Shown one piece after another: positions 1-64,000 of a DNA stretch of 64,000 bases. The position numbers and the translations under genes are program-made. Origin of the DNA: Halorubrum sodomense (GTDB taxonomy: Archaea > Halobacteriota > Halobacteria > Halobacteriales > Haloferacaceae); the NCBI RefSeq assembly GCF_900111935.1, contig NZ_FOYN01000001.1, positions 542,069 through 606,068 on the forward strand, written 5' to 3'. The stretch's first letter is position 1. Every line of letters starts with the position of its first letter. The notes beneath the pieces were generated by a model. That model was not told the DNA's origin and did no database searches. It worked only from the letters and a program-made list of their open reading frames with translations.

Positions 1-114
1 ACTGACCGGATCGCCCTCACTGACGACTGACCGGATCGCCCTCACTGACGACTGACCGGATCGCCCTCACTGACGACTGACCGGATCGCCCTCACCGACG
101 ACTGACCGGATCGC
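1..114. repeat. 25-bp tandem repeat array at window edge
   Basis: Four full units (1-25, 26-50, 51-75, 76-100) and a partial fifth (101-114) follow head to tail. Each begins ACTGACCGGATCGC. The first three are identical and the fourth differs by one base near its end. There are no unique spacers, so it is not a CRISPR. The period is not a multiple of three and no reading frame is maintained. The array probably extends left of the window. It lies downstream of the histidine kinase gene, which ends at 150. Confidence 0.9.
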
Positions 115-149
115 TCCGCCGTGACGGACCCCGCCGAACCGCGGGCCGC

Positions 150-1805
150 CTACTCGTCGTCCGTCTCGGCGGGGTCGACGTCGACGCCGCGGAACTCGAA
201 CCGGGCGCCACCGGTCTCGCTCTCGACTACTTCGACGGTCCAGCCGTGCGCCTCGGCGACCTCGGCGACGATCTTCAGTCCGAATCCGGTCCCGCCCGGC
301 TCCGACGTCACGCCCGCCTCGAACACCGACTCCCGGTCGTCGGGACCGATTCCGGGCCCGTCGTCAGCGACGTAGAAGCCGTCCCCGTCGGCGAGCGTTC
401 CGAGCGAGACCGTGACCTCGGGTCCCGCGTGCGTGATCGCGTTGACGAAGAGGTTCTCGAGCGCCTGCCGCAGGCGGCTCCGGTCCGCGGTGACGACCGC
501 GTCCGTCTCGACCCGGATCGCCGCCGACTCGGTGTCGACGGTCTCCCAGCACTCCGCGGCGAGGTCGGCCAGTGAGACCGGTTCGGTCTCGTCGATGCCG
601 GCCCCCTGTCGGGCCAACACGAGCAGGTCCTCGATGAGCGCGTCCATCCGGTCAAGCGAGCGCTCGACCGTGCCGAGCTCCGCGACGTCTATCGACTCGT
701 CCGCGAGCCGTTCCGTGACGATCTCGAGGTTGCCGGCGGCGACGTTGAGCGGATTACGCAGGTCGTGCGAGACGAGGCTCGCGAACTCCTCGAGTCGGTC
801 GCGCTCGCGGACCACTTCCGCTTCGCGCCGCCGGAGCTGTCGCTCCCGCTCGATGCGGACGAGGACCATCGTCACCGTCGCCGCCCAGATGCGCGCGACG
901 GCCAGGTCGGCGTCGTCGAAGGCGTCGGGGCTGGTCGCGCCGACGTTCAACACGCCGTACCGGCCGAGCGGGACGATGAGTTCGCTGCGGATCGTCGCGT
1001 CGTCGTCGTATCGGTCGGGTTCGTCGCCGACGTCCGACACGTAGGTCGGCTCGCCGTTCTCGAACACCTCCCAGGTGATGCTCCGTCCGTCGGCGTCGAA
1101 CGTCGGGTGGTCGCCGACCACCGCCTCGGCGGTATCGGTCCAGACGGCCGGTTCGAGCGCGTCCCGTCGTTCGTCGTACAGCCAGATCGCGGCGAGCGGG
1201 TGGCCGAGCACGTCGTCGACGTACGCCACCGCCGCCTCGGCCGCCGCCTCCCTGTCGGTCGTCTTCAGCAGCTCTCGGGTCGCCTCGTGGAGCGACTCGA
1301 GCGTCTCCGTGCGGCGCTGGAGCGCCAGCTGCCGCGTCCGTTCGTTCGAGACGTCTATCGCGGTGACGACCGCGTACGGATCGCCGTCGAGATCGAAGGC
1401 CCCGACGCTGACGCGAGCCGGGACCGGAACGCCGTCGCCGCGGCGCACGACGAGCTCGAACCCGTCGGCCAGCGACCGGGACTCTCCGGCGCGCACCGCG
1501 TCGATCAGCGCCGCGACGGTATCCGGGGAGGCGTCCCCCGACCCCTCGTCGTCCGTCGTCTCCCCGACGGTCCCGTGGTCGCCGTCGCCCGGACCGCCAT
1601 CGAGGGTCGCGATCGACGCGGCGCCGTCGCGGTTCAGATCCGTCGGGTCCTCGAACACGTCGATCACCGAGAGCCCCGAGAGGCCGTCCGGGTCGAGCCC
1701 GAACACCGTCTCGACGCTCGGCGTCCCGGCGCGGACGACGCCGTCGCCGTCGACGACGAACGTCGGGTCCGGCGTGGCGTCCAACGCCTCCGGGAAGCGG
1801 TCCAT
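150..1805 (-). CDS. PAS-GAF sensor histidine kinase
   Basis: This 551-residue protein is a sensor kinase that should autophosphorylate on histidine and pass the phosphate to a response regulator. A PAS-like domain covers about residues 1-155 and a GAF-like domain about 170-315. The HisKA H-box SHDLRNPL contains His347, and the HATPase carries N455, DDGPGIG at 481-487 and GGTGFGL at 504-510. No membrane segment is evident, so it is probably cytosolic. The ATG at 1805 is preferred because it lies two bases after the stop of the upstream gene (1808-2545), giving a tight two-gene unit. The open frame continues upstream but only overlaps that gene. No response regulator is adjacent, so the signal and target are unknown. 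Confidence 0.93.
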   Translation of the reverse strand: MDRFPEALDATPDPTFVVDGDGVVRAGTPSVETVFGLDPDGLSGLSVIDVFEDPTDLNRDGAASIATLDGGPGDGDHGTVGETTDDEGSGDASPDTVAALIDAVRAGESRSLADGFELVVRRGDGVPVPARVSVGAFDLDGDPYAVVTAIDVSNERTRQLALQRRTETLESLHEATRELLKTTDREAAAEAAVAYVDDVLGHPLAAIWLYDERRDALEPAVWTDTAEAVVGDHPTFDADGRSITWEVFENGEPTYVSDVGDEPDRYDDDATIRSELIVPLGRYGVLNVGATSPDAFDDADLAVARIWAATVTMVLVRIERERQLRRREAEVVRERDRLEEFASLVSHDLRNPLNVAAGNLEIVTERLADESIDVAELGTVERSLDRMDALIEDLLVLARQGAGIDETEPVSLADLAAECWETVDTESAAIRVETDAVVTADRSRLRQALENLFVNAITHAGPEVTVSLGTLADGDGFYVADDGPGIGPDDRESVFEAGVTSEPGGTGFGLKIVAEVAEAHGWTVEVVESETGGARFEFRGVDVDPAETDDE

Positions 1806-1807
1806 CG

Positions 1808-2545
1808 TCACTCCTCCGTCGGGCTGTGGACGTGGCCGCACTCGGGACAGCGGACCTCCTCGCCGCGGAGGTCGGCCGACGAGGCGCGCACCTCGCGCAT
1901 CACCTCGCTGATCTTGTCTTCGGCCTCCAGCTCGTCGGCGACCGCGAGGTCGACGCCCTCGACTTCGAGGAGGAACTTCGCGACCTCCGTCACCTCGTAC
2001 ATCATCTCGTCTAAGTCCTCGGCCGTGAAGAAGCCGGACATCGCGCCGTAGAGGAACGTCGCGCCCGCCTTCGTCACCTTTTCCTCGAAGGAGTAACGCG
2101 CCTGATTGACCGCCTGCGGCGTGTAGGTGTCGGTCATGAACGGGACGAGCTGCGGGAGGTTCTCGCCGATCTTCGTCATCTCGACGCCGGTCTCGGTGCG
2201 GAAGTCGGCGCACAGACGCGCGATCGCCCACTCGCGAGCCGTGACGTACGTCCGGTCGCGGAGGAACTCGTTGACGCGCTCGTAGCGCGCCCCGTCCATC
2301 TTCTTGAACCGCTCGTACTTGCGGACGTCGCGGGGCACGTCGTCGGCGTCGTCCGGTCCGTCGTCAGTCGCGGCCTCCTCGTTCGGTTCGTCGGTCGCGT
2401 CCGAATCCGCGGTCGGCGTCTCCTCGTTCGTCTCGTCGCCGGGCCGGGGACCGGGGTCGCGGTCGCCCTCGGCGGGAGACCGGTCCGCGGCGGAGTCGCC
2501 GGTCCCGTCGGCGTCCTCGGCCGCCGGACCGGTGTGGTCGCTCAT
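1808..2545 (-). CDS. Conserved haloarchaeal protein with C-terminal zinc knuckle (DUF5806-like)
   Basis: This 245-residue protein has a disordered acidic N-terminus (about residues 1-75), then a conserved helical domain starting near the motif VRKYERFKKMDG. The C-terminus carries CPECGH, probably half of a zinc-binding site. I recall the core as a haloarchaeal domain of unknown function (DUF5806), but that number is from memory. The gene precedes the histidine kinase by two bases on the same strand, so the two are probably co-transcribed. The molecular role is unknown. A coding call is secure because third positions are nearly all G or C. Confidence 0.85.
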   Translation of the reverse strand: MSDHTGPAAEDADGTGDSAADRSPAEGDRDPGPRPGDETNEETPTADSDATDEPNEEAATDDGPDDADDVPRDVRKYERFKKMDGARYERVNEFLRDRTYVTAREWAIARLCADFRTETGVEMTKIGENLPQLVPFMTDTYTPQAVNQARYSFEEKVTKAGATFLYGAMSGFFTAEDLDEMMYEVTEVAKFLLEVEGVDLAVADELEAEDKISEVMREVRASSADLRGEEVRCPECGHVHSPTEE

Positions 2546-2617
2546 ACGTTCGAAACCCCGCGGGCGGACAAAAGCCTTGTCGGTGAGCCGGCGTCGGTCG
2601 CGCCCGAACGAGGCGGA

Positions 2618-3691
2618 TCACGCCGGTCGCAGCGTCGTTCGCTTCGTCTCGTACTCCTCTAGGAAGGCCTCGTATCCCCCGACCTCGGCCGTCTCCTCGC
2701 CGAAGTCGATCCGGAGCGAGTTCTCGAACCCGAAGTCGCTGCTGCTGGGCGCGAGGAGGTTCTGCCGGACCTCGACGACCTCGCCCCGCCGCGTTTCGAA
2801 CGGCTCCTCGGTGCCAGTCTCCCTGAGGTAGCACTCGGCGTCGACCGAGCGGCCGGACCGTCGGTGGAGGGCGGCCGTGAACACCGCCGGTCGGAACCGC
2901 TCGAACGTCCGTGGCAGGTCCGGAGGACGGGAAACGAGGAGCTCTTCGCCCAGCGGCCAGTAGTTACCGAGGTACGAGCCGACCAGGATGGCGGCGATGT
3001 CCGGCTGTGTGAACGTGATCGCGCGGGTGTCGTCGTGGTCCCACCCCAGCATCGTGGCCGGGGAGACGAACCCGCGCTCCTGGTCGACCGAGAGCAGCGA
3101 CGGCATCCCCGGCTGCGCGAGGCGAACAGTGCTCGCGACGCCCTCCAAGGGCGCGCCGGTCGCCGGAGCCGTCTCGGCGTCGGGGGCGGCGTCGCCGCAC
3201 AGCGAGAGGAGGACGAGGACCCCGCGGTCGCGGGCGTCGCGGAGCGGGTCGGCGATCTCCGGGAGGCGCCGCGCGGGCAGCTGGAGCACGACCTCGGAGT
3301 CGGCCGCCCGAATGTACGACCGCAGCCGCTTGATGATCGTCGACCGCGACTTCACGACCGACAGCTCCTCGTCGGCCGTCCCGGGGCGCTGGTACCGGTC
3401 GTCGACGGCGGACTGGAGCGCGTCGAGGTCGGACCGCAGCGAGTCGAACGCCCGGTCCGGCGGCACCGCGCGGAGGACCGTCGGTGTCCGGTCGCTCTTG
3501 ACGGTCACGAACCCCTTCGCCTCGAGTTCGTCGCAGATGTCGTACACGTGGCTCGTCGAGATGTCGGCGGCGTCGGCGACCGTGCTGACCGTCGCCGAGC
3601 CCCGCTCGACGACGGCCAGGTACGCGTCGGCGGCCGCTTCGGAGAACCCGTACCGTTCGAGCAGCCGACGGATCTCGTCTGTGTCTGGCAT
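2618..3691 (-). CDS. TrmB-family transcriptional regulator
   Basis: This 357-residue protein has an N-terminal winged helix (about residues 5-75, with the recognition-helix region around ISTSHVYDICDELEAKG), followed by a phospholipase-D-like regulator region and a C-terminal TrmB-type ligand-binding domain. TrmB proteins bind sugars or related ligands and control sugar transport and metabolism. The frame is open back to a TTG at 3727, but that codon lies against the AT-rich TATA-like run at 3729-3737. The ATG at 3691 is therefore the better start, with a leader of about 14 bases. The gene lies directly downstream of the GH3/cohesin pair on the same strand, so control of that pair is plausible but not shown. 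Confidence 0.88.
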   Translation of the reverse strand: MPDTDEIRRLLERYGFSEAAADAYLAVVERGSATVSTVADAADISTSHVYDICDELEAKGFVTVKSDRTPTVLRAVPPDRAFDSLRSDLDALQSAVDDRYQRPGTADEELSVVKSRSTIIKRLRSYIRAADSEVVLQLPARRLPEIADPLRDARDRGVLVLLSLCGDAAPDAETAPATGAPLEGVASTVRLAQPGMPSLLSVDQERGFVSPATMLGWDHDDTRAITFTQPDIAAILVGSYLGNYWPLGEELLVSRPPDLPRTFERFRPAVFTAALHRRSGRSVDAECYLRETGTEEPFETRRGEVVEVRQNLLAPSSSDFGFENSLRIDFGEETAEVGGYEAFLEEYETKRTTLRPA

Positions 3692-3728
3692 CGTCCCGTC
3701 GGGTCGATACCACGCGGGTTCGCTCAAG

Positions 3729-3737
3729 TAAATTTTG
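3729..3737 (-). promoter_or_regulatory. TATA-like box of the TrmB gene
   Basis: An AT-only run reads AAAATTTA on the minus strand, about 40 bases upstream of the ATG at 3691. The surroundings are GC-rich. It fits an archaeal TATA box with a transcription start near 3705. Confidence 0.5.
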
Positions 3738-3847
3738 TTCGACCCCGTTTCGATACGGCCGCCCGATTCCGGACTCCCGCCCTCCCTGAACCGCCTCGTC
3801 GACCGCGGGCGACGGGGACGGTCAGGCCGTCAGCCGGACGAGGGCGG

Positions 3848-4450
3848 TCAGGCCGTCCGCCGAACGGCCGCGAGCGCCGTCGCGACGACCGCGAGCACGG
3901 CGACGACGGCGGTGAAGCCCGGCGTCGACCCGTCCGTGGCCGCCGCGGACGACTCGACGGTCACGGTGCCGTTCGCCGTCCGCACCGCGAGCGGGTCTCC
4001 GCCGTCGGACTGGAGGCCGTGTACCGCCACGACGGTGAGACGCACCTCGCCGGGCGCCTCGCCCCGGACGGTCACCGTCGCGAGCCGCACGTCGGTGGCG
4101 TTATCGGCCACCGCGTCGGTCCCGTCGATCCCGGCGACCCTGACCGTCTCCCCGTCGTCGCTCAGCGAGACGTTCGCGACGTCGTCGACGGGGGCCGCGA
4201 CGCTCGCGTTCGCAACGGTCGCGACGGACTCGTTCCCGACCGCGAGCGTGAGGTCGAACCCGGACACCCCCTCGGGAGCGCGGCTGAGCGTCACCGGGAC
4301 GGTCGCCGTCCCGTTCGCGTCGACCGTCGCGTTCTCCGGCCCGACCGCGACGCCGTGGTCGGAGGCGACCGCCGCGCCGGAGGCCGCGGCCGCAGCCACC
4401 GCGACGGCGAACAGGAGCGCGCCCAGGCGGCGAGCGCGGATCGCGCCCAT
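3848..4450 (-). CDS. Surface-anchored cohesin-like protein with PGF-CTERM signal
   Basis: This 200-residue exported protein has a Sec-type signal peptide (about residues 1-28) and one beta-rich domain (about 31-165). The pattern of that domain (SGFDLTLAVG, then RLATVTVRG, then GEVRLTVVAV) matches cohesin and related domains. The tail has P-G-F at 177-179, a hydrophobic helix at 180-196 and Arg-Arg at 197-198. This is the PGF-CTERM signal that archaeosortase removes when anchoring proteins to the cell surface. Its ATG overlaps the stop of the upstream GH3 gene by one base, so the two are translationally coupled. Because the GH3 protein ends in a dockerin-like repeat, this protein probably acts as its cell-surface receptor (inference). 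Confidence 0.82.
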   Translation of the reverse strand: MGAIRARRLGALLFAVAVAAAAASGAAVASDHGVAVGPENATVDANGTATVPVTLSRAPEGVSGFDLTLAVGNESVATVANASVAAPVDDVANVSLSDDGETVRVAGIDGTDAVADNATDVRLATVTVRGEAPGEVRLTVVAVHGLQSDGGDPLAVRTANGTVTVESSAAATDGSTPGFTAVVAVLAVVATALAAVRRTA

Positions 4451-6987
4451 CAGTCGCCACCCCGGACCGCGCGGAACAGGGCCGCGACGTCCGCGAAGGT
4501 CGCGTCGCCGTCGCCGTCGATGTCGTACCGCCCCGGAACCGGCCTGTCGTCGGTTATGCTGGCGCCGTTCTCGACGGTCAGCGTCGCCGTGGGGCCGTCC
4601 GGCCCGACCGTCAGTTCGTACTCGCCGGCCTCGACCGTCTTCGGCATGACCGCTAAGACGTCGCCCGGAACGACCTCCAACGCGCTCAGGTCCACGGGCA
4701 CGTCGACGGTCGTCGTCTCACCGGCCGCGAGCCGGACGCGCTCGTAGCCCACCAGCCGCCGGATCGGCTGGAGCACGGTGCCGTACGACTGCGTGTTGAA
4801 CACGTCGACGACGTGTTCGCCGGCCCGGTCGCCCGCGTTCGACACCTCCACGCTGAGCGTGAGCTCGGAGGTCTCGCTCGGGTCGGCCACGCTCGACCGC
4901 GAGAGCGAGACCTCGCCGTACTCGAAGCTCGTGTAGCTGAGTCCGCGTCCGAACTCGTACAGCGGGCCGTTGTCCGTCGCGCCCGTCGACGTCGGCGAGT
5001 ACCGGTTCAGAGGGACCGGCGTCGTCCCGACGGGCGTCCCGGCGTTGCCCGGCCACGTAAAGGCGAGCCGCCCCGAGGGGTTGTACTCGCCGACGAGCGT
5101 CTCCGCGACGGCCACGCCGGCGTCGCTCCCCGGCTCGCCCGCGAACAGGAGCGCGTCGAGCTGCGAGAACGTCTCGACGGAGCCGCGCGGGCTCCCCGCG
5201 TACATCACGCCGACGACGGGCGTCTCCTCGGGCGCCGCCTCGGTGACCGCGTCGACGAGCCGCTGCTGGGACTCGTCGAGCACGAGCTCGTCGCGGTCGC
5301 CGAACCCCTCGTTGTGGGGCCCCTCGCCGAGGACGACGACGACGGCGTCGGCGTCCGGCGCGGCGTCGCGCACCGCCGACTCCTGCTCGTCGGTGAACGC
5401 GAAGTCCCCGTTCTCGTCGCTCTGCTGGTTCCCGCCGGTCCCCTGTCCCGCCCACCACGTCCCGTTGTCGAACGAGGTGGGGACGTGCGTGAGCGAGCCG
5501 ACGCGGCTTCGCAGCTCGTCGACGAGCAGGTTCTGTCGGGGGAACGGCCCGCCCGCCGCGGGCCCCTGCCAGCCGAGCGTCCAGCCGCCGTGTTGCATCA
5601 GCGCCCGGGTGTCGTTGCCGTTCCCGTCGATCCCCGGGCCGGTGAGCAGCACGCTCTCCGCCCCCGAGAGCGGGAGCGCGTCGTCCTCGTTTTCCAGCAG
5701 CACGAGCGACTCCTTCGCCAGCCGCTCCGAGGCCGCCTGTGCGCCGCCGAGGGTCGAGTCGATGCGCGACTCGTCGACGGTCGGACTGCTAAACAGCCCG
5801 AGGTCGGCCTTGAGTTCGAGGATGTTCCGCACCGCCTCGTCGACGCGCTCGGTCGGTATCTCGCCGTCCTCGACGAGGCTCACGAGCGTGTCGATGTACT
5901 GCCCCGGGCCGGGGGCGCTCCCGCCGTTCCCGATCATGTACATGTCGACGCCGGCGTTGATGGCCCGCTTCGTGGCGGTCCGGAAGTCGCTCACGTAGTC
6001 GTGGTTCGTGATGAGCCGGTTGAGGTCGTCGTAGTCGGAGAGGATCACGCCCTCGAACCCGTACCGCTCCCGGAGCACGTCGGTCAGCAGCCAGTGCGAC
6101 GCGTGCGCCGGCTTCCCGTTGACGGCGCCGCTGTTCACCATCACCGTCCCCGGCTCGGCCTCCAGCGCCTCCCGGTACGGCGGCAGCAGGTCCGTCCGGA
6201 GGTCGCGGAGCGACGTGCTGGCCGGCGCCCGGTCGTTGCCGTTGTTCGGCACCGAGTAGGCCGCGAAGTGTTTGACGCACGCCGTCATCCGGGGGTCGTC
6301 CTCCAGCGCCCGGGCCCGCACCCGAGAGATGTCGCCCTCCAAGAGCGGGTCCTCGCTGATCCCCTCGTAGAACCGTCCCCACCGGGGGTCCCGCTGGAGG
6401 TCCGTCGTCGGGGCGAACGTCCAGTGCGCGCCCATCGCGGCCACCGACCGGCTGGTGTGGCGCTCCGCCTCCTCGACGAGGTCGGGGTCGCGGGCGGCCC
6501 CCATGTTCATCCGCTGCGGGAGCGCCGTCGCGCCCTCCAGCAGGTCGTTCCCGTGCGTCGCGTCGACGCCGTACAGGAACGGGATCCCGTTTGGCGCGTT
6601 CTCCACGTTGTACTCCTGAAGCGCGTTCACGCCGCTGACCACCTCGTTTCCGTCGAAACTTGGGGGGACCGCTCCCCCGGAGAGCACCGACCCGACGGCG
6701 AGCTCGGAGAAGAGCTCGCCCACCGTGTCGACCTCGAAGTTGTCCGGCACGTTCGACCCCTCCGGCTCCGGTTCGAAGGAACCGATCGCGACCTGCGTCA
6801 TCTGTCCGGCCTTCTCGCGGAGCGACATCTCGGCGAGGAGCGACTCAACGTCCGTCCCGGTCTGCGCGGCGACGCCGTTCGCGCCGCCTCCCACCGCCGC
6901 CGTCGCCGTCGCGGCGCCGGTGGCCTTCATGAACGTGCGTCTGGACGTCCCGTCCGTCTCGTCCGCTGGCTCTGAGTCGTCTGCCAT
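4450..6987 (-). CDS. Exported GH3 beta-glycosidase with C-terminal dockerin-like repeat
   Basis: This 845-residue enzyme is of the beta-glucosidase/beta-xylosidase type (glycoside hydrolase family 3). The N-terminus is a Tat signal (Arg16-Arg17 in SRRTFMKATG). The TIM-barrel domain contains KHF at 239-241 and the nucleophile motif SDYDD with Asp318. A second alpha/beta domain and a fibronectin-III-like domain follow. The last 24 residues (822-845) form one calcium-binding dockerin repeat with Asp822, Asp824, Asp826 and Asp833; canonical type I dockerins have two. The substrate cannot be fixed from sequence. The gene is first in an operon with the cohesin-like gene. It starts at 6987, about 25 bases after an AT-rich promoter. 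Confidence 0.92.
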   Translation of the reverse strand: MADDSEPADETDGTSRRTFMKATGAATATAAVGGGANGVAAQTGTDVESLLAEMSLREKAGQMTQVAIGSFEPEPEGSNVPDNFEVDTVGELFSELAVGSVLSGGAVPPSFDGNEVVSGVNALQEYNVENAPNGIPFLYGVDATHGNDLLEGATALPQRMNMGAARDPDLVEEAERHTSRSVAAMGAHWTFAPTTDLQRDPRWGRFYEGISEDPLLEGDISRVRARALEDDPRMTACVKHFAAYSVPNNGNDRAPASTSLRDLRTDLLPPYREALEAEPGTVMVNSGAVNGKPAHASHWLLTDVLRERYGFEGVILSDYDDLNRLITNHDYVSDFRTATKRAINAGVDMYMIGNGGSAPGPGQYIDTLVSLVEDGEIPTERVDEAVRNILELKADLGLFSSPTVDESRIDSTLGGAQAASERLAKESLVLLENEDDALPLSGAESVLLTGPGIDGNGNDTRALMQHGGWTLGWQGPAAGGPFPRQNLLVDELRSRVGSLTHVPTSFDNGTWWAGQGTGGNQQSDENGDFAFTDEQESAVRDAAPDADAVVVVLGEGPHNEGFGDRDELVLDESQQRLVDAVTEAAPEETPVVGVMYAGSPRGSVETFSQLDALLFAGEPGSDAGVAVAETLVGEYNPSGRLAFTWPGNAGTPVGTTPVPLNRYSPTSTGATDNGPLYEFGRGLSYTSFEYGEVSLSRSSVADPSETSELTLSVEVSNAGDRAGEHVVDVFNTQSYGTVLQPIRRLVGYERVRLAAGETTTVDVPVDLSALEVVPGDVLAVMPKTVEAGEYELTVGPDGPTATLTVENGASITDDRPVPGRYDIDGDGDATFADVAALFRAVRGGD

Positions 6988-7004
6988 TCCGTCTCGTCCG
7001 AAGG

Positions 7005-7021
7005 TGATTCATTATTAATCA
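7005..7021. promoter_or_regulatory. Promoter and inverted repeat upstream of the GH3 gene
   Basis: The half-sites TGATT and AATCA flank ATTATT-rich DNA (TGATTCATTATTAATCA). They are centred about 26 bases upstream of the GH3 start codon, where the TATA box should sit. A regulator bound here would block TBP. The downstream TrmB protein is an obvious candidate, but the site has not been matched to a known TrmB operator. Confidence 0.4.
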
Positions 7022-7162
7022 TTTTTCATAAATTATATTGTAACGGTTGTCAAAACATTTTCTCCCGGGCCGCTCGGGGCGTCACGCGTTCGGCCTTACC
7101 CTCCCCGGACGCCCCCCGGCCCCAGAGATCCACTTTTGTATCGTCGGGTGAAGGGGTGGCAC

Positions 7163-7531
7163 ATGAAGGTGCTCTGCGGGATCGGCGGCAGCGACGACTC
7201 GTTCCGCGCGCTCGACCGGACGGTGGAGCGCGCGGCGGTCGCGAACGACGACCTGACGGTCGCCGTGGTGGACAACGAGGACTCGTCGGTCGCCCCGGAC
7301 GACGTGCTGGAACGCGCCCGGGAGGCGGTCGACGAGGCCGGGATCGACGCCGAGGTGCGACGCGTCGAGGGCGACCCCGGGAGCCGACTGGTCGAGATCG
7401 CGGAGACGGAGGGGTTCGAGGAGATCGTCTTGGGCGGCGGCCACACCAGCCCGATGGGGAAGATCACGATCGGGTCGATCGCCGAGTTCGTCCTGTTGAA
7501 CGCCAAGACCTCGGTCACGCTGGTCAGATGA
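7163..7531 (+). CDS. UspA-type universal stress protein
   Basis: This 122-residue single-domain UspA protein starts MKVLCGIGGSDDS and ends with the nucleotide-loop pattern GGGHTSPMGKITIGS followed by a terminal beta strand. Such proteins bind ATP or AMP and act in stress tolerance; the partner is unknown. The start at 7163 is chosen over an upstream in-frame ATG at 7136 because TATA-like DNA (ACTTTTGTAT) lies at about 7129-7140. The stop overlaps the start of the acetyltransferase gene by four bases (ATGA), so the two are one operon. Confidence 0.85.
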   Translation: MKVLCGIGGSDDSFRALDRTVERAAVANDDLTVAVVDNEDSSVAPDDVLERAREAVDEAGIDAEVRRVEGDPGSRLVEIAETEGFEEIVLGGGHTSPMGKITIGSIAEFVLLNAKTSVTLVR

Positions 7532-8097
7532 GCGACGGAGGGTACCCGGACGCGGTGGCGGACGAGTTCCCGCCGCCGCCGACCGCGTTCACCGACCGCG
7601 AGGACCGCGAGATCGAGATCCGACCGTACGAGGGGGACGACGAGGCCCGCGAGTCGCTCGTCGAGATGTACGACACCTTCGACCCGGCGGACCGCGCACA
7701 GGGGATTCCGCCGGGCGGCGAGAAACGCATCCGCGAGTGGCTGGAGGCGATCCTCGGTGACGACTGCTACAACGTGATCGCCTGGTGCGGCGACGAGCCG
7801 GCCGGCCACGCGACGCTCGTCCCGGACGACGACGCCTACGAACTGGCGATCTTCGTCCACCAGGAGTACCAGCGCGCCGGGATCGGGACGCACCTCATCC
7901 GCGCGCTGCTCGGCCACGGACAGGCGAACGATGTCCGGAAGGTGTGGCTCACCGTCGAGCGCTGGAACCGCGCCGCGGTCTCGCTGTACAAGAAGATCGG
8001 CTTCGAGACCTCCGACGCCGAGAGCTTCGAGCTGGAGATGGGGCTCCGACTCAACGATGATGCCGGAGACGAGCCCGACGAGGGCGGGGGGAATTGA
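7528..8097 (+). CDS. GNAT-family N-acetyltransferase
   Basis: This 189-residue acetyltransferase should move an acetyl group from acetyl-CoA to an amine on an unknown substrate. The acetyl-CoA-binding signature is [14 protein letters not shown], followed by [17 protein letters not shown], typical of the last helix and strand of the GNAT fold. The start at 7528 overlaps the stop of the UspA gene by four bases. The frame is open further upstream, but only over the stress-protein gene. The C-terminal tail is acidic and glycine-rich. Adenylate kinase follows after 65 bases. Confidence 0.87.
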
Positions 8098-8162
8098 GAG
8101 CCCGCCGCCCCTCGCTCGCCGGAATCTTCAAGCCTTTACGCGCGGCCCGCGACCGCTCCGGT

Positions 8163-8786
8163 ATGAGTCACCGAATTCTGCTGTTGGGGGCGCCCGGCGC
8201 CGGAAAGGGGACGCAGAGCGCGAAGCTGGCCGACGAGTACGGCGTCGAACACGTCACGACCGGCGACGCGCTCCGCGCGAACAAGGAGATGGAGACGGAG
8301 TACGGCACGCCGAAGTCGTTCATGGACGCGGGCGAACTGGTGCCCGACCCGGTCGTCAACGAGATCGTTCAGGCCGCGCTCGACGACGCCGACGGGTTCG
8401 TCCTCGACGGCTATCCGCGTAACCTCGACCAGGCCGAGTACCTCTCGGAGATCACCGACCTCGACGCCGTGATCTTGCTCGACGTCGACGAGGAGGTCCT
8501 CGTCGACCGGCTCACCGGCCGCCGCGTGTGCGACGACTGCGGCGCGAACTACCACGTCGACTTTCAGCCCCCCGAGGAAGCGGGCGTCTGCGACGAGTGC
8601 GGCGGCGAACTGATCCAGCGCGAGGACGACACCGAGGAGACCGCCCGCGAGCGCATCCAAGTGTTCTACGACAACACCGAGCCCGTCGTCGACCACTTCC
8701 GCGACGAGGGAGTCCTCGTCGAGGTCGACGGCGAGGCGACCCCGGACGAGGTCTTCGACCGAATCTCCGACGTCGTCGAGAGTTAA
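8163..8786 (+). CDS. adk: Adenylate kinase, zinc-lid form
   Basis: This 207-residue enzyme interconverts ATP plus AMP with two ADP. The P-loop is GAPGAGKGT at 9-17 with Lys15. DGYPRN near 82-87 binds AMP. The lid carries Cys123, Cys126, Cys143 and Cys146, the four-cysteine zinc site of long-type adenylate kinases. The ATG at 8163 gives the family-typical N-terminus. An upstream in-frame GTG at 8094 overlaps the preceding gene and would add 23 unrelated residues. The EMC3-like membrane protein gene follows at 8860, a neighbourhood common in haloarchaea. Confidence 0.97.
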
Positions 8787-8859
8787 TCCGCGGCGTCGAG
8801 GGTCGATCCGAGCGGCGATCCTACAAGGTTCTTAACCGTCGACCGCCAATCGGCCGCTA

Positions 8860-9765
8860 ATGAGCAAAGTCGAACGGCGGGTCCGCTCGCTGGTCCGCGA
8901 GGACGGCGAGATGCGGGACGCCCTCGAAACTGTCCTCGAACACGCCAGCGGCGGCGAGGTGCGCTGGGTCGACGTTCGCGACGAGATCACGAGCGGACAG
9001 TGGGGTCGGCTCATCGAGAAGGAGATCCTCATCGACGGCGAGGAGGGGTTCGCGCTGGCCGACCGCGAGGGTATCGAGGCCGGCATGAGAGACGACGACT
9101 CCGGCGGGAGCGACGTGGAGACGCCCGAGACGACCAGCTGGTCGAAATGGGACAAGCTGGCTGGACTCGCGACGCTCGGGGCGTTCGTCGGCTACGCGGT
9201 CGGCCCGGTCCGGAACGCGATCGCCGGCGCCATCGACGTCGTCCTCGGCCCCCTCCTGAACGTCGTCCCCTTCTACGTCGTGATCATGGTCATCGCGCTC
9301 GCGACGGGGCTGTACTCGACGCTGCTCCGCGCCGGGCTCATGGACATGGAGAAGATGAGCGCGTATCAGGACCGGATGAAAGACATTCAGGAGCGCCGGA
9401 AGGAGGCCGAAAAGCGCGACGACGACGAGGCGCTCGACGAGATACAAGAAGAGCAGATGGAGGCGATGGGCGACCAGCTCGGCATGTTCAAAGAGCAGTT
9501 CCGCCCGATGGTGTGGATCATGTTCCTCACCATCCCCGCGTTCCTCTGGATGTTCTGGGTGATCGGCTATCGGGGGTCGACCGCCGCGTACCCGGCGGTC
9601 GCGGATCAGGCGCTCGTCGTCCCGCTCGCCGGCACCGTCACCTGGGACACGGGGATCGTCGGACCGATCCAGATGTGGATCCTCTGGTACTTCCTCTGCT
9701 CGATGGCGTTCACGCAGCTGGTCCAGAAGAGCCTCAACATCGAGATGTCGCCGTCCTCCTCGTAG
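8860..9765 (+). CDS. EMC3/TMCO1-family membrane insertase (DUF106)
   Basis: This 301-residue membrane protein has a soluble N-terminal region (about 1-100), a hydrophobic segment near 105-125 and a second near 137-155. A cytosolic coiled coil rich in Lys, Glu and Met follows (about 160-210). Two more hydrophobic helices lie at about 220-240 and 265-285. This matches the archaeal DUF106 proteins, distant relatives of YidC/Oxa1 that help insert membrane proteins. The coiled coil with its methionine-rich face (QMEAMGDQLGMFKEQF) is the family hallmark. It follows adk and may share its transcript, though a TATA-like TTCTTAA lies at about 8828-8834. Confidence 0.9.
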   Translation: MSKVERRVRSLVREDGEMRDALETVLEHASGGEVRWVDVRDEITSGQWGRLIEKEILIDGEEGFALADREGIEAGMRDDDSGGSDVETPETTSWSKWDKLAGLATLGAFVGYAVGPVRNAIAGAIDVVLGPLLNVVPFYVVIMVIALATGLYSTLLRAGLMDMEKMSAYQDRMKDIQERRKEAEKRDDDEALDEIQEEQMEAMGDQLGMFKEQFRPMVWIMFLTIPAFLWMFWVIGYRGSTAAYPAVADQALVVPLAGTVTWDTGIVGPIQMWILWYFLCSMAFTQLVQKSLNIEMSPSSS

Positions 9766-9791
9766 GCGACGAGCGGACCCTCTCGCGGTTC

Positions 9792-11039
9792 CTACTCGGC
9801 GGCCTCGCCCGCGGCATCGCCGTCGCTTCCCTCGGCCGCGACCTCCTCGGCGACCGCCTCGAACGCCGCGAGGATGACGCGCTTACACGCCTGTCCCTCG
9901 GTGCTCCAGTGGTGGGCGTAATCCAGCATGTCGTCGTAAATGTCGGGCTTACAGCCCGCCGCCTGCGGGTGGCCGCCGCCGTTCACCCGTCCGGCGACCT
10001 CGTGGGCGTGGCGGAAGTCGTCGGACCCGCGGATCGAGGCCGACCCGGCGGGCTTGACGACCACGGCGGCGTCGGCGCCGGCCTCGCGCAGCCGCTCCGC
10101 GACCTCGTTCTGCGAGCAGCGGCCGTAGGTGACCGCGACGCGCCAGCCGCCGACCTCGTGGGTGACCGCGCGGTCGACCGCCAGGTCGATTCGCGCTTCC
10201 TTCTCGACCCGGCGCTCCGCGACGAACGACCGCACCGTCTCGGGGAGGTCGACGCCGTACGCACCGATCACGGCCGCGTACTCCTCGGTGCCGGCCCAGT
10301 AGGAGTAATCAGCGAGGTCGTCGGACCGGGGGTCCTCCTTGATCCAGAGGTCGTGGTCGCGGGTGACTTCGGCGAGTTCGGTCCACCGGTCGTCGAAGGC
10401 GTGCTCCAGCGACCGGAGCGTCACGTCGGCGGTACACTCCTCGTCGGAGTCACCGACGACGAGGTCGACGCCGGCCTCGCGCACCGCGGCGGCGGTCGCG
10501 TCGTCCCACTGGTGGTGGTCGAACCAGCGGATCGCGTCGGTCGACTCCGCGAGCGTCTCGAGCGGCTCCGCAATCCACTCGTAGTCGTCGGGACAGAGGT
10601 CGCAGACGAAGAGATCGACGTCGTCGTCCGCATGCTCGGCGACGCGTTCGAGCGCGGTGTCGATCGAGTACGGGCCCGCCGAGAGCAGCCCGACCGGCGA
10701 CTCGGCGTGGGCGTCGGCGAGGGGGTCGTCGTCCTCCGCGTCCGCTTCCGCCGTTTCGTCCGATTCGTCTTCGCCCTCCGCCAGCCGCGCCGCGATCGCG
10801 TCCTCGAAGGGAGCGACGTCGAGCGCGGCGTCGTACGCCTCGCGGATCATCGCGGCGCAGGCGAGGCCGTCGGCGTCGCCGTCGGCGATCACGACCGCCT
10901 CGCTGCCCTCGATCGCCTCTCGCGCCCGCCGCTCGGCGCGCTCGTCGTCCAGCGAGTCGGGGTAGAAGAACCCCGTCCCCGGCAGCTTCGTGTACCGCGA
11001 GCGGGGGGCGTCCCCCGTCTCGATGAGGTCGTCGTCCAT
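9792..11039 (-). CDS. DHH-family phosphoesterase
   Basis: This 415-residue protein belongs to the DHH/DHHA1 superfamily, which includes RecJ-type exonucleases and c-di-AMP or nanoRNA phosphodiesterases. Visible metal-binding motifs are DGDADGL near residue 55 and WFDHHQW, with the DHHA1 signature GGGHPQAAG near the C-terminus. A low-complexity acidic insert lies between the first two motifs. The substrate is uncertain: no OB-fold or extra nuclease domain is seen, so it may act on short oligonucleotides or cyclic dinucleotides. The gene converges on the EMC3-like gene with a gap of 26 bases and has no operon partner. Confidence 0.88.
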   Translation of the reverse strand: MDDDLIETGDAPRSRYTKLPGTGFFYPDSLDDERAERRAREAIEGSEAVVIADGDADGLACAAMIREAYDAALDVAPFEDAIAARLAEGEDESDETAEADAEDDDPLADAHAESPVGLLSAGPYSIDTALERVAEHADDDVDLFVCDLCPDDYEWIAEPLETLAESTDAIRWFDHHQWDDATAAAVREAGVDLVVGDSDEECTADVTLRSLEHAFDDRWTELAEVTRDHDLWIKEDPRSDDLADYSYWAGTEEYAAVIGAYGVDLPETVRSFVAERRVEKEARIDLAVDRAVTHEVGGWRVAVTYGRCSQNEVAERLREAGADAAVVVKPAGSASIRGSDDFRHAHEVAGRVNGGGHPQAAGCKPDIYDDMLDYAHHWSTEGQACKRVILAAFEAVAEEVAAEGSDGDAAGEAAE

Positions 11040-11127
11040 ACCGTCGAGGCGGGCGGCAGCCGGAAAACTCCGCCGCTCTCGGGGCGGTCGCGCGGCGTCG
11101 CCGTCGCGGTGGGCGGTCGCGCGGCCG

Positions 11128-11592
11128 TCAGATCGTCGTGCGCCGCGGGTCCTCGTCGGTCAGCTGTCGCACCGTCAACACCGGGACCGGGCAGGTCCGG
11201 ACGACGCGCTCGGCGACGGAGCCGATGAGGAAGCGGTTCTCGCCGTGGCGCCCCCGCGTGCCCATCGCGACGAGGTCGGCGTCGACCGAGCGGGCGTACG
11301 CGTCGATCTCCGAGGCCGGGCGCCCCTCGCGGACCTCGATCGTCACGTCGAGGTCGCCGTCGCGGTCGTGCGCGGCGTCGGAGACGCGGTCGAGGGCGTC
11401 GCGTCCCTGATCGTCGAGGGCGTCGCGGAGGTCGTCGCGGACCGTGTCCGGCGACGACTCCACCTCGCCGGCGTCGACGACGTACACCGCGTGGACCTCG
11501 GCGTCGAACCGCGCCGCCACGTCGACCGCGACCGAGACGGCCCGCCGGACGCTGTCGGAGCCGTCGGTCGCGACCACGATGGTGTCGAACAT
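11128..11592 (-). CDS. UspA-type universal stress protein
   Basis: This 154-residue UspA protein begins MFDTIVVATDGSDS and contains the nucleotide-binding motif MGTRGRHGENRFLIGS, followed by PVPVLTVR. It differs from the stress proteins at 7163 and 50598 and is the most canonical of the three. The ATG at 11592 is chosen because the upstream extension runs into the repeat element starting at 11684 and lacks family similarity. It is a single gene, transcribed away from that repeat. Confidence 0.9.
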   Translation of the reverse strand: MFDTIVVATDGSDSVRRAVSVAVDVAARFDAEVHAVYVVDAGEVESSPDTVRDDLRDALDDQGRDALDRVSDAAHDRDGDLDVTIEVREGRPASEIDAYARSVDADLVAMGTRGRHGENRFLIGSVAERVVRTCPVPVLTVRQLTDEDPRRTTI

Positions 11593-11683
11593 GGCCGTCC
11601 GTTCGCCGCAGCGATACCTAAAACCCGGCGGTCGGCGGAGGGGAACGGAGTCGACAGACACGCCGACGCGACGGCGACACGGT

Positions 11684-12040
11684 CTATAAATAGGCGACTG
11701 CGGGGCGGCGGCGCGTGCCTGCGAGGCCGCCTCGCGGCCGAGCAGCACGCGCGAGGGACGCGGCGACCGGAGCGAAGCGGAGGGAGCCGCGAGGCTGGGG
11801 AGGCGTGAGGTGCTGTGCGGGGCGGGACTCGAAGGGGCAGCCGGGATGGCGGCGGAGGCGATGTAAGCACCGCAGGGAGCGAACGTAGTGAGCGACCGAG
11901 GAGCGTGGTTCGAGAGAGCGAAGCTCTCTCGTCATCACGAGACGCCTTCGGCGTCTCGAACGACAGCAAGCGTCCGCCGCCATCCCGGCTGGGGCTTCGG
12001 CGGTGTTCGCCGCCGATCCTCCGTAGACTGTTTATAAATT
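11684..12040 (+). ncRNA. Structured dispersed repeat, copy 1 (candidate RNA)
   Basis: This is copy 1 of a family with copies at 34200-34540 and 52898-53307. It begins at a TATA-like CTATAAATAG (11684-11693). Hairpin I pairs GCGCGTGC (11711-11718) with GCACGCGC (11745-11752) around an inner GGCCGC/GCGGCC stem. A 30-base core at 11791-11820 is identical in copy 2. The long stem pairs CAGCCGGGATGGCGGCGGA (11838-11856) exactly with 11973-11991; two small hairpins lie inside its loop. A GGCTGGGGCTTCGGCGGTGTT module and TTTATAAA (12031-12038) close it. Stem bases differ between copies while pairing is kept, which favours an RNA over a protein. Its function is unknown. Confidence 0.7.
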
Positions 12041-12060
12041 ATTCTGCACGTTCAGTCGCA

Positions 12061-13686
12061 CTACGCCAGGAACACGTGCCGCGGCCGGTCCGCGAGCACG
12101 TCGCGGCCCCACTGGACGGTCTCGGAGAACTCGTCGGAGCGGAAGAACGCCATCGCGTCCTCCTTCGCGTTCCACTGGCTGGCGATGAACATGTCGTTCT
12201 CGTCTTCGACGTTCACCATCAGGTCGGTCTCGACGTGGCCGTCCATCTCCCCCAGCAGCTCGCCGACGTCGTCGAAGGTCTCGACGAACTCCGTCTGGTA
12301 GTCGGGCTTGACGGTGTAGAACATTCCCATCGTGCCGAAGCCGGACTCCTCGCCGGCGCGCGCGACGATGTCGGGCAGCTCGGAGAGGAACCCGGCAGCG
12401 GTCTCGGCCGCCGACGCGGTGTCCCAGATCGAGACCACTGCGGCGCGGTCGGTGTGGCGGCCCTCGTAGACGGCCGTTTTGACGTGGGTGCCGTAGTGGT
12501 CGAAGTTGCCGCGGAGCCCCTCGACCTCGTCGAACAGCGCGTCGGTGTCGGCCTCGCTGTACAGCACGGTGGCGTACACGTCCTCGCCGTGGGGCTTCCC
12601 GGCGTAGATGTCGAGGTCCGCGAGCTCGCCGCGGATGTCGGCGTCGTCGACGCCGTCACCGCCATCGCCGTCGCGATGGCCTCCCTCGTCGCCGTGACCG
12701 TCGCCCTCGCCGTGCGGATGGTCGCCCTCCCCGCCGGTCGCCTCCTCGCCGTGCGGATGGTCGCCGTGAGCCGAGCCGCCGCCCGCGCCGGAGCGGTCGT
12801 GCCCCTCATCGCGGCCGTGCGCGTGGTCGCCGTGGCCGCCGCCCTCGCCGTGGCCGCCGCCCTCGTCGTGCGGATGGCCCGCGCTGTCCGCCTCGGGGAC
12901 GCGGCCGGTCGGGACCGTCCCGCCCGCGAGGAAGGCGTCGAGGTCGCGCGGCGGGAACCGGCGGCCGACGTAGAAGTCGCCGAACTCGCCGTACCGCGAG
13001 GAGGCGGGGTCGAACCGCATCTCGTAGACGATGTCCTTGATGTCGGTCGGGTCGGCGCCGAACAGCGTGACGCCCCACTCGTGGTCGTCGAAGCCGACGG
13101 AGGAGGCGATCACCTGCTTGATCTTGCCGGCGTACTCCTTGCCGACCTCGCCGTGGCCCGCCATCAGCTCGGCGCGCTCCTCGAACTCGAGGTCGTACCA
13201 GTTGTGCTCCTCGCCGCGGCGCTTGCTCATCGGATAGAAGCTGACGTACTCGTCGTCCGGGATCTCGGGCTTCAGCTTCCCCTCGATATACCGGCGGAGC
13301 CCCTCGTCGACGGCGTCGGCGCCCTCCTCAAAGTAGTCGTCGGAGACGTACCCGGACACCTCGGTGACGGAGACGTAGGAGGTCTCCCGTTCGGTGAACT
13401 CCGCGAGCGCGGTGTCCTCGAAGCGGCGCTCGATCGCGGACAGGTCGTCGAGCGCCGGCCGGAAGTGGAGGAACAGGAGGTCGGCCTTGTGCCCGAGCAC
13501 GGAGAACAGCGCGGACTCGCCGTCGTCGGCGTCTGCGACCAGTTCGCGGTGCTTCAGGAAGGCTTCGCCCTCCTCGATAGCCCGCTCCCGTTCGGACTCG
13601 GGCGCCTCGCGCCAGGCGTCCCAGTCGATCGAGCGGAAGTCGTGTAGCGAGAACCACCCTTCGGCGGTCTGTGGAGCCTCGACCAT
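12061..13686 (-). CDS. pitA: PitA-type fusion: chlorite dismutase/coproheme decarboxylase plus monooxygenase-like domain
   Basis: This 541-residue protein has an N-terminal chlorite-dismutase/HemQ domain (about 1-265) and a C-terminal antibiotic-biosynthesis-monooxygenase-like domain (about 360-541). A linker extremely rich in His, Gly, Asp and Glu (about 271-345) joins them. YPMSKRR contains Tyr151, matching the catalytic tyrosine of coproheme decarboxylases, and MAGHG contains His178, matching the proximal heme ligand. The likely role is decarboxylation of coproheme in heme synthesis. The fusion matches haloarchaeal PitA proteins. The ATG at 13686 gives the family-typical N-terminus. A PadR regulator gene is divergent. 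Confidence 0.9.
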   Translation of the reverse strand: MVEAPQTAEGWFSLHDFRSIDWDAWREAPESERERAIEEGEAFLKHRELVADADDGESALFSVLGHKADLLFLHFRPALDDLSAIERRFEDTALAEFTERETSYVSVTEVSGYVSDDYFEEGADAVDEGLRRYIEGKLKPEIPDDEYVSFYPMSKRRGEEHNWYDLEFEERAELMAGHGEVGKEYAGKIKQVIASSVGFDDHEWGVTLFGADPTDIKDIVYEMRFDPASSRYGEFGDFYVGRRFPPRDLDAFLAGGTVPTGRVPEADSAGHPHDEGGGHGEGGGHGDHAHGRDEGHDRSGAGGGSAHGDHPHGEEATGGEGDHPHGEGDGHGDEGGHRDGDGGDGVDDADIRGELADLDIYAGKPHGEDVYATVLYSEADTDALFDEVEGLRGNFDHYGTHVKTAVYEGRHTDRAAVVSIWDTASAAETAAGFLSELPDIVARAGEESGFGTMGMFYTVKPDYQTEFVETFDDVGELLGEMDGHVETDLMVNVEDENDMFIASQWNAKEDAMAFFRSDEFSETVQWGRDVLADRPRHVFLA

Positions 13687-13891
13687 ACTCGGGGTTCGGG
13701 CCCCGCGACTTAGGGGTTTGCGGGTCGTCCCGTAGACCGGAAACGGGGGGACGGTCGCGGGATCCGTCCGTCGGAACTGGGGCCACGATCCGGCGTCGTT
13801 CGCACCGGGAAACCGGTTCGGACGACGTCGCTTCCGGCCGAGCGGCCCCGGAGTCGCCGTGATCGAAACCCTTTCGACGCGACCCCGAAAG

Positions 13892-14497
13892 ATGGAGACG
13901 ATGCGGAAAAGCGGCCCGCCGAAAGGACTGATCTCGTATCTCGTGTTGGAGCTGCTCGACGAGCGTCCCCGATACGGGTACGAGCTGCTCGGTGAGATCA
14001 CCGAGATAAGCGGCGGGCACTGGGAGCCCTCCTACGGCTCCGTCTACCCGATCCTCTACAAGTTCGAGGAGGAGGGCGTCGCCGAGCGCGTCGAGCGCGA
14101 CGACGAGCCCGACCGGAAGTACTTCGCGCTCACCGACGCCGGCCGCGAGGAGCTGGCCGAGAAGCGTCGTGACATCGGCGGCGAGGCGCGGGACTTCGGT
14201 GACGTCGTCCTCGGCTTCTACCACCTGTACGCCGCGCTGGCCACCGACGACCGGTTCGACGTCGACGACGCGGACGCCGACTGGGGCTACTCGGAGCGGT
14301 ACAGCGCGTGGATCGTCGAGCAGATGATCCGCCACCACGAGCGCGACTTCGGCGAGTTCGAGCGGATCGACGCCTCGCCCGAGGAGTTCTACGCCGAGGG
14401 GAACGGAACGGCGGCGGCCGACGCGGAGTCCGAGGCCGAGAGCGCGGACGACCCGGAGGAGTCCGAGGGGGCGTCGTCCGGCGCGGCGGACGACTGA
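13892..14497 (+). CDS. PadR-family transcriptional regulator
   Basis: This 201-residue regulator has the PadR winged helix: LISYLVLELLDERPRYGYEL, then SYGSVYPILYKFEEEG and FALTDAGREEL. A helical dimerisation region and an acidic low-complexity tail (about 175-201) follow. The start is one of two close ATGs (13892 or 13901). An earlier in-frame codon at 13859 lies before promoter-like DNA (ACCCTTTCG). It diverges from pitA with about 205 bases between them and could control it, but that is only positional inference. Ligand unknown. Confidence 0.85.
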   Translation: METMRKSGPPKGLISYLVLELLDERPRYGYELLGEITEISGGHWEPSYGSVYPILYKFEEEGVAERVERDDEPDRKYFALTDAGREELAEKRRDIGGEARDFGDVVLGFYHLYAALATDDRFDVDDADADWGYSERYSAWIVEQMIRHHERDFGEFERIDASPEEFYAEGNGTAAADAESEAESADDPEESEGASSGAADD

Positions 14498-14540
14498 CTC
14501 GCCGCGGCGCGCCCCGCGGGAGACGTCCGCCGCGAGACGG

Positions 14541-15374
14541 CTACCGGTGGAGCAGCCGCCACAGGAGCCCGCCGGGAAGTCCGGCTCGGACGAGTCGGTC
14601 GTACACCCGGTCCGGGAGGACGCGCGCGAGCCGGGGCAGCCACCGCGCCCGGCGGCTCACGCGGTACCGGGTCCCCGGCCGGTCCGCAGTCGTCGCGGTC
14701 ACCACGCGCTCGACGACCGTCTCGACGTCCGTCGCCGCCGGGGAGTACCCCTCGAACGCGCGGTAGGCGTCGGCGTACGGCCCCTCGCCGCTCGGCCCCT
14801 CGTCGCCCGTCGCCTCGCCGTTCTCGGCCTCGACCGCCGTGGCGGCTCGCTCGTTGAAGCCGGTCGGGACGGGCCCCGGTTCGACCAGCGCGACGGCGAC
14901 TCCCCGAGGTCCGACCTCTCGGCGGAGCGCGTCGACGTAGGCATCGAGGCCGGCCTTCGCGGCGCTGTAGGCGCCGTGGTACGGCAGCGCCACCGACCCG
15001 ACCATCGACCCGACGACCACGACGCGGCCGCCCCGCTCGCGCAGCGTCGGCAGCGCCGCGGAAACGGTCGCGTGGACCGCTGTCAGGTTCGTCTCCACCT
15101 GCCGGCGGAACGCCTCGGCCGAGGTGTCCTCGATCGCCGCGATCTCGTAGCCGCCGACGCAGGAGACGACCGCGTCGAGCGGGCGGTCCGCGAGCAGGTC
15201 TCGGACTGCGGCTTCGTCCCGGAGGTCGACCGCGGCGGTCTCGACCGCGTCGGGCAGGGCCGCGAGCCCCTCGGCGTCGCGGTCGACGCCGAGCACGTCG
15301 TGGCCGGCGGCCGCGAGCGATCGCGCGACCCCGCCGCCGATCCCGCCGGCGCCTCCCGTCACGAGAACGTCCAT
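14541..15374 (-). CDS. Short-chain dehydrogenase/reductase
   Basis: This 277-residue SDR enzyme begins MDVLVTGGAGGIGGG, the TGxxxGxG cofactor-binding loop, with Asp after the second strand (VDRDAEG), often seen in NAD-preferring members. The catalytic pair is in YHGAYSAAKAG, preceded by the conserved serine in VVGSMVGS. The substrate cannot be told from sequence. The start at 15374 is the first ATG giving the Rossmann strand at the N-terminus. It converges on the PadR gene. Confidence 0.9.
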   Translation of the reverse strand: MDVLVTGGAGGIGGGVARSLAAAGHDVLGVDRDAEGLAALPDAVETAAVDLRDEAAVRDLLADRPLDAVVSCVGGYEIAAIEDTSAEAFRRQVETNLTAVHATVSAALPTLRERGGRVVVVGSMVGSVALPYHGAYSAAKAGLDAYVDALRREVGPRGVAVALVEPGPVPTGFNERAATAVEAENGEATGDEGPSGEGPYADAYRAFEGYSPAATDVETVVERVVTATTADRPGTRYRVSRRARWLPRLARVLPDRVYDRLVRAGLPGGLLWRLLHR

Positions 15375-15508
15375 GACGGAGCGTCGCGGCGCGCCCAGTA
15401 GACGGTGGCGGTTGGCGGCGTCGGCCGGAGCAGGACCGACCCCGGGACCCGGCGGCGCCGCCCCCGGCCCCCGAAGGCATATATCCGCCACGGGAGATCG
15501 TACGGATC

Positions 15509-15730
15509 ATGTCCACCGACGAGCCGTCCGTCCCGATCGTGTGCGACGAGTGCGAGACGGAGACCCGCGTGCCCCTCGACGACCTCGCGGACGCGCTCGA
15601 GAAACACAACGCCCAGAAACACGACGGCGAGTCCGTCGCCGAGGTCGATCCCGCGATCAAAGACCGCCTCGCCGACCTCGTCGCCGAGGACCTGGGACTG
15701 TTCGACGAGGACGCGGTCGGTGGGGCCTGA
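15509..15730 (+). CDS. Small zinc-finger-like conserved protein
   Basis: This 73-residue acidic protein has CDECE near the N-terminus and HNAQKH about 20 residues later, a possible C2H2-type zinc site. A helical tail follows. I recognise it only as a conserved haloarchaeal small protein. A TATA-like GCATATATCC lies at 15477-15486, about 25 bases before the ATG, consistent with a leaderless transcript. No function is known to me. Confidence 0.75.
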   Translation: MSTDEPSVPIVCDECETETRVPLDDLADALEKHNAQKHDGESVAEVDPAIKDRLADLVAEDLGLFDEDAVGGA

Positions 15731-15943
15731 CCGCCGCCCACGGAGCGATTCCGGCCGACGGGACGATGGGAGCAACAATTGCGTCTATCGGTGACGAAAA
15801 CCGATCGAGAAAATACGTCAAAGAGTGGCTAAGAGCGCCCAAGAGCGTCTGAGACGGGTAATTCTCCGCGTGTCGCCGTCACCGGAATGCGCGTCTGTTG
15901 CTGGTGACGCGAGGGTGTTACCCGTAAGGGTCTTCGCGTACAC

Positions 15944-16972
15944 GTGTACGAATCAGCGCGGACGGCGTCGCGACGGTCCTTCCTCGCGGCCGCGGGCGGA
16001 ACTGCGACGGTCGGCCTCGCCGGCTGTCTCGGTGGCGGAAACGGCGGCGGACTCGACGAACTGACGGTCGCACATATGCCGATCTACCCCGACCTCCAGT
16101 GGTACGTGATGGAGGGCGAGGGGTACTTCTCGGAGATCGACGCCGAGATCACCGGTCAGGAGTTCGGCAACGGGCCGGCGATCGTTCAGGCGCTCGGCGG
16201 CGGGAACATCGATGTCGCGATGTTCGGGATCGTTCCCGCGATGATCGCGATCGATCGCGGGATCGCCGCGCAGGTGACCGCCGCGAACATCCGCGAGCCG
16301 ATGGGGATCATGGCCGAGGAGTCGTTCCACGAGACGTTCGAGCGGCAGGGCGCCGACGCGTTCGCGACGTGGGCGGAGGAGCGGGGCGAGCCGTTCACGT
16401 TCGGCACGTTCCCGCAGGGGAGCGTCCCGGACGTGCTGCTCCGGTACTGGCTCCGCGACGTCGGCGTCGACCCCGCCGAGAACGACAGCGTGGAGATCCT
16501 CGAGATCAACGGCGCGAGCGCGGTGTGGCAGGCGATCGCCAACGACGAGATCGACGGCACATCGATCATGGAGCCGGTGCCGACCATCGCGCAGGCCGAG
16601 GGGTCGTCCGTGACGATGCTCCGGACCGCCGCCGAGGTCCTCCCCGGCCAGCCCGCCGCGGTCACCCTGATGAGCGATGCGGTCCGAGACTCGCCGCTCG
16701 CGGCGCAGTTCCTCGAACAGCACGTCCGCGCGACCGAGTTCATCGACGCGAACCCGGACGCGACCGCGTCCCACGTCGAGGAGGGGATCGGGATGCCGGC
16801 CGACCGCGCGCGGGACGCGCTCGACTCGCCGCTGTCGAACTTCATCACGGACCCCAACGAGATCACGGAGGCGACGCAGGTGTTCTCGGAGTTCGCGGCC
16901 GGTAACGGGCAGATCGACGAGCCGCTGTCGACCGACGCGATATTCGACCTCGAGGTGTACGACTCGCTCTGA
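15944..16972 (+). CDS. ABC transporter substrate-binding lipoprotein (NMT1/SsuA-like)
   Basis: This 342-residue exported lipoprotein has a twin-arginine signal (Arg10-Arg11 in SRRSFLAAAGG) and a lipobox LAGC with Cys28, then a Gly-rich spacer. The mature part is a type II periplasmic-binding fold of the nitrate/sulfonate/taurine/thiamine-precursor group: LTVAHMPIYPDLQWYVMEGEGYF, then GPAIVQALGGGNIDVAMFG. The start is a GTG at 15944. The gene heads a three-gene importer operon, its stop overlapping the permease ATG by one base. The substrate is uncertain within the sulfonate, nitrate and pyrimidine-precursor range. Confidence 0.87.
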   Translation: MYESARTASRRSFLAAAGGTATVGLAGCLGGGNGGGLDELTVAHMPIYPDLQWYVMEGEGYFSEIDAEITGQEFGNGPAIVQALGGGNIDVAMFGIVPAMIAIDRGIAAQVTAANIREPMGIMAEESFHETFERQGADAFATWAEERGEPFTFGTFPQGSVPDVLLRYWLRDVGVDPAENDSVEILEINGASAVWQAIANDEIDGTSIMEPVPTIAQAEGSSVTMLRTAAEVLPGQPAAVTLMSDAVRDSPLAAQFLEQHVRATEFIDANPDATASHVEEGIGMPADRARDALDSPLSNFITDPNEITEATQVFSEFAAGNGQIDEPLSTDAIFDLEVYDSL

Positions 16973-17778
16973 TGGCGACCGAAACCGGACCGCGCGTCGG
17001 GGGCGACGGCGGGGCGTTCGCGAGCGTCGGGCTCGGCGACCGCCGCCGGCTGCTCCGCGGGGCCGCCGGAATTGCGGGCTTCCTCGTCGTCTGGCACGCC
17101 GCCTCGCTCACGCAGGACCCGTTCGTCCTCCCCTCGCCGGTCGCGGTCGGCGGGGCGTTCGTCGGCGAACTCGCGTCCGGCGACATGACGACCGCGCTCC
17201 GTCAGAGCGTCCGCCACTGGGTCCCGGGGACGATCGCCGGGACCGGGCTCGGGGTGGCCGCCGGCGTCGCCTTCGGGTGGAGCCGCCTGCTGGACGACCT
17301 GACGGCGCCGCTCGTCCGGACGCTGCGACCGGTGCCGCCGCTCGCGCTCATCGGCTTCGCGATCGCGTGGTTCGGGATCAACGACTGGGGCGCCGCCTTC
17401 ATCATCGCGGTCGGCGCCTTCTGGATCAACTTCTACGCGTCGTACGGCGCCGTGGAAGGCGTGAGCGACGACCTCCTCGACGTGGGGCGGACGCTGGGCG
17501 TCCGCGGCGACCTCGACGCGGTCCGGTCGATCGTGTTGCCGGCGTCGATGCCGGGGATCATGACCGGGATCCGGACCGGACTGGGCCGGTGCTGGATGCT
17601 CGTCGTCGCCTCGGAGATATTCGGCGTCCCCGGGGTCGGCCGCGAGATAATCCGCGCGAGCAACAACCTCCGCGTCGACCGGGCCATCGCGTACATCCTC
17701 GTGTTGAGCCTGATGTTCCTGATCGTCGACGTGGCGTTCCGCGCGGTCGAACGGCGGGTGTTGGTATGGCGGGCGTGA
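16972..17778 (+). CDS. ABC transporter permease (SsuC/TauC-like)
   Basis: This 268-residue integral membrane protein has about six hydrophobic helices and the BPD_transp_1 coupling loop DVGRTLGVRGDLDAVRSIVLP before the last helices. This pattern is typical of nitrate/sulfonate-type permeases. It overlaps the binding-protein gene by one base and the ATPase gene by 13 bases, so all three form one translationally coupled importer. It should form a homodimeric channel with two copies of the ATPase. Confidence 0.9.
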   Translation: MATETGPRVGGDGGAFASVGLGDRRRLLRGAAGIAGFLVVWHAASLTQDPFVLPSPVAVGGAFVGELASGDMTTALRQSVRHWVPGTIAGTGLGVAAGVAFGWSRLLDDLTAPLVRTLRPVPPLALIGFAIAWFGINDWGAAFIIAVGAFWINFYASYGAVEGVSDDLLDVGRTLGVRGDLDAVRSIVLPASMPGIMTGIRTGLGRCWMLVVASEIFGVPGVGREIIRASNNLRVDRAIAYILVLSLMFLIVDVAFRAVERRVLVWRA

Positions 17779-18560
17779 ACGAGAGCGCGGCTCCGTCCCC
17801 GGGGGAGGCGAGCGTCGCCCTCGACGGGGTCGGCAAGACGTACGCCGGCGACGGCGACGGGGATCCGGTCCGCGCGCTCGACGACGTGTCGTTCTCGGTC
17901 GCGGACGGGGAGTTCGTCTGTCTCGTCGGTCCGTCGGGCTGCGGGAAGACGACGCTGTTCCGGATCGTCGCCGGACTGACCGAGGCGACGGACGGTCGGG
18001 TGCTGCTCGACGGCACCCGGGTCACGGAGCCGACGACCGACATGGGCGTGGTGTTCCAGGAGTACCACCTGTTCCCGTGGCTCACCGTCGCGGAGAACGT
18101 CGGGTTCGGGCTCGAACGGAGCGACCGCTCGCCCGCCGAGCGCGAGGCGCGCGTCGACGAGATGCTCGACCTCGTCGGGCTGACGGAGTTTCGCGACGCC
18201 TATCCCAAATCGCTGTCCGGCGGGATGAAACAGCGCGTCGCCATCGCCCGGGCGCTCGCCGTCGACCCGGCCCTCCTCCTCATGGACGAGCCGTTCGGCG
18301 CGGTCGACGCCCAGACCCGCGAGATGCTCCAGCGGGAGTTGCTCGACGTGTGGGCCTCGACCGGCAAGACGGTCCTCTTCGTCACGCACGACGTCGCGGA
18401 GGCGGTGACGCTCGCGGACCGAATCGTCGTGATGGCCGCGGAGCCGGGTCGCGTCCGCGAGGTGGTCGACGTCGACGTCGAGCGCCCTCGCGAGCGCGGC
18501 GACGCGGCCTTCGCGGAGTACGTCGGCCGCGTCCGGGAACTGATCGGCGCCGACCCGTAG
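17766..18560 (+). CDS. ABC transporter ATP-binding protein (SsuB/TauB-like)
   Basis: This 264-residue ATPase powers the importer encoded by the two upstream genes. The Walker A motif is GPSGCGKTT, the signature LSGGMKQR, the Walker B LLLMDEPFGAVD and the switch histidine FVTHD. The ATG at 17766 lies inside the end of the permease gene (13-base overlap). The frame is open far upstream, but only as a shadow of the neighbouring genes. The small conserved gene at 18572 converges on it. Confidence 0.93.
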   Translation: MAGVNESAAPSPGEASVALDGVGKTYAGDGDGDPVRALDDVSFSVADGEFVCLVGPSGCGKTTLFRIVAGLTEATDGRVLLDGTRVTEPTTDMGVVFQEYHLFPWLTVAENVGFGLERSDRSPAEREARVDEMLDLVGLTEFRDAYPKSLSGGMKQRVAIARALAVDPALLLMDEPFGAVDAQTREMLQRELLDVWASTGKTVLFVTHDVAEAVTLADRIVVMAAEPGRVREVVDVDVERPRERGDAAFAEYVGRVRELIGADP

Positions 18561-18571
18561 CCGGTCGCGCG

Positions 18572-18805
18572 CTACCCCTCCCGGTCCTCGCTCTCTTCTT
18601 CCTCGCTCCCCCCGTCCTCGCTCCCCCTGCCCTCGCTCCCTCCGTCCTCGCTCCCCTCGACGCCCGCCGACAGCTCGTCGACGTGCGTGCGCAGGGTCGC
18701 CAGCGTCGCGTCCGCGTCCGCGTACCCCTCGTCGTAGTCGTCGAGCGCCGCCGCCGCTCGGTCGAGGAAGCGTTCCACGGCCTCGTCGGTCGACTCGTCG
18801 GTCAT
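18572..18805 (-). CDS. Small acidic conserved protein
   Basis: This 77-residue protein starts with a helical domain (EAVERFLDRAAAALDDYDEG, then TLATLRTHVDELS). It ends in a tail made of imperfect Gly-Ser-Glu-Asp repeats (about residues 50-77), which may be length-variable. The helical part resembles a small haloarchaeal family of unknown function. It sits between the ABC operon and another small gene. Codon use is typical of the window. Confidence 0.65.
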   Translation of the reverse strand: MTDESTDEAVERFLDRAAAALDDYDEGYADADATLATLRTHVDELSAGVEGSEDGGSEGRGSEDGGSEEEESEDREG

Positions 18806-18877
18806 GCGCGTCGCTCCGCCCGCGAGCGGTTTATGTTTCCCGGCGTCGCGGCCGGACCTCGGCAGGCGGGTCCCTCG

Positions 18878-19102
18878 TCAGCGTCGGCGGAGCGCGTACG
18901 TCGTGTAGCCGACCGCGACGACGAGGGCGGTCGAGAGGAGGGTACCGAAGACGGCGGGCGACGCGGTGACGTACTCTCCGAACGGATCCGTCAGGGCGAG
19001 CACGCCGACGATGAGCGCGACGGAGATGGCGATTCCGACCGCGCCGAACGCCTTGAACGCCGCGTCGAGGTCGAAGCGTTGCGATCCCGGTTGGTGGCTC
19101 AT
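18878..19102 (-). CDS. Small two-helix membrane protein
   Basis: This 74-residue protein has two hydrophobic helices (about 21-38 and 47-68) separated by a short polar loop, and ends in Arg-Arg-Arg. No family is recognised. A TATA-like TTATAAAT lies just upstream on the minus strand (19122-19129), about 20-27 bases before the ATG at 19102, supporting a leaderless gene. Confidence 0.65.
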   Translation of the reverse strand: MSHQPGSQRFDLDAAFKAFGAVGIAISVALIVGVLALTDPFGEYVTASPAVFGTLLSTALVVAVGYTTYALRRR

Positions 19103-19176
19103 GGCCTCCCGTACGCGCTCCGATTATAAATCCGTCCGACCGTATTTTCACGCCGGGAGAACGGCGAGCGGCTCCG

Positions 19177-19815
19177 TCACTCGGGGTACCCTTCGACGAT
19201 GTCGACGCCGGCGGAGGCGCCGATCCGGACGGCGCCGGCGTCGAGCATGGCGGTCGCCTCCGCGTAGGAGGCGACGCCGCCGGAGGCCTTCACCGGGAGG
19301 TACTCGCTCATCAGCTCCACGTCGGGGACCGTCGCGCCGCCGTCCGCGAAGCCGGTCGAGGTCTTCACCATGTCGGCGTCGGCGGCGACGGCGGCCTCGC
19401 AGGCGCGACGCTTCTCGGCGTCGTCGAGCAGCGCCGTCTCGACGATCACCTTCACCGGGACCGGGACGGCCGCGACGACGTCCGCGAGCTCGTCCGCCAC
19501 CGCGCCGTCGTCGCCCGCCTTGAGCCGGCCGACGTTGATCACGATGTCGACCTCGTCGGCGCCGTCCTCCCACGCCGCGACCGCCTCGTCCCGCTTGACC
19601 GCCGGGGCGTGCTGGCCGTGCGGGAACCCGACCACGGTCGCGATCGTTTCGGGCGCGTTCTCGTACTCGGCCGCTTCGGACACGTAACACGGCGGGATAC
19701 AGGCGTTCATCCCGTGATCGGCGGCCTCGTCGAGAACGGTTCGCACGTCGGCCGGGGTCGTCTCCGGACCGAGGACGGTGTGGTCGATGCTGGCGGCGAA
19801 CTCCTCGCGGTTCAT
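19177..19815 (-). CDS. deoC: Deoxyribose-phosphate aldolase
   Basis: This 212-residue class I aldolase splits 2-deoxyribose-5-phosphate into glyceraldehyde-3-phosphate and acetaldehyde, salvaging deoxynucleosides. The Schiff-base lysine is Lys151 in VKTSTGF, and DIVINVG near residue 90 and [10 protein letters not shown] near 121 are the other family motifs. The ATG at 19815 is chosen over an in-frame codon nine residues upstream because the shorter form matches family length. It is a single gene. Confidence 0.95.
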
Positions 19816-19957
19816 GTCTCGCCCGTCGCGCCGGGAACCCAAAGGCGTGCTGGGTCGACGCGACCGGCCGTCTTGGAACGCGCGGACGGCGAAAAACGGA
19901 CGGGGAAACGGATCGGAGGCGGCCGGCAGACGGCCGGCGAAACCGACGGGATCGGCG

Positions 19958-20326
19958 TTAACTCTCGATTTCGATCTCCGTGCCGGAGACGGCGTCCTCG
20001 ACGGTCACGGGGAGTCGGACCGTCAGGATGCCGTTCCGGTACTCGGCCTCGATACCCTCCTCGTCGATCGCCTTCGGGAAGCGGAACCGCCGGTGATACG
20101 TCCGGCGGGCCCCCCGGGTCTCGTCCTCGTGTTCGCCGGCGACGTTGAGCACGCCGTTGTTCCACGAGGCGGTGATCTCCGCGGGGTCGAACCCCGGAAG
20201 CTCGACCGAGAGGACGAACTCGCCGTCCTCCTCGTACAGTTGGTAGTCGTTGCTACCGGATTCGAACAGTCGGCTCGGGAAGTCGAGTCCTTGCGTCCAC
20301 GTGTTCGCCGGTTCGAGCATGGGCAT
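19958..20326 (-). CDS. Hsp20/alpha-crystallin small heat-shock protein
   Basis: This 122-residue chaperone holds unfolding proteins. The alpha-crystallin domain spans about residues 28-115, with [10 protein letters not shown] early and the consensus [11 protein letters not shown] near the C-terminus. The short tail ends EIEIES, where an I-x-I contact motif is expected. The upstream region (20327-20420) is unusually AT-rich for this genome, suggesting a strong or heat-regulated promoter. Confidence 0.93.
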
Positions 20327-20565
20327 TGCTGACCACCTCGAACGCAGGCGTATGTATGATTGCGATTCTATAAAAATTTTCCGTATTATGGTACTTTACC
20401 ACATTTTACGTCTCGACTCGTGTCCGAACCGAACACGCGTTTCGACGCGTCGCGCCGACGGATCCGGTCTCTACCCCGGACGAGGGCGAGCGAACGGACG
20501 TCGGATGTCTCCCCGACTTCCCCGCGGTCGCCCGGATTTATTTCGCCCGGGCGCGATCGTTGCGC

Positions 20566-21906
20566 ATGGACCGCGACACAGCCACGCCTGCCGTCGACGA
20601 CCTCCCCGGCGAGCGCGCCCGCGAGTGGGTCGAGTACCACCGCGAGTCGGCCGCGCCGAGCACCTACGTCTACGAGTTCGTCTGGGACCGCACCGCCCCC
20701 GCCGAGGGCCCCTTCTGTACCGACGTCGACGGCAACGTCCTCATGGACTTCACCAGCCACGTCGCCGCCGCGCCGCTCGGGTACAACAACCCGCTCGTGA
20801 TGGACCGGCTCGCGGAGTTCGACCTCGTCGACCCGCTGAAGATCGCGGGACAGGACTTCTACGCCGCGGGCGGCCCCTCGCCGGACGACGGGATACCCGG
20901 CGCCTCGGGGCTCATGGACCGCCTGACGGACCTGACGAGTCACTACGATATGGACACCGTCTTCCTCTCGAACTCCGGCGCCGAGGCGGTCGAGAACGCC
21001 GTCAAGATCGCCTACGACGCCTCGGACGGCGCCACGTACGCGATCACCTTCGACGGGGCGTTCCACGGCCGGACGCTGGGCGCGCTCTCGCTCAACCGAT
21101 CGAAGTCCGTCTACCGCCGCGACTTCCCCGAGGTGAGCGGCGTGACCGACGTCCCGTTCTGCGACGACCGCACCTGTTCGCCCGAGACCTGCTCGTGCGG
21201 CTTCTTCGCGGACGGCGTCTCGCGGCTCCGGAGGAAGCTCGACCCGGAGCGCGGGACCGTCCACCCGGACGACGTGGCCTACCTCATCATGGAACCGATC
21301 CAGGGCGAGGGGGGCTACCGGTTCCCCTCGGAGGCGTTCACCGACGAGATCGCGGCGATCACCGACGAACACGACATCACGGTGATCGCCGACGAGATCC
21401 AGACCGGCGTCGGTCGCACCGGGGAGATGTGGGGGTCCGACCACTACGCGTACGACCCCGACGTGATCGCGAGCGCGAAGGGGCTGCGCGTGGGCGCGAC
21501 CGTCTCGCGCGGCGACGTGTTCCCCGAGGAGACCGGCCGCCTCTCCTCGACGTGGGGCGCCGGCGACCTGATCGCCTCCGCGCAGGGCGCGCTCACGCTC
21601 GACGCGATCGAGGAGGCGGACCTCACCGACAACGCCGTCGTCCGCGGCCGGCAGTTCATCGAAACGATGCGCGACGCCGACCTCGACCCGGTCGACGACG
21701 TCCGCGGGAAGGGGCTGCTGTGCGCCCTCGAGTTCGACACCAAAGAGCGCCGGGACGCGGTCGTGAAGAACGCGTTCGAGCGCGGCCTCCTCACGCTCGC
21801 GTGCGGCCATGAGGTCCTCCGGATCCTCCCGCCGCTCGACGTCACCGAACGCGAGATCGACCTCGGCGCCGACCTCCTCGCAGACGCGATCGCGGCCGCG
21901 GCCTGA
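20566..21906 (+). CDS. Class III PLP-dependent aminotransferase
   Basis: This 446-residue enzyme belongs to the ornithine/4-aminobutyrate aminotransferase family. Motifs include NSGAEAVENAVK and FDGAFHGRTLGALS for phosphate binding, ADEIQTGVGRTG with the PLP-contacting Asp, and Lys305 in ASAKGLRVGA for the Schiff base. A Cys-rich insert (CDDRTCSPETCSCG, about residues 200-213) is unusual for the family and could bind metal. The ATG at 20566 is preferred to a TTG six bases earlier, and a TATA-like ATTTATTT lies about 25-30 bases upstream. The amino donor is uncertain. Confidence 0.9.
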   Translation: MDRDTATPAVDDLPGERAREWVEYHRESAAPSTYVYEFVWDRTAPAEGPFCTDVDGNVLMDFTSHVAAAPLGYNNPLVMDRLAEFDLVDPLKIAGQDFYAAGGPSPDDGIPGASGLMDRLTDLTSHYDMDTVFLSNSGAEAVENAVKIAYDASDGATYAITFDGAFHGRTLGALSLNRSKSVYRRDFPEVSGVTDVPFCDDRTCSPETCSCGFFADGVSRLRRKLDPERGTVHPDDVAYLIMEPIQGEGGYRFPSEAFTDEIAAITDEHDITVIADEIQTGVGRTGEMWGSDHYAYDPDVIASAKGLRVGATVSRGDVFPEETGRLSSTWGAGDLIASAQGALTLDAIEEADLTDNAVVRGRQFIETMRDADLDPVDDVRGKGLLCALEFDTKERRDAVVKNAFERGLLTLACGHEVLRILPPLDVTEREIDLGADLLADAIAAAA

Positions 21907-21951
21907 GTCGGTCCCGACTCGGTCGTCGTCCGCGGCTCGACGGGGCGAGCT

Positions 21952-22599
21952 TCAGCGGTCCGCGTACCACTCAGCGAACTTCGCTAAGGCCCGCCCGCGG
22001 TGCGACACGGCGTTCTTCCGGTCGGTGTCCATCTCCGCGAACGTCTCGCCGTCGTGTTCGAAGATCGGGTCGTAGCCGAACCCGCCGTCGCCCCGCGGCG
22101 CGACGATCCGGCCCGGGACGTACCCCTCGAACAGCTTGACCGGGAGCGGCTCCGCGTCGGTCCCGTCCGATCCGCCGTCGCCCTCGCCGTCCGGCCCCGC
22201 CGCCGCGGCCGCGTCGCGGTCCCCTCGGTCGACGGGGTCGGGGCTCGCCGCGAACCCCTCGCCGTCGCAGTAGCCGAGCACGCAGCGGAAGGCGGCGCGG
22301 CGGTCGTCGAGGTCGGCGGCGATCTCGTGGACCCGCTCGATCCCGAGCGTGTCCTCGACGTACGAGGAGTACGGGCCCGGGAAGCCGTCGAGCCCCTCGA
22401 CGAACAGCCCCGCGTCGTCGACGAGGACCGGCGCGTCCGCGTGGCGGTACGCCTCGCGGGCCCCCCGCGCCGCGATCGGACCGAGTCCGTCGGCCTGGAT
22501 CTCCGTGTAGTCGAAGTCGAGCCGCTCCACCGAGCCGTCCGGGAGGTACCGCTCCGCCTCGCGCACCTTCCCCGGGTTCGTCGTCACGTACCTGAGCAC
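21952..22599 (-). CDS. XTP/dITP pyrophosphatase (HAM1/RdgB family)
   Basis: This 215-residue house-cleaning enzyme hydrolyses non-canonical purine nucleoside triphosphates to monophosphates. The N-terminal TTNPGKVREA is the substrate and metal loop, VDDAGLFVEGLDGFPGPYSS the central motif, and GFGYDPIFEHDG plus SHRGRALAKF the C-terminal ones. An Asp/Gly/Ala-rich insert of about 35 residues (around 126-160) interrupts the fold and is probably a surface loop. The SHOCT membrane protein gene is divergent. Confidence 0.93.
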   Translation of the reverse strand: MLRYVTTNPGKVREAERYLPDGSVERLDFDYTEIQADGLGPIAARGAREAYRHADAPVLVDDAGLFVEGLDGFPGPYSSYVEDTLGIERVHEIAADLDDRRAAFRCVLGYCDGEGFAASPDPVDRGDRDAAAAAGPDGEGDGGSDGTDAEPLPVKLFEGYVPGRIVAPRGDGGFGYDPIFEHDGETFAEMDTDRKNAVSHRGRALAKFAEWYADR

Positions 22600-22721
22600 G
22601 GATCGGCGTGGGCGCGCCCGCGAGGAATAGCCGTCGGTCGCGGGCGGGCGAACACCGGCCCGGCGGTCGAGGCTCTCACCCCGGCAGTACGCTTTTGTCA
22701 GCGCGACAGCGTACGTGACAC

Positions 22722-23147
22722 ATGGCCCTCCCCACGTTCGAGAAGAAGCGGCTCATCGGCCTCATCGCGATCCTCTCGTTCGGGCTCACGTCGCTTCTCG
22801 CCGTCCTCCTCCCGACCGTCCTGGGAGCGCTGATCCCCGCCGTGTTCATCACCGGGTTCTTCATCCTGATCCCGTTGGTGTTGGTGCTCGGCGAGGACTT
22901 CCCGCTCGTCGCGTCGGACGACGATGCGGCCCCTGCCGACGAGACCGTCGGATCGACGAACGCGACGGCGGCCGACCACCCGGTCGCGGCGCTGCGCGAG
23001 CGGTACGCGACCGGCGAGATCGACGAGGCCGAGTTCGAGCGCAGACTCGACCGCCTGCTCGCGACCGAGGACCTCGACGAGCGGTTCGACCGGATCGAGT
23101 CCGACCGGGGCGAGGAACCCCGGGAACGGGACCTCGAACTGGAGTGA
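22722..23147 (+). CDS. Membrane protein with C-terminal SHOCT domain
   Basis: This 141-residue protein has two hydrophobic helices (about 10-30 and 36-56). A linker follows, then a SHOCT domain (ALRERYATGEIDEAEFERRL, about 88-107) and an acidic tail. SHOCT is a short C-terminal module thought to mediate oligomerisation. The function is unknown. It converges on the DUF2342-like gene with 12 bases between. Confidence 0.82.
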   Translation: MALPTFEKKRLIGLIAILSFGLTSLLAVLLPTVLGALIPAVFITGFFILIPLVLVLGEDFPLVASDDDAAPADETVGSTNATAADHPVAALRERYATGEIDEAEFERRLDRLLATEDLDERFDRIESDRGEEPRERDLELE

Positions 23148-23159
23148 CTCGCCCCGCGC

Positions 23160-24251
23160 TCAGGGGTCGACCCGGACGAGCCACGCCTCGGGGTCGTCGA
23201 TCTCCGCGGCGGTCGGGAGGTTCTCGGCGCGCTCCCAGACGGCGCCCGCGGCCTCGATGCCGCGCGCGTCGGCGACGTGCCGGAAGAAGGCGGCGCCGCG
23301 CTCGTACTGGCGGCGCTTGAGGCCGAGCCCGAGGAGGCGCTGCGCGAGTCGGCGCACCGGTCCGCCGCCGCCGCGGCGCTCGTCCAGTTTCCGCCGGAGG
23401 TCCGCGTACTCGTCGTCGAACGCGCGGTCCATCAGCACCTCTGCGTACCCCTCGACCGCGGTCATCGCGGTCTGAAGCTCCGCGAACGCGTCGGGGTCGA
23501 GCCCGCGTCCGGCCGTTCCCTCGACGCCGCCAGCGCCGCCGACCATCCCTTCGATCCCGCGCTCGACGCGCGACTCCAGGTACTCGGGGAGCCACGGGGC
23601 CGCGCCGAACTCGGCGGCGTGGGTCACCTCGTGGAACGCGATCCACCGGCGGAACCGGGGGTACTCCACGTCTAAGGCGTCCGCGACCGCGACGATGTTC
23701 GGGTGAACGAAGTAGAGCCCGTGGTCGGCGTCCGGCTCGTCAGCGAGCAGGAGCGGGTCGTACTGACCGAGGACGTTGCGCGCGAGGAACCCCAGCGCGA
23801 ACGCCATCGACCCCGTGTTGGCGACCCGCGAGAGGTCCCGCGCGAACGCGGCGCCGGGCGCGGGCCCGATCGGTCCGGGCGCGCTGTCCGGCATCACGTC
23901 GAGCGAGTCGGCCCCGGGATTCCCGACCGCTCCGACCTCCTCGCCGTCGCCGACCGCGGCCGCCTCGATCGGGTCCATCACGCGTCGGAAGGTGCCGACG
24001 CTCGCGTCGATCCAGTGGTGTCGGTTCTGGACCTCGACGGCGTCGGGGACGTCGAAGTCGATCCCCGCCACCGCGGCCAGCCGCGATCGGGCGTCGCGGA
24101 CGTCGGTCGCGTACCCGGCACGCTCCGCGTCGGTGAGCGCGATCGATCCGGGGTCCGTGGCGCGCTTCGCGGCCGCCGCGGCCCGGTCCCAGTCGACGAC
24201 GCCCGGCCCCTCGGCCTCGGCGACCGCCCGGACGCTTCGGAGGATGTCCAT
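23160..24251 (-). CDS. DUF2342-family zincin-like protein
   Basis: This 363-residue protein contains the zinc-binding motif HEVTHAAEF in the context RRWIAFHEVTHAAEFGAAPWL. The surrounding pattern (QNRHHWIDASVGTFRRVMDP early, GLYFVHPNIVAVADAL before the motif) fits the DUF2342 family, annotated elsewhere as zinc-dependent metalloprotease or F420-associated. Protease activity is unproven, since only the HExxH part of the site is obvious. There is no signal peptide, so it is probably cytosolic. It stands between two convergent or divergent neighbours and has no operon partner. Confidence 0.83.
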   Translation of the reverse strand: MDILRSVRAVAEAEGPGVVDWDRAAAAAKRATDPGSIALTDAERAGYATDVRDARSRLAAVAGIDFDVPDAVEVQNRHHWIDASVGTFRRVMDPIEAAAVGDGEEVGAVGNPGADSLDVMPDSAPGPIGPAPGAAFARDLSRVANTGSMAFALGFLARNVLGQYDPLLLADEPDADHGLYFVHPNIVAVADALDVEYPRFRRWIAFHEVTHAAEFGAAPWLPEYLESRVERGIEGMVGGAGGVEGTAGRGLDPDAFAELQTAMTAVEGYAEVLMDRAFDDEYADLRRKLDERRGGGGPVRRLAQRLLGLGLKRRQYERGAAFFRHVADARGIEAAGAVWERAENLPTAAEIDDPEAWLVRVDP

Positions 24252-24379
24252 GTCGATCGGACGGGCGGGCGCCCCAAAGCGCTTGCGTCGGTCGGCCCCG
24301 TACCGATCGGCCGTCGCCGGCCTCCGGAGCGGATCCCCGATATCGGTGTTTTCTTGCTCGCCGGCCGACAGCCTCGTCC

Positions 24380-25456
24380 ATGGACGACGAGCGCCGAGCG
24401 TTCCTCGACGACCTCCTCGCGACGCCGAGCCCCTCGGGGTTCGAGACGGCCGCCCAGCGGGTCTGGACCGACTACGTCGACGCGTTCGCGGACCGGGTCG
24501 ACATCGACGCCTACGGCAACGCCGCGGCGGTCTACGAGGGCGACCCGGACGCGCCGACGGTCGCCGTCACCGGCCACGCCGACGAGATCGGGTTCATCGT
24601 CCGCGACGTGCTCGACGAGGGGTTCCTCCGGATCGCGCGGATCGGCGGCGCCGACCGCACCGTCTCGAAGGGCCAGCACGTCACGGTCCACGCCGAGGAG
24701 CCGGTCCAGGGGGTCATCGGACAGACCGCGATCCACCTCCGCGACGGCGGCGACGACGAGTACGAGGACGTGGCCGGCCAGTTCGTCGACATCGGCGTCG
24801 ACGACGCCGAGGAGGCGCGCGACCGCGTCGAGATCGGCGACCCGGTCACCTTCTCGACGGGCGTTCGCGACCTCGCCGGCGACCGACTCGCCGCCCGCGG
24901 AGTCGACAACCGGGCCGGCGCGTGGGCGGCCGCGGAGGGGCTTCGCCGGGCTACCGAGGCGGACGTCGACGCCACCGTCTACGCGGTTTCGACCGTTCAG
25001 GAGGAGGTCGGTCTCCGGGGCGCTCAGATGGTCGGCGTCGACCTCGAGGACGTCGACGCGTTCGTCGCGGTCGACGTCACGCACGCCACCGACAACCCGG
25101 ACGTCGACCGCGAGCGCCGCGGCCCGATCGAACTCGGCGCCGGTCCGGTGATCGGACGCGGCAGCGCGAACCACCCGGTCCTCGTCGACCTCGCGCGCGA
25201 CGCGGCCGCGACCGCCGACGTCGACGTCCAACTTCAGGCCGCCGGCACCCGCACCGGCACCGACGCGGACGCGTTCTACACGGTGCGGGGCGGAACCCCC
25301 GCGCTCAACGTCTCGATCCCGAACCGGTACATGCACACGCCGGTCGAGGTGATCGACGCGACCGACCTCGACGGGGTCGCGGACCTCCTCGCCGCGATCG
25401 GCGCGGCGGCGGGCGACGTCGAGCCCGGACCGGAGCCGTTCGCCGTCGACGTCTGA
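24380..25456 (+). CDS. M42-family metallo-aminopeptidase
   Basis: This 358-residue peptidase belongs to the dinuclear-metal M42 family, whose archaeal members form large tetrahedral aminopeptidase particles. Motifs are TGHADEIGFIV (first metal His/Asp), RGVDNRAGAWAAAEGL (bridging Asp), STVQEEVGLRGAQ (catalytic Glu pair) and DVTHATDNP. The length is normal and no export signal is seen, so it probably trims peptides in the cytosol after the proteasome. It is a single gene, with the tRNA-Glu gene 94 bases downstream. Confidence 0.93.
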   Translation: MDDERRAFLDDLLATPSPSGFETAAQRVWTDYVDAFADRVDIDAYGNAAAVYEGDPDAPTVAVTGHADEIGFIVRDVLDEGFLRIARIGGADRTVSKGQHVTVHAEEPVQGVIGQTAIHLRDGGDDEYEDVAGQFVDIGVDDAEEARDRVEIGDPVTFSTGVRDLAGDRLAARGVDNRAGAWAAAEGLRRATEADVDATVYAVSTVQEEVGLRGAQMVGVDLEDVDAFVAVDVTHATDNPDVDRERRGPIELGAGPVIGRGSANHPVLVDLARDAAATADVDVQLQAAGTRTGTDADAFYTVRGGTPALNVSIPNRYMHTPVEVIDATDLDGVADLLAAIGAAAGDVEPGPEPFAVDV

Positions 25457-25550
25457 ACGCGGCTCGCCACGATAAACCGGAGCACGGCGGCGTCGAAACG
25501 GAACTGTTTTACTATCGTCTTTCCTACCGTAGATTGCGACGAACGGACGT

Positions 25551-25625
25551 GCTCTGGTGGTGTAGTCCGGCCAATCATATCACCCTCTCACGGTGATGAC
25601 CTGGGTTCGAATCCCAGCCGGAGCA
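25551..25625 (+). tRNA. tRNA-Glu (anticodon CTC)
   Basis: The 75-base sequence folds as a cloverleaf. The acceptor GCTCTGG pairs with CCGGAGC (one G-U pair), with A as discriminator. The anticodon stem is TCACC/GGTGA around loop CTCTCAC, placing anticodon CTC at 25587-25589. The T arm contains GGTTCGAATCC. No CCA is encoded and no intron is present. A TATA-like TTTTACTA lies at about 25507-25514. Confidence 0.97.
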
Positions 25626-25668
25626 TTTCTTCGACGAAGCGAGTGACCCCGACGAGCGCGGCTCGAAC

Positions 25669-25854
25669 CTATCGGTCGCGCGTCCCCTGAGCCTCCCTTC
25701 GGTCGCGGCCGTCGGCTTCCCCGCTGTCGACCGACACCGCCTCCTGCTCGAATCCCGCCGCGTCTCCGCGCCAGCGCCGCGACCAGACGAACGGGGAGCC
25801 GTCCAGCGCGCAGATGACGTACAGTAGCCGGGCCGCCCGCTCGAACTCGATCAC
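25669..25854 (-). CDS. Small hypothetical protein
   Basis: This possible 61-residue protein starts with GTG at 25854 (MIEFERAARLLYVICALDG) and has the strong G/C third-position bias of real genes in this genome. The C-terminal half is charged and low-complexity. No family is recognised. The remaining DNA from 25626 to 25995 holds no other plausible gene. It might be a remnant of a longer protein. Confidence 0.45.
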   Translation of the reverse strand: MIEFERAARLLYVICALDGSPFVWSRRWRGDAAGFEQEAVSVDSGEADGRDRREAQGTRDR

Positions 25855-25983
25855 GCATCGCCCGACGGGCGGCCGCCGGACAGAGTCCGTCTCGGTCGGG
25901 CGACGGCGCCCCGGCGTCGCAGTTCCCCGTCGAAGGTAGCGGCAGGTGTTGGGAGGGCGAAACGGACTTTACCGGGTAGCATG

Positions 25984-25996
25984 TGAGAAATTCTCA
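25984..25996. promoter_or_regulatory. Palindrome at the start of the DUF302 gene
   Basis: The sequence TGAGAAATTCTCA is a perfect 6+1+6 palindrome ending on the A of the DUF302 gene's ATG. TATA-like DNA (GGACTTTACC) lies about 25-30 bases upstream, so a protein bound here would cover the transcription and translation start. Confidence 0.4.
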
Positions 25997-26460
25997 TGAG
26001 CGACGCCGCACTCCCCGCGCCGACCGCCGACGAGGCGCTCCACACGACCGTCGACATTCCCTTCGAGGACGCGGTGCCGTTCGTCCAGCTCGAACACGAG
26101 CTCGCCGACTTCGAGACGGTGCGCGTCACGCGGCTCGACGAGATGATCGAGGGGATGCTCGGCCACGACGACGTGGAGCGGACGGCGCTGATCGTCGTCT
26201 GCCACCCCGAAATCGCGTACGACGCGCTGCGCATCGACCCCACCCTGGCGGGAATGCTTCCGTGTACCACCGTCGTGTACGAGCGCGCCGGCGACGACCG
26301 CGTCCACGTCCACCACGTGTCGGCGACGAAGGCGATCCGCGACCTCGGCTGCGCGTCGGCCGCCGGGGTCGACGAGGACGCCGTCGAGGACCTCGTGACG
26401 AAGACCGGCGAGCTGATGGCGATCGTCTGGGAGAACATCGAGACGCACGGGCAGGCGTGA
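25996..26460 (+). CDS. DUF302-domain protein
   Basis: This 154-residue protein matches the DUF302/TTHA1751-like fold in its pattern VDIPFEDAVPFVQLEHELADF, HPEIAYDALRIDPTLAGMLPCTTVVYE and a C-terminal helix. The family is small and alpha/beta, forms dimers and has no firmly known activity. A single Cys lies in LPCTTV, as in many homologues. The gene has its own promoter with a palindrome over the start codon. Confidence 0.85.
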   Translation: MSDAALPAPTADEALHTTVDIPFEDAVPFVQLEHELADFETVRVTRLDEMIEGMLGHDDVERTALIVVCHPEIAYDALRIDPTLAGMLPCTTVVYERAGDDRVHVHHVSATKAIRDLGCASAAGVDEDAVEDLVTKTGELMAIVWENIETHGQA

Positions 26461-26550
26461 CCGCGCTCCGAGCCCGCCCCGCCGTCGCCGGCTCGGTCGA
26501 CGGCGGCCGCCAAGCGAGGGTTTAATTCCGACAGCGCGCGAGGGCGTCGT

Positions 26551-28455
26551 GTGGACTCGAGCCGGATCCCCGACGAATTTCCCGCGCCGAGCTTCCGCGG
26601 CGCACAGGAGCGGGCCCTCGACGACATCCGCGACGCCTTCGCGGCGGGCAACCGGGTCGTGCTGGTGCGCGCGCCGACGGGCAGCGGCAAGTCGCTGCTC
26701 GCCCGGGCGATCATGGGCGCGGCCGAGACCGCGGGCGAGGCGGCGCCGAGCGAGGCGACCGGCGCCTACTACACGACCCCGCAGGTGTCGCAGATCGACG
26801 ACGTCGCGGCCGACGACCTGCTCGACGACCTCGCGGTGATCCGCGGGAAGTCGAACTACGACTGCGTGCTCCCGGGCGAGCACGACACGCCCGTGAACCG
26901 CGCGCCCTGCGCGCGCCAGCAGGGGTTCGACTGCTCGATCCGGCACCGCTGTCCGTACTTCTCCGACCGCGCCATCGCCTCCGGGAACCGCTTCGCCGCC
27001 ATGACGCTCGCGTACTTCATGCGCACCGCCGGCTCCGAGGTGTTCCGCAAGCGCGACGTGGTCGTGATCGACGAGGCGCACGGGCTCGCGGAGTGGGCCG
27101 AGATGTACGCCACCATCGAGATCTCGCCCGAGCGCGTCCCGGTGTGGGACGACGTCGGCGTCCCCGACGTCGCGGCCGACGCCGGCCCGGAGGAGGACGC
27201 GATAGACCGGACCGCGCGGTTCGTCGAGACCCTCCGCGACGTGTCGATCCGCGCGAAAGACGAGCTGGTCGGGCGACCGGAACTCGACCGCGAGGAGGTC
27301 GCCCGACGCGACCGCCTTCAGGAACTCATCGGCGAGCTCGGCTGGTTCCTCGAGGATTACCGCGATCCGGAGACGCCGACCACGTGGGTCGTCGACCAGC
27401 CGGGCGGCGAGGAGTCGACGATAGCGATCAAGCCGCTCGACCCCGCGCGGTACCTCAGGCACACGGTGTGGGACCGCGGCAACCGGTTCGCGCTGCTGTC
27501 GGCGACGATCCTCTCGAAGGAGGCGTTCTGCCGCGGCGTCGGGCTCGACCCCGCCGACGTCGCCCTCGTCGACGTCGAGCACACGTTCCCGCTCGCGAAC
27601 CGCCCGCTGTACGACGTGACGCAGGGGTCGATGACGTACGAGCACCGCGACGAGACGGTGCCGAAGATCGCCCGGCTGATCGTCCGACTGATGGCGGAAC
27701 ATCCCGACGAGAAGGGGCTCGTCCACGCGCACTCGTACGACATCGCCGAGCGGCTCACCGAGCGCCTCGGCGAGTTCGGCGTCGCCGCGCGCGTCAGGCG
27801 CCACGATCGGCAGAATCGCGACGCGGAGCTGGAGGCGTGGAAGTCGAGCTCGGACCCGGAGGTGTTCGTCTCCGTGAAGATGGAGGAGGCGCTGGACCTG
27901 AAGGACGCCCTGTGTCGATGGCAGGTGGTGTGTAAGGCGCCGTATCGGAACACGAACGACTCGCGGGTCGCCCGCCGGCTCGAAGACGGCCAGTGGGCGT
28001 GGTACCACCGCACGGCACTGCGCACGGTCATCCAGGCGTGCGGCCGGGTCGTCCGGTCGCCCGACGACTACGGCGCGACGTACCTCGCGGACGACTCCCT
28101 GCTCGACCTGTTCGAGCGCGCCGAGGCCGACACGCCGTCGTGGTTCCGCGATCAGATCGACGCGATGACGCCCCCGTCGCTGCCGGCGTTCGACCCCGAG
28201 GCCGCGCTCGCCGGAATCGACGCGTCGCCCTCGAACGGCGCGGGAACGGGGCGGCGGCGAAGTCGACGGTCGGGCGGGTCAGAGCGCGGGAACGCGGGTC
28301 GCTCGTCTCGCGGCGACGGCGACTCGGAGGCCGGCGGCGGCGACCCGACCGCTGACAGCGGCACGGCCGACGGCGAGTCGGTCCGGACCCGCTCCGAGCG
28401 GGACGCGGACCGACGGAAGGACCACCCCCTGTCGGACGTGTGGGGCGACGGCTGA
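26551..28455 (+). CDS. XPD/Rad3-like superfamily 2 DNA helicase with iron-sulfur cysteines
   Basis: This 634-residue helicase has Walker A APTGSGKS at 41-48 and motif II DEAH at 174-177. Four cysteines between them (Cys105, Cys120, Cys128, Cys134) match the spacing of the XPD/DinG iron-sulfur domain, which acts as a ploughshare for strand separation. Later motifs include LLSATIL, and QACGRVVRSPDDYG for the final arginine finger region. The C-terminal 90 residues are disordered and charged. The start is GTG at 26551, about 25 bases after TATA-like GTTTAATT. It probably unwinds DNA during repair. Confidence 0.9.
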   Translation: MDSSRIPDEFPAPSFRGAQERALDDIRDAFAAGNRVVLVRAPTGSGKSLLARAIMGAAETAGEAAPSEATGAYYTTPQVSQIDDVAADDLLDDLAVIRGKSNYDCVLPGEHDTPVNRAPCARQQGFDCSIRHRCPYFSDRAIASGNRFAAMTLAYFMRTAGSEVFRKRDVVVIDEAHGLAEWAEMYATIEISPERVPVWDDVGVPDVAADAGPEEDAIDRTARFVETLRDVSIRAKDELVGRPELDREEVARRDRLQELIGELGWFLEDYRDPETPTTWVVDQPGGEESTIAIKPLDPARYLRHTVWDRGNRFALLSATILSKEAFCRGVGLDPADVALVDVEHTFPLANRPLYDVTQGSMTYEHRDETVPKIARLIVRLMAEHPDEKGLVHAHSYDIAERLTERLGEFGVAARVRRHDRQNRDAELEAWKSSSDPEVFVSVKMEEALDLKDALCRWQVVCKAPYRNTNDSRVARRLEDGQWAWYHRTALRTVIQACGRVVRSPDDYGATYLADDSLLDLFERAEADTPSWFRDQIDAMTPPSLPAFDPEAALAGIDASPSNGAGTGRRRSRRSGGSERGNAGRSSRGDGDSEAGGGDPTADSGTADGESVRTRSERDADRRKDHPLSDVWGDG

Positions 28456-28479
28456 CAGGGGGCTATCGCGAGGCGGCCG

Positions 28480-28563
28480 TCACAGCAGCGAGACGCCGTA
28501 CGCGACCATCGAGCTCAGCATGAGAAACGCGAAGAACAGGGCCATGACCTGTTGTCTGTCCAT
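28480..28563 (-). CDS. 27-residue single-helix membrane peptide
   Basis: This tiny gene encodes MDRQQVMALFFAFLMLSSMV followed by seven more residues, a single hydrophobic helix with a charged N-terminus. The ATG at 28563 is correctly placed for a leaderless start, because a TATA-like TTATACC lies 25-30 bases upstream on the minus strand (about 28585-28592). I recall similar peptides in other haloarchaea but cannot name a function. It converges on the helicase gene. Confidence 0.62.
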   Translation of the reverse strand: MDRQQVMALFFAFLMLSSMVAYGVSLL

Positions 28564-28732
28564 GTCCGGGTGTCGGCCGTAGAGCGGTATAATTCCTGCG
28601 GGCGAGGGGAGCGAGAGGCGGACTGTATTAGTCTCTCCGTACCGATCGTCTGTCAATATATATCGTATAAGGTGTACTAGGCCCCTCAATGAAGTAGTAA
28701 CCTTCATAATCCCTCACGCGACTACTGGGTGT

Positions 28733-28924
28733 ATGGCCACGAACGGGCTGTCGAGTGCGCTGACGCTGTACGGTGCGCGAACCCTGACGCTGTCGCAGGC
28801 GGCCGCACAGGCAGGGCTGAGCGAGGCCGAATTCATCGAGCAGCTCGAACGCCGCGGCATCGAGGTAACCGATTCCGAGCGCGCCGCAGCCCTCGGCCGC
28901 GAACGGCCCGCCCGCGCCGACTGA
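28733..28924 (+). CDS. Small helix-turn-helix protein (UPF0175/DUF7317-like)
   Basis: This 63-residue protein contains a helix-turn-helix-like stretch (TLSQAAAQAGLSEAEFIEQL, about 18-37) preceded by a short strand, as in UPF0175-type proteins. It is probably DNA-binding, though the family is poorly described. The ATG lies about 25 bases after TATA-like CATAATC at 28708-28714. The divergent gap to the 27-residue gene is rich in A and T. Confidence 0.7.
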   Translation: MATNGLSSALTLYGARTLTLSQAAAQAGLSEAEFIEQLERRGIEVTDSERAAALGRERPARAD

Positions 28925-29055
28925 CCGACGACACGTCCCCGCTGGCGCGTCGACGCGCCCGACCGCTTTCGCGACGCTCTTCCCACGAACGATCAGTTTC
29001 GTCTCTCCTGCGGGCAACGCTCAAGACGAGTTCGACCCGGTCCGCGGGGAAGGCG

Positions 29056-30201
29056 CTAGTCCCGGCTTCGCGGTGACGTTGCGGCCGGCTCCGTCCCCGC
29101 TTCGGGCACGAGGTGGACGTCGCCGTCGTGTTCGAAGGCGAGTACCGACTCGGCGCCGTCGTCGACGAACGCGGGGTTCGGGACCGTCTTCGCCTCGTAG
29201 GTGACCGGGTCGAGTACCTGGATCGCGTTCTCGTCTTCCACGGTCACCACCGTCGTCTCCGTCGCGTCCGCCCGGGTGCCGAGCCGGGTCGCGTCGGGCG
29301 CCTCCGCGTCAGCGAACGCGGAGGTGTACTCCTCGCCGGTCGCGAGCCGAACGCCCTGGAGGCGGCCGGAGACGCCGGTGACGAGGACCGGCCCGTCGCC
29401 GTCCTCGGGGTCGACGATCTCGCCTGCCGCGTACTTCGGGAGCCGGACCGCGAACGTGACGCGGTACACCTCGTTGCCGTCGCCGTCCTCGGTGACGAGC
29501 GTCGGGTACGACTCGAAGCTCCCGCCGAGCGACTCCGTGATCCGCGTCGCGACGTTCTGCGCGAGCCGGTTGGAGGAGAGCTTGATGTCCGGTCCGTCGT
29601 CCGTCTCGTTCACTTCGGTGATGAACGCCTCGCGGTCGCCGTCGGCCTCCTGGTCGGCCACGTACGCCTCGGCGATGTCGAGGGCCGCCGCGCGCTCCGC
29701 CGGCGTGAGGTCGCGCTCGTCCGCGCGGACCTGAACGATCCCGGCGTAGTACCCCCCGGCGATGCGCCCGCAGCGGTCGCAGGTCCCCCGCGAGATCTTC
29801 ACGGGGACCGTCACCTCCGCCGAGCGGAGCGTGCCGCGCACCACGCCCGAGAAGCGGCAGTGCATCCGCACGTTGTTCTCGTCGACCTGCTCGGGCTCGA
29901 CGCCCCACTCCACGTCCTCGGCGTCGACGTGGACGCCGAGCGCCTCCGCGACCTCGTCGACGGCGACGTCGGTGTAGTCGCGCGCGCCGACGTCGCGCCA
30001 CGACTCGCCGCGCCTGACGGCGCCGCAGCCGGAACACACCAGCACCTCGATCCGGTCGGGCGCGTCGACCAAGTCGAAGTCCTCGAAGTAGCAGTCGTCA
30101 CAGAGCAGCGCGTCTCGCCCGCGCGGCTCGCCCGGGAGGGGGTCGCGCCGCTCGGGGACCGGGTCGCCGCAGCGCGGACAGAACTCCCGCGACTCGCTCA
30201 T
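29056..30201 (-). CDS. NMD3-family zinc-ribbon protein
   Basis: This 381-residue protein has the N-terminal NMD3 zinc region: CPRCGDPVP, CDDCYFEDFDL and CSGCGAVRRGESW within the first 70 residues, and a further CDRCGRIAGGYY near 140. Eukaryotic NMD3 escorts the 60S ribosomal subunit from the nucleus; archaeal homologues are thought to act in late large-subunit maturation. The C-terminal half carries a beta-rich domain, an OB- or SH3-like part being expected. It is a single gene, divergent from the PDCD5 gene. Confidence 0.92.
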   Translation of the reverse strand: MSESREFCPRCGDPVPERRDPLPGEPRGRDALLCDDCYFEDFDLVDAPDRIEVLVCSGCGAVRRGESWRDVGARDYTDVAVDEVAEALGVHVDAEDVEWGVEPEQVDENNVRMHCRFSGVVRGTLRSAEVTVPVKISRGTCDRCGRIAGGYYAGIVQVRADERDLTPAERAAALDIAEAYVADQEADGDREAFITEVNETDDGPDIKLSSNRLAQNVATRITESLGGSFESYPTLVTEDGDGNEVYRVTFAVRLPKYAAGEIVDPEDGDGPVLVTGVSGRLQGVRLATGEEYTSAFADAEAPDATRLGTRADATETTVVTVEDENAIQVLDPVTYEAKTVPNPAFVDDGAESVLAFEHDGDVHLVPEAGTEPAATSPRSRD

Positions 30202-30342
30202 TGGCTCCGGCTACGCCGAGGATCCGTTTAAGCGGCGCGGACCGTGTCGACCGGGTGCCGCCGACCGCGACACCGGTTCCGGTCGAGACGGGCGGTCGCG
30301 ACCGCCGAAATGGTTTTTCGCACGGACCGAGAACGGGCGTGT

Positions 30343-30696
30343 ATGAGCGGCAACCCCGACGACGAACGACTCGAAGAACTGCGAGAGAAGAAGATGGAAG
30401 AGCTCCGCGAGCGCAAGCAGGGCGGCGGCGGCGACGCCGAGGCCCAGCAGGAGGCCCAAGAGCGCGCCGAGGCCCAGCAGGAAGCGGTGCTGAAACAGCA
30501 CCTCACCGACGGCGCGCGCCAGCGGCTCAACGCGGTCGCGATGTCGAAACCCGAGTTCGGCGAGAAGGTGAAACAGCAGGTCGCCGCGCTGGCACAGAGC
30601 GGACGGGTCCAGGGACAGATCGACGAGGACCAGATGCGCGAGCTCCTCAAGGAGCTCCAGCCCGAACAGCAGAGCTTCGATATCCAGCGACGGTAG
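30343..30696 (+). CDS. PDCD5-family DNA-binding protein
   Basis: This 117-residue protein belongs to the PDCD5/TFAR19 family. A charged coiled N-terminus ([15 protein letters not shown]) leads into a three-helix core starting [19 protein letters not shown] and ending [14 protein letters not shown]. Archaeal members bind double-stranded DNA, and a translation-related role has been suggested. The ATG at 30343 lies about 30 bases after TATA-like GGTTTTTCG. The stop is followed at once by the next ATG, so the two genes are co-transcribed. Confidence 0.93.
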
Positions 30697-31290
30697 ATGG
30701 AGCTCGCGCTGCTGTACAGCGGCGGGAAAGACTCCTCGCTCGCCGCTCACCTCCTCGATCGGTTCTACGACGTCCGCTGCGTCACCGGGAGCTTCGGGCT
30801 CACCGACGACTGGGAGTACGCCGAGCGGGCGGCCGCCGAGCTCGAGTTCCCGTTCGAGCGCGTCGACCTCGACCGCGAGGTGGCGGAGAGCGCCGCCGAG
30901 ACGATGGTCGCGGACGGGTACCCCCGGAACGGGATCCAGCGGGTCCACGAGCACGCGTTAGAGACCATCGCCGCGCTCGACGTCGACGCCATCGCGGACG
31001 GGACGCGCCGCGACGACCGCGTCCCGACGGTGTCGCGGGCGCAGGCGCAGAGCCTCGAGGACCGAAACGGGATCGACTACATCTCGCCGCTCTCGGGGTT
31101 CGGCCGCCACGCCGTCGACCAGCTCGTCGACGCCACCTTCGACGTCCAGCAGGGGCCGAGCGAGGAGGTCCCCAAGGCGGACTACGAGGACGAGCTCCGG
31201 ACGCTCATCGCGGACGAGCACGGCGAGGAGACCGTGACCGACGTGTTCCCGGACCACGACCAGACGTACGTCCACGGGCGGAACGACTGA
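30697..31290 (+). CDS. PP-loop (N-type ATP pyrophosphatase) family protein
   Basis: This 197-residue protein starts with the pyrophosphate-binding loop LLYSGGKDSSLAAHLL. Enzymes of this group adenylate a substrate, often a tRNA base or carboxylate, using ATP. The later segments DAIADGTRRDDRVPT and ISPLSGFGRHAVDQ fit the alpha-hydrolase fold. The specific substrate is unknown. It starts on the base after the PDCD5 stop. Confidence 0.88.
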   Translation: MELALLYSGGKDSSLAAHLLDRFYDVRCVTGSFGLTDDWEYAERAAAELEFPFERVDLDREVAESAAETMVADGYPRNGIQRVHEHALETIAALDVDAIADGTRRDDRVPTVSRAQAQSLEDRNGIDYISPLSGFGRHAVDQLVDATFDVQQGPSEEVPKADYEDELRTLIADEHGEETVTDVFPDHDQTYVHGRND

Positions 31291-31391
31291 CCCTCCCGCT
31301 GCGTCGGGCCTCTGTTCTCCGATCCCGTGTTAAAGACCCTCGCTACTGTGCGAGCGGCGTTTCCTCCCTTCGTCCGCAAGGATCGGCCGCG

Positions 31392-31622
31392 ATGGTCGAC
31401 GACCCACGAGACGCCGCGGACGCACGGGACGCGCTCGCCGAGGCCTTCGAGGAGCCGGCCGCCCGACCGGTAGCGACGCGGACGCGAGTCCCGCCCTCGG
31501 TCGACCGAGAGGCGGACGCGGACGCTGCCGAACCGGCGGACGACCGGGAGGAAGCCCCGGAGAACGACCGACGGGAGTCCGTCGACGAGGACCCGATCCA
31601 CCCGCGAACCCGGACGTCGTAA
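31392..31622 (+). CDS. Small disordered acidic protein
   Basis: This possible 76-residue protein (MVDDPRDAADARDALAEAFE and onward) is rich in Asp, Glu, Pro and Arg and lacks predicted structure. Third codon positions are almost all G or C, supporting coding. TATA-like GTGTTAAAG lies about 55 bases upstream. It has no recognised family and lies between the PP-loop gene and hisS. Confidence 0.5.
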   Translation: MVDDPRDAADARDALAEAFEEPAARPVATRTRVPPSVDREADADAAEPADDREEAPENDRRESVDEDPIHPRTRTS

Positions 31623-31723
31623 CCGCCGCCGCCGAGTTCGCCGACCTCGCCCCCGGTCGGCCGGACGGCGCCCGAGCGCGCGGAAGGGATGCTTTCAAGC
31701 GAGCCCTCACCGAACCGACGTTC

Positions 31724-33046
31724 ATGTACGACGGCCTCAAGGGATTCCGCGATTTCTATCCCGGCGAGCAGTCCGCCCGGCGCGAGGTGACCGACGCGAT
31801 CGAGGACGCGGCGGCCCGACACGGCTTCCGCGAGATCGCCACCCCCGCCTTGGAGCGGACGGAGATGTACGTCGACAAGTCCGGCGAGGAGATCGTCGAG
31901 GAGCTGTACGCCTTCGAGGACAAGGGCGGCCGCGGCGTCTCGATGACGCCGGAGCTCACCCCCACCGTCGCCCGGATGGTCGTCGCGAAGGGCCAGGAGC
32001 TGTCGAAGCCGATCAAGTGGGTCTCCACCCGCCCGTTCTGGCGCTACGAGCAGGTCCAGCAGGGCCGCTTCCGCGAGTTCTACCAGACGAACGTCGACGT
32101 GTTCGGCTCGTCGGCGCCCGAGGCCGACGCCGAGGTGCTCGCGGTCGCCGCCGACGCCCTGACCGACCTCGGGCTCACCGGCGACGACTTCGAGTTCCGC
32201 GTCTCCCACCGCGACATCCTCGGCGGGCTCGTGCGCTCGCTCGCCGCCGACCCCGAAGCGGTCGACACGGCGGCGGCGATCCGCGCGGTCGACAAGCGAG
32301 CGAAGGTCGACGACGGCGAGTACGTCGGCCTGCTCTCAGACGCCGGCCTCGCCCGCGACACCGCGCGCGACTTCGACGACCTCATCTCGGGCGTCGAGAC
32401 CGTCGACGACCTCGACGCGGTCGCCGAGGCCGGCGGCGAGGACGTGGAAGCGGCGGTCGAGAACCTCCGGAACGTGCTGGCCGCCGCGGACGACTTCGGC
32501 GCGGGCGAGTTCTGCGAGGTGTCGCTGACGACCGCCCGCGGGCTGGACTACTACACGGGCGTCGTCTTCGAGTGCTTCGACTCCACCGGCGAGGTCTCCC
32601 GCTCCGTCTTCGGCGGCGGCCGCTACGACGACCTCATCGAGAGCTTCGGCGGCCAGCCCACGCCCGCGGTCGGCGTTGCGCCGGGCCACGCCACCCTGAA
32701 GCTCCTCTGTCAGCGGGCCGGGGTCTGGCCCGACGAGGAGCTCGCGACCGACTACTACGTCCTCTCGGTGGGGGACACCCGGAGCGAGGCCGCCGCGCTC
32801 GCGAGCGACCTCCGCGCGCTCGGCGACGACGTGGTCGTCGAGCAGGACGTCTCCGACCGCTCGTTCGGCGCGCAGCTGGGCTACGCGGACTCGATCAACG
32901 CCGAGACGGTCGTGGTCGTCGGCGAGCGCGACTTGGAGAACGGCGAGTACACCGTGAAGGACATGGCGAGCGGCGACGAGACGACGGTCCCGGTCGAGGA
33001 GTTCCCCCCGGACGAGGGGCTGCCGACCTACGGGGACTACGCGTAG
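31724..33046 (+). CDS. hisS: Histidyl-tRNA synthetase
   Basis: This 440-residue class II synthetase charges tRNA-His. Motif 1 lies in the first 60 residues (YDGLKGFRDFYP onward), motif 2 includes STRPFWRYEQVQQGRFREFYQ, and the histidine-binding loop is ARGLDYYTGVVFE. Motif 3 is FGGGRYDDL followed by VGVAPG. The C-terminal anticodon-binding domain spans about 345-435. The ATG is about 25 bases after TATA-like GCTTTCAAGC. Confidence 0.96.
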   Translation: MYDGLKGFRDFYPGEQSARREVTDAIEDAAARHGFREIATPALERTEMYVDKSGEEIVEELYAFEDKGGRGVSMTPELTPTVARMVVAKGQELSKPIKWVSTRPFWRYEQVQQGRFREFYQTNVDVFGSSAPEADAEVLAVAADALTDLGLTGDDFEFRVSHRDILGGLVRSLAADPEAVDTAAAIRAVDKRAKVDDGEYVGLLSDAGLARDTARDFDDLISGVETVDDLDAVAEAGGEDVEAAVENLRNVLAAADDFGAGEFCEVSLTTARGLDYYTGVVFECFDSTGEVSRSVFGGGRYDDLIESFGGQPTPAVGVAPGHATLKLLCQRAGVWPDEELATDYYVLSVGDTRSEAAALASDLRALGDDVVVEQDVSDRSFGAQLGYADSINAETVVVVGERDLENGEYTVKDMASGDETTVPVEEFPPDEGLPTYGDYA

Positions 33047-33127
33047 CGCCGCGGCGCGCGGCCTCGGTCCGGCGGGGCCGCCCGGTCCCTCAACGCTTTT
33101 CAATCGCGCGCCGGGACCGTGGGCACG

Positions 33128-34210
33128 ATGATCCCGCTCGCGACGGCGATGGCTCCCGGCGAGATCGGTCTTCGCGTGGCGGCCGGCGTCGCCCTCATCC
33201 TGATCAACGCGTACTTCGTGGCGATCGAGTTCGGGCTGACGCGCCTGCGTCAGTACCCCGAATCGGAGATGGACTCACCCGGGCTCCGCCGCGCCTGGGA
33301 GATGACCGACGACCTGGAGTTCTACCTGACGACCTGTCAGGTGTGGATCTCCGGGACCTCCATCGCGCTCGGTATCGTCGCCGAGCCGGGGCTCGCGGCG
33401 CTTTTCGCGCCGATATTCGAGAACACGGCGCTCGCGTCCGCCGGCGCGGGCTCGCTGCTCGGCTTCTTCCTCATCAACATGGTCCACCTCACCCACGGCG
33501 AGCAGACGCCGACGTACCTCGGCGTCGAGCGCTCGAAGCAGGTCGCCCGGTACGGCTCCCGGCCGCTGTACTGGTTCGCGTGGCTCATCTCGCCGCTGAT
33601 CAAGTTCGGCGACTGGGTCGCGAAGGCGACGCTCGGGCTGTTCGGCGTCGAGATGACCGGGTCGTGGACCGAGGCCGAAGAGGAGGTGTTAGAGACGCGC
33701 GCACAGCTGCGCAACCGTCTCGGCTCGATGATGGAGGAGATCGAGCTCCCCGAGGAGCGCCGCGAGGAGGTCCTCAACGCGCTCGACGTCGGCGAACTCG
33801 CCGTGCGGGAGGTGTTGACCCCCGCCGACGAGATCGTCTCGCTGTCGACGACCGCCTCCGCCGAGGAGAACCTCGACCGGATCCGCGACACTCCGCACAG
33901 CCGCTTTCCGCTCGTCGGCGACGACCTGAACGACTTCGAGGGGATCGTGTACGCCCCCTCCATCGTGAGCCGCTTCGACGAGCTCCGGGACGGCGACCTG
34001 TCGTTCGCGGACGTCGCCGCCCCGCCGATGACGGTCTCGGCGGACGTGAGCGTCAGCAACGCCTTCGACCAGTTCCAGGCGGAGTCACAGGAGCTCGCTC
34101 TGGTGATCGAGGACGGCGAGGTCGTCGGGCTGATCACCGCGACCGACGCGATGGAGGCGGTGATGGGACAGTTAGAGGACCCGCTGGACGCTGGTAATGT
34201 TATAAAATAA
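33128..34210 (+). CDS. CNNM/CorC-type membrane protein (DUF21 plus CBS pair)
   Basis: This 360-residue protein has a DUF21/CNNM membrane domain with about three or four helices (1-160), then two CBS domains (about 215-345) that bind adenine nucleotides. The family is linked to Mg2+ or Co2+ handling. A GTG at 33119 is an alternative start; TATA-like GCTTTTCAA at 33096-33104 favours the ATG. The C-terminal CorC_HlyC domain of longer members is absent. The last five codons (GGT AAT GTT ATA AAA) are AT-rich, unlike the rest, and lie at the edge of the repeat element starting at 34200. The repeat may therefore have truncated the gene. Confidence 0.85.
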   Translation: MIPLATAMAPGEIGLRVAAGVALILINAYFVAIEFGLTRLRQYPESEMDSPGLRRAWEMTDDLEFYLTTCQVWISGTSIALGIVAEPGLAALFAPIFENTALASAGAGSLLGFFLINMVHLTHGEQTPTYLGVERSKQVARYGSRPLYWFAWLISPLIKFGDWVAKATLGLFGVEMTGSWTEAEEEVLETRAQLRNRLGSMMEEIELPEERREEVLNALDVGELAVREVLTPADEIVSLSTTASAEENLDRIRDTPHSRFPLVGDDLNDFEGIVYAPSIVSRFDELRDGDLSFADVAAPPMTVSADVSVSNAFDQFQAESQELALVIEDGEVVGLITATDAMEAVMGQLEDPLDAGNVIK

Positions 34211-34540
34211 GACGCGGCGGCGAGTGCCGGTGAGCGCCCGAAGGGCGCGAGACCGCACGCGCGAGGGAGTCGCGAACGTAGTGAGCGACGAGGCTGGGGA
34301 GGCGTGAGGTGCTGTGCGGTACGCGGTGGGATTCAAAGGGGCAGCCGGGAGGCCGCCGTAGGCGACGTAAGCACCGCAGTGAGTGAGCGAAGCGAACGAA
34401 CGAGGAGCACAGCGAGCGTGCGCCCGCCTCTCGGCTGGGGCTTTGGCGGTGTTGACCCCGGGGTCGTCGATCACATAGCGCCGAGCGGCTGGGGCTTCGG
34501 CGGTGTTCTCAGCCGATCCGGGAGCAGCTATTTATAAACG
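34200..34540 (+). ncRNA. Structured dispersed repeat, copy 2 (candidate RNA)
   Basis: This copy begins at TTATAAAATA (34200-34209), over the end of the CNNM-type gene. Hairpin I has an inner stem GCGCCC (34234-34239) with GGGCGC (34243-34248). The 30-base core at 34290-34319 is identical to copy 1. The long stem pairs CAGCCGGGAGGC (34342-34353) with GCCTCTCGGCTG (34426-34437), including one G-U pair. Two GGCTGGGGCTT modules follow, 54 bases apart, the second ending in TTTATAAA (34531-34538). Reading frames in it do not align with those of the other copies. Confidence 0.7.
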
Positions 34541-34578
34541 AGAAGCCAACATCTCAGGTCCCCACTTCACGCCTGCGC

Positions 34579-34986
34579 TCACTTCTTGTACGCCTCGCGC
34601 AGGAACACCAGCGCGCCGCCGAGCATCGCGAGGTTACCGAAGAAGGCGAGCCGCTCGCCGCTCTTGTCGTCCTCGTCGGCGTTCCAGAAGTCGTGCATCG
34701 TCGCGGTCACGACGGTCAGGAACGCGACCGCGGCGCCCGTCGCAACCCGCGGGAGCCGCCAGAGCGCGATCCCGACTCCGGCGACCACCATCATGCCGGA
34801 GGCGAACGGCGCGGCCAGATCCGGCATCGGGACGCCCGCCGACTCGGCGTACTCGATCGTGTCGTCCATGTCGCGGAAGTCCTCGGAGGCCTGCGCGGCG
34901 AGGCCGACCCCGAGCAGCACCCGGCCGATCCGGGAGGGGGCGCCGCGCTCCTCGCTCGCCTCGGGCGCGTTAGTGTCGTCGCTCAT
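34579..34986 (-). CDS. DoxX-like membrane protein
   Basis: This 135-residue protein has about four hydrophobic helices in the DoxX arrangement (RVLLGVGLAAQASEDFRDMD, ASGMMVVAGVGIALWRL, GAAVAFLTVVTATMHDFWN, LAMLGGALVFLREAY). The motif HDFWN before the last helix is typical of the family. DoxX relatives have been linked to quinol oxidation or redox homeostasis, without clear proof here. The ATG at 34986 is used, nine codons inside the maximal frame. Confidence 0.83.
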   Translation of the reverse strand: MSDDTNAPEASEERGAPSRIGRVLLGVGLAAQASEDFRDMDDTIEYAESAGVPMPDLAAPFASGMMVVAGVGIALWRLPRVATGAAVAFLTVVTATMHDFWNADEDDKSGERLAFFGNLAMLGGALVFLREAYKK

Positions 34987-35088
34987 GTGATAACCAACGG
35001 CCGCGCCCCACATAAATCGCCCCGCCGGGAGCGGGTCGGGCCGCGGTCGGCCGTCGCGTGCCGCGCCGCGAACGAGCGGCCCCGACCG

Positions 35089-35868
35089 CTACTCCCAGGT
35101 CCGCCGGGCGTGGAGCCGGCGGACGGCGGCGTCGAGCGCGAAGCCGATCGTGCCGATCACCAGCATGACAGCCGGGATCTCGGCGTACGCGAACCGGTCG
35201 CGCGCGTCGAGGATGAGGTAGCCGAGCCCCGTGTTGACGCCGAGCATCTCCGCCGGCACGAGGATGATCCACAGGATTCCGATCGACAGGCGGACCCCGG
35301 TCAGCATGTCCGGGATCACCGCCGGGACGACGACCCGACGCAGCAGCGCGCGGGTGTCGCCGCCGAGCGACTCGCCGACCGTGATCCAGTCGTCCTCGAT
35401 CGTCGCCACCCCGTGCGCGGTGTTCAATACGACCGGCCAGACGCCGGCCATGAACATGATGAACACCGCCGAGCGGGTCCCGACGCCGAAGACGATGATC
35501 GCGATCGGGAACCACGCAAGCGGCGAGATCATCCGCATGAACTGGAACAGGACCGTCGTCGCCTTCTCCGCCGCGCCGAAGTACCCGACGACCAGGCCGA
35601 TCGGGAGCCCGACCGTCAGGCTGAGCGCGAGCGCCACCGCGAACCGGTAGACGCTGACGAACACGTGGTCGTAGAACGCCGGCGAGACGACGAGGTCGGC
35701 CAGCACGGCGAACGCCGCCGCGGGCGCGAAGTTGGTGATGATGCCGCTACCGAGCGCCGTCACCGCCCACCAGACGGCGAGCCCGCCGAGGAGCCCGACC
35801 GCCGGCAGCAGACGACCGCTCTCCCCGACCAGCTCAGAACCGTATCGTTTCCTGTCTCTCGTAGCCAT
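35089..35868 (-). CDS. ABC transporter permease (nitrate/sulfonate type)
   Basis: This 259-residue permease has about six membrane helices and the coupling loop TVGESLGGDTRALLRRVVVPAV (about residues 155-176, given in outline). It is the last gene of a four-gene minus-strand operon. Its start lies 35 bases inside the end of the binding-protein gene, so translation is coupled. Together with the ATPase at 37171 it should form the membrane importer. The substrate group is the same as for the 15.9-18.6 kb system, though the sequences are only distantly alike. Confidence 0.9.
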   Translation of the reverse strand: MATRDRKRYGSELVGESGRLLPAVGLLGGLAVWWAVTALGSGIITNFAPAAAFAVLADLVVSPAFYDHVFVSVYRFAVALALSLTVGLPIGLVVGYFGAAEKATTVLFQFMRMISPLAWFPIAIIVFGVGTRSAVFIMFMAGVWPVVLNTAHGVATIEDDWITVGESLGGDTRALLRRVVVPAVIPDMLTGVRLSIGILWIILVPAEMLGVNTGLGYLILDARDRFAYAEIPAVMLVIGTIGFALDAAVRRLHARRTWE

Positions 35869-37174
35869 CGTCCTCAGAGATGTCGAACGCCGGCGGGCCG
35901 CCGGCCTCTTCCAGCGCTGTGCGAACGGGGTCGTACGCGACGAGGTCGTCGGCGACCTCTGCGGGCGTCAGGTCGTCGAGGAATGCGTCCTCGCCCTCGA
36001 CGCGCGTCTCGCGCATGCGACGCACGAGCTCCTCCGTGTACGAGCGGTACGGGAACGGGTAGAAGCCGATCCGGTCCGACTCCCACTCCGTGTTCTGTAT
36101 CGCGCCCGACTCCAGGTACGGCTCGTGCTCGTCGTAGTGGGTGAGCGCGCGGTCGATCGGCTCCGGCCCCTGCGGGAGCAGCCCGCTCCCCGCCGAGGAG
36201 AGCAGCTGCGCGGCCTCCGAGCGGTTCTCGCGGAGGTACCGCTGCGCGTCGACGAGCCCGCTCATCACGTCGGTCGTCCACTCGGGCTGCGCCTCGACCA
36301 GCTCCTCGCGCATCACGACGACGCAGCAGGCGTGTTCCCGCCACACGTCGCCGGTGAAGCGCAGGATCTTCCCATCGGCCTCCAGCTCGCCGATCGCGTT
36401 GAACGGCTCGGCGACGATGTACCCCTCGATGGAGCCGTTGTTCAGGGCCGCCGGCATGTCCGGTGGCGGCGTCACGACGAGGTTCACCTCGTCGTCGGCC
36501 ACCCCGTCGGCCGAGGAGCCGGTCCGGGGCGTGAGCCCGTGTTCGCGCAGCCCCATCTGGAGGATGACGTTGTGGATGGAGTACCAGAACGGGACGGCGA
36601 CGGTGCCGCCGCCGAGGTCGTCCCAGCTCTCGACGTCGGGCTGGACGGTGAGCGCCGAGCCGTCCGTGTGGTCCCACGCGACGACCTTCGCGTTCGCGTC
36701 CAACTGGTTCCCGTACCGCATCCAGACGGTCATCGGCATCAGGAAGTGGGCGACGTTCACCTCGCCCGCCAGGAACGCCTCGGCGAGGTCCGACCAGCCG
36801 CGGAACAGGGTCGGCTCCGCGGCGTCGACGTCGTGGTCCGCGAAGTGGTCGTTCGCGTACCCGGCCAGGAGCGGCGCGGCGTCCGTGATCGGGAGGTAGC
36901 CGATCTCCGCGGTCGGCGGGCCGTCCCCGCCGCCTCCGCCGCCGAAACAGCCGGCCGTCGAGCCGACGCCCGCGGCCGCCAGCGACGCGAGCCCGGACTC
37001 CTTCATGAACTCGCGGCGCGAGAGCCCCTCGGTCCGGGCCTTCGCCGAGGGGTTCCGCCAGCCGCTCCCGCCGACGAGGCGGCGCGCGCTCGCGGCCACG
37101 TCGGGGTCGACGTCGTCGGGCTCAACACCGTCGCGGTCGGCGTCGCCGCGGTCCGCGTGACTATCGCGCGTCAT
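35834..37174 (-). CDS. ABC transporter substrate-binding lipoprotein, NrtA/NMT1-like, with long N-terminal extension
   Basis: This 446-residue binding protein has Arg53-Arg54 in LSRREFMKES and a lipobox STAGC with Cys76, a Tat lipoprotein signal. An acidic stretch of about 50 residues precedes the signal, which is unusual. The start is supported by the ATGA overlap with the upstream ATPase gene. The mature part shows the NrtA-like pattern IGYLPITDAAPLLAGYAND, then GEVNVAHFLMPMTVWMRYG and VAVPFWYSIHNVIL. NrtA-type proteins bind nitrate, nitrite, bicarbonate or cyanate; which one applies here is unknown. Confidence 0.88.
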   Translation of the reverse strand: MTRDSHADRGDADRDGVEPDDVDPDVAASARRLVGGSGWRNPSAKARTEGLSRREFMKESGLASLAAAGVGSTAGCFGGGGGGDGPPTAEIGYLPITDAAPLLAGYANDHFADHDVDAAEPTLFRGWSDLAEAFLAGEVNVAHFLMPMTVWMRYGNQLDANAKVVAWDHTDGSALTVQPDVESWDDLGGGTVAVPFWYSIHNVILQMGLREHGLTPRTGSSADGVADDEVNLVVTPPPDMPAALNNGSIEGYIVAEPFNAIGELEADGKILRFTGDVWREHACCVVVMREELVEAQPEWTTDVMSGLVDAQRYLRENRSEAAQLLSSAGSGLLPQGPEPIDRALTHYDEHEPYLESGAIQNTEWESDRIGFYPFPYRSYTEELVRRMRETRVEGEDAFLDDLTPAEVADDLVAYDPVRTALEEAGGPPAFDISEDDGYERQETIRF

Positions 37175-38022
37175 TGGATCCCCACCGCTTCCAGGTGTTC
37201 GAAGACGGCCGCGCGCTCTTCGACGAACGCCTCGTCGCCGCGCGACCGCGTCTCGCTGTCGATCGACTCGACGCGCTCGATGCCCGCGGGGACCGGTCCC
37301 ATGACCGCGACGCGGTCCCCGAGGTACACCGCCTCGTCGATGTCGTGCGTGACGAAGACGGTCGTGACGCCGAGCTCGTCGACGATCCGCAACAGTTCGT
37401 CCTGGAGCTCCATCTTCGTCAGCTGGTCGAGCGCCGAGAACGGCTCGTCGAGGAGGAGCACCTCGGGCTCGTTGGCGAGCGTCCGGGCGAGCGACGCGCG
37501 CTGCGCCATTCCCCCGGACAGGTCGGACGTGTCCGCGTCCTCGACCCCGTCGAGCCCGACCAGTTCGAGCAGCTCGTCGACGTGGTCCGGGTCCGGCTCC
37601 TCGCCGCGGAGCCGCGGACCGATCTCGACGTTCTCGCGCACCGAGAGCCACGGGTAGAGGAGCGGGTCCTGGAAGACGACGCCCCACCGGTAGTCGGGGC
37701 CCGTCACCGCCTCGCCGTCGATCTCGACGCGGCCGTCGGTCGGGTCCTCGAGCCCCGCGAGGAGGTGGAGCAGCGTCGTCTTCCCGCAGCCGGACGGCCC
37801 GAGGAGACAGCAGACCTCGCCGGGGGCGACCGACAGGTCGAGCCCGTCGAAGACGAGCGTGTCGTCGTACCGCTTCGTGAGGTCGTCGGCGACGACCGAC
37901 GCCGCGTCGTCGGCGCGGCGGTCCGCGTCGCCGGCGTCGGCGCCGACCGCCGACGCGGCGTCGGACCGGGCGTCCGGCTCGTCGCCGCCGTCGTCGGTCG
38001 CCGCGCGGGACTCGAGCGACAT
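37171..38022 (-). CDS. ABC transporter ATP-binding protein
   Basis: This 283-residue ATPase has an acidic N-terminal extension (about 45 residues) before the ABC domain. Motifs are GPSGCGKTT, the signature LSGGMAQR, the Walker B LLLDEPFSALD and the switch FVTHD. It overlaps the binding-protein gene by four bases (ATGA) and starts three bases after the stop of the signal-less binding-protein-like gene, so it sits in the middle of the operon. Confidence 0.93.
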   Translation of the reverse strand: MSLESRAATDDGGDEPDARSDAASAVGADAGDADRRADDAASVVADDLTKRYDDTLVFDGLDLSVAPGEVCCLLGPSGCGKTTLLHLLAGLEDPTDGRVEIDGEAVTGPDYRWGVVFQDPLLYPWLSVRENVEIGPRLRGEEPDPDHVDELLELVGLDGVEDADTSDLSGGMAQRASLARTLANEPEVLLLDEPFSALDQLTKMELQDELLRIVDELGVTTVFVTHDIDEAVYLGDRVAVMGPVPAGIERVESIDSETRSRGDEAFVEERAAVFEHLEAVGIQ

Positions 38023-38025
38023 CGG

Positions 38026-38979
38026 TCAGTCCGCCGTCGCCTCGGGCTCGTCCTCCTCGGACTCGGCCTCGTCGTCCGGGAGCACGCCCTCGTTTTCGAC
38101 CTCCTCCGCGGTCCCGACGTCGGCGTCGTCCGGGACGAACCCCTTGTCGCGCATCCAGTCCGTGGTGGCGTCGATCCGCTCCTCGTCGGGGGCGCGCACG
38201 GGGAGGAACTCGCGGAGCTCGAACTCCTCGCGGAGCCGCTCGAAGTTCACGTCGTCGAAGGCGGGCTTGTCCGCCGCCTCGTCCTCCAGCAGCTCGATGT
38301 ACCGGTCCGTGTACCCCTCGAGGTCGTCGTTGATGTCGGCGACGGCGCGGTTCAGCGCCGCGAGGAACCCCTCCAGCTTCTCCGGCTCGGGCTGCTCGCG
38401 CGTCGTGATGGCCGCGCGGCACGGGCCGTCGAACACCTCCTTCAGCTCCTCGTCGTACCGGCCGAGGGTGACGAACGGCTCGAGCACCGCGATGGAGTCG
38501 ACCTCGCCGTCCTTGACCGCCTCGAAGCGCTCCTCCGCCTCGCCGACGTGCTCTAAGACGATGTCGTCCTCCTCGAGCCCCTCGTTCTCCAGCATCTCGC
38601 GCATCGAGTAGAACGAGGTGGCGTACTTGTTGATCCCCATCGGTCGACCACGCAGGTCGTCGATGGTCTCGGCGTCGTCGTCGTCGCGGACGAAGACGAC
38701 GCGGTCCCACTCGCTATACGAGCCCACGATGTCGCGGTCGGTCTCGGAGGCTTCCTGGACCGCGTTCCACTCGCAGACGCCGTGGGTGCCGCCGTCCTCG
38801 TCCATGTCGTCCCACCAGTCGGCGTCGAAGGCGTTCTCCCCTTCGAAGTCCTGCGTTCCCGGCGCGAAGTACGAGAGGTCGGCCTCGACCCCCTCGTCCT
38901 CGAAGTACCCCTTCTCTTCCGCGACGTCCTGCACGAGCTTCCACGTGAAGTATTCGTGCGAGATATTCAGGTCTGACAT
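38026..38979 (-). CDS. Signal-less NMT1-type binding protein at head of ABC operon
   Basis: This 317-residue protein has the pattern of a type II substrate-binding fold (EYFTWKLVQDVAEEKGYFEDEGVE in outline, then DRVVFVRDDDDAETIDDLRGRPMGINKYATS). It lacks any signal peptide or lipobox, so it should stay in the cytosol. It is first in the operon, before the ATPase, lipoprotein and permease. An alternative ATG at 38991 exists; a TATA-like TTTATACC about 30 bases from 38979 supports the shorter form. A cytosolic binding domain in such an operon could sense substrate, as the NrtA-like tail of NrtC does in cyanobacteria (inference). Confidence 0.82.
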   Translation of the reverse strand: MSDLNISHEYFTWKLVQDVAEEKGYFEDEGVEADLSYFAPGTQDFEGENAFDADWWDDMDEDGGTHGVCEWNAVQEASETDRDIVGSYSEWDRVVFVRDDDDAETIDDLRGRPMGINKYATSFYSMREMLENEGLEEDDIVLEHVGEAEERFEAVKDGEVDSIAVLEPFVTLGRYDEELKEVFDGPCRAAITTREQPEPEKLEGFLAALNRAVADINDDLEGYTDRYIELLEDEAADKPAFDDVNFERLREEFELREFLPVRAPDEERIDATTDWMRDKGFVPDDADVGTAEEVENEGVLPDDEAESEEDEPEATAD

Positions 38980-39220
38980 CGAATACACCATAGTTTTATT
39001 TTGGGGTATAAATCACGAAACCGACAAACATGTGAGGTGGAACCCTCTTCGCGCAAATATTACGGGCGCCGAATATGTTCGGTTTTCGATTCGACCGCCT
39101 CGGCGACAAAATCGGCCGTAGACGCCCCGATAGCGCTTTTTCGATTCCGGGAGAGGCTGTCTTCCCGCAATCACCGGCAATACTTGGGTATTTCTGCGTT
39201 GACACCCGAACCCCGCCGAC

Positions 39221-40051
39221 TCAGGGCCGATCGATCCGCGCCAGCAACCGACTCGTCGCCGCCGCGTCGAAGGCCATCGGGCGGCGCCACCACGGGCCCT
39301 TCCCGGAGTCGCTCGACAGGTCGGTGACGATCGGGTTCGCTTCGCTCCCGGCGTCGGGCGAACTCAGCGGGACGACCCGGTCGAAGAGCCCCGACGCTTC
39401 GGGGTCACCGACCGCGACGACGCGGGCGTCGAACGGATCGCGCTTCAGGTGCGCGTTCGTCGGGGCGCGCTCGGCGGCGACCGCGCGGTCGACGACGCCC
39501 CCGCCGTCTCCTTCCTCGTCTCCGCCCGAGAGTACCCGCTCGACCCGCATCCCCGCGAAGAGGTACGCGCCCCAGTCGGGCGCGAGGTCGTCGTTGACCG
39601 CTATCCCGCGCTCGCGGAGCCACGCGCCGTCGCGGTCGTCGGCGCCCGCGTCGCCGGGACGCTCCTCGCCCGGGCCCGCCCACCCGTACGGTCGCGGCGT
39701 CAGCGTCGCGTAAAACAGGAGCCGGTCGCCGGGCCCGAGCGCAGCGATGCGGCCCGCCTTGACCCCGTACGGGTCGCCGTAAGTCGCGCGCTCGCGGCCG
39801 TGGACCCCCGGGAACTCCGGGTCGGCGTGGACGGGCGTCTCGCGCAGGCTCGCCGGGACGGCGAAGGGGAGATCGAGGTCGCCGTACGTCGGCATCGACT
39901 CGTCGACCGGGAACCGCTCGCGCGGCAGCGTCGCCGCCGACTCCGGGATCGGAACGTACGCGAAGGAGCCGTCCGGGTAGACGGGGCCGCGGAACCCCGG
40001 CTCGTTCGTGTTGGCGGCGACGTTGACCGCGAGGGCTCGGGGGTCCGACAT
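39221..40051 (-). CDS. Nmad3-like nucleotide-modification-associated domain protein
   Basis: This 276-residue protein begins ALAVNVAANTNEPGFRGPVY, which I recognise as the start of the family called nucleotide modification associated domain 3 (Nmad3). Other conserved-looking parts are GDRLLFYATLTPRPYGWAGP and the C-terminal DSGKGPWWRRPMAFD. The family was defined by association with DNA base modification genes, but no modification enzyme is adjacent here. Its activity is unknown. It follows the DJ-1/PfpI gene with a 16-base gap, so the two may be co-transcribed. Confidence 0.7.
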   Translation of the reverse strand: MSDPRALAVNVAANTNEPGFRGPVYPDGSFAYVPIPESAATLPRERFPVDESMPTYGDLDLPFAVPASLRETPVHADPEFPGVHGRERATYGDPYGVKAGRIAALGPGDRLLFYATLTPRPYGWAGPGEERPGDAGADDRDGAWLRERGIAVNDDLAPDWGAYLFAGMRVERVLSGGDEEGDGGGVVDRAVAAERAPTNAHLKRDPFDARVVAVGDPEASGLFDRVVPLSSPDAGSEANPIVTDLSSDSGKGPWWRRPMAFDAAATSRLLARIDRP

Positions 40052-40067
40052 CGGGGTTCCGGACGCG

Positions 40068-40661
40068 TCAGTCCGCGGTCGCCGCCGTCGCCTCGTGGTC
40101 TATCTCCGTGCCGAGGAGGTCGAGGAACTCCGCGATCCACTCGGGGTGGTCGGGCCACGCCTGCCCGGTGACGAGGTTGCCGTCGGTCGTCACGCCGTCG
40201 ACCCACGAACAGCCGGCGGCCTCGACCTCGGGTCTGACGGCGGGGTACGCCGTCATCTCGTAGCCGTCGAGCACGCCCGCCGCCGCGAGGATCTGCGGGC
40301 CGTGACAGATCGACGCGACCGGCTTGTCGGCCTCGAAGAAGTGCCGAACCGCGTCGAGCACTTCCTCGTAGCCCCGGAGGTACTCGGGCGCGCGCCCGCC
40401 GGGGACGACGAGGGCGTCGTAGTCGGCCGGGTCGACGTCGTCGAAGCCGTGCGTGAGCTCGAAGTCGTGGCCGCGCGTCTCCAGGTACGTCTGGTCGCCG
40501 CGGAAGTCGTGGATCGCGGTCTTGACTGACTCCCCGCTCTCCCGCTCCGGGCAGACGGCGTGGACCTCGTGGCCGACCGCCTGGAGCGCCTGGAACGGGA
40601 CCATTATCTCGTAGTCCTCCCCGAAGTCGCCGACGATCATCAGGATCCGCTGTCCTGTCAT
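40068..40661 (-). CDS. DJ-1/PfpI-family protein
   Basis: This 197-residue protein has the nucleophile elbow VASICHGPQ with Cys119 and His120, and Glu15 in FGEDYE, the usual acid partner. The family includes PfpI proteases, deglycases and glyoxalase-III-like enzymes, and the sequence alone does not choose between them. The early motif LMIVGDFGEDYEIMVPFQAL and the late GNLVTGQAWPDHPEW match PfpI-type members. It is upstream of the Nmad3-like gene. Confidence 0.9.
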   Translation of the reverse strand: MTGQRILMIVGDFGEDYEIMVPFQALQAVGHEVHAVCPERESGESVKTAIHDFRGDQTYLETRGHDFELTHGFDDVDPADYDALVVPGGRAPEYLRGYEEVLDAVRHFFEADKPVASICHGPQILAAAGVLDGYEMTAYPAVRPEVEAAGCSWVDGVTTDGNLVTGQAWPDHPEWIAEFLDLLGTEIDHEATAATAD

Positions 40662-40784
40662 GTGTGTAACACCGGCTGTTGATACGCGCTACTACCCAAT
40701 AACGGTACTGGCGACTGGTAACACACCGCCCGATCTCGCGGGCGACGTGCTTGCCGGACAGCGGAGGCGCGACGGCGCGGATCG

Positions 40785-40923
40785 GTGACTCGCACTCCGC
40801 CGAGGCACTCGATGCCGGTCACTTCGAACCGGGCTCTCCCGCTCCCCGCGTCGGCCGCGACGACGTCCCAGCCGTGCGCGTTGACGATGGTTCGGCCGAC
40901 CGGGAGGCCGACCGGCCCGGCCC
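40785..40923 (-). pseudogene. Remnant of a sensor histidine kinase C-terminus
   Basis: Read on the minus strand, this stretch encodes GLPVGRTIVNAHGWDVVAAD followed by AGSGRARFEVTG. This is the G2 box and final strand-helix of a HATPase domain, closely like GFGLKIVAEVAEAHGW and GGARFEFRG in the kinase at 150-1805. Nothing upstream encodes the rest of a kinase, and the frame then runs on through unrelated residues. It lies directly after the stop of the 59-residue gene at 40932. It is best explained as the last piece of a decayed or recombined kinase gene. Confidence 0.62.
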
Positions 40924-40931
40924 GCGGCGCG

Positions 40932-41111
40932 TCAGTCCGCCAGCTCGACCACCATCACTTCCACGTCCGAATCCGTCCCGTTGGTACGGTACTCCCAGGT
41001 CCCGCGGGGGTCGATGCCGTTTTCGAGGGCGGTGAGAATCACCTGACCGAGAGCCGCCTCGAACTCCTCTGGACTCGACATCTCGTCGTCTGAAGTGAAG
41101 TCGGTTGTCAT
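40932..41111 (-). CDS. Small conserved-type acidic protein
   Basis: This 59-residue protein contains SPEEFEAALGQVILTALENG followed by a beta-like end (VEVMVVELAD). It looks like a compact alpha/beta small protein of the kind common in haloarchaea; no function is known to me. The ATG at 41111 is preferred over an in-frame codon four residues upstream. Downstream lies the histidine-kinase remnant, suggesting rearrangement at this place. Confidence 0.65.
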   Translation of the reverse strand: MTTDFTSDDEMSSPEEFEAALGQVILTALENGIDPRGTWEYRTNGTDSDVEVMVVELAD

Positions 41112-41328
41112 GGTGGGCAGCACACGCGACTGCGATACGACGCCGCCGGATCGTGAGAGTTACCACCACACGGACGAGGGACCGCAGCCGCGTGTCTCAA
41201 CGACATATGACACGGCTTCGCACGGCATAACAGTACCGGAACGCATGGTACACCAAGTTACTATCGGCGCCGTCAGAGCACCGCTACCGAGTCTTTAACG
41301 CGGTTGCGCCAGAACGGGAACGTATCTG

Positions 41329-41985
41329 ATGAGCGTTATCGTCGAGATAACTGTCCCATCTACGGCGTTCGAGTTAGGACAGATCCTCCGGGTCGAACCG
41401 CCGACCGAGGTCACGCTCGAGACGATGGTGCCGCTCGGCGGGCGACCGACACCGTTCGTCCGGATCCGGAACGACGCCCGGGAATCGTTCGAGCGCACCG
41501 TCCGCGACCACCCCTCGGTCGACGAGATCCGACTCGTCAACACGCACGACGACGAGACGCTGTACGCGTTGGACTGGGAGCCCTCCGAGGCCTCGCTGCT
41601 GCGGCGGATCCTCGACCTGGACGCGGTGGTACTCGGCGCGACCGGCACCGCCGACGCCTGGGAGTTCGAACTCCGCTTCCCGACCCACGAGGCGCTCTCG
41701 GCGTTTCAGGACTACTACGTCGACGAGGACATCGAGGTGTCGGTCGCGCGAATCTACAACCCGACGAAACCCGACGCCGGTCCGTGGTACGGGCTGACGT
41801 CCCCGCAGCGCGAGACGCTCGCGGCCGCCGTTGACGCCGGGTACTACTCGCTGCCGCGCGAGATATCCACGCAGGAGCTCGCGGACTCGTTCGACATCTC
41901 CGACCAGGCCGTGACCGAACGCCTCCGGCGCGGCATCGCCACGCTGGTACGGAACACGCTGTTGGTCGACGAGGAGGAGAGTTGA
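41329..41985 (+). CDS. Bat-type helix-turn-helix regulator
   Basis: This 218-residue protein has an N-terminal sensor-like region (about 1-145) and a C-terminal HTH_10 domain (about 152-212, LTSPQRETLAAAVDAGYYSL then ISTQELADSFDISDQAVTERL). This is the architecture of bacterio-opsin activator (Bat)-like regulators in haloarchaea. Its target is unknown. TATA-like GTCTTTAAC lies about 30-40 bases upstream. It converges on the acyltransferase gene. Confidence 0.87.
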   Translation: MSVIVEITVPSTAFELGQILRVEPPTEVTLETMVPLGGRPTPFVRIRNDARESFERTVRDHPSVDEIRLVNTHDDETLYALDWEPSEASLLRRILDLDAVVLGATGTADAWEFELRFPTHEALSAFQDYYVDEDIEVSVARIYNPTKPDAGPWYGLTSPQRETLAAAVDAGYYSLPREISTQELADSFDISDQAVTERLRRGIATLVRNTLLVDEEES

Positions 41986-42019
41986 CCGCCGCGACACCCG
42001 TTTTCCGCCGGACGGACCC

Positions 42020-42922
42020 TCAGTTCGGCGGTCGGAGGTCCCGCTCGAACTCGTCGAACCGTTCGAGGTCCTCGGGGAGGTCGTACTCGATCTCGCGCTC
42101 GTCCTGGTTGTCGGGGAGCCGCCCGTCCTCCAGTTCCTCGGCGGTCTCCTCCCAACCGGGCTTCACGCGGACGCTGCGCGCGGGCGAGCCGACGACGACG
42201 TGGTGGGCCGGAACGTCTCCCTGGACCACCGAGCGCGCGCCGACGACGCTGTTCTCCCCGATTCGGCAGCCGGCTCGGACCATCGCGTCGTAGGTGACGC
42301 GCGCGTCGGCCTCGACGATCGTGTGGAAGTTCCGGACCTCCGTCTGGTCGACGATGTCGTGGTCGTGGCTGTAGAGGTGGACGCCGTCGGAGACCGACGC
42401 GCGGTCGCCGATCGTCAGCTTCCCGCGGTCGTCGAGGTGGACGTCGTCGTGGATCACGACGTTGTCGCCGACCTCGATGTTGTGGCCGTAGGTGACGGAG
42501 ATACCCTTGAAGAAGCGGCAGTTCTCTCCGCACTCGGCGAACAGGTGGTCCCCGAGCATCTGCCGGAACCGGAGCGCGAACTCGACGTTGTCGGCCATCG
42601 GCGTGGCGTCGAACTGCCGCCAGAGCCACTGGAGGTGTTTCGAGCGCTGGAACCGGTCCTCGTCCTTCTCGGCGTAGTACTCCGACTCCAGCGTCGCGTT
42701 ACACGGGTCGTACCCCTGGAGACGGACGCGCTCGGCGCGCGACACGGGCTCGCCGTCCTGCCACGCCTCCCACGCCTCGCGGTCGCCGTGGAGGTCGATC
42801 AGCACGTCGCGGACGACCTCGCAGGTGTCCTCGTCCGAGGAGAGCCGCTCGTCCACCTCGTCGATGAACCCTCGGACCCCGGCCTCGGCGCCGTCCGGCA
42901 GGGACACGTGTCGCTTTGTCAT
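42020..42922 (-). CDS. Hexapeptide-repeat acyltransferase
   Basis: This 300-residue protein has a helical N-terminal part (about 1-130) and a left-handed beta-helix domain with hexapeptide repeats (about 140-245: NIEVGDNVVIHDDVHLDD, then IGENSVVGARSVVQGDVPAH). This is the pattern of galactoside O-acetyltransferase/maltose O-acetyltransferase relatives, which use acetyl-CoA. The catalytic histidine is probably in LYSHDHDI. The acceptor is unknown and no sugar gene cluster surrounds it. Confidence 0.87.
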   Translation of the reverse strand: MTKRHVSLPDGAEAGVRGFIDEVDERLSSDEDTCEVVRDVLIDLHGDREAWEAWQDGEPVSRAERVRLQGYDPCNATLESEYYAEKDEDRFQRSKHLQWLWRQFDATPMADNVEFALRFRQMLGDHLFAECGENCRFFKGISVTYGHNIEVGDNVVIHDDVHLDDRGKLTIGDRASVSDGVHLYSHDHDIVDQTEVRNFHTIVEADARVTYDAMVRAGCRIGENSVVGARSVVQGDVPAHHVVVGSPARSVRVKPGWEETAEELEDGRLPDNQDEREIEYDLPEDLERFDEFERDLRPPN

Positions 42923-42985
42923 CGGCGCCCTTTCGTCGCCGTCCCTCAAAGGGATTCGGTTGTGCGATCGCGGCGCCCGATCCGG

Positions 42986-43162
42986 TCAGTGTAGTTCGGC
43001 GTCGACGAACAGGGCGACGAGCACGCCCACGAACGCGACCGTGAAGACCGGGGCGATCGCGGCCCTACCGAACGAGAGCAGCAGGGCGGTGACCGAGACG
43101 ACGGCGATCGCCGCGAGCAGGGCGACGATCGCGTCGAGTCGACGGCGGAGGGCGTCGTCCAT
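42986..43162 (-). CDS. Small two-helix membrane protein
   Basis: This 58-residue protein begins MDDALRRRLDAIVALLAAIA and contains two hydrophobic helices (about 11-31 and 35-53). No family is recognised. A TATA-like TATTAC lies about 25 bases upstream on the minus strand. It is probably a separate small gene downstream of a 20-bp repeat array. Confidence 0.6.
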   Translation of the reverse strand: MDDALRRRLDAIVALLAAIAVVSVTALLLSFGRAAIAPVFTVAFVGVLVALFVDAELH

Positions 43163-43230
43163 GCCTCCACGGTTGGCGACGAGGGAGTAATATCCGACGG
43201 TCCGGGCCGTGACGCCGTGCCGCATTCTGC

Positions 43231-43360
43231 CACGGTCGCGGGGGGGTCCGCCGCGGTCGCTAGGAATCCGCCGCGGTCGCCAGGAATCCGCCGCGGTCGC
43301 TAGGAATCCGCCGCGGTCGCCAGGAATCCGCCGCGGTCGCGGGGGGTCTACCGCGGTCGT
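43231..43360. repeat. 20-bp tandem repeat array
   Basis: The ten-mer CCGCGGTCGC recurs exactly at 43251, 43271, 43291, 43311 and 43331, with a degenerate copy at 43351 and another near 43231. The bases between alternate between TAGGAATCCG and CAGGAATCCG, giving a 40-bp higher-order period. CCGCGG within each unit is a palindrome. The array lies between the small membrane protein gene and the aldo/keto reductase gene, about 75 bases before the latter's ATG. It has no unique spacers and is not a CRISPR. Confidence 0.9.
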
Positions 43361-43432
43361 CGGAACCCCGTCGATTCCGCTCTCCCGGGACCGACCGCGC
43401 CCGATAAGTGTCCCGACCGCCAACCGACCGGT

Positions 43433-44506
43433 ATGGAACACCGCGAACTCGGTAACTCGGGCGTCGAGGTCTCGGAGGTCGGCTTCGGCGCGTGGGTCGT
43501 CGGCACCGACTGGTGGGGCGACCGCTCGGACGACCAGGCGGTCGAGATGGTCGAGGAGGCGCTCGACGCCGGCGTCACCTACGTCGACACCGGCGACGTG
43601 TACGGCCACGGCGACAGCGAGGAGATCATCGGGAAAGCGATCGACGGCCGCCGCGACGAGGTGACGCTGTCGACGAAGGTCGGCTACGACTTCTACGACA
43701 ACCCCCAGGCCGGCCACGGCGAGCTCCCGAAGGAGCTGAACCGCGAGTACCTCACCGAGGCGTTCGAGGCCTCGCTCGACCGGCTCGACACCGACTACGT
43801 CGACGTGCTCCAGCTCCACAACGCCGACGTCGACGAGGTGACGCCCGAGGTGCGCGACCTCCTCAGCGAGTGGAAGGCCGACGGTCGCGTCGGCGCGCTC
43901 GGCTGGGCGCTCGGCCCCTCGATCGGCTGGCTCGCGGAGGGCGACGCCGCGATCGAGTACGAGGAGTTCGACGCGGTCCAGACCGTCTTCAACCTCTTCG
44001 AGCAGGAGCCCGGTCGCCACTTCGTCGAGACGATCCGCGAGTCCGGCTCGGACACATCCGTCATCGCCCGCGTCCCGCACTCGTCGGGCCTGCTCAACGA
44101 GCAGGTGACGCCTGACACCGTCCTCGGGGACGGCGACCACCGCTCGCACCGCCCGGAGGAGTGGTACGAGACGGGCTGGGAGAAGGTGGAGGCGATCCGC
44201 TTCCTCGAGGACCCGGACCACGCGGAGGGCACGCGCACGATGGCGCAGGCCGCGATCCGGTGGCTGCTCGCGCACGACGAGGTCGCCTCCGTCACGCCCA
44301 CCTTCCGCGACGGCGACGACATCGCCGAGTGGAGCGCCGCGAGCGAGGTGCCCCCGATCTCCGACGCCGAGTACGAGCGCCTCGACGAACTGTACGCCCG
44401 CAACTTCGACGTCGACCGCGACGACGGGATGGACGTCCTCCGCACCTCCGTCGACGGCGAGGACATCGAGGCGGCCGGCCTCGACAAGCGCGCGGCCTCG
44501 TACTGA
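43433..44506 (+). CDS. Aldo/keto reductase
   Basis: This 357-residue NADPH-dependent oxidoreductase has a (beta/alpha)8 barrel with the catalytic set Asp and Tyr in DTGDVYGHGDSEE, Lys in LSTKVGYD and His in LQLHNADV. The C-terminal part (RTMAQAAIRWLLAHDEVASV) binds cofactor. Substrate unknown. It is a single gene. TATA-like CGATAAGTG lies about 27 bases before the ATG. Confidence 0.93.
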   Translation: MEHRELGNSGVEVSEVGFGAWVVGTDWWGDRSDDQAVEMVEEALDAGVTYVDTGDVYGHGDSEEIIGKAIDGRRDEVTLSTKVGYDFYDNPQAGHGELPKELNREYLTEAFEASLDRLDTDYVDVLQLHNADVDEVTPEVRDLLSEWKADGRVGALGWALGPSIGWLAEGDAAIEYEEFDAVQTVFNLFEQEPGRHFVETIRESGSDTSVIARVPHSSGLLNEQVTPDTVLGDGDHRSHRPEEWYETGWEKVEAIRFLEDPDHAEGTRTMAQAAIRWLLAHDEVASVTPTFRDGDDIAEWSAASEVPPISDAEYERLDELYARNFDVDRDDGMDVLRTSVDGEDIEAAGLDKRAASY

Positions 44507-44798
44507 GCGGCGACGAGTCCCCTTTTCGCCGACCCGGACTGACCCGCTTCTTTCGCCTCGAAACCGCACGACAGCGACGGGCCGCGACCGCGCAGAACCA
44601 CTTTCACCGCGCCCCGGCCCGGCCGCGCCGCTGGCGGGCACGGAAACGGTGGCTCGGTGGAAACCCGTCGTCACAAGGGGCTCGGTGGGGGTAACCGACT
44701 CGTCATCGCCACCACGCCGACCGTTGCGCAGTCGCGGATATAAATGGCTCGCGACCGGTCCGGAACCCGTTTGAACCTCGACGCCCTCGGGTCCGCCT

Positions 44799-45539
44799 AT
44801 GCGGGAGGTGACGTTCCGGATCCACCACGCCGGGGAGCCGGAGTGCGAGGTGAGCGCTCGCCACCCGGAGGTGCGCTACCGGTCCGTCTCGTCGATGACC
44901 GGGAGCGGGCCCGAGCGCAAGCGGATCGCCGAACTCACCGGGCCGCCGGCCGAGATCGAGGCGTTCGTCGAGGAGTTCCGGGAGTTCGACCTGATCGTGT
45001 CCGCGGAGCCGCTGGCGCCGATCGAGGGGACCCACGCGTACGTCGCCCTGACGATCGACGTCTCGGCGGCCGACTGGGAGGGAATCAGCGAGCGCTTCTC
45101 GCGGATGGGGATCCACTACCGGACGGGGACGACCATCTCCGGGGGCGTCGAGCGCTGGACGGCGTACCTGGAGGACGCCGACGACCTCTCGGCGGTGATG
45201 CGCGAGCTGGAACGCGGCGGCAACGAGGTGGAGCTGGCCCGGAACGTGGAGCTCGCGTCGATCGAGCGCTCCCCGCAGCTCCCCGCGTCCGGCCTCCTCG
45301 ACGGGCTCACCGACAGGCAGCGGGAGGTCCTCGCGACCGCGATCGCCGCGGGCTACTACGACCACGGCGGCGGCGTCGGCGTCGAGGAGGTGGCGGCCGA
45401 GCTCGGACTCGGCACGACGACAGTGTGGGAACACCTCTCACGCGCCGAGTCCGCGGTGATGAACGCGCTGTTCGACCGGTTCGCCGAGGGCGAGCCGGTC
45501 GGGGCCGTCCGCGAGACCGATCGGTCTGATTCGTCGTAG
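44799..45539 (+). CDS. Bat-type helix-turn-helix regulator
   Basis: This 246-residue protein has an N-terminal alpha/beta sensor-like region with an ACT-like middle part (about 75-150) and a C-terminal HTH_10 domain (about 170-225: LTDRQREVLATAIAAGYYD, then VEEVAAELGLGTTTVWEHL). It is the second bacterio-opsin-activator-like regulator here and diverges considerably from the one at 41329. TATA-like GGATATAAAT lies at 44734-44743, some 55 bases upstream, and GTTTGAAC is nearer. Target unknown. Confidence 0.87.
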   Translation: MREVTFRIHHAGEPECEVSARHPEVRYRSVSSMTGSGPERKRIAELTGPPAEIEAFVEEFREFDLIVSAEPLAPIEGTHAYVALTIDVSAADWEGISERFSRMGIHYRTGTTISGGVERWTAYLEDADDLSAVMRELERGGNEVELARNVELASIERSPQLPASGLLDGLTDRQREVLATAIAAGYYDHGGGVGVEEVAAELGLGTTTVWEHLSRAESAVMNALFDRFAEGEPVGAVRETDRSDSS

Positions 45540-45587
45540 ATACGGCTCAGACCAACGTTTTTGTAGCTTCGAGACGGAGCGCCGCGT

Positions 45588-45779
45588 ATGGACGACGGAA
45601 CCGTCTCCGTGCCGGACGAGCAGTACGAGCGCCTCGCGGCCCTCGCCGCCGCCCGCGGCGTGAGCCCGGAGACGCAGGTCGCCCGGCTCATCGACGACGC
45701 GTACGCCGGCCTCGACGCCGACGGCGACGCCCCCGAGTCGCTCCCGCTCGGCGTCTGCGACGGCTCCGACGAGGAGTGA
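45588..45779 (+). CDS. Small ribbon-helix-helix-like protein
   Basis: This 63-residue protein has a short strand (TVSVPDEQYERL) followed by two helices (AALAAARGVSPETQVARLID), the layout of ribbon-helix-helix DNA-binding proteins. The tail is acidic. TATA-like GTTTTTGTAG lies about 25-30 bases before the ATG. There is no toxin gene next to it, so an antitoxin role is not supported. Confidence 0.65.
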   Translation: MDDGTVSVPDEQYERLAALAAARGVSPETQVARLIDDAYAGLDADGDAPESLPLGVCDGSDEE

Positions 45780-46074
45780 GTCGAGCGGCGGGAGGGCCAG
45801 GCGTCCGTGAGCTGCCGTGCCGGGCTCGACGGATCGATCGGCCGCCCTGTTATGCTCTCAACGCATTAGCCGCTGACTGTCGGGGGAAACACTGTCCCCG
45901 CAGGCGCGCTGTCGCCCCGGGCCGTGGCGGGCCGAAGCGTTCCGCCGACCGTTCGGAAAGTCACCGCGGCTCCGGGGCCGGAACCCGCGCATACGCTGCG
46001 TCCGCTACTGCCGAGTAATTTCAAACAGTTGTTAGGACGGTACTTTTATTAGTCGAAAACGTACCCGTGCTGGT

Positions 46075-46449
46075 ATGGGACTGTTTAGCAGTGGACCGAG
46101 TTACACCGATCGTGAAGAAAAGATGCTGGACTTAGTGTTCAACAGTTCGAATGACGGGAAGAGGAGAGACGCGATCGACAAATTGGCCCGCACTGAGAAC
46201 GCGGCGACGGCCTTAGACGAGATCGCGTACGACCACAGCGAACGGTGGGTGCGCCGAGAGGCTATTGACAAGTTGGAGTATGCTCGGGGGAAAGAAGAGC
46301 TAATGGAGCTCGCTTTCGACCTGGACGACGAAGATCTCCGGTTACGGTGCGTCGAGGCATTGGACTCGATTAACGCGGGTTCAGAACTAGCCGAAATCGC
46401 TCAGTACGACGACGGCTCCGTCGGCAAAAAGGCGTCCAAAGTGATGTAG
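46075..46449 (+). CDS. Small HEAT-repeat protein with atypical codon use
   Basis: This 124-residue protein contains about three HEAT-like helical repeats (KRRDAIDKLARTENAATALD, WVRREAIDKLEYARGKEELM, LRLRCVEALDSINAGSELAE). Such repeats usually bind proteins. Its codons include AGA, AGG, TTA, ATT and many A/T endings that are rare in the neighbours, so it was probably acquired recently. TATA-like CTTTTATTAG lies about 30 bases upstream. The gaps on both sides (295 and 223 bases) hold nothing else I can identify. Confidence 0.8.
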   Translation: MGLFSSGPSYTDREEKMLDLVFNSSNDGKRRDAIDKLARTENAATALDEIAYDHSERWVRREAIDKLEYARGKEELMELAFDLDDEDLRLRCVEALDSINAGSELAEIAQYDDGSVGKKASKVM

Positions 46450-46672
46450 TTCGGCGGGAACAGTTAACTCCCGGACACGACCGACAGCCCGTATCGGGAG
46501 GTTCGGACGGCCGGATGCAGAGCCTAACTGCCCTTCGAGATCTCAGTCGCCGAACACGCTCCGTACACTCAGTACGACTCTAACACGAACGTCGACCGAG
46601 GACTTCGCCACGGCCGTCGATCCGATCTCCGTCTCGGTCCCGGTCGCGCTCGCTCCGACTCTTCCGCCGCCG

Positions 46673-48067
46673 TCACCCGTCGTAGGGCCACCGCCCGCCC
46701 GTCTTCAGCTCCTCGACGTACCCCTCGTCGATGGCGTCGCGGATCGACTCTCGCGACCGGTGTTCGGCCTCGACTCCCCCCGTCGCGAACCGGGAGACGG
46801 CCGCCGTGACGAGCGTCGCCATCTCGCGGAGGTCACGGGAGTCGAGCTTGTCGAGGGTGTCGGCGTGGGTATGACCCCAGCCGCGGCCGGACTGGTCGCT
46901 CGTCGTCGAGGCCATCACGGCCGGGATCCCCTCCTGAACGAACGCCCACTGGTCGCCGTGCGGCGAGATCGTCTCGCCCGTTTCGAGCGGGGCGTCGAAC
47001 GCGTCCGCGACCGCCTCGAACGTCGAGCGCATCTCCTCGAACCCGTTCGTCCCCACGCGGAGGTTCCGGGAGCTACAGGCGCCGTCGAGGTTGACCACGC
47101 AGGCGATCTCCTCCTCGGGCGTCGTCTCCGCGGTGTGATACGCCCCCCACAGCCCGATCTCCTCGGAGCCGAAGGTGACGAGGCGCACCCGCGTGTCGAG
47201 GTCGTCCTCCACCGTCGCGAGCAGGCGCCCGACCTCCGCGACGAGCGCCGACCCGGCACCGTTGTCGTTGGCGCCGTCGCTCACGTCGTGGGCGTCCACG
47301 TGGGCGGTGAGGTACACCGCCTCGTCGGTGTCCGGGCCGACCTCCGCGACCGCGTTCACCGAGGTCGTCGGCTCGTTCCGGCAGTCGACGTCGAGCGAGA
47401 CGGTCGGGCGGTCGCCGTCCGCGGCGCCGTCTCCCGACCCGTCGCCGCCGCCCTCGGCCGCCGCGGCCAGCCGCGAGAGCCGGTCGCCGACCTCCTTCGA
47501 GACGCCGACAGCAGGGATCGGGCCCGGTCGGTTGTGGTAGCCGATCTCGCCGGTCGGCGGGAGCGCCCCCTCGATGTGGTTCCGGAAGACGAACCCGACC
47601 GCGCCGCGCTCCGCGGCCGCGACGTACTTCTCCATCCGGTGGATCCACCGGTCGCGGCTCTCCGGCGTGCGCGAGGAGGCCATCGCGACCGCCCCCTCCA
47701 GCTCGTCTTCCGCGGCCGCGAACTCCTCGTCGGTGCCGTCGCCCACGTCGACGAGCGGGGCCGTCACCTCGCCGCTCGGTGTGCCGGGCAGCGCGATCAC
47801 CTCGTGGGAGCTCTCGTGGTGCCGCTCGACGGGTCCCGACACCGACAGCGACGACTCGCCGCGCCACCAGCCGGGTATCTCGAACTCGTCGAGGCCGGCG
47901 TTCCGCAGGCCGGCTTCCTCGAACGCCTCGACGACGCGCTCGGCGCCGCGGCGCTCGCCGGTCGATCCCGCCATGCGATTCCCGATGTCGGTCAGGTCGG
48001 TGAGGAGGTCCCACCCGAAGTCGCTCGTCCGCGCGTCGCCCACGACGCGGTCCGGTAGCTCGGTCAT
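46673..48067 (-). CDS. M28-family zinc peptidase
   Basis: This 464-residue peptidase has a PA-type insert (about 95-190) and the M28 catalytic domain. Metal ligands are in TAHVDAHDVSDGANDNGAG, the catalytic Glu pair in FGSEEIGLWG, then Asp in VNLDGAC and His near GHTHADTLDKLD. M28 enzymes are aminopeptidases or carboxypeptidases. No signal peptide is seen, so it is probably cytosolic. A Gly/Asp-rich loop (about 195-215) is probably a salt-adaptation insert. Confidence 0.9.
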   Translation of the reverse strand: MTELPDRVVGDARTSDFGWDLLTDLTDIGNRMAGSTGERRGAERVVEAFEEAGLRNAGLDEFEIPGWWRGESSLSVSGPVERHHESSHEVIALPGTPSGEVTAPLVDVGDGTDEEFAAAEDELEGAVAMASSRTPESRDRWIHRMEKYVAAAERGAVGFVFRNHIEGALPPTGEIGYHNRPGPIPAVGVSKEVGDRLSRLAAAAEGGGDGSGDGAADGDRPTVSLDVDCRNEPTTSVNAVAEVGPDTDEAVYLTAHVDAHDVSDGANDNGAGSALVAEVGRLLATVEDDLDTRVRLVTFGSEEIGLWGAYHTAETTPEEEIACVVNLDGACSSRNLRVGTNGFEEMRSTFEAVADAFDAPLETGETISPHGDQWAFVQEGIPAVMASTTSDQSGRGWGHTHADTLDKLDSRDLREMATLVTAAVSRFATGGVEAEHRSRESIRDAIDEGYVEELKTGGRWPYDG

Positions 48068-48158
48068 ACGAAGTGGTAGGGCCGCGGGTGAAAAGGGGTT
48101 GCGGGAAGCGGAGCGGCGACCGTCTCACTTCGGCTCGTCGGCGTCTTCGGCCGCGGGG

Positions 48159-48494
48159 TCAGGCCGGATCCGCAGCGCTCACTTCGACCTCGACCTCGTC
48201 GGGGTCGACGCCGATCCGGGCGAACTGCGTCCGGACGTGGTCGCGGGCCGCCTCGACCGCCTGGTCGCGGGTGTCGAACCCGCGGGGCATCGGCTCCTCG
48301 AAGGCGACGCGGATCTCCTCGCCGTCGACGACGAGCGGGGAGCCGCCGCTCTCGACCTCGTAGAAGGAGTCGCACACCCACACGTACGGCGCGTCCTCGT
48401 CCGGCGCGCCCTTGTAGGCGGGCGGCTCCTCGCCGCGCTCGAACACCGTGCCGGTGAGGTCCGTCCCGCCGCCGCTGCCGCGAACGAGTATCAT
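48159..48494 (-). CDS. Conserved haloarchaeal protein (DUF7113-like)
   Basis: This 111-residue protein starts MILVRGSGGGTDLTGTVFER and continues with APYVWVCDSFYEVESGG and EEPMPRGFDTRDQAVEAARD. It looks like a small alpha/beta protein; I recall it as a haloarchaeal family of unknown function. The ATG at 48494 is chosen over the longer frame, whose first 29 residues are not protein-like. It diverges from the HerA-like gene with 119 bases between. Confidence 0.75.
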   Translation of the reverse strand: MILVRGSGGGTDLTGTVFERGEEPPAYKGAPDEDAPYVWVCDSFYEVESGGSPLVVDGEEIRVAFEEPMPRGFDTRDQAVEAARDHVRTQFARIGVDPDEVEVEVSAADPA

Positions 48495-48613
48495 GCCACG
48501 GGTACGGGGTCGAGCGGGATAAGGGCGCCGTGACGCCTGAGCGGTGGGAGAGCGACACGCACGGTCGCCGCCCGAGGGCAAACGCTTTCGGCCCGGCGAC
48601 CGGTGGATCCGCC

Positions 48614-50494
48614 ATGACGCTGGAGGATTTCACCGAGTTCAACGGTGACGACGACGCCGACGGCCGCGCGGACGAGGTCGACTCCGCGGCCGACGGCGGA
48701 AGCGCCGCTGACGCCGCCGACGCGCCCGGAGCCACCGCGGGGGCGGACGCGTCGTCGGGCGGGTCCGACGCGCGCGACGACGCCGAGGACGACGCCTTCG
48801 CCGCTTACGAGGCGACGCCGGCCGGCAGCGACGCGGGGCTCGGCGTCGTGTCGGTGTCGCAGGGGCTCCGCGTGGCCGAGGACGAGGAGGAGACGTCGCT
48901 GAAGGCGTTCGTCACGACGGACAACCGCGAGTCGGTGCGGCTCGGCAAGTACCTCCTGATCCCGTACCCGGACGGCGAGCGCCTGTTCTGTCGGATCACG
49001 GGCCTGGAGTACGCGCAGGAGTTCCAGTCGGACGACGCGACCGAGATCCACGCCCGTCGGCAGATGCGCCGCGACGAGTTCGCCGAGCGCGACTACAAGT
49101 TCGTCGCCGACCTGGAGCCGATGTCGGTGGTGTACGGCGAGGGCGAGGAGATGAAACGCCGGATGACGGACCGAGTTCCGAAGCCGGGCGCCGTCGTCGA
49201 GGAGGCGGCCGACGACGCCGAGATCAAGACGGGGCTGAAGATCCCCGACGACGGCGTCTTCCTCGGCCACCTCTCGGTCGGCGGCGAGAAGGTGCGGACC
49301 GCCGCGGAGCCCCCCACGGTCGACTACCGCGTGAAGGACGACTACGCCGACGGCGACCCGCTCGCCTTCCGGCACACGCTCGTCGCCGGCGGCACCGGAT
49401 CGGGGAAGACGCACGCCTCGAAGAACGTCCTCCGGCAGTACCTCGATTCCGACCGGACCTACCCGATGGGCGACGGCCGCGAGTCGCGGATGGCGGTCGT
49501 CCAGTTCGACCCGCAAGACGAGTACGCGCAGATGCACGACGACAACCCCGACCTCGACGACGCGTTCGCCCGGCGGCTGGAGCGCGAGGGGATCGCCCAC
49601 GGCGGCCACGACGACACCGTCGCCCTCGTGCCCCGCGTCGCGAACGCGACGTACCCCGGCGAGGGCCACCGCGCCGAGCGCGTCGAGTTCACGATACCCT
49701 TCTCGCTGGCGCGGGAGATGCCGTGGCTCGTCGCGGGCTCCGGGCTCAACGACAACCAGTACCCCGCGCTGCTGACGCTGCTCAACCGCTTCTTCGACAG
49801 CTACGGCGACTCGGGGACGTACAGCCAGTTCCTCTCGTACCTCGACGACCCGGCGCTCAAAGAGGAGCTCCACGAGAGCGGCCGGGTCCACGAGGCGACC
49901 TTCGACGCCGTCAAGCGCCGGGTCCGCGGGGTCCCGGGCGGCGTGTTCGACCAGGACGCGAAGCCGATCACGGAGCTGGACCACACGCTCGTCCGTCCCG
50001 GCGGGCTCTCGGTCGTCCCCACCTACCACCTGCCGACCTCCCGGCAGAAGGAGATCGTCGTCCTCGCGGTCGCGGGGCTGCTCATCGACGACAAGCTCTC
50101 GAACGACCCGGACAGCGACCGGATCAAGGAGACGCCGCTCCTCGTCGGGATGGACGAGGCCCACAACTTCCTCGCCGACGCCGACAACGTCCAGGCGCAG
50201 AAGGTGGTCCAGAAGTTCACCGAGGCCGCGAAGCAGGGCCGCAAGGAACGGCTGGGCCTGTTCCTGATCACGCAGGACCCGCAGGACGTGGCCGAATCGG
50301 TGTTCAAGCAGGTAAACACGAAGATCGTCTTGAACCTCGGCGACGAGGACGCGATCTCGAGCGTCAACATCCCGACGAACCTCGCCGGGAAGGTACCGTA
50401 CATGGAGAAGGGGCAGATGGTCGTCTACTCGCCGGACAACTCCGAGCCGGTCGAGCTGATCGGGCTCTCGGAGTGCGTGACCCGGCACGATTGA
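48614..50494 (+). CDS. HerA-like ATPase
   Basis: This 626-residue ATPase has a disordered acidic N-terminus (about 1-70), a beta-rich HAS-barrel-like domain (about 75-235) and a RecA-like motor. Walker A is AGGTGSGKT at 258-266, Walker B GMDEAHNFL, and the arginine-finger region FTEAAKQGRKERLG. HerA proteins are hexameric DNA translocases that usually work with NurA nuclease. No nurA, mre11 or rad50 is nearby, so this is an orphan relative whose role may differ. The ATG at 48614 follows 28 codons of non-conserved open frame. Confidence 0.88.
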   Translation: MTLEDFTEFNGDDDADGRADEVDSAADGGSAADAADAPGATAGADASSGGSDARDDAEDDAFAAYEATPAGSDAGLGVVSVSQGLRVAEDEEETSLKAFVTTDNRESVRLGKYLLIPYPDGERLFCRITGLEYAQEFQSDDATEIHARRQMRRDEFAERDYKFVADLEPMSVVYGEGEEMKRRMTDRVPKPGAVVEEAADDAEIKTGLKIPDDGVFLGHLSVGGEKVRTAAEPPTVDYRVKDDYADGDPLAFRHTLVAGGTGSGKTHASKNVLRQYLDSDRTYPMGDGRESRMAVVQFDPQDEYAQMHDDNPDLDDAFARRLEREGIAHGGHDDTVALVPRVANATYPGEGHRAERVEFTIPFSLAREMPWLVAGSGLNDNQYPALLTLLNRFFDSYGDSGTYSQFLSYLDDPALKEELHESGRVHEATFDAVKRRVRGVPGGVFDQDAKPITELDHTLVRPGGLSVVPTYHLPTSRQKEIVVLAVAGLLIDDKLSNDPDSDRIKETPLLVGMDEAHNFLADADNVQAQKVVQKFTEAAKQGRKERLGLFLITQDPQDVAESVFKQVNTKIVLNLGDEDAISSVNIPTNLAGKVPYMEKGQMVVYSPDNSEPVELIGLSECVTRHD

Positions 50495-50597
50495 CGAGAC
50501 GTATCCGCGCCCCTCTGCGCGACGCGGCGCGCCCCGGATTACCGCCGAGCCGGAGTCGCCGCCGCCCTTTTTATCTGGAGCGGGCGAACCGCCGCGT

Positions 50598-51053
50598 ATG
50601 AGCAAGCGCATCCTCGTCGCGGTCGACGGGTCGGAGGAGGCGGCCGAAGCGCTGCGGTTCGCGGCCGGCGAGTGGCCCGACGCCGACCTCACGGCGCTCC
50701 ACGTGATCAACCCCGCGGACTCGGCGACGGGCGCCGAGGGGGGGTTCCCGGGCGCCTCCGACCAGTGGTACAAGAGCGCCAAGCAGCGCGGCGAACGGAT
50801 TCTCTCCGAGGCGGTCGACGCGGTCGATCAGGAGATCGACACGCGGCTGGAGGTCGGGCGCCCGACGAAGACGATCCTCGCCATGGCGGGCGGCGAGAAG
50901 CCTGTCGGCGAGGACGGCGACGAGCCCGGCAAACCGTTCGACCACGTCGTGCTGGCGAGTCAGGGACGAACCGGAATCTCCCGGGTCCTCCTCGGCAGCG
51001 TCGCGGAGGGCGTTGTCCGCCGCGCCGAGGTGCCCGTCACGGTCGTTCGGTGA
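50598..51053 (+). CDS. UspA-type universal stress protein
   Basis: This 151-residue protein begins MSKRILVAVDGSEEAAEALR and carries the ATP-binding motif ASQGRTGISRVLLGSVAEGV, then EVPVTVVR. It is the third UspA protein in the window. An acidic loop (about 95-113) interrupts the domain. TATA-like CTTTTTATCT lies at 50567-50576, about 25 bases before the ATG, so it has its own leaderless promoter. Confidence 0.92.
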   Translation: MSKRILVAVDGSEEAAEALRFAAGEWPDADLTALHVINPADSATGAEGGFPGASDQWYKSAKQRGERILSEAVDAVDQEIDTRLEVGRPTKTILAMAGGEKPVGEDGDEPGKPFDHVVLASQGRTGISRVLLGSVAEGVVRRAEVPVTVVR

Positions 51054-51065
51054 GGGAGGCGCCGA

Positions 51066-51362
51066 TCACTCTTCGGCCCGCTCGGCTCGTTCGGCGGCGA
51101 CCACCTCGCCGACCATCGACCACCCCTCCTCGTCGGGGTCGGAGCGGCCGAGCAGGACCCGCTCGTAGTCCTCCGAGCTGATCAGCCGGAAGTCGGCGTC
51201 GCGGTCGGCGTCGGTCCGGACGCCCTCGCCGCGGAACTCCCGCTGAAAGAACTCCGTCGACGAGAACTCGAAGACGCCGGTCTCGCCGGAGTCGAGCTCG
51301 AGCCGTACCGGGCGGGGCTGGGCGTTGTGTATCCGTTTGGCGACGGGGTTGAGGTCGGGCAT
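51066..51362 (-). CDS. Conserved small haloarchaeal protein
   Basis: This 98-residue protein contains NPVAKRIHNAQPRPVRLELD, then ETGVFEFSSTEFFQREFRGE and FRLISSEDYERVLLGR. It appears to be a small beta-rich domain, possibly nucleic-acid binding, but I know no function. The ATG at 51362 is chosen because eight additional upstream residues look unrelated. It diverges from the DUF4013-like gene across a duplicated 33-bp sequence. Confidence 0.7.
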   Translation of the reverse strand: MPDLNPVAKRIHNAQPRPVRLELDSGETGVFEFSSTEFFQREFRGEGVRTDADRDADFRLISSEDYERVLLGRSDPDEEGWSMVGEVVAAERAERAEE

Positions 51363-51389
51363 ACCGGCGTGTCGCGCGGACGCCACTAT

Positions 51390-51455
51390 AACGCGTCGCC
51401 TTGCCGCCGGACACGTCGACGTAACGCGTCGCCTCGCCGCCGGACACGTCGACGT
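51390..51455. repeat. 33-bp tandem duplication in a divergent promoter region
   Basis: Two head-to-tail 33-base units (51390-51422 and 51423-51455) differ by one base (T or C at the twelfth position). Each contains ACACGTCGACGT, itself nearly palindromic (ACGTCGACGT is perfect). They sit between two divergent genes, next to TATA-like ACTTTAATAC at 51462-51471. They could be a doubled operator. Confidence 0.85.
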
Positions 51456-51502
51456 AGTACTACTTTAATACCTCACGGCGCGTGTAGACCGTGAGAATCA
51501 CC

Positions 51503-52234
51503 ATGTTAGACGCATCGCTCACGTATCTCCGCGACGGCGACGACGCCGTCATCACCGCCGTCATCGGCGGGCTCCTGCTGCTCGCGAGCCCGCTCGTCAT
51601 CCCATCGGTCCTGGTCCTCGGCTACCTCACGCGCGTCGTGCGGCGCACCGCCGACGGCGACGACGCCCCGCCGGCCTTCGAGGAGTGGGGAGAGCTGCTC
51701 GTCGACGGCCTGAAGGCGTTCGCCGTCGTCTTCGTCTACTCGCTGCTCCCGCTCGCGGTCGTCGCGACCGCCGCGGTCGTGAGCCTCGGCGCGTTCGTCG
51801 TGGTCCCGGGGAGCAGCGACGGCGGCGCGGGGGCGTTCCTCGGCGCCTTCGCCGTCGGGATCTTCGTCCTCGTCGCGGGGCTCGTCGCCCTCGCGCTGTC
51901 GCTCGTCGGGCTCTACGTGACGCCGGCGGCGCTCGCCGCGGTGGCGGAGTCGGGACGGGTCGGTGACGGGTTCGCCGTCGGGACGCTCTGGGGCGTCGTC
52001 ACGAAGCGGGCGTACGCGACCGGGTGGCTCACGGCGGCGGTCGTCGTCCTCGCCGGCGCGCTCGCGATCGGCGTCCTCTCCGTGGTTCCGATCCTCGGGA
52101 CGATCGCCGGCGTGTTCGTCCAGTTCTACGCGCTCGTCGCCGCGGCCGCGATCGTCGGCTGGACGTGGACCGACGTGCGGCCGGTCGCGACGGAACCGTC
52201 CGAGCCGGAGTCCGCGGAACGGCCCGCGGTGTAA
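51503..52234 (+). CDS. DUF4013-like membrane protein
   Basis: This 243-residue protein has about five or six hydrophobic helices: near 15-40, 70-100, 108-140, 175-200 and 203-225. The motif LVLGYLTRVVRR with an early soluble loop (ADGDDAPPAFEEWGELLVDG) is characteristic of DUF4013 proteins, of unknown function. A GTG at 51491 is an alternative start, placed about 25 bases after TATA-like ACTTTAATAC. The C-terminal tail is short and acidic. Confidence 0.83.
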   Translation: MLDASLTYLRDGDDAVITAVIGGLLLLASPLVIPSVLVLGYLTRVVRRTADGDDAPPAFEEWGELLVDGLKAFAVVFVYSLLPLAVVATAAVVSLGAFVVVPGSSDGGAGAFLGAFAVGIFVLVAGLVALALSLVGLYVTPAALAAVAESGRVGDGFAVGTLWGVVTKRAYATGWLTAAVVVLAGALAIGVLSVVPILGTIAGVFVQFYALVAAAAIVGWTWTDVRPVATEPSEPESAERPAV

Positions 52235-52287
52235 CGGGTCGGCGTCAAAATCAGCGCGGAGAAGCAAAAACGGGCCGGACGGGAGCG

Positions 52288-52764
52288 TTACTCGTCGAGG
52301 ACGTCGTCGTACTCGCCGGCGTCGACGCGGTCGTCGAACGTCCGGGCGTCCTCGCCCTCGATGGTGACGCCGAGGGAGGCGCAGGTGCCGCCGACCTCCT
52401 TGGCGGCGGCCTTCGTGTCGTACGCGAGCAGGTCGCTCGACTTCTGCTCGGCGACCGTCTTCACCTGTTCGATGGACATGTCCGCGACGAAGTTCTTCTG
52501 AGGCTCGCCGGAGCCGGTCTCGAAGCCGGCCTCGTCCTTGATAAGCTCCGCGGTGGGCGGCACGCCGACCTCGATGGTGAACGAGCCGTCGTCGTCGTAG
52601 TCGACGGTGACGGGCACTTCCATGCCGTCGAACGCGGCGGTCTCGTCGTTGATCTGCGCGACGACGTCTTGAACGTCCACCGGCGTCGGTCCGAGCTCGG
52701 GACCGAGCGGCGGGCCGGGGGTGGCCTGCCCGCCGGGGACGAGCGCTTCGATAGTTCCAGCCAT
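52288..52764 (-). CDS. rpl11: Ribosomal protein L11
   Basis: This 158-residue large-subunit protein binds 23S rRNA at the GTPase-associated centre. The N-terminal domain contains GGQATPGPPLGPELGPTPVD and the C-terminal domain KEVGGTCASLGVTIEG. The length is typical of archaeal L11. TATA-like GTTAAAAGTC lies about 25 bases before the ATG at 52764. In many archaea L1, L10 and L12 are nearby, but here L11 stands alone. Repeat copy 3 lies about 130 bases upstream. Confidence 0.97.
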   Translation of the reverse strand: MAGTIEALVPGGQATPGPPLGPELGPTPVDVQDVVAQINDETAAFDGMEVPVTVDYDDDGSFTIEVGVPPTAELIKDEAGFETGSGEPQKNFVADMSIEQVKTVAEQKSSDLLAYDTKAAAKEVGGTCASLGVTIEGEDARTFDDRVDAGEYDDVLDE

Positions 52765-52897
52765 GTCCGTACGAACCCGACGCCGACTTTTAACGGTTGT
52801 TCTTTCGGGTAGGGGGAGTCAGCGGTTCGCACACCTTACATCTCGCGTAACTGGCGGTGAACGACCGTTTCGACGAGCTACGTAGATCCAGTGCGGA

Positions 52898-53307
52898 TTT
52901 ATAAAGGATCTCGATATTCCGAGTGGAGCAATAGCGAACCCCTAGCCGCTCATTTATAAATGTCTGATGCCGGATCGGCGGAGAACGCCCCCAAAGCCCC
53001 AGTCCCTCGTTTATAAATAGTTGATCGCGGTTCGGCGGCGAACACTTCCAAAGCCCCAGCCGCGAGGCGGGCGCACGCTCGCTGCGGTCCTCAGTCGCTC
53101 GTTTCACTCGCTCCTTGCGGTCCTTGCGTCGCCTGCGCCCGCCTCGCGGCTGCCCCTTTGAGTCCCACCCCGCACAGCACCGCAACCGCACCTCACACCT
53201 CCCCAGCCTCGTCGGCCTCCCTCCGGTCGGCCGACTCCCTCGCGCGTGCTGCTCGCGGCCAAGGGCCGCTCGCAGGCACGCGCCACCGCCTCGTTTATCT
53301 ATAAATC
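52898..53307 (-). ncRNA. Structured dispersed repeat, copy 3 (candidate RNA)
   Basis: This copy lies on the minus strand. It starts at TATA-like DNA (53293-53306). Hairpin I pairs GCGCGTGC with GCACGCGC (53242-53249 and 53276-53283) around GCGGCC/GGCCGC. The core (53170-53210) carries an 11-base insertion relative to the other copies. The long stem pairs CAGCCGCGAGGCGGGCGC (53057-53074) exactly with 53135-53152. Three modules resembling CTGGGGCTTTGG follow at 57-base spacing (near 53057, 53000 and 52943), each ending in TTTATAAA. The third is degenerate. It lies upstream of rpl11 in the same orientation. Confidence 0.7.
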
Positions 53308-53337
53308 GTGTCCACGCAGGGTCAAGGACGCATCCGG

Positions 53338-54714
53338 CTACGAATCGACCACGCTCGACGGATCGCTCGCACCCGCCTCGTCCGCGACGCGCCCGGGGAG
53401 GAACGAGCCGGTCTCCCTGCGGACGCCGAGGAGGAGGACGCAGCCGGCGAGCAGCGGGAGGACGGCGCAGGCGGCGTAGATGGGCGTGAACCCGACCGCC
53501 TCGATCAGCGGGAGCGACACCATGGGGCCGAGGCCGCCGCCCACGTCGCCGAGGACGTTGTTCGTCCCCGAGGCGCGCCCCATCCGCTCGTCGGGGGTCA
53601 GGTCCGCGAGCAGGGCCATCATCGGGCCGCTCGTCCCGCCCTGCCCGGCGCCGATGAAGACGCAGGCGAGGCCTAAGGAGACGACCGACCCGGCCCGCGC
53701 GAGCAGCAGGAACCCGACGAACGAGACGGCGAGGAACGTCAGCAGGATCGGTGTCCGGGAGTCGCGGGTGTCGGAGATCCGGCCGCCGGCGAGCATGAAG
53801 ACCGCGGCCGAGACGACCGTGCCCGCCATGAACAGCCCGGAGGTCCCCTGCGGGGCGAGCCCGAACAGCGAGATGTCGTTCGCGCCGAGGAACAGGACGA
53901 GCGTCGAGAACAGCGCGCCGATGTACGCGAACATCAGCCCGAAGTTGACCAGCCCGACGGTCACGGCGGGCACGGCGGTGTCGACCTCCCACGGCTTGAT
54001 CGAGTCCCCGGAGCGGTCGCTCGTGACGTGCGTCTCCGGGACGTAGCGGTGGGCGACGACGCTGGCGGTGAGCGCGAACGCGGCCGCGACGACGAACGCC
54101 GCGACGTTGCCCGCGATCGCGGAGACGATCCCGCCGAGCACGAGGCCGGCCGGGAACCCCATCGTGATCCCGCCGCGGACGATCCCCATGTTCGTCCCCC
54201 GCGAGCCGCCGTCAGAGAGGTCGGCGGCGATGGTGTACGCGGTCGCGAACACCGCGGCGGAGCCGAGCCCCCACAGGATCCGTGCGATCAGGAACCAGGT
54301 TTCCGGCGCGACGGCCGCCGCCAGCGGAGCGAACCACTCCTCGGCGCCGATGGTCACCGGGCCCGCCGCGAGCGTCGGTAGCGAGGCCGCGAGGGGACGG
54401 AGCGACTCCGCGGGCGGCATCACGAGCGCGACGACGTAACCGAGCGTGGCGACCCCCTCGACGAACAGCCCGACCACGAACGGCTTGCGCGTCCCGTATC
54501 GGTCGACGAGGGCGCCGGCGGGCGCGTTCGCGACGAGCCGGACCCACCGGTTCGCGGAGAGGATCACGCCGACCATAAACGCCGAGATACCGAGGACCGC
54601 ACCGAGGTTCGGCAGGATCGGAAAGACGACGCCGCCGCCGAAGCCGACGAAGAACGTGCTCGCGATCACCGCGAGCAGCACCGGCGGCGGCCGCTCGAAC
54701 CCGAAGCGGGTCAT
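53338..54714 (-). CDS. MFS-family transporter (drug-efflux type)
   Basis: This 458-residue membrane protein has about twelve helices in two halves and the MFS loop-2/3 motif (LVANAPAGALVDRYGTRKP) after helix 2. The proton-antiport drug-efflux subgroup is suggested by its TetR partner, but the substrate is unknown. Its start overlaps the stop of the TetR gene by four bases (ATGA), so the pair is a regulator-pump operon expressed from the promoter at 55412. Confidence 0.92.
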   Translation of the reverse strand: MTRFGFERPPPVLLAVIASTFFVGFGGGVVFPILPNLGAVLGISAFMVGVILSANRWVRLVANAPAGALVDRYGTRKPFVVGLFVEGVATLGYVVALVMPPAESLRPLAASLPTLAAGPVTIGAEEWFAPLAAAVAPETWFLIARILWGLGSAAVFATAYTIAADLSDGGSRGTNMGIVRGGITMGFPAGLVLGGIVSAIAGNVAAFVVAAAFALTASVVAHRYVPETHVTSDRSGDSIKPWEVDTAVPAVTVGLVNFGLMFAYIGALFSTLVLFLGANDISLFGLAPQGTSGLFMAGTVVSAAVFMLAGGRISDTRDSRTPILLTFLAVSFVGFLLLARAGSVVSLGLACVFIGAGQGGTSGPMMALLADLTPDERMGRASGTNNVLGDVGGGLGPMVSLPLIEAVGFTPIYAACAVLPLLAGCVLLLGVRRETGSFLPGRVADEAGASDPSSVVDS

Positions 54715-55412
54715 TCCGTGTCTCCCGCGGCGCCGTCGCTCTCCGACCCGTCCCGGTCCCGCCGTATGGACTCGATCCCGGCGTCGAGCGGCGGCAGCTC
54801 GACGCCATCGACGAGCAGCGGCCCCACGGTCCGCCGGAGCGCCGCCTCGGCGACCTGGCGGGTGTAGCCGTCGGCCTCGTCGCCGCGTTCGGCGCCCGCG
54901 AGGGTGATCTGTCGGGTCCGCGCGCCGTCGAGAGTCGCCACGAGCAGCGCCGCCGTCTCCTCGACGTCGACGTCGCGGAAGACGCCGGTCTCGATGCCGT
55001 CCGCCAGGATGTCGGCGACGGTCCCGCGGAGCAGCCGGTCGCTACGCGCCAACTGCTCGCGGATCCGTTCGTTGAACGGCCCCTGCGTGCGCAGTTCCAA
55101 CAGCGCGATGTGGAACGCCTCGCGGTCGGCCTCGTCGGGGGCGAAGACGAACCACCCGACGAACTGGACCAGTCGGTCGACGGGCGGGTCGTCGGCGCGG
55201 GCCGCGATCCGGTCCTCGGAGTCGGAGATGACGTACTCCAGGAAGGCGACGAGCAGGTCCTCTTTCGTGTCGTAGTGGTAGTGAAGCAGCGACTTGCTCT
55301 TCGAACACTCGTCGGCGATGTCCTGCATCGTCAGGTCGGCGTAGCCGTGAGCGCGGAGGGCGCTGTACACTCCGTCCATGATCTCCTCCGCCGCGCTCGG
55401 CGCGTCGCTCAT
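54711..55412 (-). CDS. TetR-family repressor
   Basis: This 233-residue regulator has the N-terminal TetR helix-turn-helix (about 10-56: DGVYSALRAHGYADLTMQDI, then CSKSKSLLHYHYDTKEDLL). A helical ligand-binding domain follows. A perfect 20-base palindrome begins on the last base of its start codon complement and extends upstream, so self-repression is likely. The MFS gene is translationally coupled. Ligand unknown, presumably an exported compound. Confidence 0.93.
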   Translation of the reverse strand: MSDAPSAAEEIMDGVYSALRAHGYADLTMQDIADECSKSKSLLHYHYDTKEDLLVAFLEYVISDSEDRIAARADDPPVDRLVQFVGWFVFAPDEADREAFHIALLELRTQGPFNERIREQLARSDRLLRGTVADILADGIETGVFRDVDVEETAALLVATLDGARTRQITLAGAERGDEADGYTRQVAEAALRRTVGPLLVDGVELPPLDAGIESIRRDRDGSESDGAAGDTE

Positions 55413-55431
55413 TGACTGACTAGTCAGTCAA
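55412..55431. promoter_or_regulatory. Perfect palindromic operator of the TetR-MFS operon
   Basis: TTGACTGACTAGTCAGTCAA is a perfect 20-base palindrome overlapping the first base of the TetR ATG. The core TGACTGACTAGTCAGTCA has the size and symmetry of TetR-family operators. Binding would block transcription initiation of a near-leaderless message. Confidence 0.75.
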
Positions 55432-55583
55432 CGATCGGTAAATCCCTATCGGTCGGAGCCGTTCCACCGGACCCGCTCGCCGCTGCCGCGCCCCCGCCGC
55501 TCGGCGGCCGAACGCGCTCCGGCGCGGCCGCTCCGGGAACGGGTACAGTCGAAAAGCCGATTCGCCTCGGTGTCGTCGCCGAC

Positions 55584-55778
55584 TTACAGACGGGTGAGGT
55601 TCGTGGCGCGCGGACCCTTGTCCGCTTCCTCGATGTCGAACTCGACTTCCTGACCCTCCTCCAGGTCCGGACCGCCGACGTCCTCCATGTGGAAGAACAC
55701 GTCCTCGTCCGCGTCGTCAGTCGAAATGAAACCGTAGCCGCCCGTGTCGTTGAAGAAGTCAACTTCGCCTTTCGCCAT
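55584..55778 (-). CDS. cspA: Cold-shock-domain protein
   Basis: This 64-residue protein is a single cold-shock domain with RNA-binding motifs GGYGFIS (RNP1-like) and DVFFHMEDV (RNP2-like). It binds single-stranded RNA or DNA as a chaperone. The ATG at 55778 is preceded by TATA-like CTTATATG at 55805-55812, so it is leaderless. The longer open frame upstream is not conserved. Confidence 0.95.
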   Translation of the reverse strand: MAKGEVDFFNDTGGYGFISTDDADEDVFFHMEDVGGPDLEEGQEVEFDIEEADKGPRATNLTRL

Positions 55779-55992
55779 TGCGACCGTAGAAGCGTGAGTG
55801 GGACATATAAGGCTTCCGCGACGGGCCGCGGCGTGGAACGGTGCGGTCCGACGGCGGGACGACGCCCGCGGGCGGAGCCGCGACACCTCCCGCGATCCGG
55901 CGTCGAGACGCCTTTCCGGCCCGACGGAGCGCTCCCCGGATTTCCGAGACGCGGGAGCGAGCGCCGCCGTGTTAGTAACTACTATACGACCC

Positions 55993-56005
55993 CGGTTCAG
56001 AACCG
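55993..56005. promoter_or_regulatory. Promoter and palindrome upstream of sdhC
   Basis: CGGTTCAGAACCG is a perfect 6+1+6 palindrome lying between TATA-like CTATACGAC (about 55982-55990) and the sdhC ATG at 56011. The spacing is right for an operator covering the transcription start. Confidence 0.45.
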
Positions 56006-56010
56006 TTAGT

Positions 56011-56436
56011 ATGAGTCAGTCGTACAATCGAGGCCTCATCGAGGACTTCGGCCGTTGGCGGGAGTTCGAGGCGGGGATGTGGGCGTGGATATTCCACAAG
56101 TTCACGGGATGGGTGCTCATCGGGTACCTGTTCACGCACATCGCCGTGTTGAGTACGGGGATTCCGGCCGCCGGTGCGAGCGAAGCGGCGATCGCCGCGG
56201 GGAACGACGTGTACACCCAGACCATCGTCTCGCTGGAGGGGCTGCTGCTGGTTCGCATCCTGGAGGTCGGCCTGCTTGCCGTCGCCGTCTTCCACATGCT
56301 CAACGGGACCCGGCTACTGCTCGTCGACCTCGGTATCGGGCTGGACGCACAGGACAAGAGCTTCTACGCGTCGCTAATCTTAACCGGAGCGATCACCGTC
56401 GCGTCCGTGCCGACGTTCATCGCGGGGGCGTTCTGA
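56011..56436 (+). CDS. sdhC: Succinate dehydrogenase membrane subunit (cytochrome b)
   Basis: This 141-residue subunit anchors complex II and helps bind heme b and quinone. Three hydrophobic helices are visible (about 33-52, 75-95 and 117-138). Histidines in FTHIAVLS and [10 protein letters not shown] are candidate heme ligands, the latter near the conserved HxxNGxR motif. It is the first gene of sdhCDBA, two bases before sdhD. The frame is open upstream but the ATG at 56011 is placed correctly after the TATA box. Confidence 0.93.
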
Positions 56437-56437
56437 G

Positions 56438-56809
56438 ATGGCCGAGCGCTACTCCTCGTTCCAGTCGGGCGGTCGGATGTGGCTGCTCCAGCGGGTCACG
56501 GCGGTCTTCCTCTTAGTCGTGTTGGCGTTCCACTTCTTCCTGCTTCACTTCGTCCACCACGCCGACGAGGTGTCCTTCCTCGCCAGCTCCGCCCGGATGG
56601 AGCAGCTGAGCTACTACTCGCTGATGATCCTCTTCCTCGTGACCGCGACGTTCCACGGGGTCAACGGCGTCTACAACGCCTTGGTGAACCAGGGGCTCAC
56701 CGGCACGAAACGCACCGTGATCAAGTGGACGCTCGTCGCCGCGAGCGTCGTGTTGATCGCGCAGGGAATCCGCACCGCGAACGCGTGGGCGGGAATCGGA
56801 CTCTACTGA
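56438..56809 (+). CDS. sdhD: Succinate dehydrogenase membrane subunit
   Basis: This 123-residue subunit pairs with SdhC in the membrane. Three helices are seen (about 14-40, 59-78 and 92-112), with histidines in HFFLLHFVHH and the motif FHGVNGVYNAL matching the heme/quinone region of the family. It begins two bases after sdhC and ends seven bases before sdhB, in one operon. Confidence 0.92.
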   Translation: MAERYSSFQSGGRMWLLQRVTAVFLLVVLAFHFFLLHFVHHADEVSFLASSARMEQLSYYSLMILFLVTATFHGVNGVYNALVNQGLTGTKRTVIKWTLVAASVVLIAQGIRTANAWAGIGLY

Positions 56810-56816
56810 CCCGACA

Positions 56817-57707
56817 ATGAGCACGCAAATTCCGAAGCAGACCGAGGAATCGAGCGAGACCGACGCCGAGACGGAGCCGGCCTCGAAGGGCGACGAGCGC
56901 CGCGCCGAGAAGCGGCGCCGCGCGGCCGAGCGCCGCGAGCAGCGGCAGGCGGAGGAGGCCGAGAAGGCGGCCGCCGACGAGAGCACGGTGGAGCTGAAGG
57001 TGTTCCGCTACGACCCGCAGGTCGAGGGGAAACAGGAGCCGCGGTTCGACACGTTCCACGTCCCGTTCACGAAGGGGATGACCGTCCTCGACGCGCTGAT
57101 GTACGCGCGCGACACGTACGACTCTTCGCTCACGTTCCGGCACTCCTGCCGGCAGGCGGTGTGCGGGTCCGACGCGATGTTCGTCAACGGCGGCCAGAAG
57201 CTGGCGTGTAAGACCCAGATCTCGGACCTCGAAGAGCCGGTCCGCGTCGAACCCCTCCCGCACGCCGAGGTGACGAAGGACCTCGTCGTCGACATGGAGC
57301 ACTTCTACGACCAGATGGAGGCCGTCGAGCCGTACTTCCAGACGAACGAGTACCCGGACGGCGAGCTCGAAGAGCAGCGTCAGGACCGGGAGAACCGCGA
57401 GAAGATCAAGATGTCCACGCGCTGTATCTGGTGTGGCGCGTGTATGTCCTCGTGTAACATCGCCGCGGGCGACAACGAGTACCTCGGGCCGGCCGCGATC
57501 AACAAGGCGTACCGGTTCGCGATGGACGAGCGGGAAGGCGAGGATATCAAACAGAAGCGCTTGGAGATCATCGAGCAGGAACACGGGGTCTGGCGGTGTC
57601 AGACCCAGTTCTCTTGTACGGAAGTGTGCCCGAAGGACATTCCTCTCACCGACCACATCCAGGAGCTGAAACGCGAGGCGGTCAAGAACAACCTGAAGTT
57701 CTGGTGA
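56817..57707 (+). CDS. sdhB: Succinate dehydrogenase iron-sulfur subunit
   Basis: This 296-residue subunit carries electrons from FAD to quinone. The [2Fe-2S] site has Cys111, Cys116, Asp119 and Cys131, with Asp replacing the third cysteine as in E. coli SdhB. The [4Fe-4S] site is Cys203, Cys206, Cys209 with Cys213 and Cys271 nearby, and Cys261 and Cys267 belong to the [3Fe-4S] region. A charged coiled extension of about 55 residues precedes the ferredoxin domain and is longer than in bacterial homologues. Confidence 0.97.
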   Translation: MSTQIPKQTEESSETDAETEPASKGDERRAEKRRRAAERREQRQAEEAEKAAADESTVELKVFRYDPQVEGKQEPRFDTFHVPFTKGMTVLDALMYARDTYDSSLTFRHSCRQAVCGSDAMFVNGGQKLACKTQISDLEEPVRVEPLPHAEVTKDLVVDMEHFYDQMEAVEPYFQTNEYPDGELEEQRQDRENREKIKMSTRCIWCGACMSSCNIAAGDNEYLGPAAINKAYRFAMDEREGEDIKQKRLEIIEQEHGVWRCQTQFSCTEVCPKDIPLTDHIQELKREAVKNNLKFW

Positions 57708-57786
57708 ATCGAATCTAAAACGACTCCCGGTGATCCCGACAGACAGTATCAAGGGACTCCGGAACCTACGAAATTACATCCCAACA

Positions 57787-59616
57787 ATGTACGAACACGA
57801 CGTCGTCGTCGTCGGAGCCGGCGGGGCGGGACTCCGGGCGGCGATCGCGGCACAGGAAGCGGGCGCGGACGTGGCGATGGTGTCGAAGCTCCATCCCGTC
57901 CGGTCGCACACGGGCGCGGCAGAGGGCGGCATCAACGCGGCGCTGCGCGACGCCGACTCCTGGCAGGACCACGCCTACGACACGATGAAGGGGTCCGACT
58001 ACCTCGGTGACGCGCCCGCGGTCGAGGCGCTCTGTCAGGAGAGCCCCGAGGAGGTCATCCGCCTCGAACACTGGGGGATGCCGTTCTCCCGCGAGGACGA
58101 CGGCCGCGTCTCCCAGCGGCCGTTCGGCGGCCTCTCGTTCCCGCGCACGACCTACGCGGGCGCCGAGACCGGCCACCAGATGCTCCACACGATGTACGAG
58201 CAGGTGGTCAAACGCGGGATCACGGTGTACGACGAGTGGCACGTGATGGACCTGGCGGTCACCGACGAGGACGACCCCGCGGAGCGGACCTGCCACGGCG
58301 TGGTCGGGTACGACATCCAAAGCGGCGAGATCAGCGGCTTCCGCGCCAGAGACGGCGTCATCCTCGCGACGGGCGGGATGGGGCAGGTGTTCGACCACAC
58401 CACCAACGCGGTGGCGAACACCGGCGACGGCGTCGCGATGGCGTACCGCGCCGGCGTCCCGATGGAGGACATGGAGTTCATCCAGTTCCACCCGACGACG
58501 CTGCCGTCGACGGGCGTTCTCATCTCCGAGGGCGTCCGCGGCGAGGGGGGTATCCTCTACAACAGCGAGGGCGAGCGGTTCATGTTCGAACACGGGTACG
58601 CGAACAACGACGGCGAGCTCGCCTCCCGCGATGTCGTCTCGCGCGCCGAACTGACCGAGGTCAACGAGGGGCGCGGCATCGAAGACGAGTACGTCCACCT
58701 CGACATGCGGCATTTAGGCGAGGAGCGCATCCTCGACCGGCTGGAGAACATCCTCCACCTCGCTGAGGACTTCGAGGGCGCCGACGGGCTCACGGAGCCG
58801 ATGCCGGTCAAACCCGGCCAGCACTACGCGATGGGCGGTATCGAGACGAACGAGTTCGGCGAGACGGTGATCGACGGGCTGTACGCGGCCGGCGAGTGCG
58901 CCTGCGCCTCCGTTCACGGGGCGAACCGTCTCGGCGGGAACGCGCTGCCCGAACTCATCGTCTTCGGCAAGCGCGCCGGCCGTCACGCCGCCGGCGAGGA
59001 GATGGGCGAGGCCGAGGTCACGACCGGCCGGTCCAGCGACTGGGAGCCGGCCGACTACGAGTTCGGCGTCGAAGTCGGAGACACCGGCGGCTCGGGCACG
59101 GCCGCGGCCGACGGCGGCGCGGTGGCGACCGACGCCGAGGGCGTCCTCGGGGCGGCCGTCGACCGCGCGCAGGAGCGCGTCGAGGAGCTGCTCTCCCGGA
59201 AGGGACGCAACCACGCGGAGATCCGCTCCGCGGTCCAGGAGACGATGACGGACAACGTCAACGTGTTCCGCGAGGAGGGCCGGCTCGAGGAGACGCTGGC
59301 GGACCTCCGCGAGGCCCGCGAGGCGTATGAGGAGGTCGCGGTGTCGGACCCGTCGCGGACGTTCAACACCGACCTCATCCACACCATCGAGACGCGGAAC
59401 ATCCTCGACCTCGCGGAGGCGCTGACGATGGGCGCGCTCGCCCGCGAGGAGTTCCGGGGCGCTCACTGGCGCAAGGAGCATCAGGAGCGCAAGGACGAGA
59501 ACTGGCTGAAACACACGCTCATCTCGTGGAACGACGGCGAGCCGGAGCTGTGGTACAAACCGGTCGTCCTCGAGGGCGAGAACAAGACGTACGAGCCGAA
59601 GAGTCGCTCGTACTGA
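57787..59616 (+). CDS. sdhA: Succinate dehydrogenase flavoprotein subunit
   Basis: This 609-residue subunit oxidises succinate to fumarate. The FAD-binding loop is GAGGAGLRAA near 10-19, and His41 in RSHTGAAEGG is the expected covalent FAD attachment site. Substrate residues lie in QFHPTTLPSTG and in the arginine of SVHGANRLGGNAL. A Gly/Ala-rich acidic insert (about 438-455) is a haloarchaeal feature. The ATG at 57787 gives the family-typical start; the frame opens 19 codons upstream. Confidence 0.97.
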   Translation: MYEHDVVVVGAGGAGLRAAIAAQEAGADVAMVSKLHPVRSHTGAAEGGINAALRDADSWQDHAYDTMKGSDYLGDAPAVEALCQESPEEVIRLEHWGMPFSREDDGRVSQRPFGGLSFPRTTYAGAETGHQMLHTMYEQVVKRGITVYDEWHVMDLAVTDEDDPAERTCHGVVGYDIQSGEISGFRARDGVILATGGMGQVFDHTTNAVANTGDGVAMAYRAGVPMEDMEFIQFHPTTLPSTGVLISEGVRGEGGILYNSEGERFMFEHGYANNDGELASRDVVSRAELTEVNEGRGIEDEYVHLDMRHLGEERILDRLENILHLAEDFEGADGLTEPMPVKPGQHYAMGGIETNEFGETVIDGLYAAGECACASVHGANRLGGNALPELIVFGKRAGRHAAGEEMGEAEVTTGRSSDWEPADYEFGVEVGDTGGSGTAAADGGAVATDAEGVLGAAVDRAQERVEELLSRKGRNHAEIRSAVQETMTDNVNVFREEGRLEETLADLREAREAYEEVAVSDPSRTFNTDLIHTIETRNILDLAEALTMGALAREEFRGAHWRKEHQERKDENWLKHTLISWNDGEPELWYKPVVLEGENKTYEPKSRSY

Positions 59617-59910
59617 GCCGGTCGCCAACGCCGGGCAGCTCGCGACGCGGCGGTCCCGGTGCGGACCTCGCCGGGCGCCGTCGCGGGCTCCGCCGCGCCT
59701 CGCCCGATCGATCCGGATCGTTCACGGTTTGCTATCCGTCGACGATCGAAATCTGGCGTCGATATTCGTCGATTGAGCGTTCGTCGATCGACGTACTCTC
59801 CTCGAATATGCCGTTTTCGCCGGAGGCAATCGCTTTTCGAGCCCCTTCTGGAGTTTCGACGAACGTTGAAATGGGGGTTTATTATCGTCGAACTCAACGG
59901 ATCGGACAAG

Positions 59911-60138
59911 ATGTTAGAAACCGAAACCGCGTCCGCGACGGCCCCGGCGCTCCCCCGGGAGCTCCAGTCGCCCCGCGCAAAGCTCGTGTACCTCTACCTG
60001 ACCACGAACGGCGACGCCACGGTCTCGGAGATGGGCGAGTCGCTCGGGATGAAGAAGCTCTCCCTGTACAGCATCCTGAAAACCCTCCGCAGCGAGGGGC
60101 TCGTCGACTGCGACGGCGACTGTTACGTGCCGAACTGA
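59911..60138 (+). CDS. Small winged-helix DNA-binding protein
   Basis: This 75-residue protein is mostly one helix-turn-helix: RAKLVYLYLTTNGDATVSEM, then GMKKLSLYSILKTLRSEGLV. It resembles the DNA-binding part of TrmB/MarR-type regulators, without a ligand domain. TATA-like GTTTATTATC lies at 59876-59885, about 25-30 bases before the ATG, so it is leaderless. The 294 bases between sdhA and this gene hold no other feature I can support. Confidence 0.8.
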   Translation: MLETETASATAPALPRELQSPRAKLVYLYLTTNGDATVSEMGESLGMKKLSLYSILKTLRSEGLVDCDGDCYVPN

Positions 60139-60222
60139 CGCGGCCGCTTTCTCGACGCGGGATCGACGGGGAGACCCGCCTCGCGTCGGAGCGTTTAGGG
60201 GCGCGGAACGCTCACACCGACC

Positions 60223-60858
60223 GTGGACGCGAACCAGACGGAGTTCGAGAACCCGTTCGCGATGGACCCCGACTGCGAGAACTGCGACGAGCTGTGCGGC
60301 GCGCGCGAGCGCGTCGTTCACGGCTACGGCGACGTCGGCGCCGAGTTCCTCGTGGTCGGGACGGCGCCGACGGCGGCCGCCGAGCGCAACGGCGTCCCCT
60401 TTACCGGCGAGGGGGGCGGCGAGCGCGTCCAGTCGATCTTCGGTGACCTCGGCTTCGTCCGGTCGGAGTCGGACGCCGCGGAGCCGGACGTCCAGAACGT
60501 CTTCTTCACGAACCTGACGCGGTGTCGACACCCGGACCGCGACCCGACGGATCGCGAGGTGGATACCTGTGAGCCCTTCCTCAACGCGGAGATCCGGATG
60601 ATAAACCCGCAGATCATCGTGCCGGTCGGCGAGCGACCCCTCCGCGAGCTGGCCGTCGAGTACACGACGCGCCGGCCGGACTCCTTCGACGTCGACGCCG
60701 AACACGCGACGACGGTCCGCGGGCGCGGGTTCGAACTGGTGCCGATGAAGGAGCCGGCGGAGATGAGCGACGCCGAGGCCGACGCCTTCCGCGATCACAT
60801 GCGCGAGAACGTGTTGAGCCGCGACTACCGGCAGACGAAGGGACGGCAGAGCCGCTGA
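60223..60858 (+). CDS. Uracil-DNA glycosylase superfamily protein
   Basis: This 211-residue protein fits the family 4/5-type uracil-DNA glycosylases. The iron-sulfur cysteines would be Cys18, Cys21, Cys101 and Cys116, with an extra Cys25. Substrate motif 1 corresponds to VVGTAPTAAAERNGVPFTGE, where the usual acidic residue is replaced, and NLTRCRHP follows. A motif 2 of the HPS type is not obvious, so activity is uncertain. The start is GTG at 60223. Confidence 0.83.
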   Translation: MDANQTEFENPFAMDPDCENCDELCGARERVVHGYGDVGAEFLVVGTAPTAAAERNGVPFTGEGGGERVQSIFGDLGFVRSESDAAEPDVQNVFFTNLTRCRHPDRDPTDREVDTCEPFLNAEIRMINPQIIVPVGERPLRELAVEYTTRRPDSFDVDAEHATTVRGRGFELVPMKEPAEMSDAEADAFRDHMRENVLSRDYRQTKGRQSR

Positions 60859-60897
60859 GCCGGCGGAGCGTCGTTCGCCGCCGCGCGCCGTCGTCGT

Positions 60898-62073
60898 TCA
60901 GTCGTCGAGGTCGACGTCGTCTAAGATTCCCTCGGTCGCCTCCTTGCTGTCGGCGCCGAACGCGCAGTCGACGAGGATGTGCCCGCCGAGCGTCGACGGC
61001 GAGATCACCTGATCGGCGCCGGCGCGGCGGAGCTTGTCGACGTTCTCCCGCTGGGTCACCGCCGCGACGATCCGCACGTCCGGGTTGAGCTGACGGGCGG
61101 TGAGGATGGCGAGCGCGTCGCGCGCGTCGTCTTCGGTCGCGGCGACGACCGCGCGGGCGCCGTCGAGGTTCACCCGTTCGAGCGGATCGACGTCGCTGGG
61201 GTCTGCCGTGAACACCGGGATGTCGCGCTCCGCGAGCCGCCTCGCGGCGGTCTCGTCGGGCGTCACCACCGCGTAGTCGACGCCGTCGCGGGCGGCGAGC
61301 TCTTCGAGTATCGGTTCCGTCAGGTCCCCGTAGCCTAAAACGAGGACGTGGTCGTCGAGGAGGTCGATCTGTCTGTCGGTCATTTTTCCGAGCGCCTTGG
61401 AGAGCTGCGCCTCGATGGCGGGCGTGAGGAGGACCCCGAGCGCCACCGCGAAGGCGGCGACGTTCATCACGAGCGAGGAGAGCACGAACAGCTGCGCGAT
61501 GTCGGCGGCCGCGCCGGGTTGGGGGTAGACGTCGCCGTAGCCGACGGTCGAGGCCGTGACGACGGTGAAGTAGAACGCGTCGACGATGGTCTCCACGTTG
61601 GTGAATCGGTCGCGTAGCGCGTACGTCCCGACCGTTCCGTACGAGACGGCGGTCACGAGCGCCGCGCCGGCGGCGAGCTGGGTCGGCGACGGCGAGAACT
61701 GCCTGTCGAACCGACGACGGTTGTAGACCAGCGCGGGCACCGAGAGGACTGACAGCGCCACGAGCGGGAACGACAGCACCGACGCCTGCATCAGCCCCTG
61801 AAGCGCGGTCAGCGGGAGCAGGATCGCCGTGGAGTACCAGCCGACGCGGTAGCCGTTCTTCAGCGCGAAGCCGCTCCCGAGCATCGAAAAGCCCGTGATC
61901 GTCCCCGTGAAGCCGACGGTCTGGCGGACGAAGTCGGGGACCAGCGGGGCGAGCGGGCCGGAGACCCCCAGCCCGCCGATCTGGGCGAGCCCGGCGAGGA
62001 TCGACAGCACCGCGACCGCGAACGTCAGGAGGATCGACGCTCGGACGGTCACCCAGTCCCGGGTCAGCTCCAT
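60898..62073 (-). CDS. Potassium channel with cytosolic RCK (TrkA-N) domain
   Basis: This 391-residue protein has about six membrane helices, four of them before the pore, and the selectivity filter TVGYGD at 176-181. The C-terminal RCK domain begins VLVLGYGDLTEPILEELAAR (about 243 onward) with a nucleotide-binding Gly pattern. Such channels pass K+ and are gated by ligands on the RCK ring. Haloarchaea keep molar K+ inside, so several such genes are expected. The TrkA-type operon that follows is divergent. Confidence 0.93.
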   Translation of the reverse strand: MELTRDWVTVRASILLTFAVAVLSILAGLAQIGGLGVSGPLAPLVPDFVRQTVGFTGTITGFSMLGSGFALKNGYRVGWYSTAILLPLTALQGLMQASVLSFPLVALSVLSVPALVYNRRRFDRQFSPSPTQLAAGAALVTAVSYGTVGTYALRDRFTNVETIVDAFYFTVVTASTVGYGDVYPQPGAAADIAQLFVLSSLVMNVAAFAVALGVLLTPAIEAQLSKALGKMTDRQIDLLDDHVLVLGYGDLTEPILEELAARDGVDYAVVTPDETAARRLAERDIPVFTADPSDVDPLERVNLDGARAVVAATEDDARDALAILTARQLNPDVRIVAAVTQRENVDKLRRAGADQVISPSTLGGHILVDCAFGADSKEATEGILDDVDLDD

Positions 62074-62190
62074 ATCCCCGCGTCGCCGAGACCGGACTTA
62101 AACCCCGCGAGGCGCACGTGGCGGTGAATCGTCGCGTCGTCGGACCCCCGCGCCGACACACGTTTAACCGCGCCGCCGGTTGGGGGGCGT

Positions 62191-63459
62191 ATGTCGCTGC
62201 CCGTCGAGATCGTCTTCGGCGTCTACCTCGGCGTCATCACCGGGATCGTTCCCGCGCTGGTGGCCGGAGTCCTCGGGTTCGTGTTCAAGTACGTCACCGA
62301 CGTGACTATTCCCGGGCTCGGGGTCGTCGTGTTGTCGCTCGCGATCGCCGGCGTCAACGGCGGGCTGCTCGCGCTCAACGACGAGACGATCCGGTCGTCG
62401 GAGCGCGCGCCGGCGATCCTCACGGCGATCGTCGTGGTGCTGATGCTCTCGATGTACGCCCACGCGCAGGGGGACCGGCTCGGCGCTACCGTCCCCAAGC
62501 GGATCTCGCTCAAACAGCTCCGCGACCGGACGCTCTCGACCGACGTGATCGAGCTCGTCGGGGGCCGCGGGCGGGTCTCCGTCGAGGTGACGGGGGAGGT
62601 GAACGACATGGAGGGGTACCCGTCGCTACCGGCCGACACGCGCCGAGCGATCGTCGACGGCGACTGGACGTTCCCGGCCGACCTCCCGCTCGCGGAGCTC
62701 GAAGCCCGGCTCGCAGAACGGCTCCGGACCGAACTCGACCTGGCGGACGTGGCGGTCCGGATCGACGAGCAGGCGCGGGCGACCGTCTCCGCCGCGCCGC
62801 CGGCCGGAGCGCTCTCGAAATGGGTGCCCGACGGGAAGCGCGCGGTGTCGGTGTCGGCGCTCGTGCCGACCGGTATCGCCCGCGGCGACGTGGTCCGGGT
62901 GATCACTCCGGACGCCGACGTCGAGGGGGCGGTCCTCGCCGCGCGATCGAGCGGGAAGCCGGAACCGGGGGCCGCCGCGACGCCGGAACCCGCTCCCACC
63001 GCGGGCGACGACCCGGACGCGGACGACGACCTCCGGGCCGACGGCGGCGAGGCCGCCGTCTCCTCCCCGCCGGCCGCGACCGCGCCCACGACGACCGGCG
63101 GTGAGGGGCGAGTGACGCTCGCCGTCGACCGCTCGGAGGCGACGGCGCTCCTCGGCGTCGACCGCGGGCGCGTGCTGGTGCTGTCGCGAGGCACTCGCCG
63201 CGAGTACGAGCTCACGGCCCTGCTGCGGCGGGCCGGGAAGCGGTTCCGGAAGGTGTCTGTCGTCGCCGGCGGGCCGCTCGACGGCCACACCATCGGCGAG
63301 GCCGAGGTCCGCGAGGCGTACGACGTGGCCGTCCTCGCGGCCCGTCACGAGTCGTGGACGATCGCGCCGAGCGGATCGCAGTCGCTGTCGGCGGGCGACG
63401 CCCTGTTCGTCGTCGGGAGCCGCGACGCCCTCGACCGGTTCACGGAGGTGGCGGCGTGA
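62191..63459 (+). CDS. Membrane protein with C-terminal TrkA-C (RCK_C) domain
   Basis: This 422-residue protein has three hydrophobic helices (about 4-28, 37-57 and 70-88), a soluble middle part, a Pro/Ala/Asp-rich linker (about 255-300) and a C-terminal TrkA-C domain (about 345-422: FRKVSVVAGGPLDGHTIGEA, then SLSAGDALFVVGSRDALDRF). It probably helps control K+ transport. It overlaps the next gene by four bases (GTGA), so the two are an operon. The ion pathway is not clear. Confidence 0.85.
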   Translation: MSLPVEIVFGVYLGVITGIVPALVAGVLGFVFKYVTDVTIPGLGVVVLSLAIAGVNGGLLALNDETIRSSERAPAILTAIVVVLMLSMYAHAQGDRLGATVPKRISLKQLRDRTLSTDVIELVGGRGRVSVEVTGEVNDMEGYPSLPADTRRAIVDGDWTFPADLPLAELEARLAERLRTELDLADVAVRIDEQARATVSAAPPAGALSKWVPDGKRAVSVSALVPTGIARGDVVRVITPDADVEGAVLAARSSGKPEPGAAATPEPAPTAGDDPDADDDLRADGGEAAVSSPPAATAPTTTGGEGRVTLAVDRSEATALLGVDRGRVLVLSRGTRREYELTALLRRAGKRFRKVSVVAGGPLDGHTIGEAEVREAYDVAVLAARHESWTIAPSGSQSLSAGDALFVVGSRDALDRFTEVAA

Positions 63460-64000
63460 CGCTCGCGCTCGCCGCCGCCGCGGACGCGGTCGTCGCGGGG
63501 GTCGACCTCGGCACCGCCGCCTCCCCTCTCGCCGCCTCCCCTCTCGCCGCCTCCCCTCTCGTCGCTTCCCCCCTCGCCGCCTCCCCTCTCGCCGCCTCCC
63601 CTCTCGTCGCTTCCCCCCTCGCCGCCGCGGTCGATGTCGGCTTCGCACGCCCTCGACAGGCGGCGGTCACCCTCGTCACGTTCGCGGTCGTCGCCGCTCT
63701 CGTCGCGGGGGGCGCGGCGCTGGCCTACCGCTGGTACTTCCGCGCGGAGATACCCGAGGGAGTGACCGGTCTGATCGGCGTCTCCGTCGTCGCGTTGTAC
63801 CTCAACACGACATCGCTTGGGTCGGTCGCGGTCGGCGACAACCCCGCCCTCCTAGCGCCCGAGAGCGTGTTCTTCAACCTCGTCTCGCTCGGCGTCGCGG
63901 CGGTGACGGCCCCCGTCGGCCGGTACGCGGGCGACCGGCTCGCGGTCGACGTGTTCGCGCTCTCCGGGGCCAAGCAGCTCGAAGGGGAGCTGAGCGGCAT
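63456..64000 (+). CDS. Putative membrane protein of the TrkA operon, truncated by window end
   Basis: The frame starts with GTG at 63456 inside the stop of the TrkA-C gene and is open to the end of the window (181 codons seen). After a short N-terminus it contains seven copies of a pentapeptide (AASPL or VASPL, residues 21-55). Hydrophobic helices follow at about 69-90 and 101-117, and another near 135-155. The segments YRWYFRAEIPEGVTGLIGVS and LSGAKQLEGELSG look protein-like. The G/C third-position bias is strong outside the repeat. It may be the partner of the upstream TrkA-C protein. Confidence 0.72.
   Translation, partial: MTLALAAAADAVVAGVDLGTAASPLAASPLAASPLVASPLAASPLAASPLVASPLAAAVDVGFARPRQAAVTLVTFAVVAALVAGGAALAYRWYFRAEIPEGVTGLIGVSVVALYLNTTSLGSVAVGDNPALLAPESVFFNLVSLGVAAVTAPVGRYAGDRLAVDVFALSGAKQLEGELSG
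63516..63620 (+). repeat. 15-bp in-frame minisatellite (seven copies)
   Basis: Seven units of GCCGCCTCCCCTCTC or the variant GTCGCTTCCCCCCTC lie head to tail in the order a, a, a, b, a, a, b, so units 2-4 and 5-7 repeat exactly as a 45-bp block. The unit encodes Ala-Ala-Ser-Pro-Leu or Val-Ala-Ser-Pro-Leu in frame with the gene that starts at 63456. Copy number should vary between strains by slippage, without breaking the frame. Confidence 0.93.

What the first reader, a model, noticed from the sequence alone, without database searches (positions are those of the whole stretch)
11684..12040. Three-copy structured repeat whose stems covary between copies: candidate undescribed RNA family
Copies at 11684-12040 (+), 34200-34540 (+) and 52898-53307 (-) share order: TATA-like box, hairpin I, a core 30 bases identical between copies 1 and 2, a long-range stem, a GCTGGGGCTT module and a closing TTTATAAA. 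The long stem is CAGCCGGGATGGCGGCGGA in copy 1, CAGCCGCGAGGCGGGCGC in copy 3 and CAGCCGGGAGGC in copy 2, each with its own complementary arm. Hairpin I has inner stems GGCCGC/GCGGCC, GCGGCC/GGCCGC and GCGCCC/GGGCGC. Paired changes with kept pairing indicate selection on RNA (or cruciform) structure. All copies lie between genes. An expressed regulatory RNA or a mobile RNA-like element are both possible.
Basis: partly seen in the sequence, partly recalled or inferred. Interest (0 to 1): 0.9.

Follow-up and report, generated by a model that had tools for sequence, protein, structure and literature searches.

The report
Haloarchaeal modular foldback repeat family

Summary
Observation confirmed and extended. 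The three copies share one order: P1 hairpin, P2 hairpin, G-rich core, long P3 stem, then tail units ending in TTTATAAA. A P3 covariance model finds about 86 loci in this genome (all 84 examined lie between genes) and matches 309 of 391 class-level genomes (73 of 86 genera). Nothing in Rfam matches. P3 covariation is far above controls. G·T pairs exceed A·C (49:17; 35:6), so one strand is folded, as RNA or ssDNA.

It is not a three-copy RNA gene. Thirty of 30 testable copies sit at the same site in a relative with flanks about 93% identical, yet at 21 of these sites P2 is either identical (8) or wholly replaced (11 below 75% identity), usually by a hairpin found elsewhere in the genome. Much of the apparent covariation between copies is therefore whole-hairpin exchange. 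Nearly pure Watson-Crick stems, triloops and a TATA-like box too close to P1 argue against a simple promoter-driven RNA. Best reading: a BOX/PATE-like, transposase-free modular foldback repeat, now mostly immobile; mobiliser unknown. A single-copy P3 relative sits beside an RPA-like gene on plasmids of several genera.

The parts
11683..12038 (+). Copy 1, long form
   Evidence: R1 match 81 bits over its P3
11683..11690 (+). 5' boundary box TCTATAAA
   Evidence: boundary consensus
11707..11757 (+). P1 hairpin (GCGCGTGC/GCACGCGC) with inner stem GGCCGC/GCGGCC
11757..11791 (+). P2 hairpin GCGGC-GA-CCG...CGG-AGG-GA-GCCGC, k-turn-like by inspection
11791..11821 (+). Invariant G-rich core GAGGCTGGGGAGGCGTGAGGTGCTGTGCGG
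11826..11999 (+). P3 domain, long-range stem CGAAG-GGG-CAGCCGGG.../...CCCGGCTG-GGG-CTTCG
11867..11904 (+). Inner P4 hairpin with tandem G.A steps (GCACC...GGAGC)
11905..11967 (+). Optional double-hairpin insert inside P3
   Evidence: similar double hairpins in IS605-type left ends
11986..12038 (+). 3' tail unit ending in TTTATAAA
34200..34538 (+). Copy 2, short form
   Evidence: R1 126.7 bits
34216..34267 (+). P1 hairpin, inner stem GCGCCC/GGGCGC
34290..34320 (+). Invariant core
34330..34446 (+). P3 domain
34432..34538 (+). Two tail units (54 bp, then a second ending in TTTATAAA)
52898..53305 (-). Copy 3, short form, upstream of and on the same strand as rpl11 (52288-52764)
   Evidence: R1 135.7 bits
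53237..53287 (-). P1 hairpin, inner stem GCGGCC/GGCCGC
53209..53237 (-). P2 hairpin GTCGGCC...GGCCGAC
53180..53210 (-). Invariant core, variant GAGGCTGGGGAGGTGTGAGGTG
53049..53164 (-). P3 domain with P4 hairpin
52898..53062 (-). Tail array: two clear units and one decayed unit, each ending in TTTATAAA

Best explanation
A class-wide haloarchaeal family of transposase-free, modular foldback repeats, working like pneumococcal BOX elements and Haloquadratum PATEs. SHOWN: a conserved multi-domain single-strand fold, 10 to at least 95 matches per Halorubrum genome in the first 22 congeners, all examined copies intergenic, TTTATAAA boundaries, tandem tail units, copies fixed in place between relatives about 93% identical, and turnover of P2 (and visibly other hairpins) by whole-block replacement. 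INFERRED: copies originally spread as non-autonomous mobile elements into TTTATAAA-like sites, using a fold of one strand (ssDNA or RNA) recognised by a factor supplied in trans. Most copies are now stationary and are remodelled by non-allelic gene conversion, which moves complete hairpins between copies and so keeps the fold; tail units multiply by slippage next to the strong P3 hairpin. Any effect on neighbouring genes (end structures of transcripts, recombination hot spots) would be secondary.
For: About 86 dispersed loci, none of 84 examined inside a gene, tail facing a gene 3' end in 57 of 84. 22 of 22 first-searched congeners have 10 to at least 95 matches; 309 of 391 class genomes, 73 of 86 genera. 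Left-boundary TTTATAAA with at most 2 mismatches in 47 of 69, versus 2 of 207 control windows. 30 of 30 testable copies shared with G065. P2 at 21 orthologous sites: 8 identical, 11 below 75%, 8 of those 11 with a paralog of 90% or more. Same site, different stems, 1-6 tail units at rpl11 across species. Covariation: 19 of 36 P3 pairs with two-sided changes within the genome, 31 of 36 across families. G.T over A.C 49:17 and 35:6. Site occupancy also varies between species at the M50 locus. Similar tandem-G.A hairpins and double-hairpin inserts occur in the left and right ends of haloarchaeal TnpB elements. BOX elements show the same modularity, preference for convergent regions and slow current insertion (PMC3049150).
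Against: No clean young insertion with a target duplication was found, so transposition itself is inferred. No mobilising enzyme is identified: Y1_Tnp is absent from G000, G002, G004, G005, G016, G019 and G029, which carry 50 or more matches, and RVT_1 from all 20 genomes searched. Conservation of the P3 core across families and its single-copy place beside an RPA-like gene on plasmids look like more than decay of a parasite. The IS605 similarity is weak (best E 1.2e-4) and may be convergent hairpin design.
Confidence: 0.55

Rival explanations
1. A multicopy structured non-coding RNA family of the host: each copy is transcribed, folds by P1-P2-core-P3, binds a protein or metabolite, and copies are kept because the RNA is useful.
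For: Deep P3 covariation across families; G.T over A.C on one strand; core GGCTGGGGAGG and P3 core AAGCACCGCA/GAGGAGCGCA conserved between families; stronger z-score as RNA than as DNA; positions conserved in 30 of 30 orthologous sites.
Against: G.T pairs are scarce (7 of 2165 P1 cells); triloops dominate, which RNA does not favour; TATA-like box too close to P1 for a promoter; P3 interior is sometimes inverted inside its stem, which would destroy the RNA core; copy number varies from 10 to at least 95 among congeners. No transcript data seen.
Confidence: 0.25
2. A single-stranded DNA device of plasmid origin: the P3 hairpin and palindromes next to an RPA/SSB-like gene act in plasmid replication or transfer, and chromosomal copies are derivatives spread by recombination.
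For: Seven plasmid records from at least six genera carry one P3 match 424-556 bp from, and divergent to, a ~290 aa OB-fold protein gene; 4 Halorubrum OB loci also have it; the interval is rich in conserved palindromes; DNA-friendly GNA triloops in P2 and P4.
Against: The OB-fold family is missing from G000, G003, G005, G007, G017, G021 and others with many copies; only P3 is shared, not P1, P2 or the core; the plasmid interval is not recognisably the 5' half of the chromosomal element.
Confidence: 0.12
3. True PATEs: internally deleted IS200/IS605-type transposons moved by TnpA.
For: Tandem-G.A hairpins and the GGGTGGGG-type sequence after the hairpin resemble TnpB-element ends; PATEs are numerous and heterogeneous in Haloquadratum (PMC3119063).
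Against: No TnpA in the window's own genome; several TnpB elements here begin after TTAC, not TTTATAAA; best model match near tnpB only E 1.2e-4.
Confidence: 0.06

Closest known systems
BOX elements of Streptococcus pneumoniae (boxA-boxB(n)-boxC), PMC3049150
   Same: Dispersed, intergenic, modular, a part present in variable tandem number, strongly folded if transcribed, over-represented between convergent genes, low present-day insertion rate, no transposase inside.
   Different: Different domain of life; here the variable unit is a 3' tail ending in TTTATAAA; much larger fold with P1, P2, core and P3; whole hairpins exchanged between copies; present in most genera of a class. No BOX sequence comparison was run.
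PATEs (palindrome-associated transposable elements) and SMRs of Haloquadratum walsbyi, PMC3119063
   Same: Haloarchaeal, transposase-free, palindrome-rich, many copies; small repeats inserted into near-terminal palindromes recall the double-hairpin inserts here.
   Different: No TnpA in this genome; boundary is TTTATAAA; fold is longer and conserved across families; HqIRS sequences themselves were not compared.
REP/BIME elements with RAYT (Y1) transposases
   Same: Intergenic palindromes with strand-specific hairpins.
   Different: No Y1 transposase in this genome; element is several times longer and multi-domain.
IS605/TnpB omega-RNA and end hairpins in haloarchaea
   Same: Tandem G.A hairpin motif and G-rich sequence after it.
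   Different: No coding gene, no guide position, not next to tnpB; weak similarity only.

Membership tests
Any Rfam 15 family | Match at or above gathering score | tested here: not met
   Only a tRNA in the whole window; permissive scans give nothing credible
BOX-like modular dispersed repeat | Many dispersed intergenic copies without a coding gene | tested here: met
BOX-like modular dispersed repeat | A module in variable tandem number | tested here: met
   Tail units 1-4 in this genome, up to 6 in relatives
BOX-like modular dispersed repeat | Sequence relation to boxA/boxB/boxC | not tested
   no sequence comparison run
PATE | Near-terminal palindromes related to IS605-type ends | tested here: inconclusive
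   R1 matches on the tnpB strand upstream of tnpB in several of 30 loci, best E 1.2e-4, most short and weak
PATE | TnpA (Y1) available in the cell | tested here: not met
   Y1_Tnp absent from G000 and six other genomes with 50 or more matches
MITE | Terminal inverted repeats and target duplication | tested here: inconclusive
   By inspection none in Halorubrum copies beyond TTTATAAA at both ends; some copies in G025 and G026 do have GTGTTCAGATAA ends
Retroelement | Reverse transcriptase encoded in the genome | tested here: not met
   RVT_1 absent from 20 of 20 genomes, control genomes ring
Structured non-coding RNA | Covariation above background | tested here: met
Structured non-coding RNA | Transcript | not testable with these tools
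   no expression data; promoter spacing unfavourable

The most novel reading that the evidence does not exclude
Probability: 0.2. Interest if true: 0.85.

Novelty: new variant of a known kind. Interest (0 to 1): 0.6.

Why it matters
It is a very common unannotated feature of haloarchaeal genomes: in the two Halorubrum genomes examined closely, one copy per about 15-35 kb, and present in most genera of the class. It offers a natural system for studying how folded repeats keep their fold while their sequence turns over by exchange between copies. It also warns that covariation between paralogous copies can be produced by hairpin exchange, so covariance evidence for an RNA should come from independent loci. 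If the strand is transcribed, or the plasmid P3 binds the RPA-like protein, it becomes a testable new nucleic-acid device.

Tried and rejected
Rfam, default and permissive: nothing. Retrotransposition: no RVT_1. TnpA-driven movement today: no Y1 in several high-copy genomes. TnpB omega-RNA identity: only weak matches. Composite transposon: four of the close convergent pairs flank a housekeeping gene (hisA, a phosphoribosyltransferase, a Thi4-like gene, purE), so not cargo. Coding tail: unit lengths are often multiples of 3, but some units have in-frame stops (window copy 2). Virus carriage: no match in 50,697 phage records, four viral-contig stretches by exact pattern. The OB-fold protein as a required partner: absent from the window's genome. 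Cruciform acting on both strands: disfavoured by the G.T/A.C asymmetry. Literature searches found no description of this repeat; one library of open papers only.

Full report
THE OBSERVATION. Copy 1 used as a BLAST query gives 86 pieces in the window's own 3.03 Mb genome, and a covariance model of the P3 domain (R1, 20 copies, 36 pairs) gives about 86 non-overlapping loci. None of 84 examined lies inside a predicted gene (my own simple gene finder). No Rfam family matches. A pattern scan of named genomes points to Halorubrum as the main genus and also finds Haloparvum, Halobellus, Halorussus and Halosimplex.

ANATOMY. Order on the element strand: TTTATAAA; mostly 7-10 nt; GGTGGCGCGTGCC (P1 5' arm) with a variable inner hairpin; P2; core GAGGCTGGGGAGGYGTGAGG; a G-rich linker ending GGGYGGGACTC; P3 (CAAAG-GGG-CAGCCG.../...CGGCTG-GGG-CTTTG); inside P3 a conserved AAGCACCGCA...GAGGAGCGCAGCGAG loop and the P4 hairpin made of two-pair steps alternating with tandem G.A; then tail units CGGCTGGGGCTTTGG...TTTATAAA, mostly 57 bp. 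Long forms carry double-hairpin inserts. In Halorussus, Halosimplex and Haloparvum examples the outer P3 frame is kept but the inside is a different hairpin.

STRUCTURE IS REAL AND ONE-STRANDED. In the 20-sequence alignment, made without structure, 95.8% of cells pair, 19 of 36 pairs have two-sided changes and 0 of 500 shuffles reach this. Over 50 sequences from several families, aligned to the model and so leaning towards it, 31 of 36 pairs have two-sided changes, with covariation score 0.647 against 0.165 shuffled and at most 0.082 for slid versions. Non-Watson-Crick cells are G.T far more often than A.C (49:17 and 35:6), as expected if one strand folds alone rather than both arms of a cruciform. 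The alignments come from a covariance search, so some bias is possible, but P1 and P2, scored without any model, go the same way in small numbers (7:1 and 4:1).

RNA OR DNA. For RNA: covariation and the slightly stronger z-score as RNA. For DNA-level maintenance: P1 has 1984 Watson-Crick and only 7 G.T cells, three-base loops in 174 of 232 P1 hairpins, and GNA triloops are the commonest P2 loops. GCGAAGC mini-hairpins and tandem sheared G.A after a pyrimidine are, from general knowledge, very stable in DNA. The 5' TTTATAAA mostly ends 7-10 nt before P1, which on the usual archaeal TATA spacing would start a transcript after the P1 5' arm (inference). I leave RNA versus ssDNA open.

HOW IT EVOLVES. 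I mapped own copies onto 0.8 Mb of G065, most flanks 87-98% identical. All 30 mappable copies have an element at the same place. At the 21 of these sites where P2 could be parsed, P2 is identical in 8 and below 75% in 11; in 8 of the 11 the own P2 has a copy of at least 90% identity elsewhere in the same genome. This is the signature of whole-hairpin exchange between copies. At rpl11, many Halorubrum species have an element at the same spot and orientation, with different stems and 1-6 tail units; other species have none. At the M50 peptidase locus occupancy also varies, and in several species without the element the downstream gene differs too, so the element may sit at rearrangement breakpoints. 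In a few copies the inside of P3 is inverted within its stem.

MOBILITY. TTTATAAA is strongly enriched at the left boundary (47 of 69 within 2 mismatches, 2 of 207 controls) and ends many tail units. The tail faces the 3' end of the next gene in 57 of 84 (about p = 0.001 by a binomial estimate of mine); the P1 side shows no clear preference (45 of 84). Five close pairs are all convergent and four of them flank a single housekeeping gene. There is no RT and no Y1 transposase in several high-copy genomes. In G025 and G026 diverged P3 copies lie in short units with GTGTTCAGATAA ends. So past dispersal is likely but the mobiliser is unknown.

RELATIVES. IS605-type TnpB elements in Halobacteria have end hairpins with the same tandem-G.A design, G-rich sequence after the hairpin, and similar double-hairpin inserts; the match is weak. 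BOX elements (PMC3049150) and PATE/SMR repeats of Haloquadratum (PMC3119063) are the nearest described kinds. On plasmids of Haladaptatus, Haloprofundus, Halobacterium, Natrinema, Halopiger, Haloplanus and strain DL31 a P3 match (all seven confirmed by model R2) sits 424-556 bp from a divergent OB-fold, RPA-like gene, often followed by an HNH endonuclease-type gene; four Halorubrum OB loci have the same arrangement. The OB gene is not in the window's genome.

VERDICT. Best filed as a new modular foldback repeat family of the BOX/PATE kind whose fold is kept partly by hairpin exchange. Whether any copy is a working RNA is open.

Noticed in passing
L435-L441 near 3001-3108; L443, L448, L454, L455: Single-copy P3 relatives on plasmids, divergent from an RPA-like OB-fold gene, with a conserved palindrome-rich 420-560 bp interval and often an HNH endonuclease-type gene next to it.
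   Followed up: partly
L117:8792-10029, L164:2917-3919, L152:2827-4341, L157:2584-3781, L132:2577-3508: All five close pairs of copies are convergent; four flank one housekeeping gene each (hisA, phosphoribosyltransferase, Thi4-like, purE).
   Followed up: partly
window 34210 and L322, L323, L325, L334: Species lacking copy 2 also have a different gene downstream of the M50 peptidase, as if a rearrangement broke at the element site.
   Followed up: no
G065:C1:1707584-1707699 versus L116:2619: The inside of P3 is inverted within its own stem between orthologous copies.
   Followed up: partly
L085, L088, L094, L099: P3 carried in short units with GTGTTCAGATAA/TTATCTGAAC-type ends in two other families; no autonomous partner found in those genomes by exact pattern.
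   Followed up: partly
L395:306-405, L398:324-400, L414: TnpB elements have left-end hairpins with tandem G.A steps and optional double-hairpin inserts like those in the repeat.
   Followed up: partly
core, linker and P3 of 84 own copies: Four G-tracts, all four present in 56 of 84 copies; possible G-quadruplex at high potassium.
   Followed up: no
tail arrays: Tail unit lengths other than 57 are mostly multiples of 3 (51, 54, 63, 66, 69), and near-identical neighbours are almost always the P3-proximal pair.
   Followed up: partly
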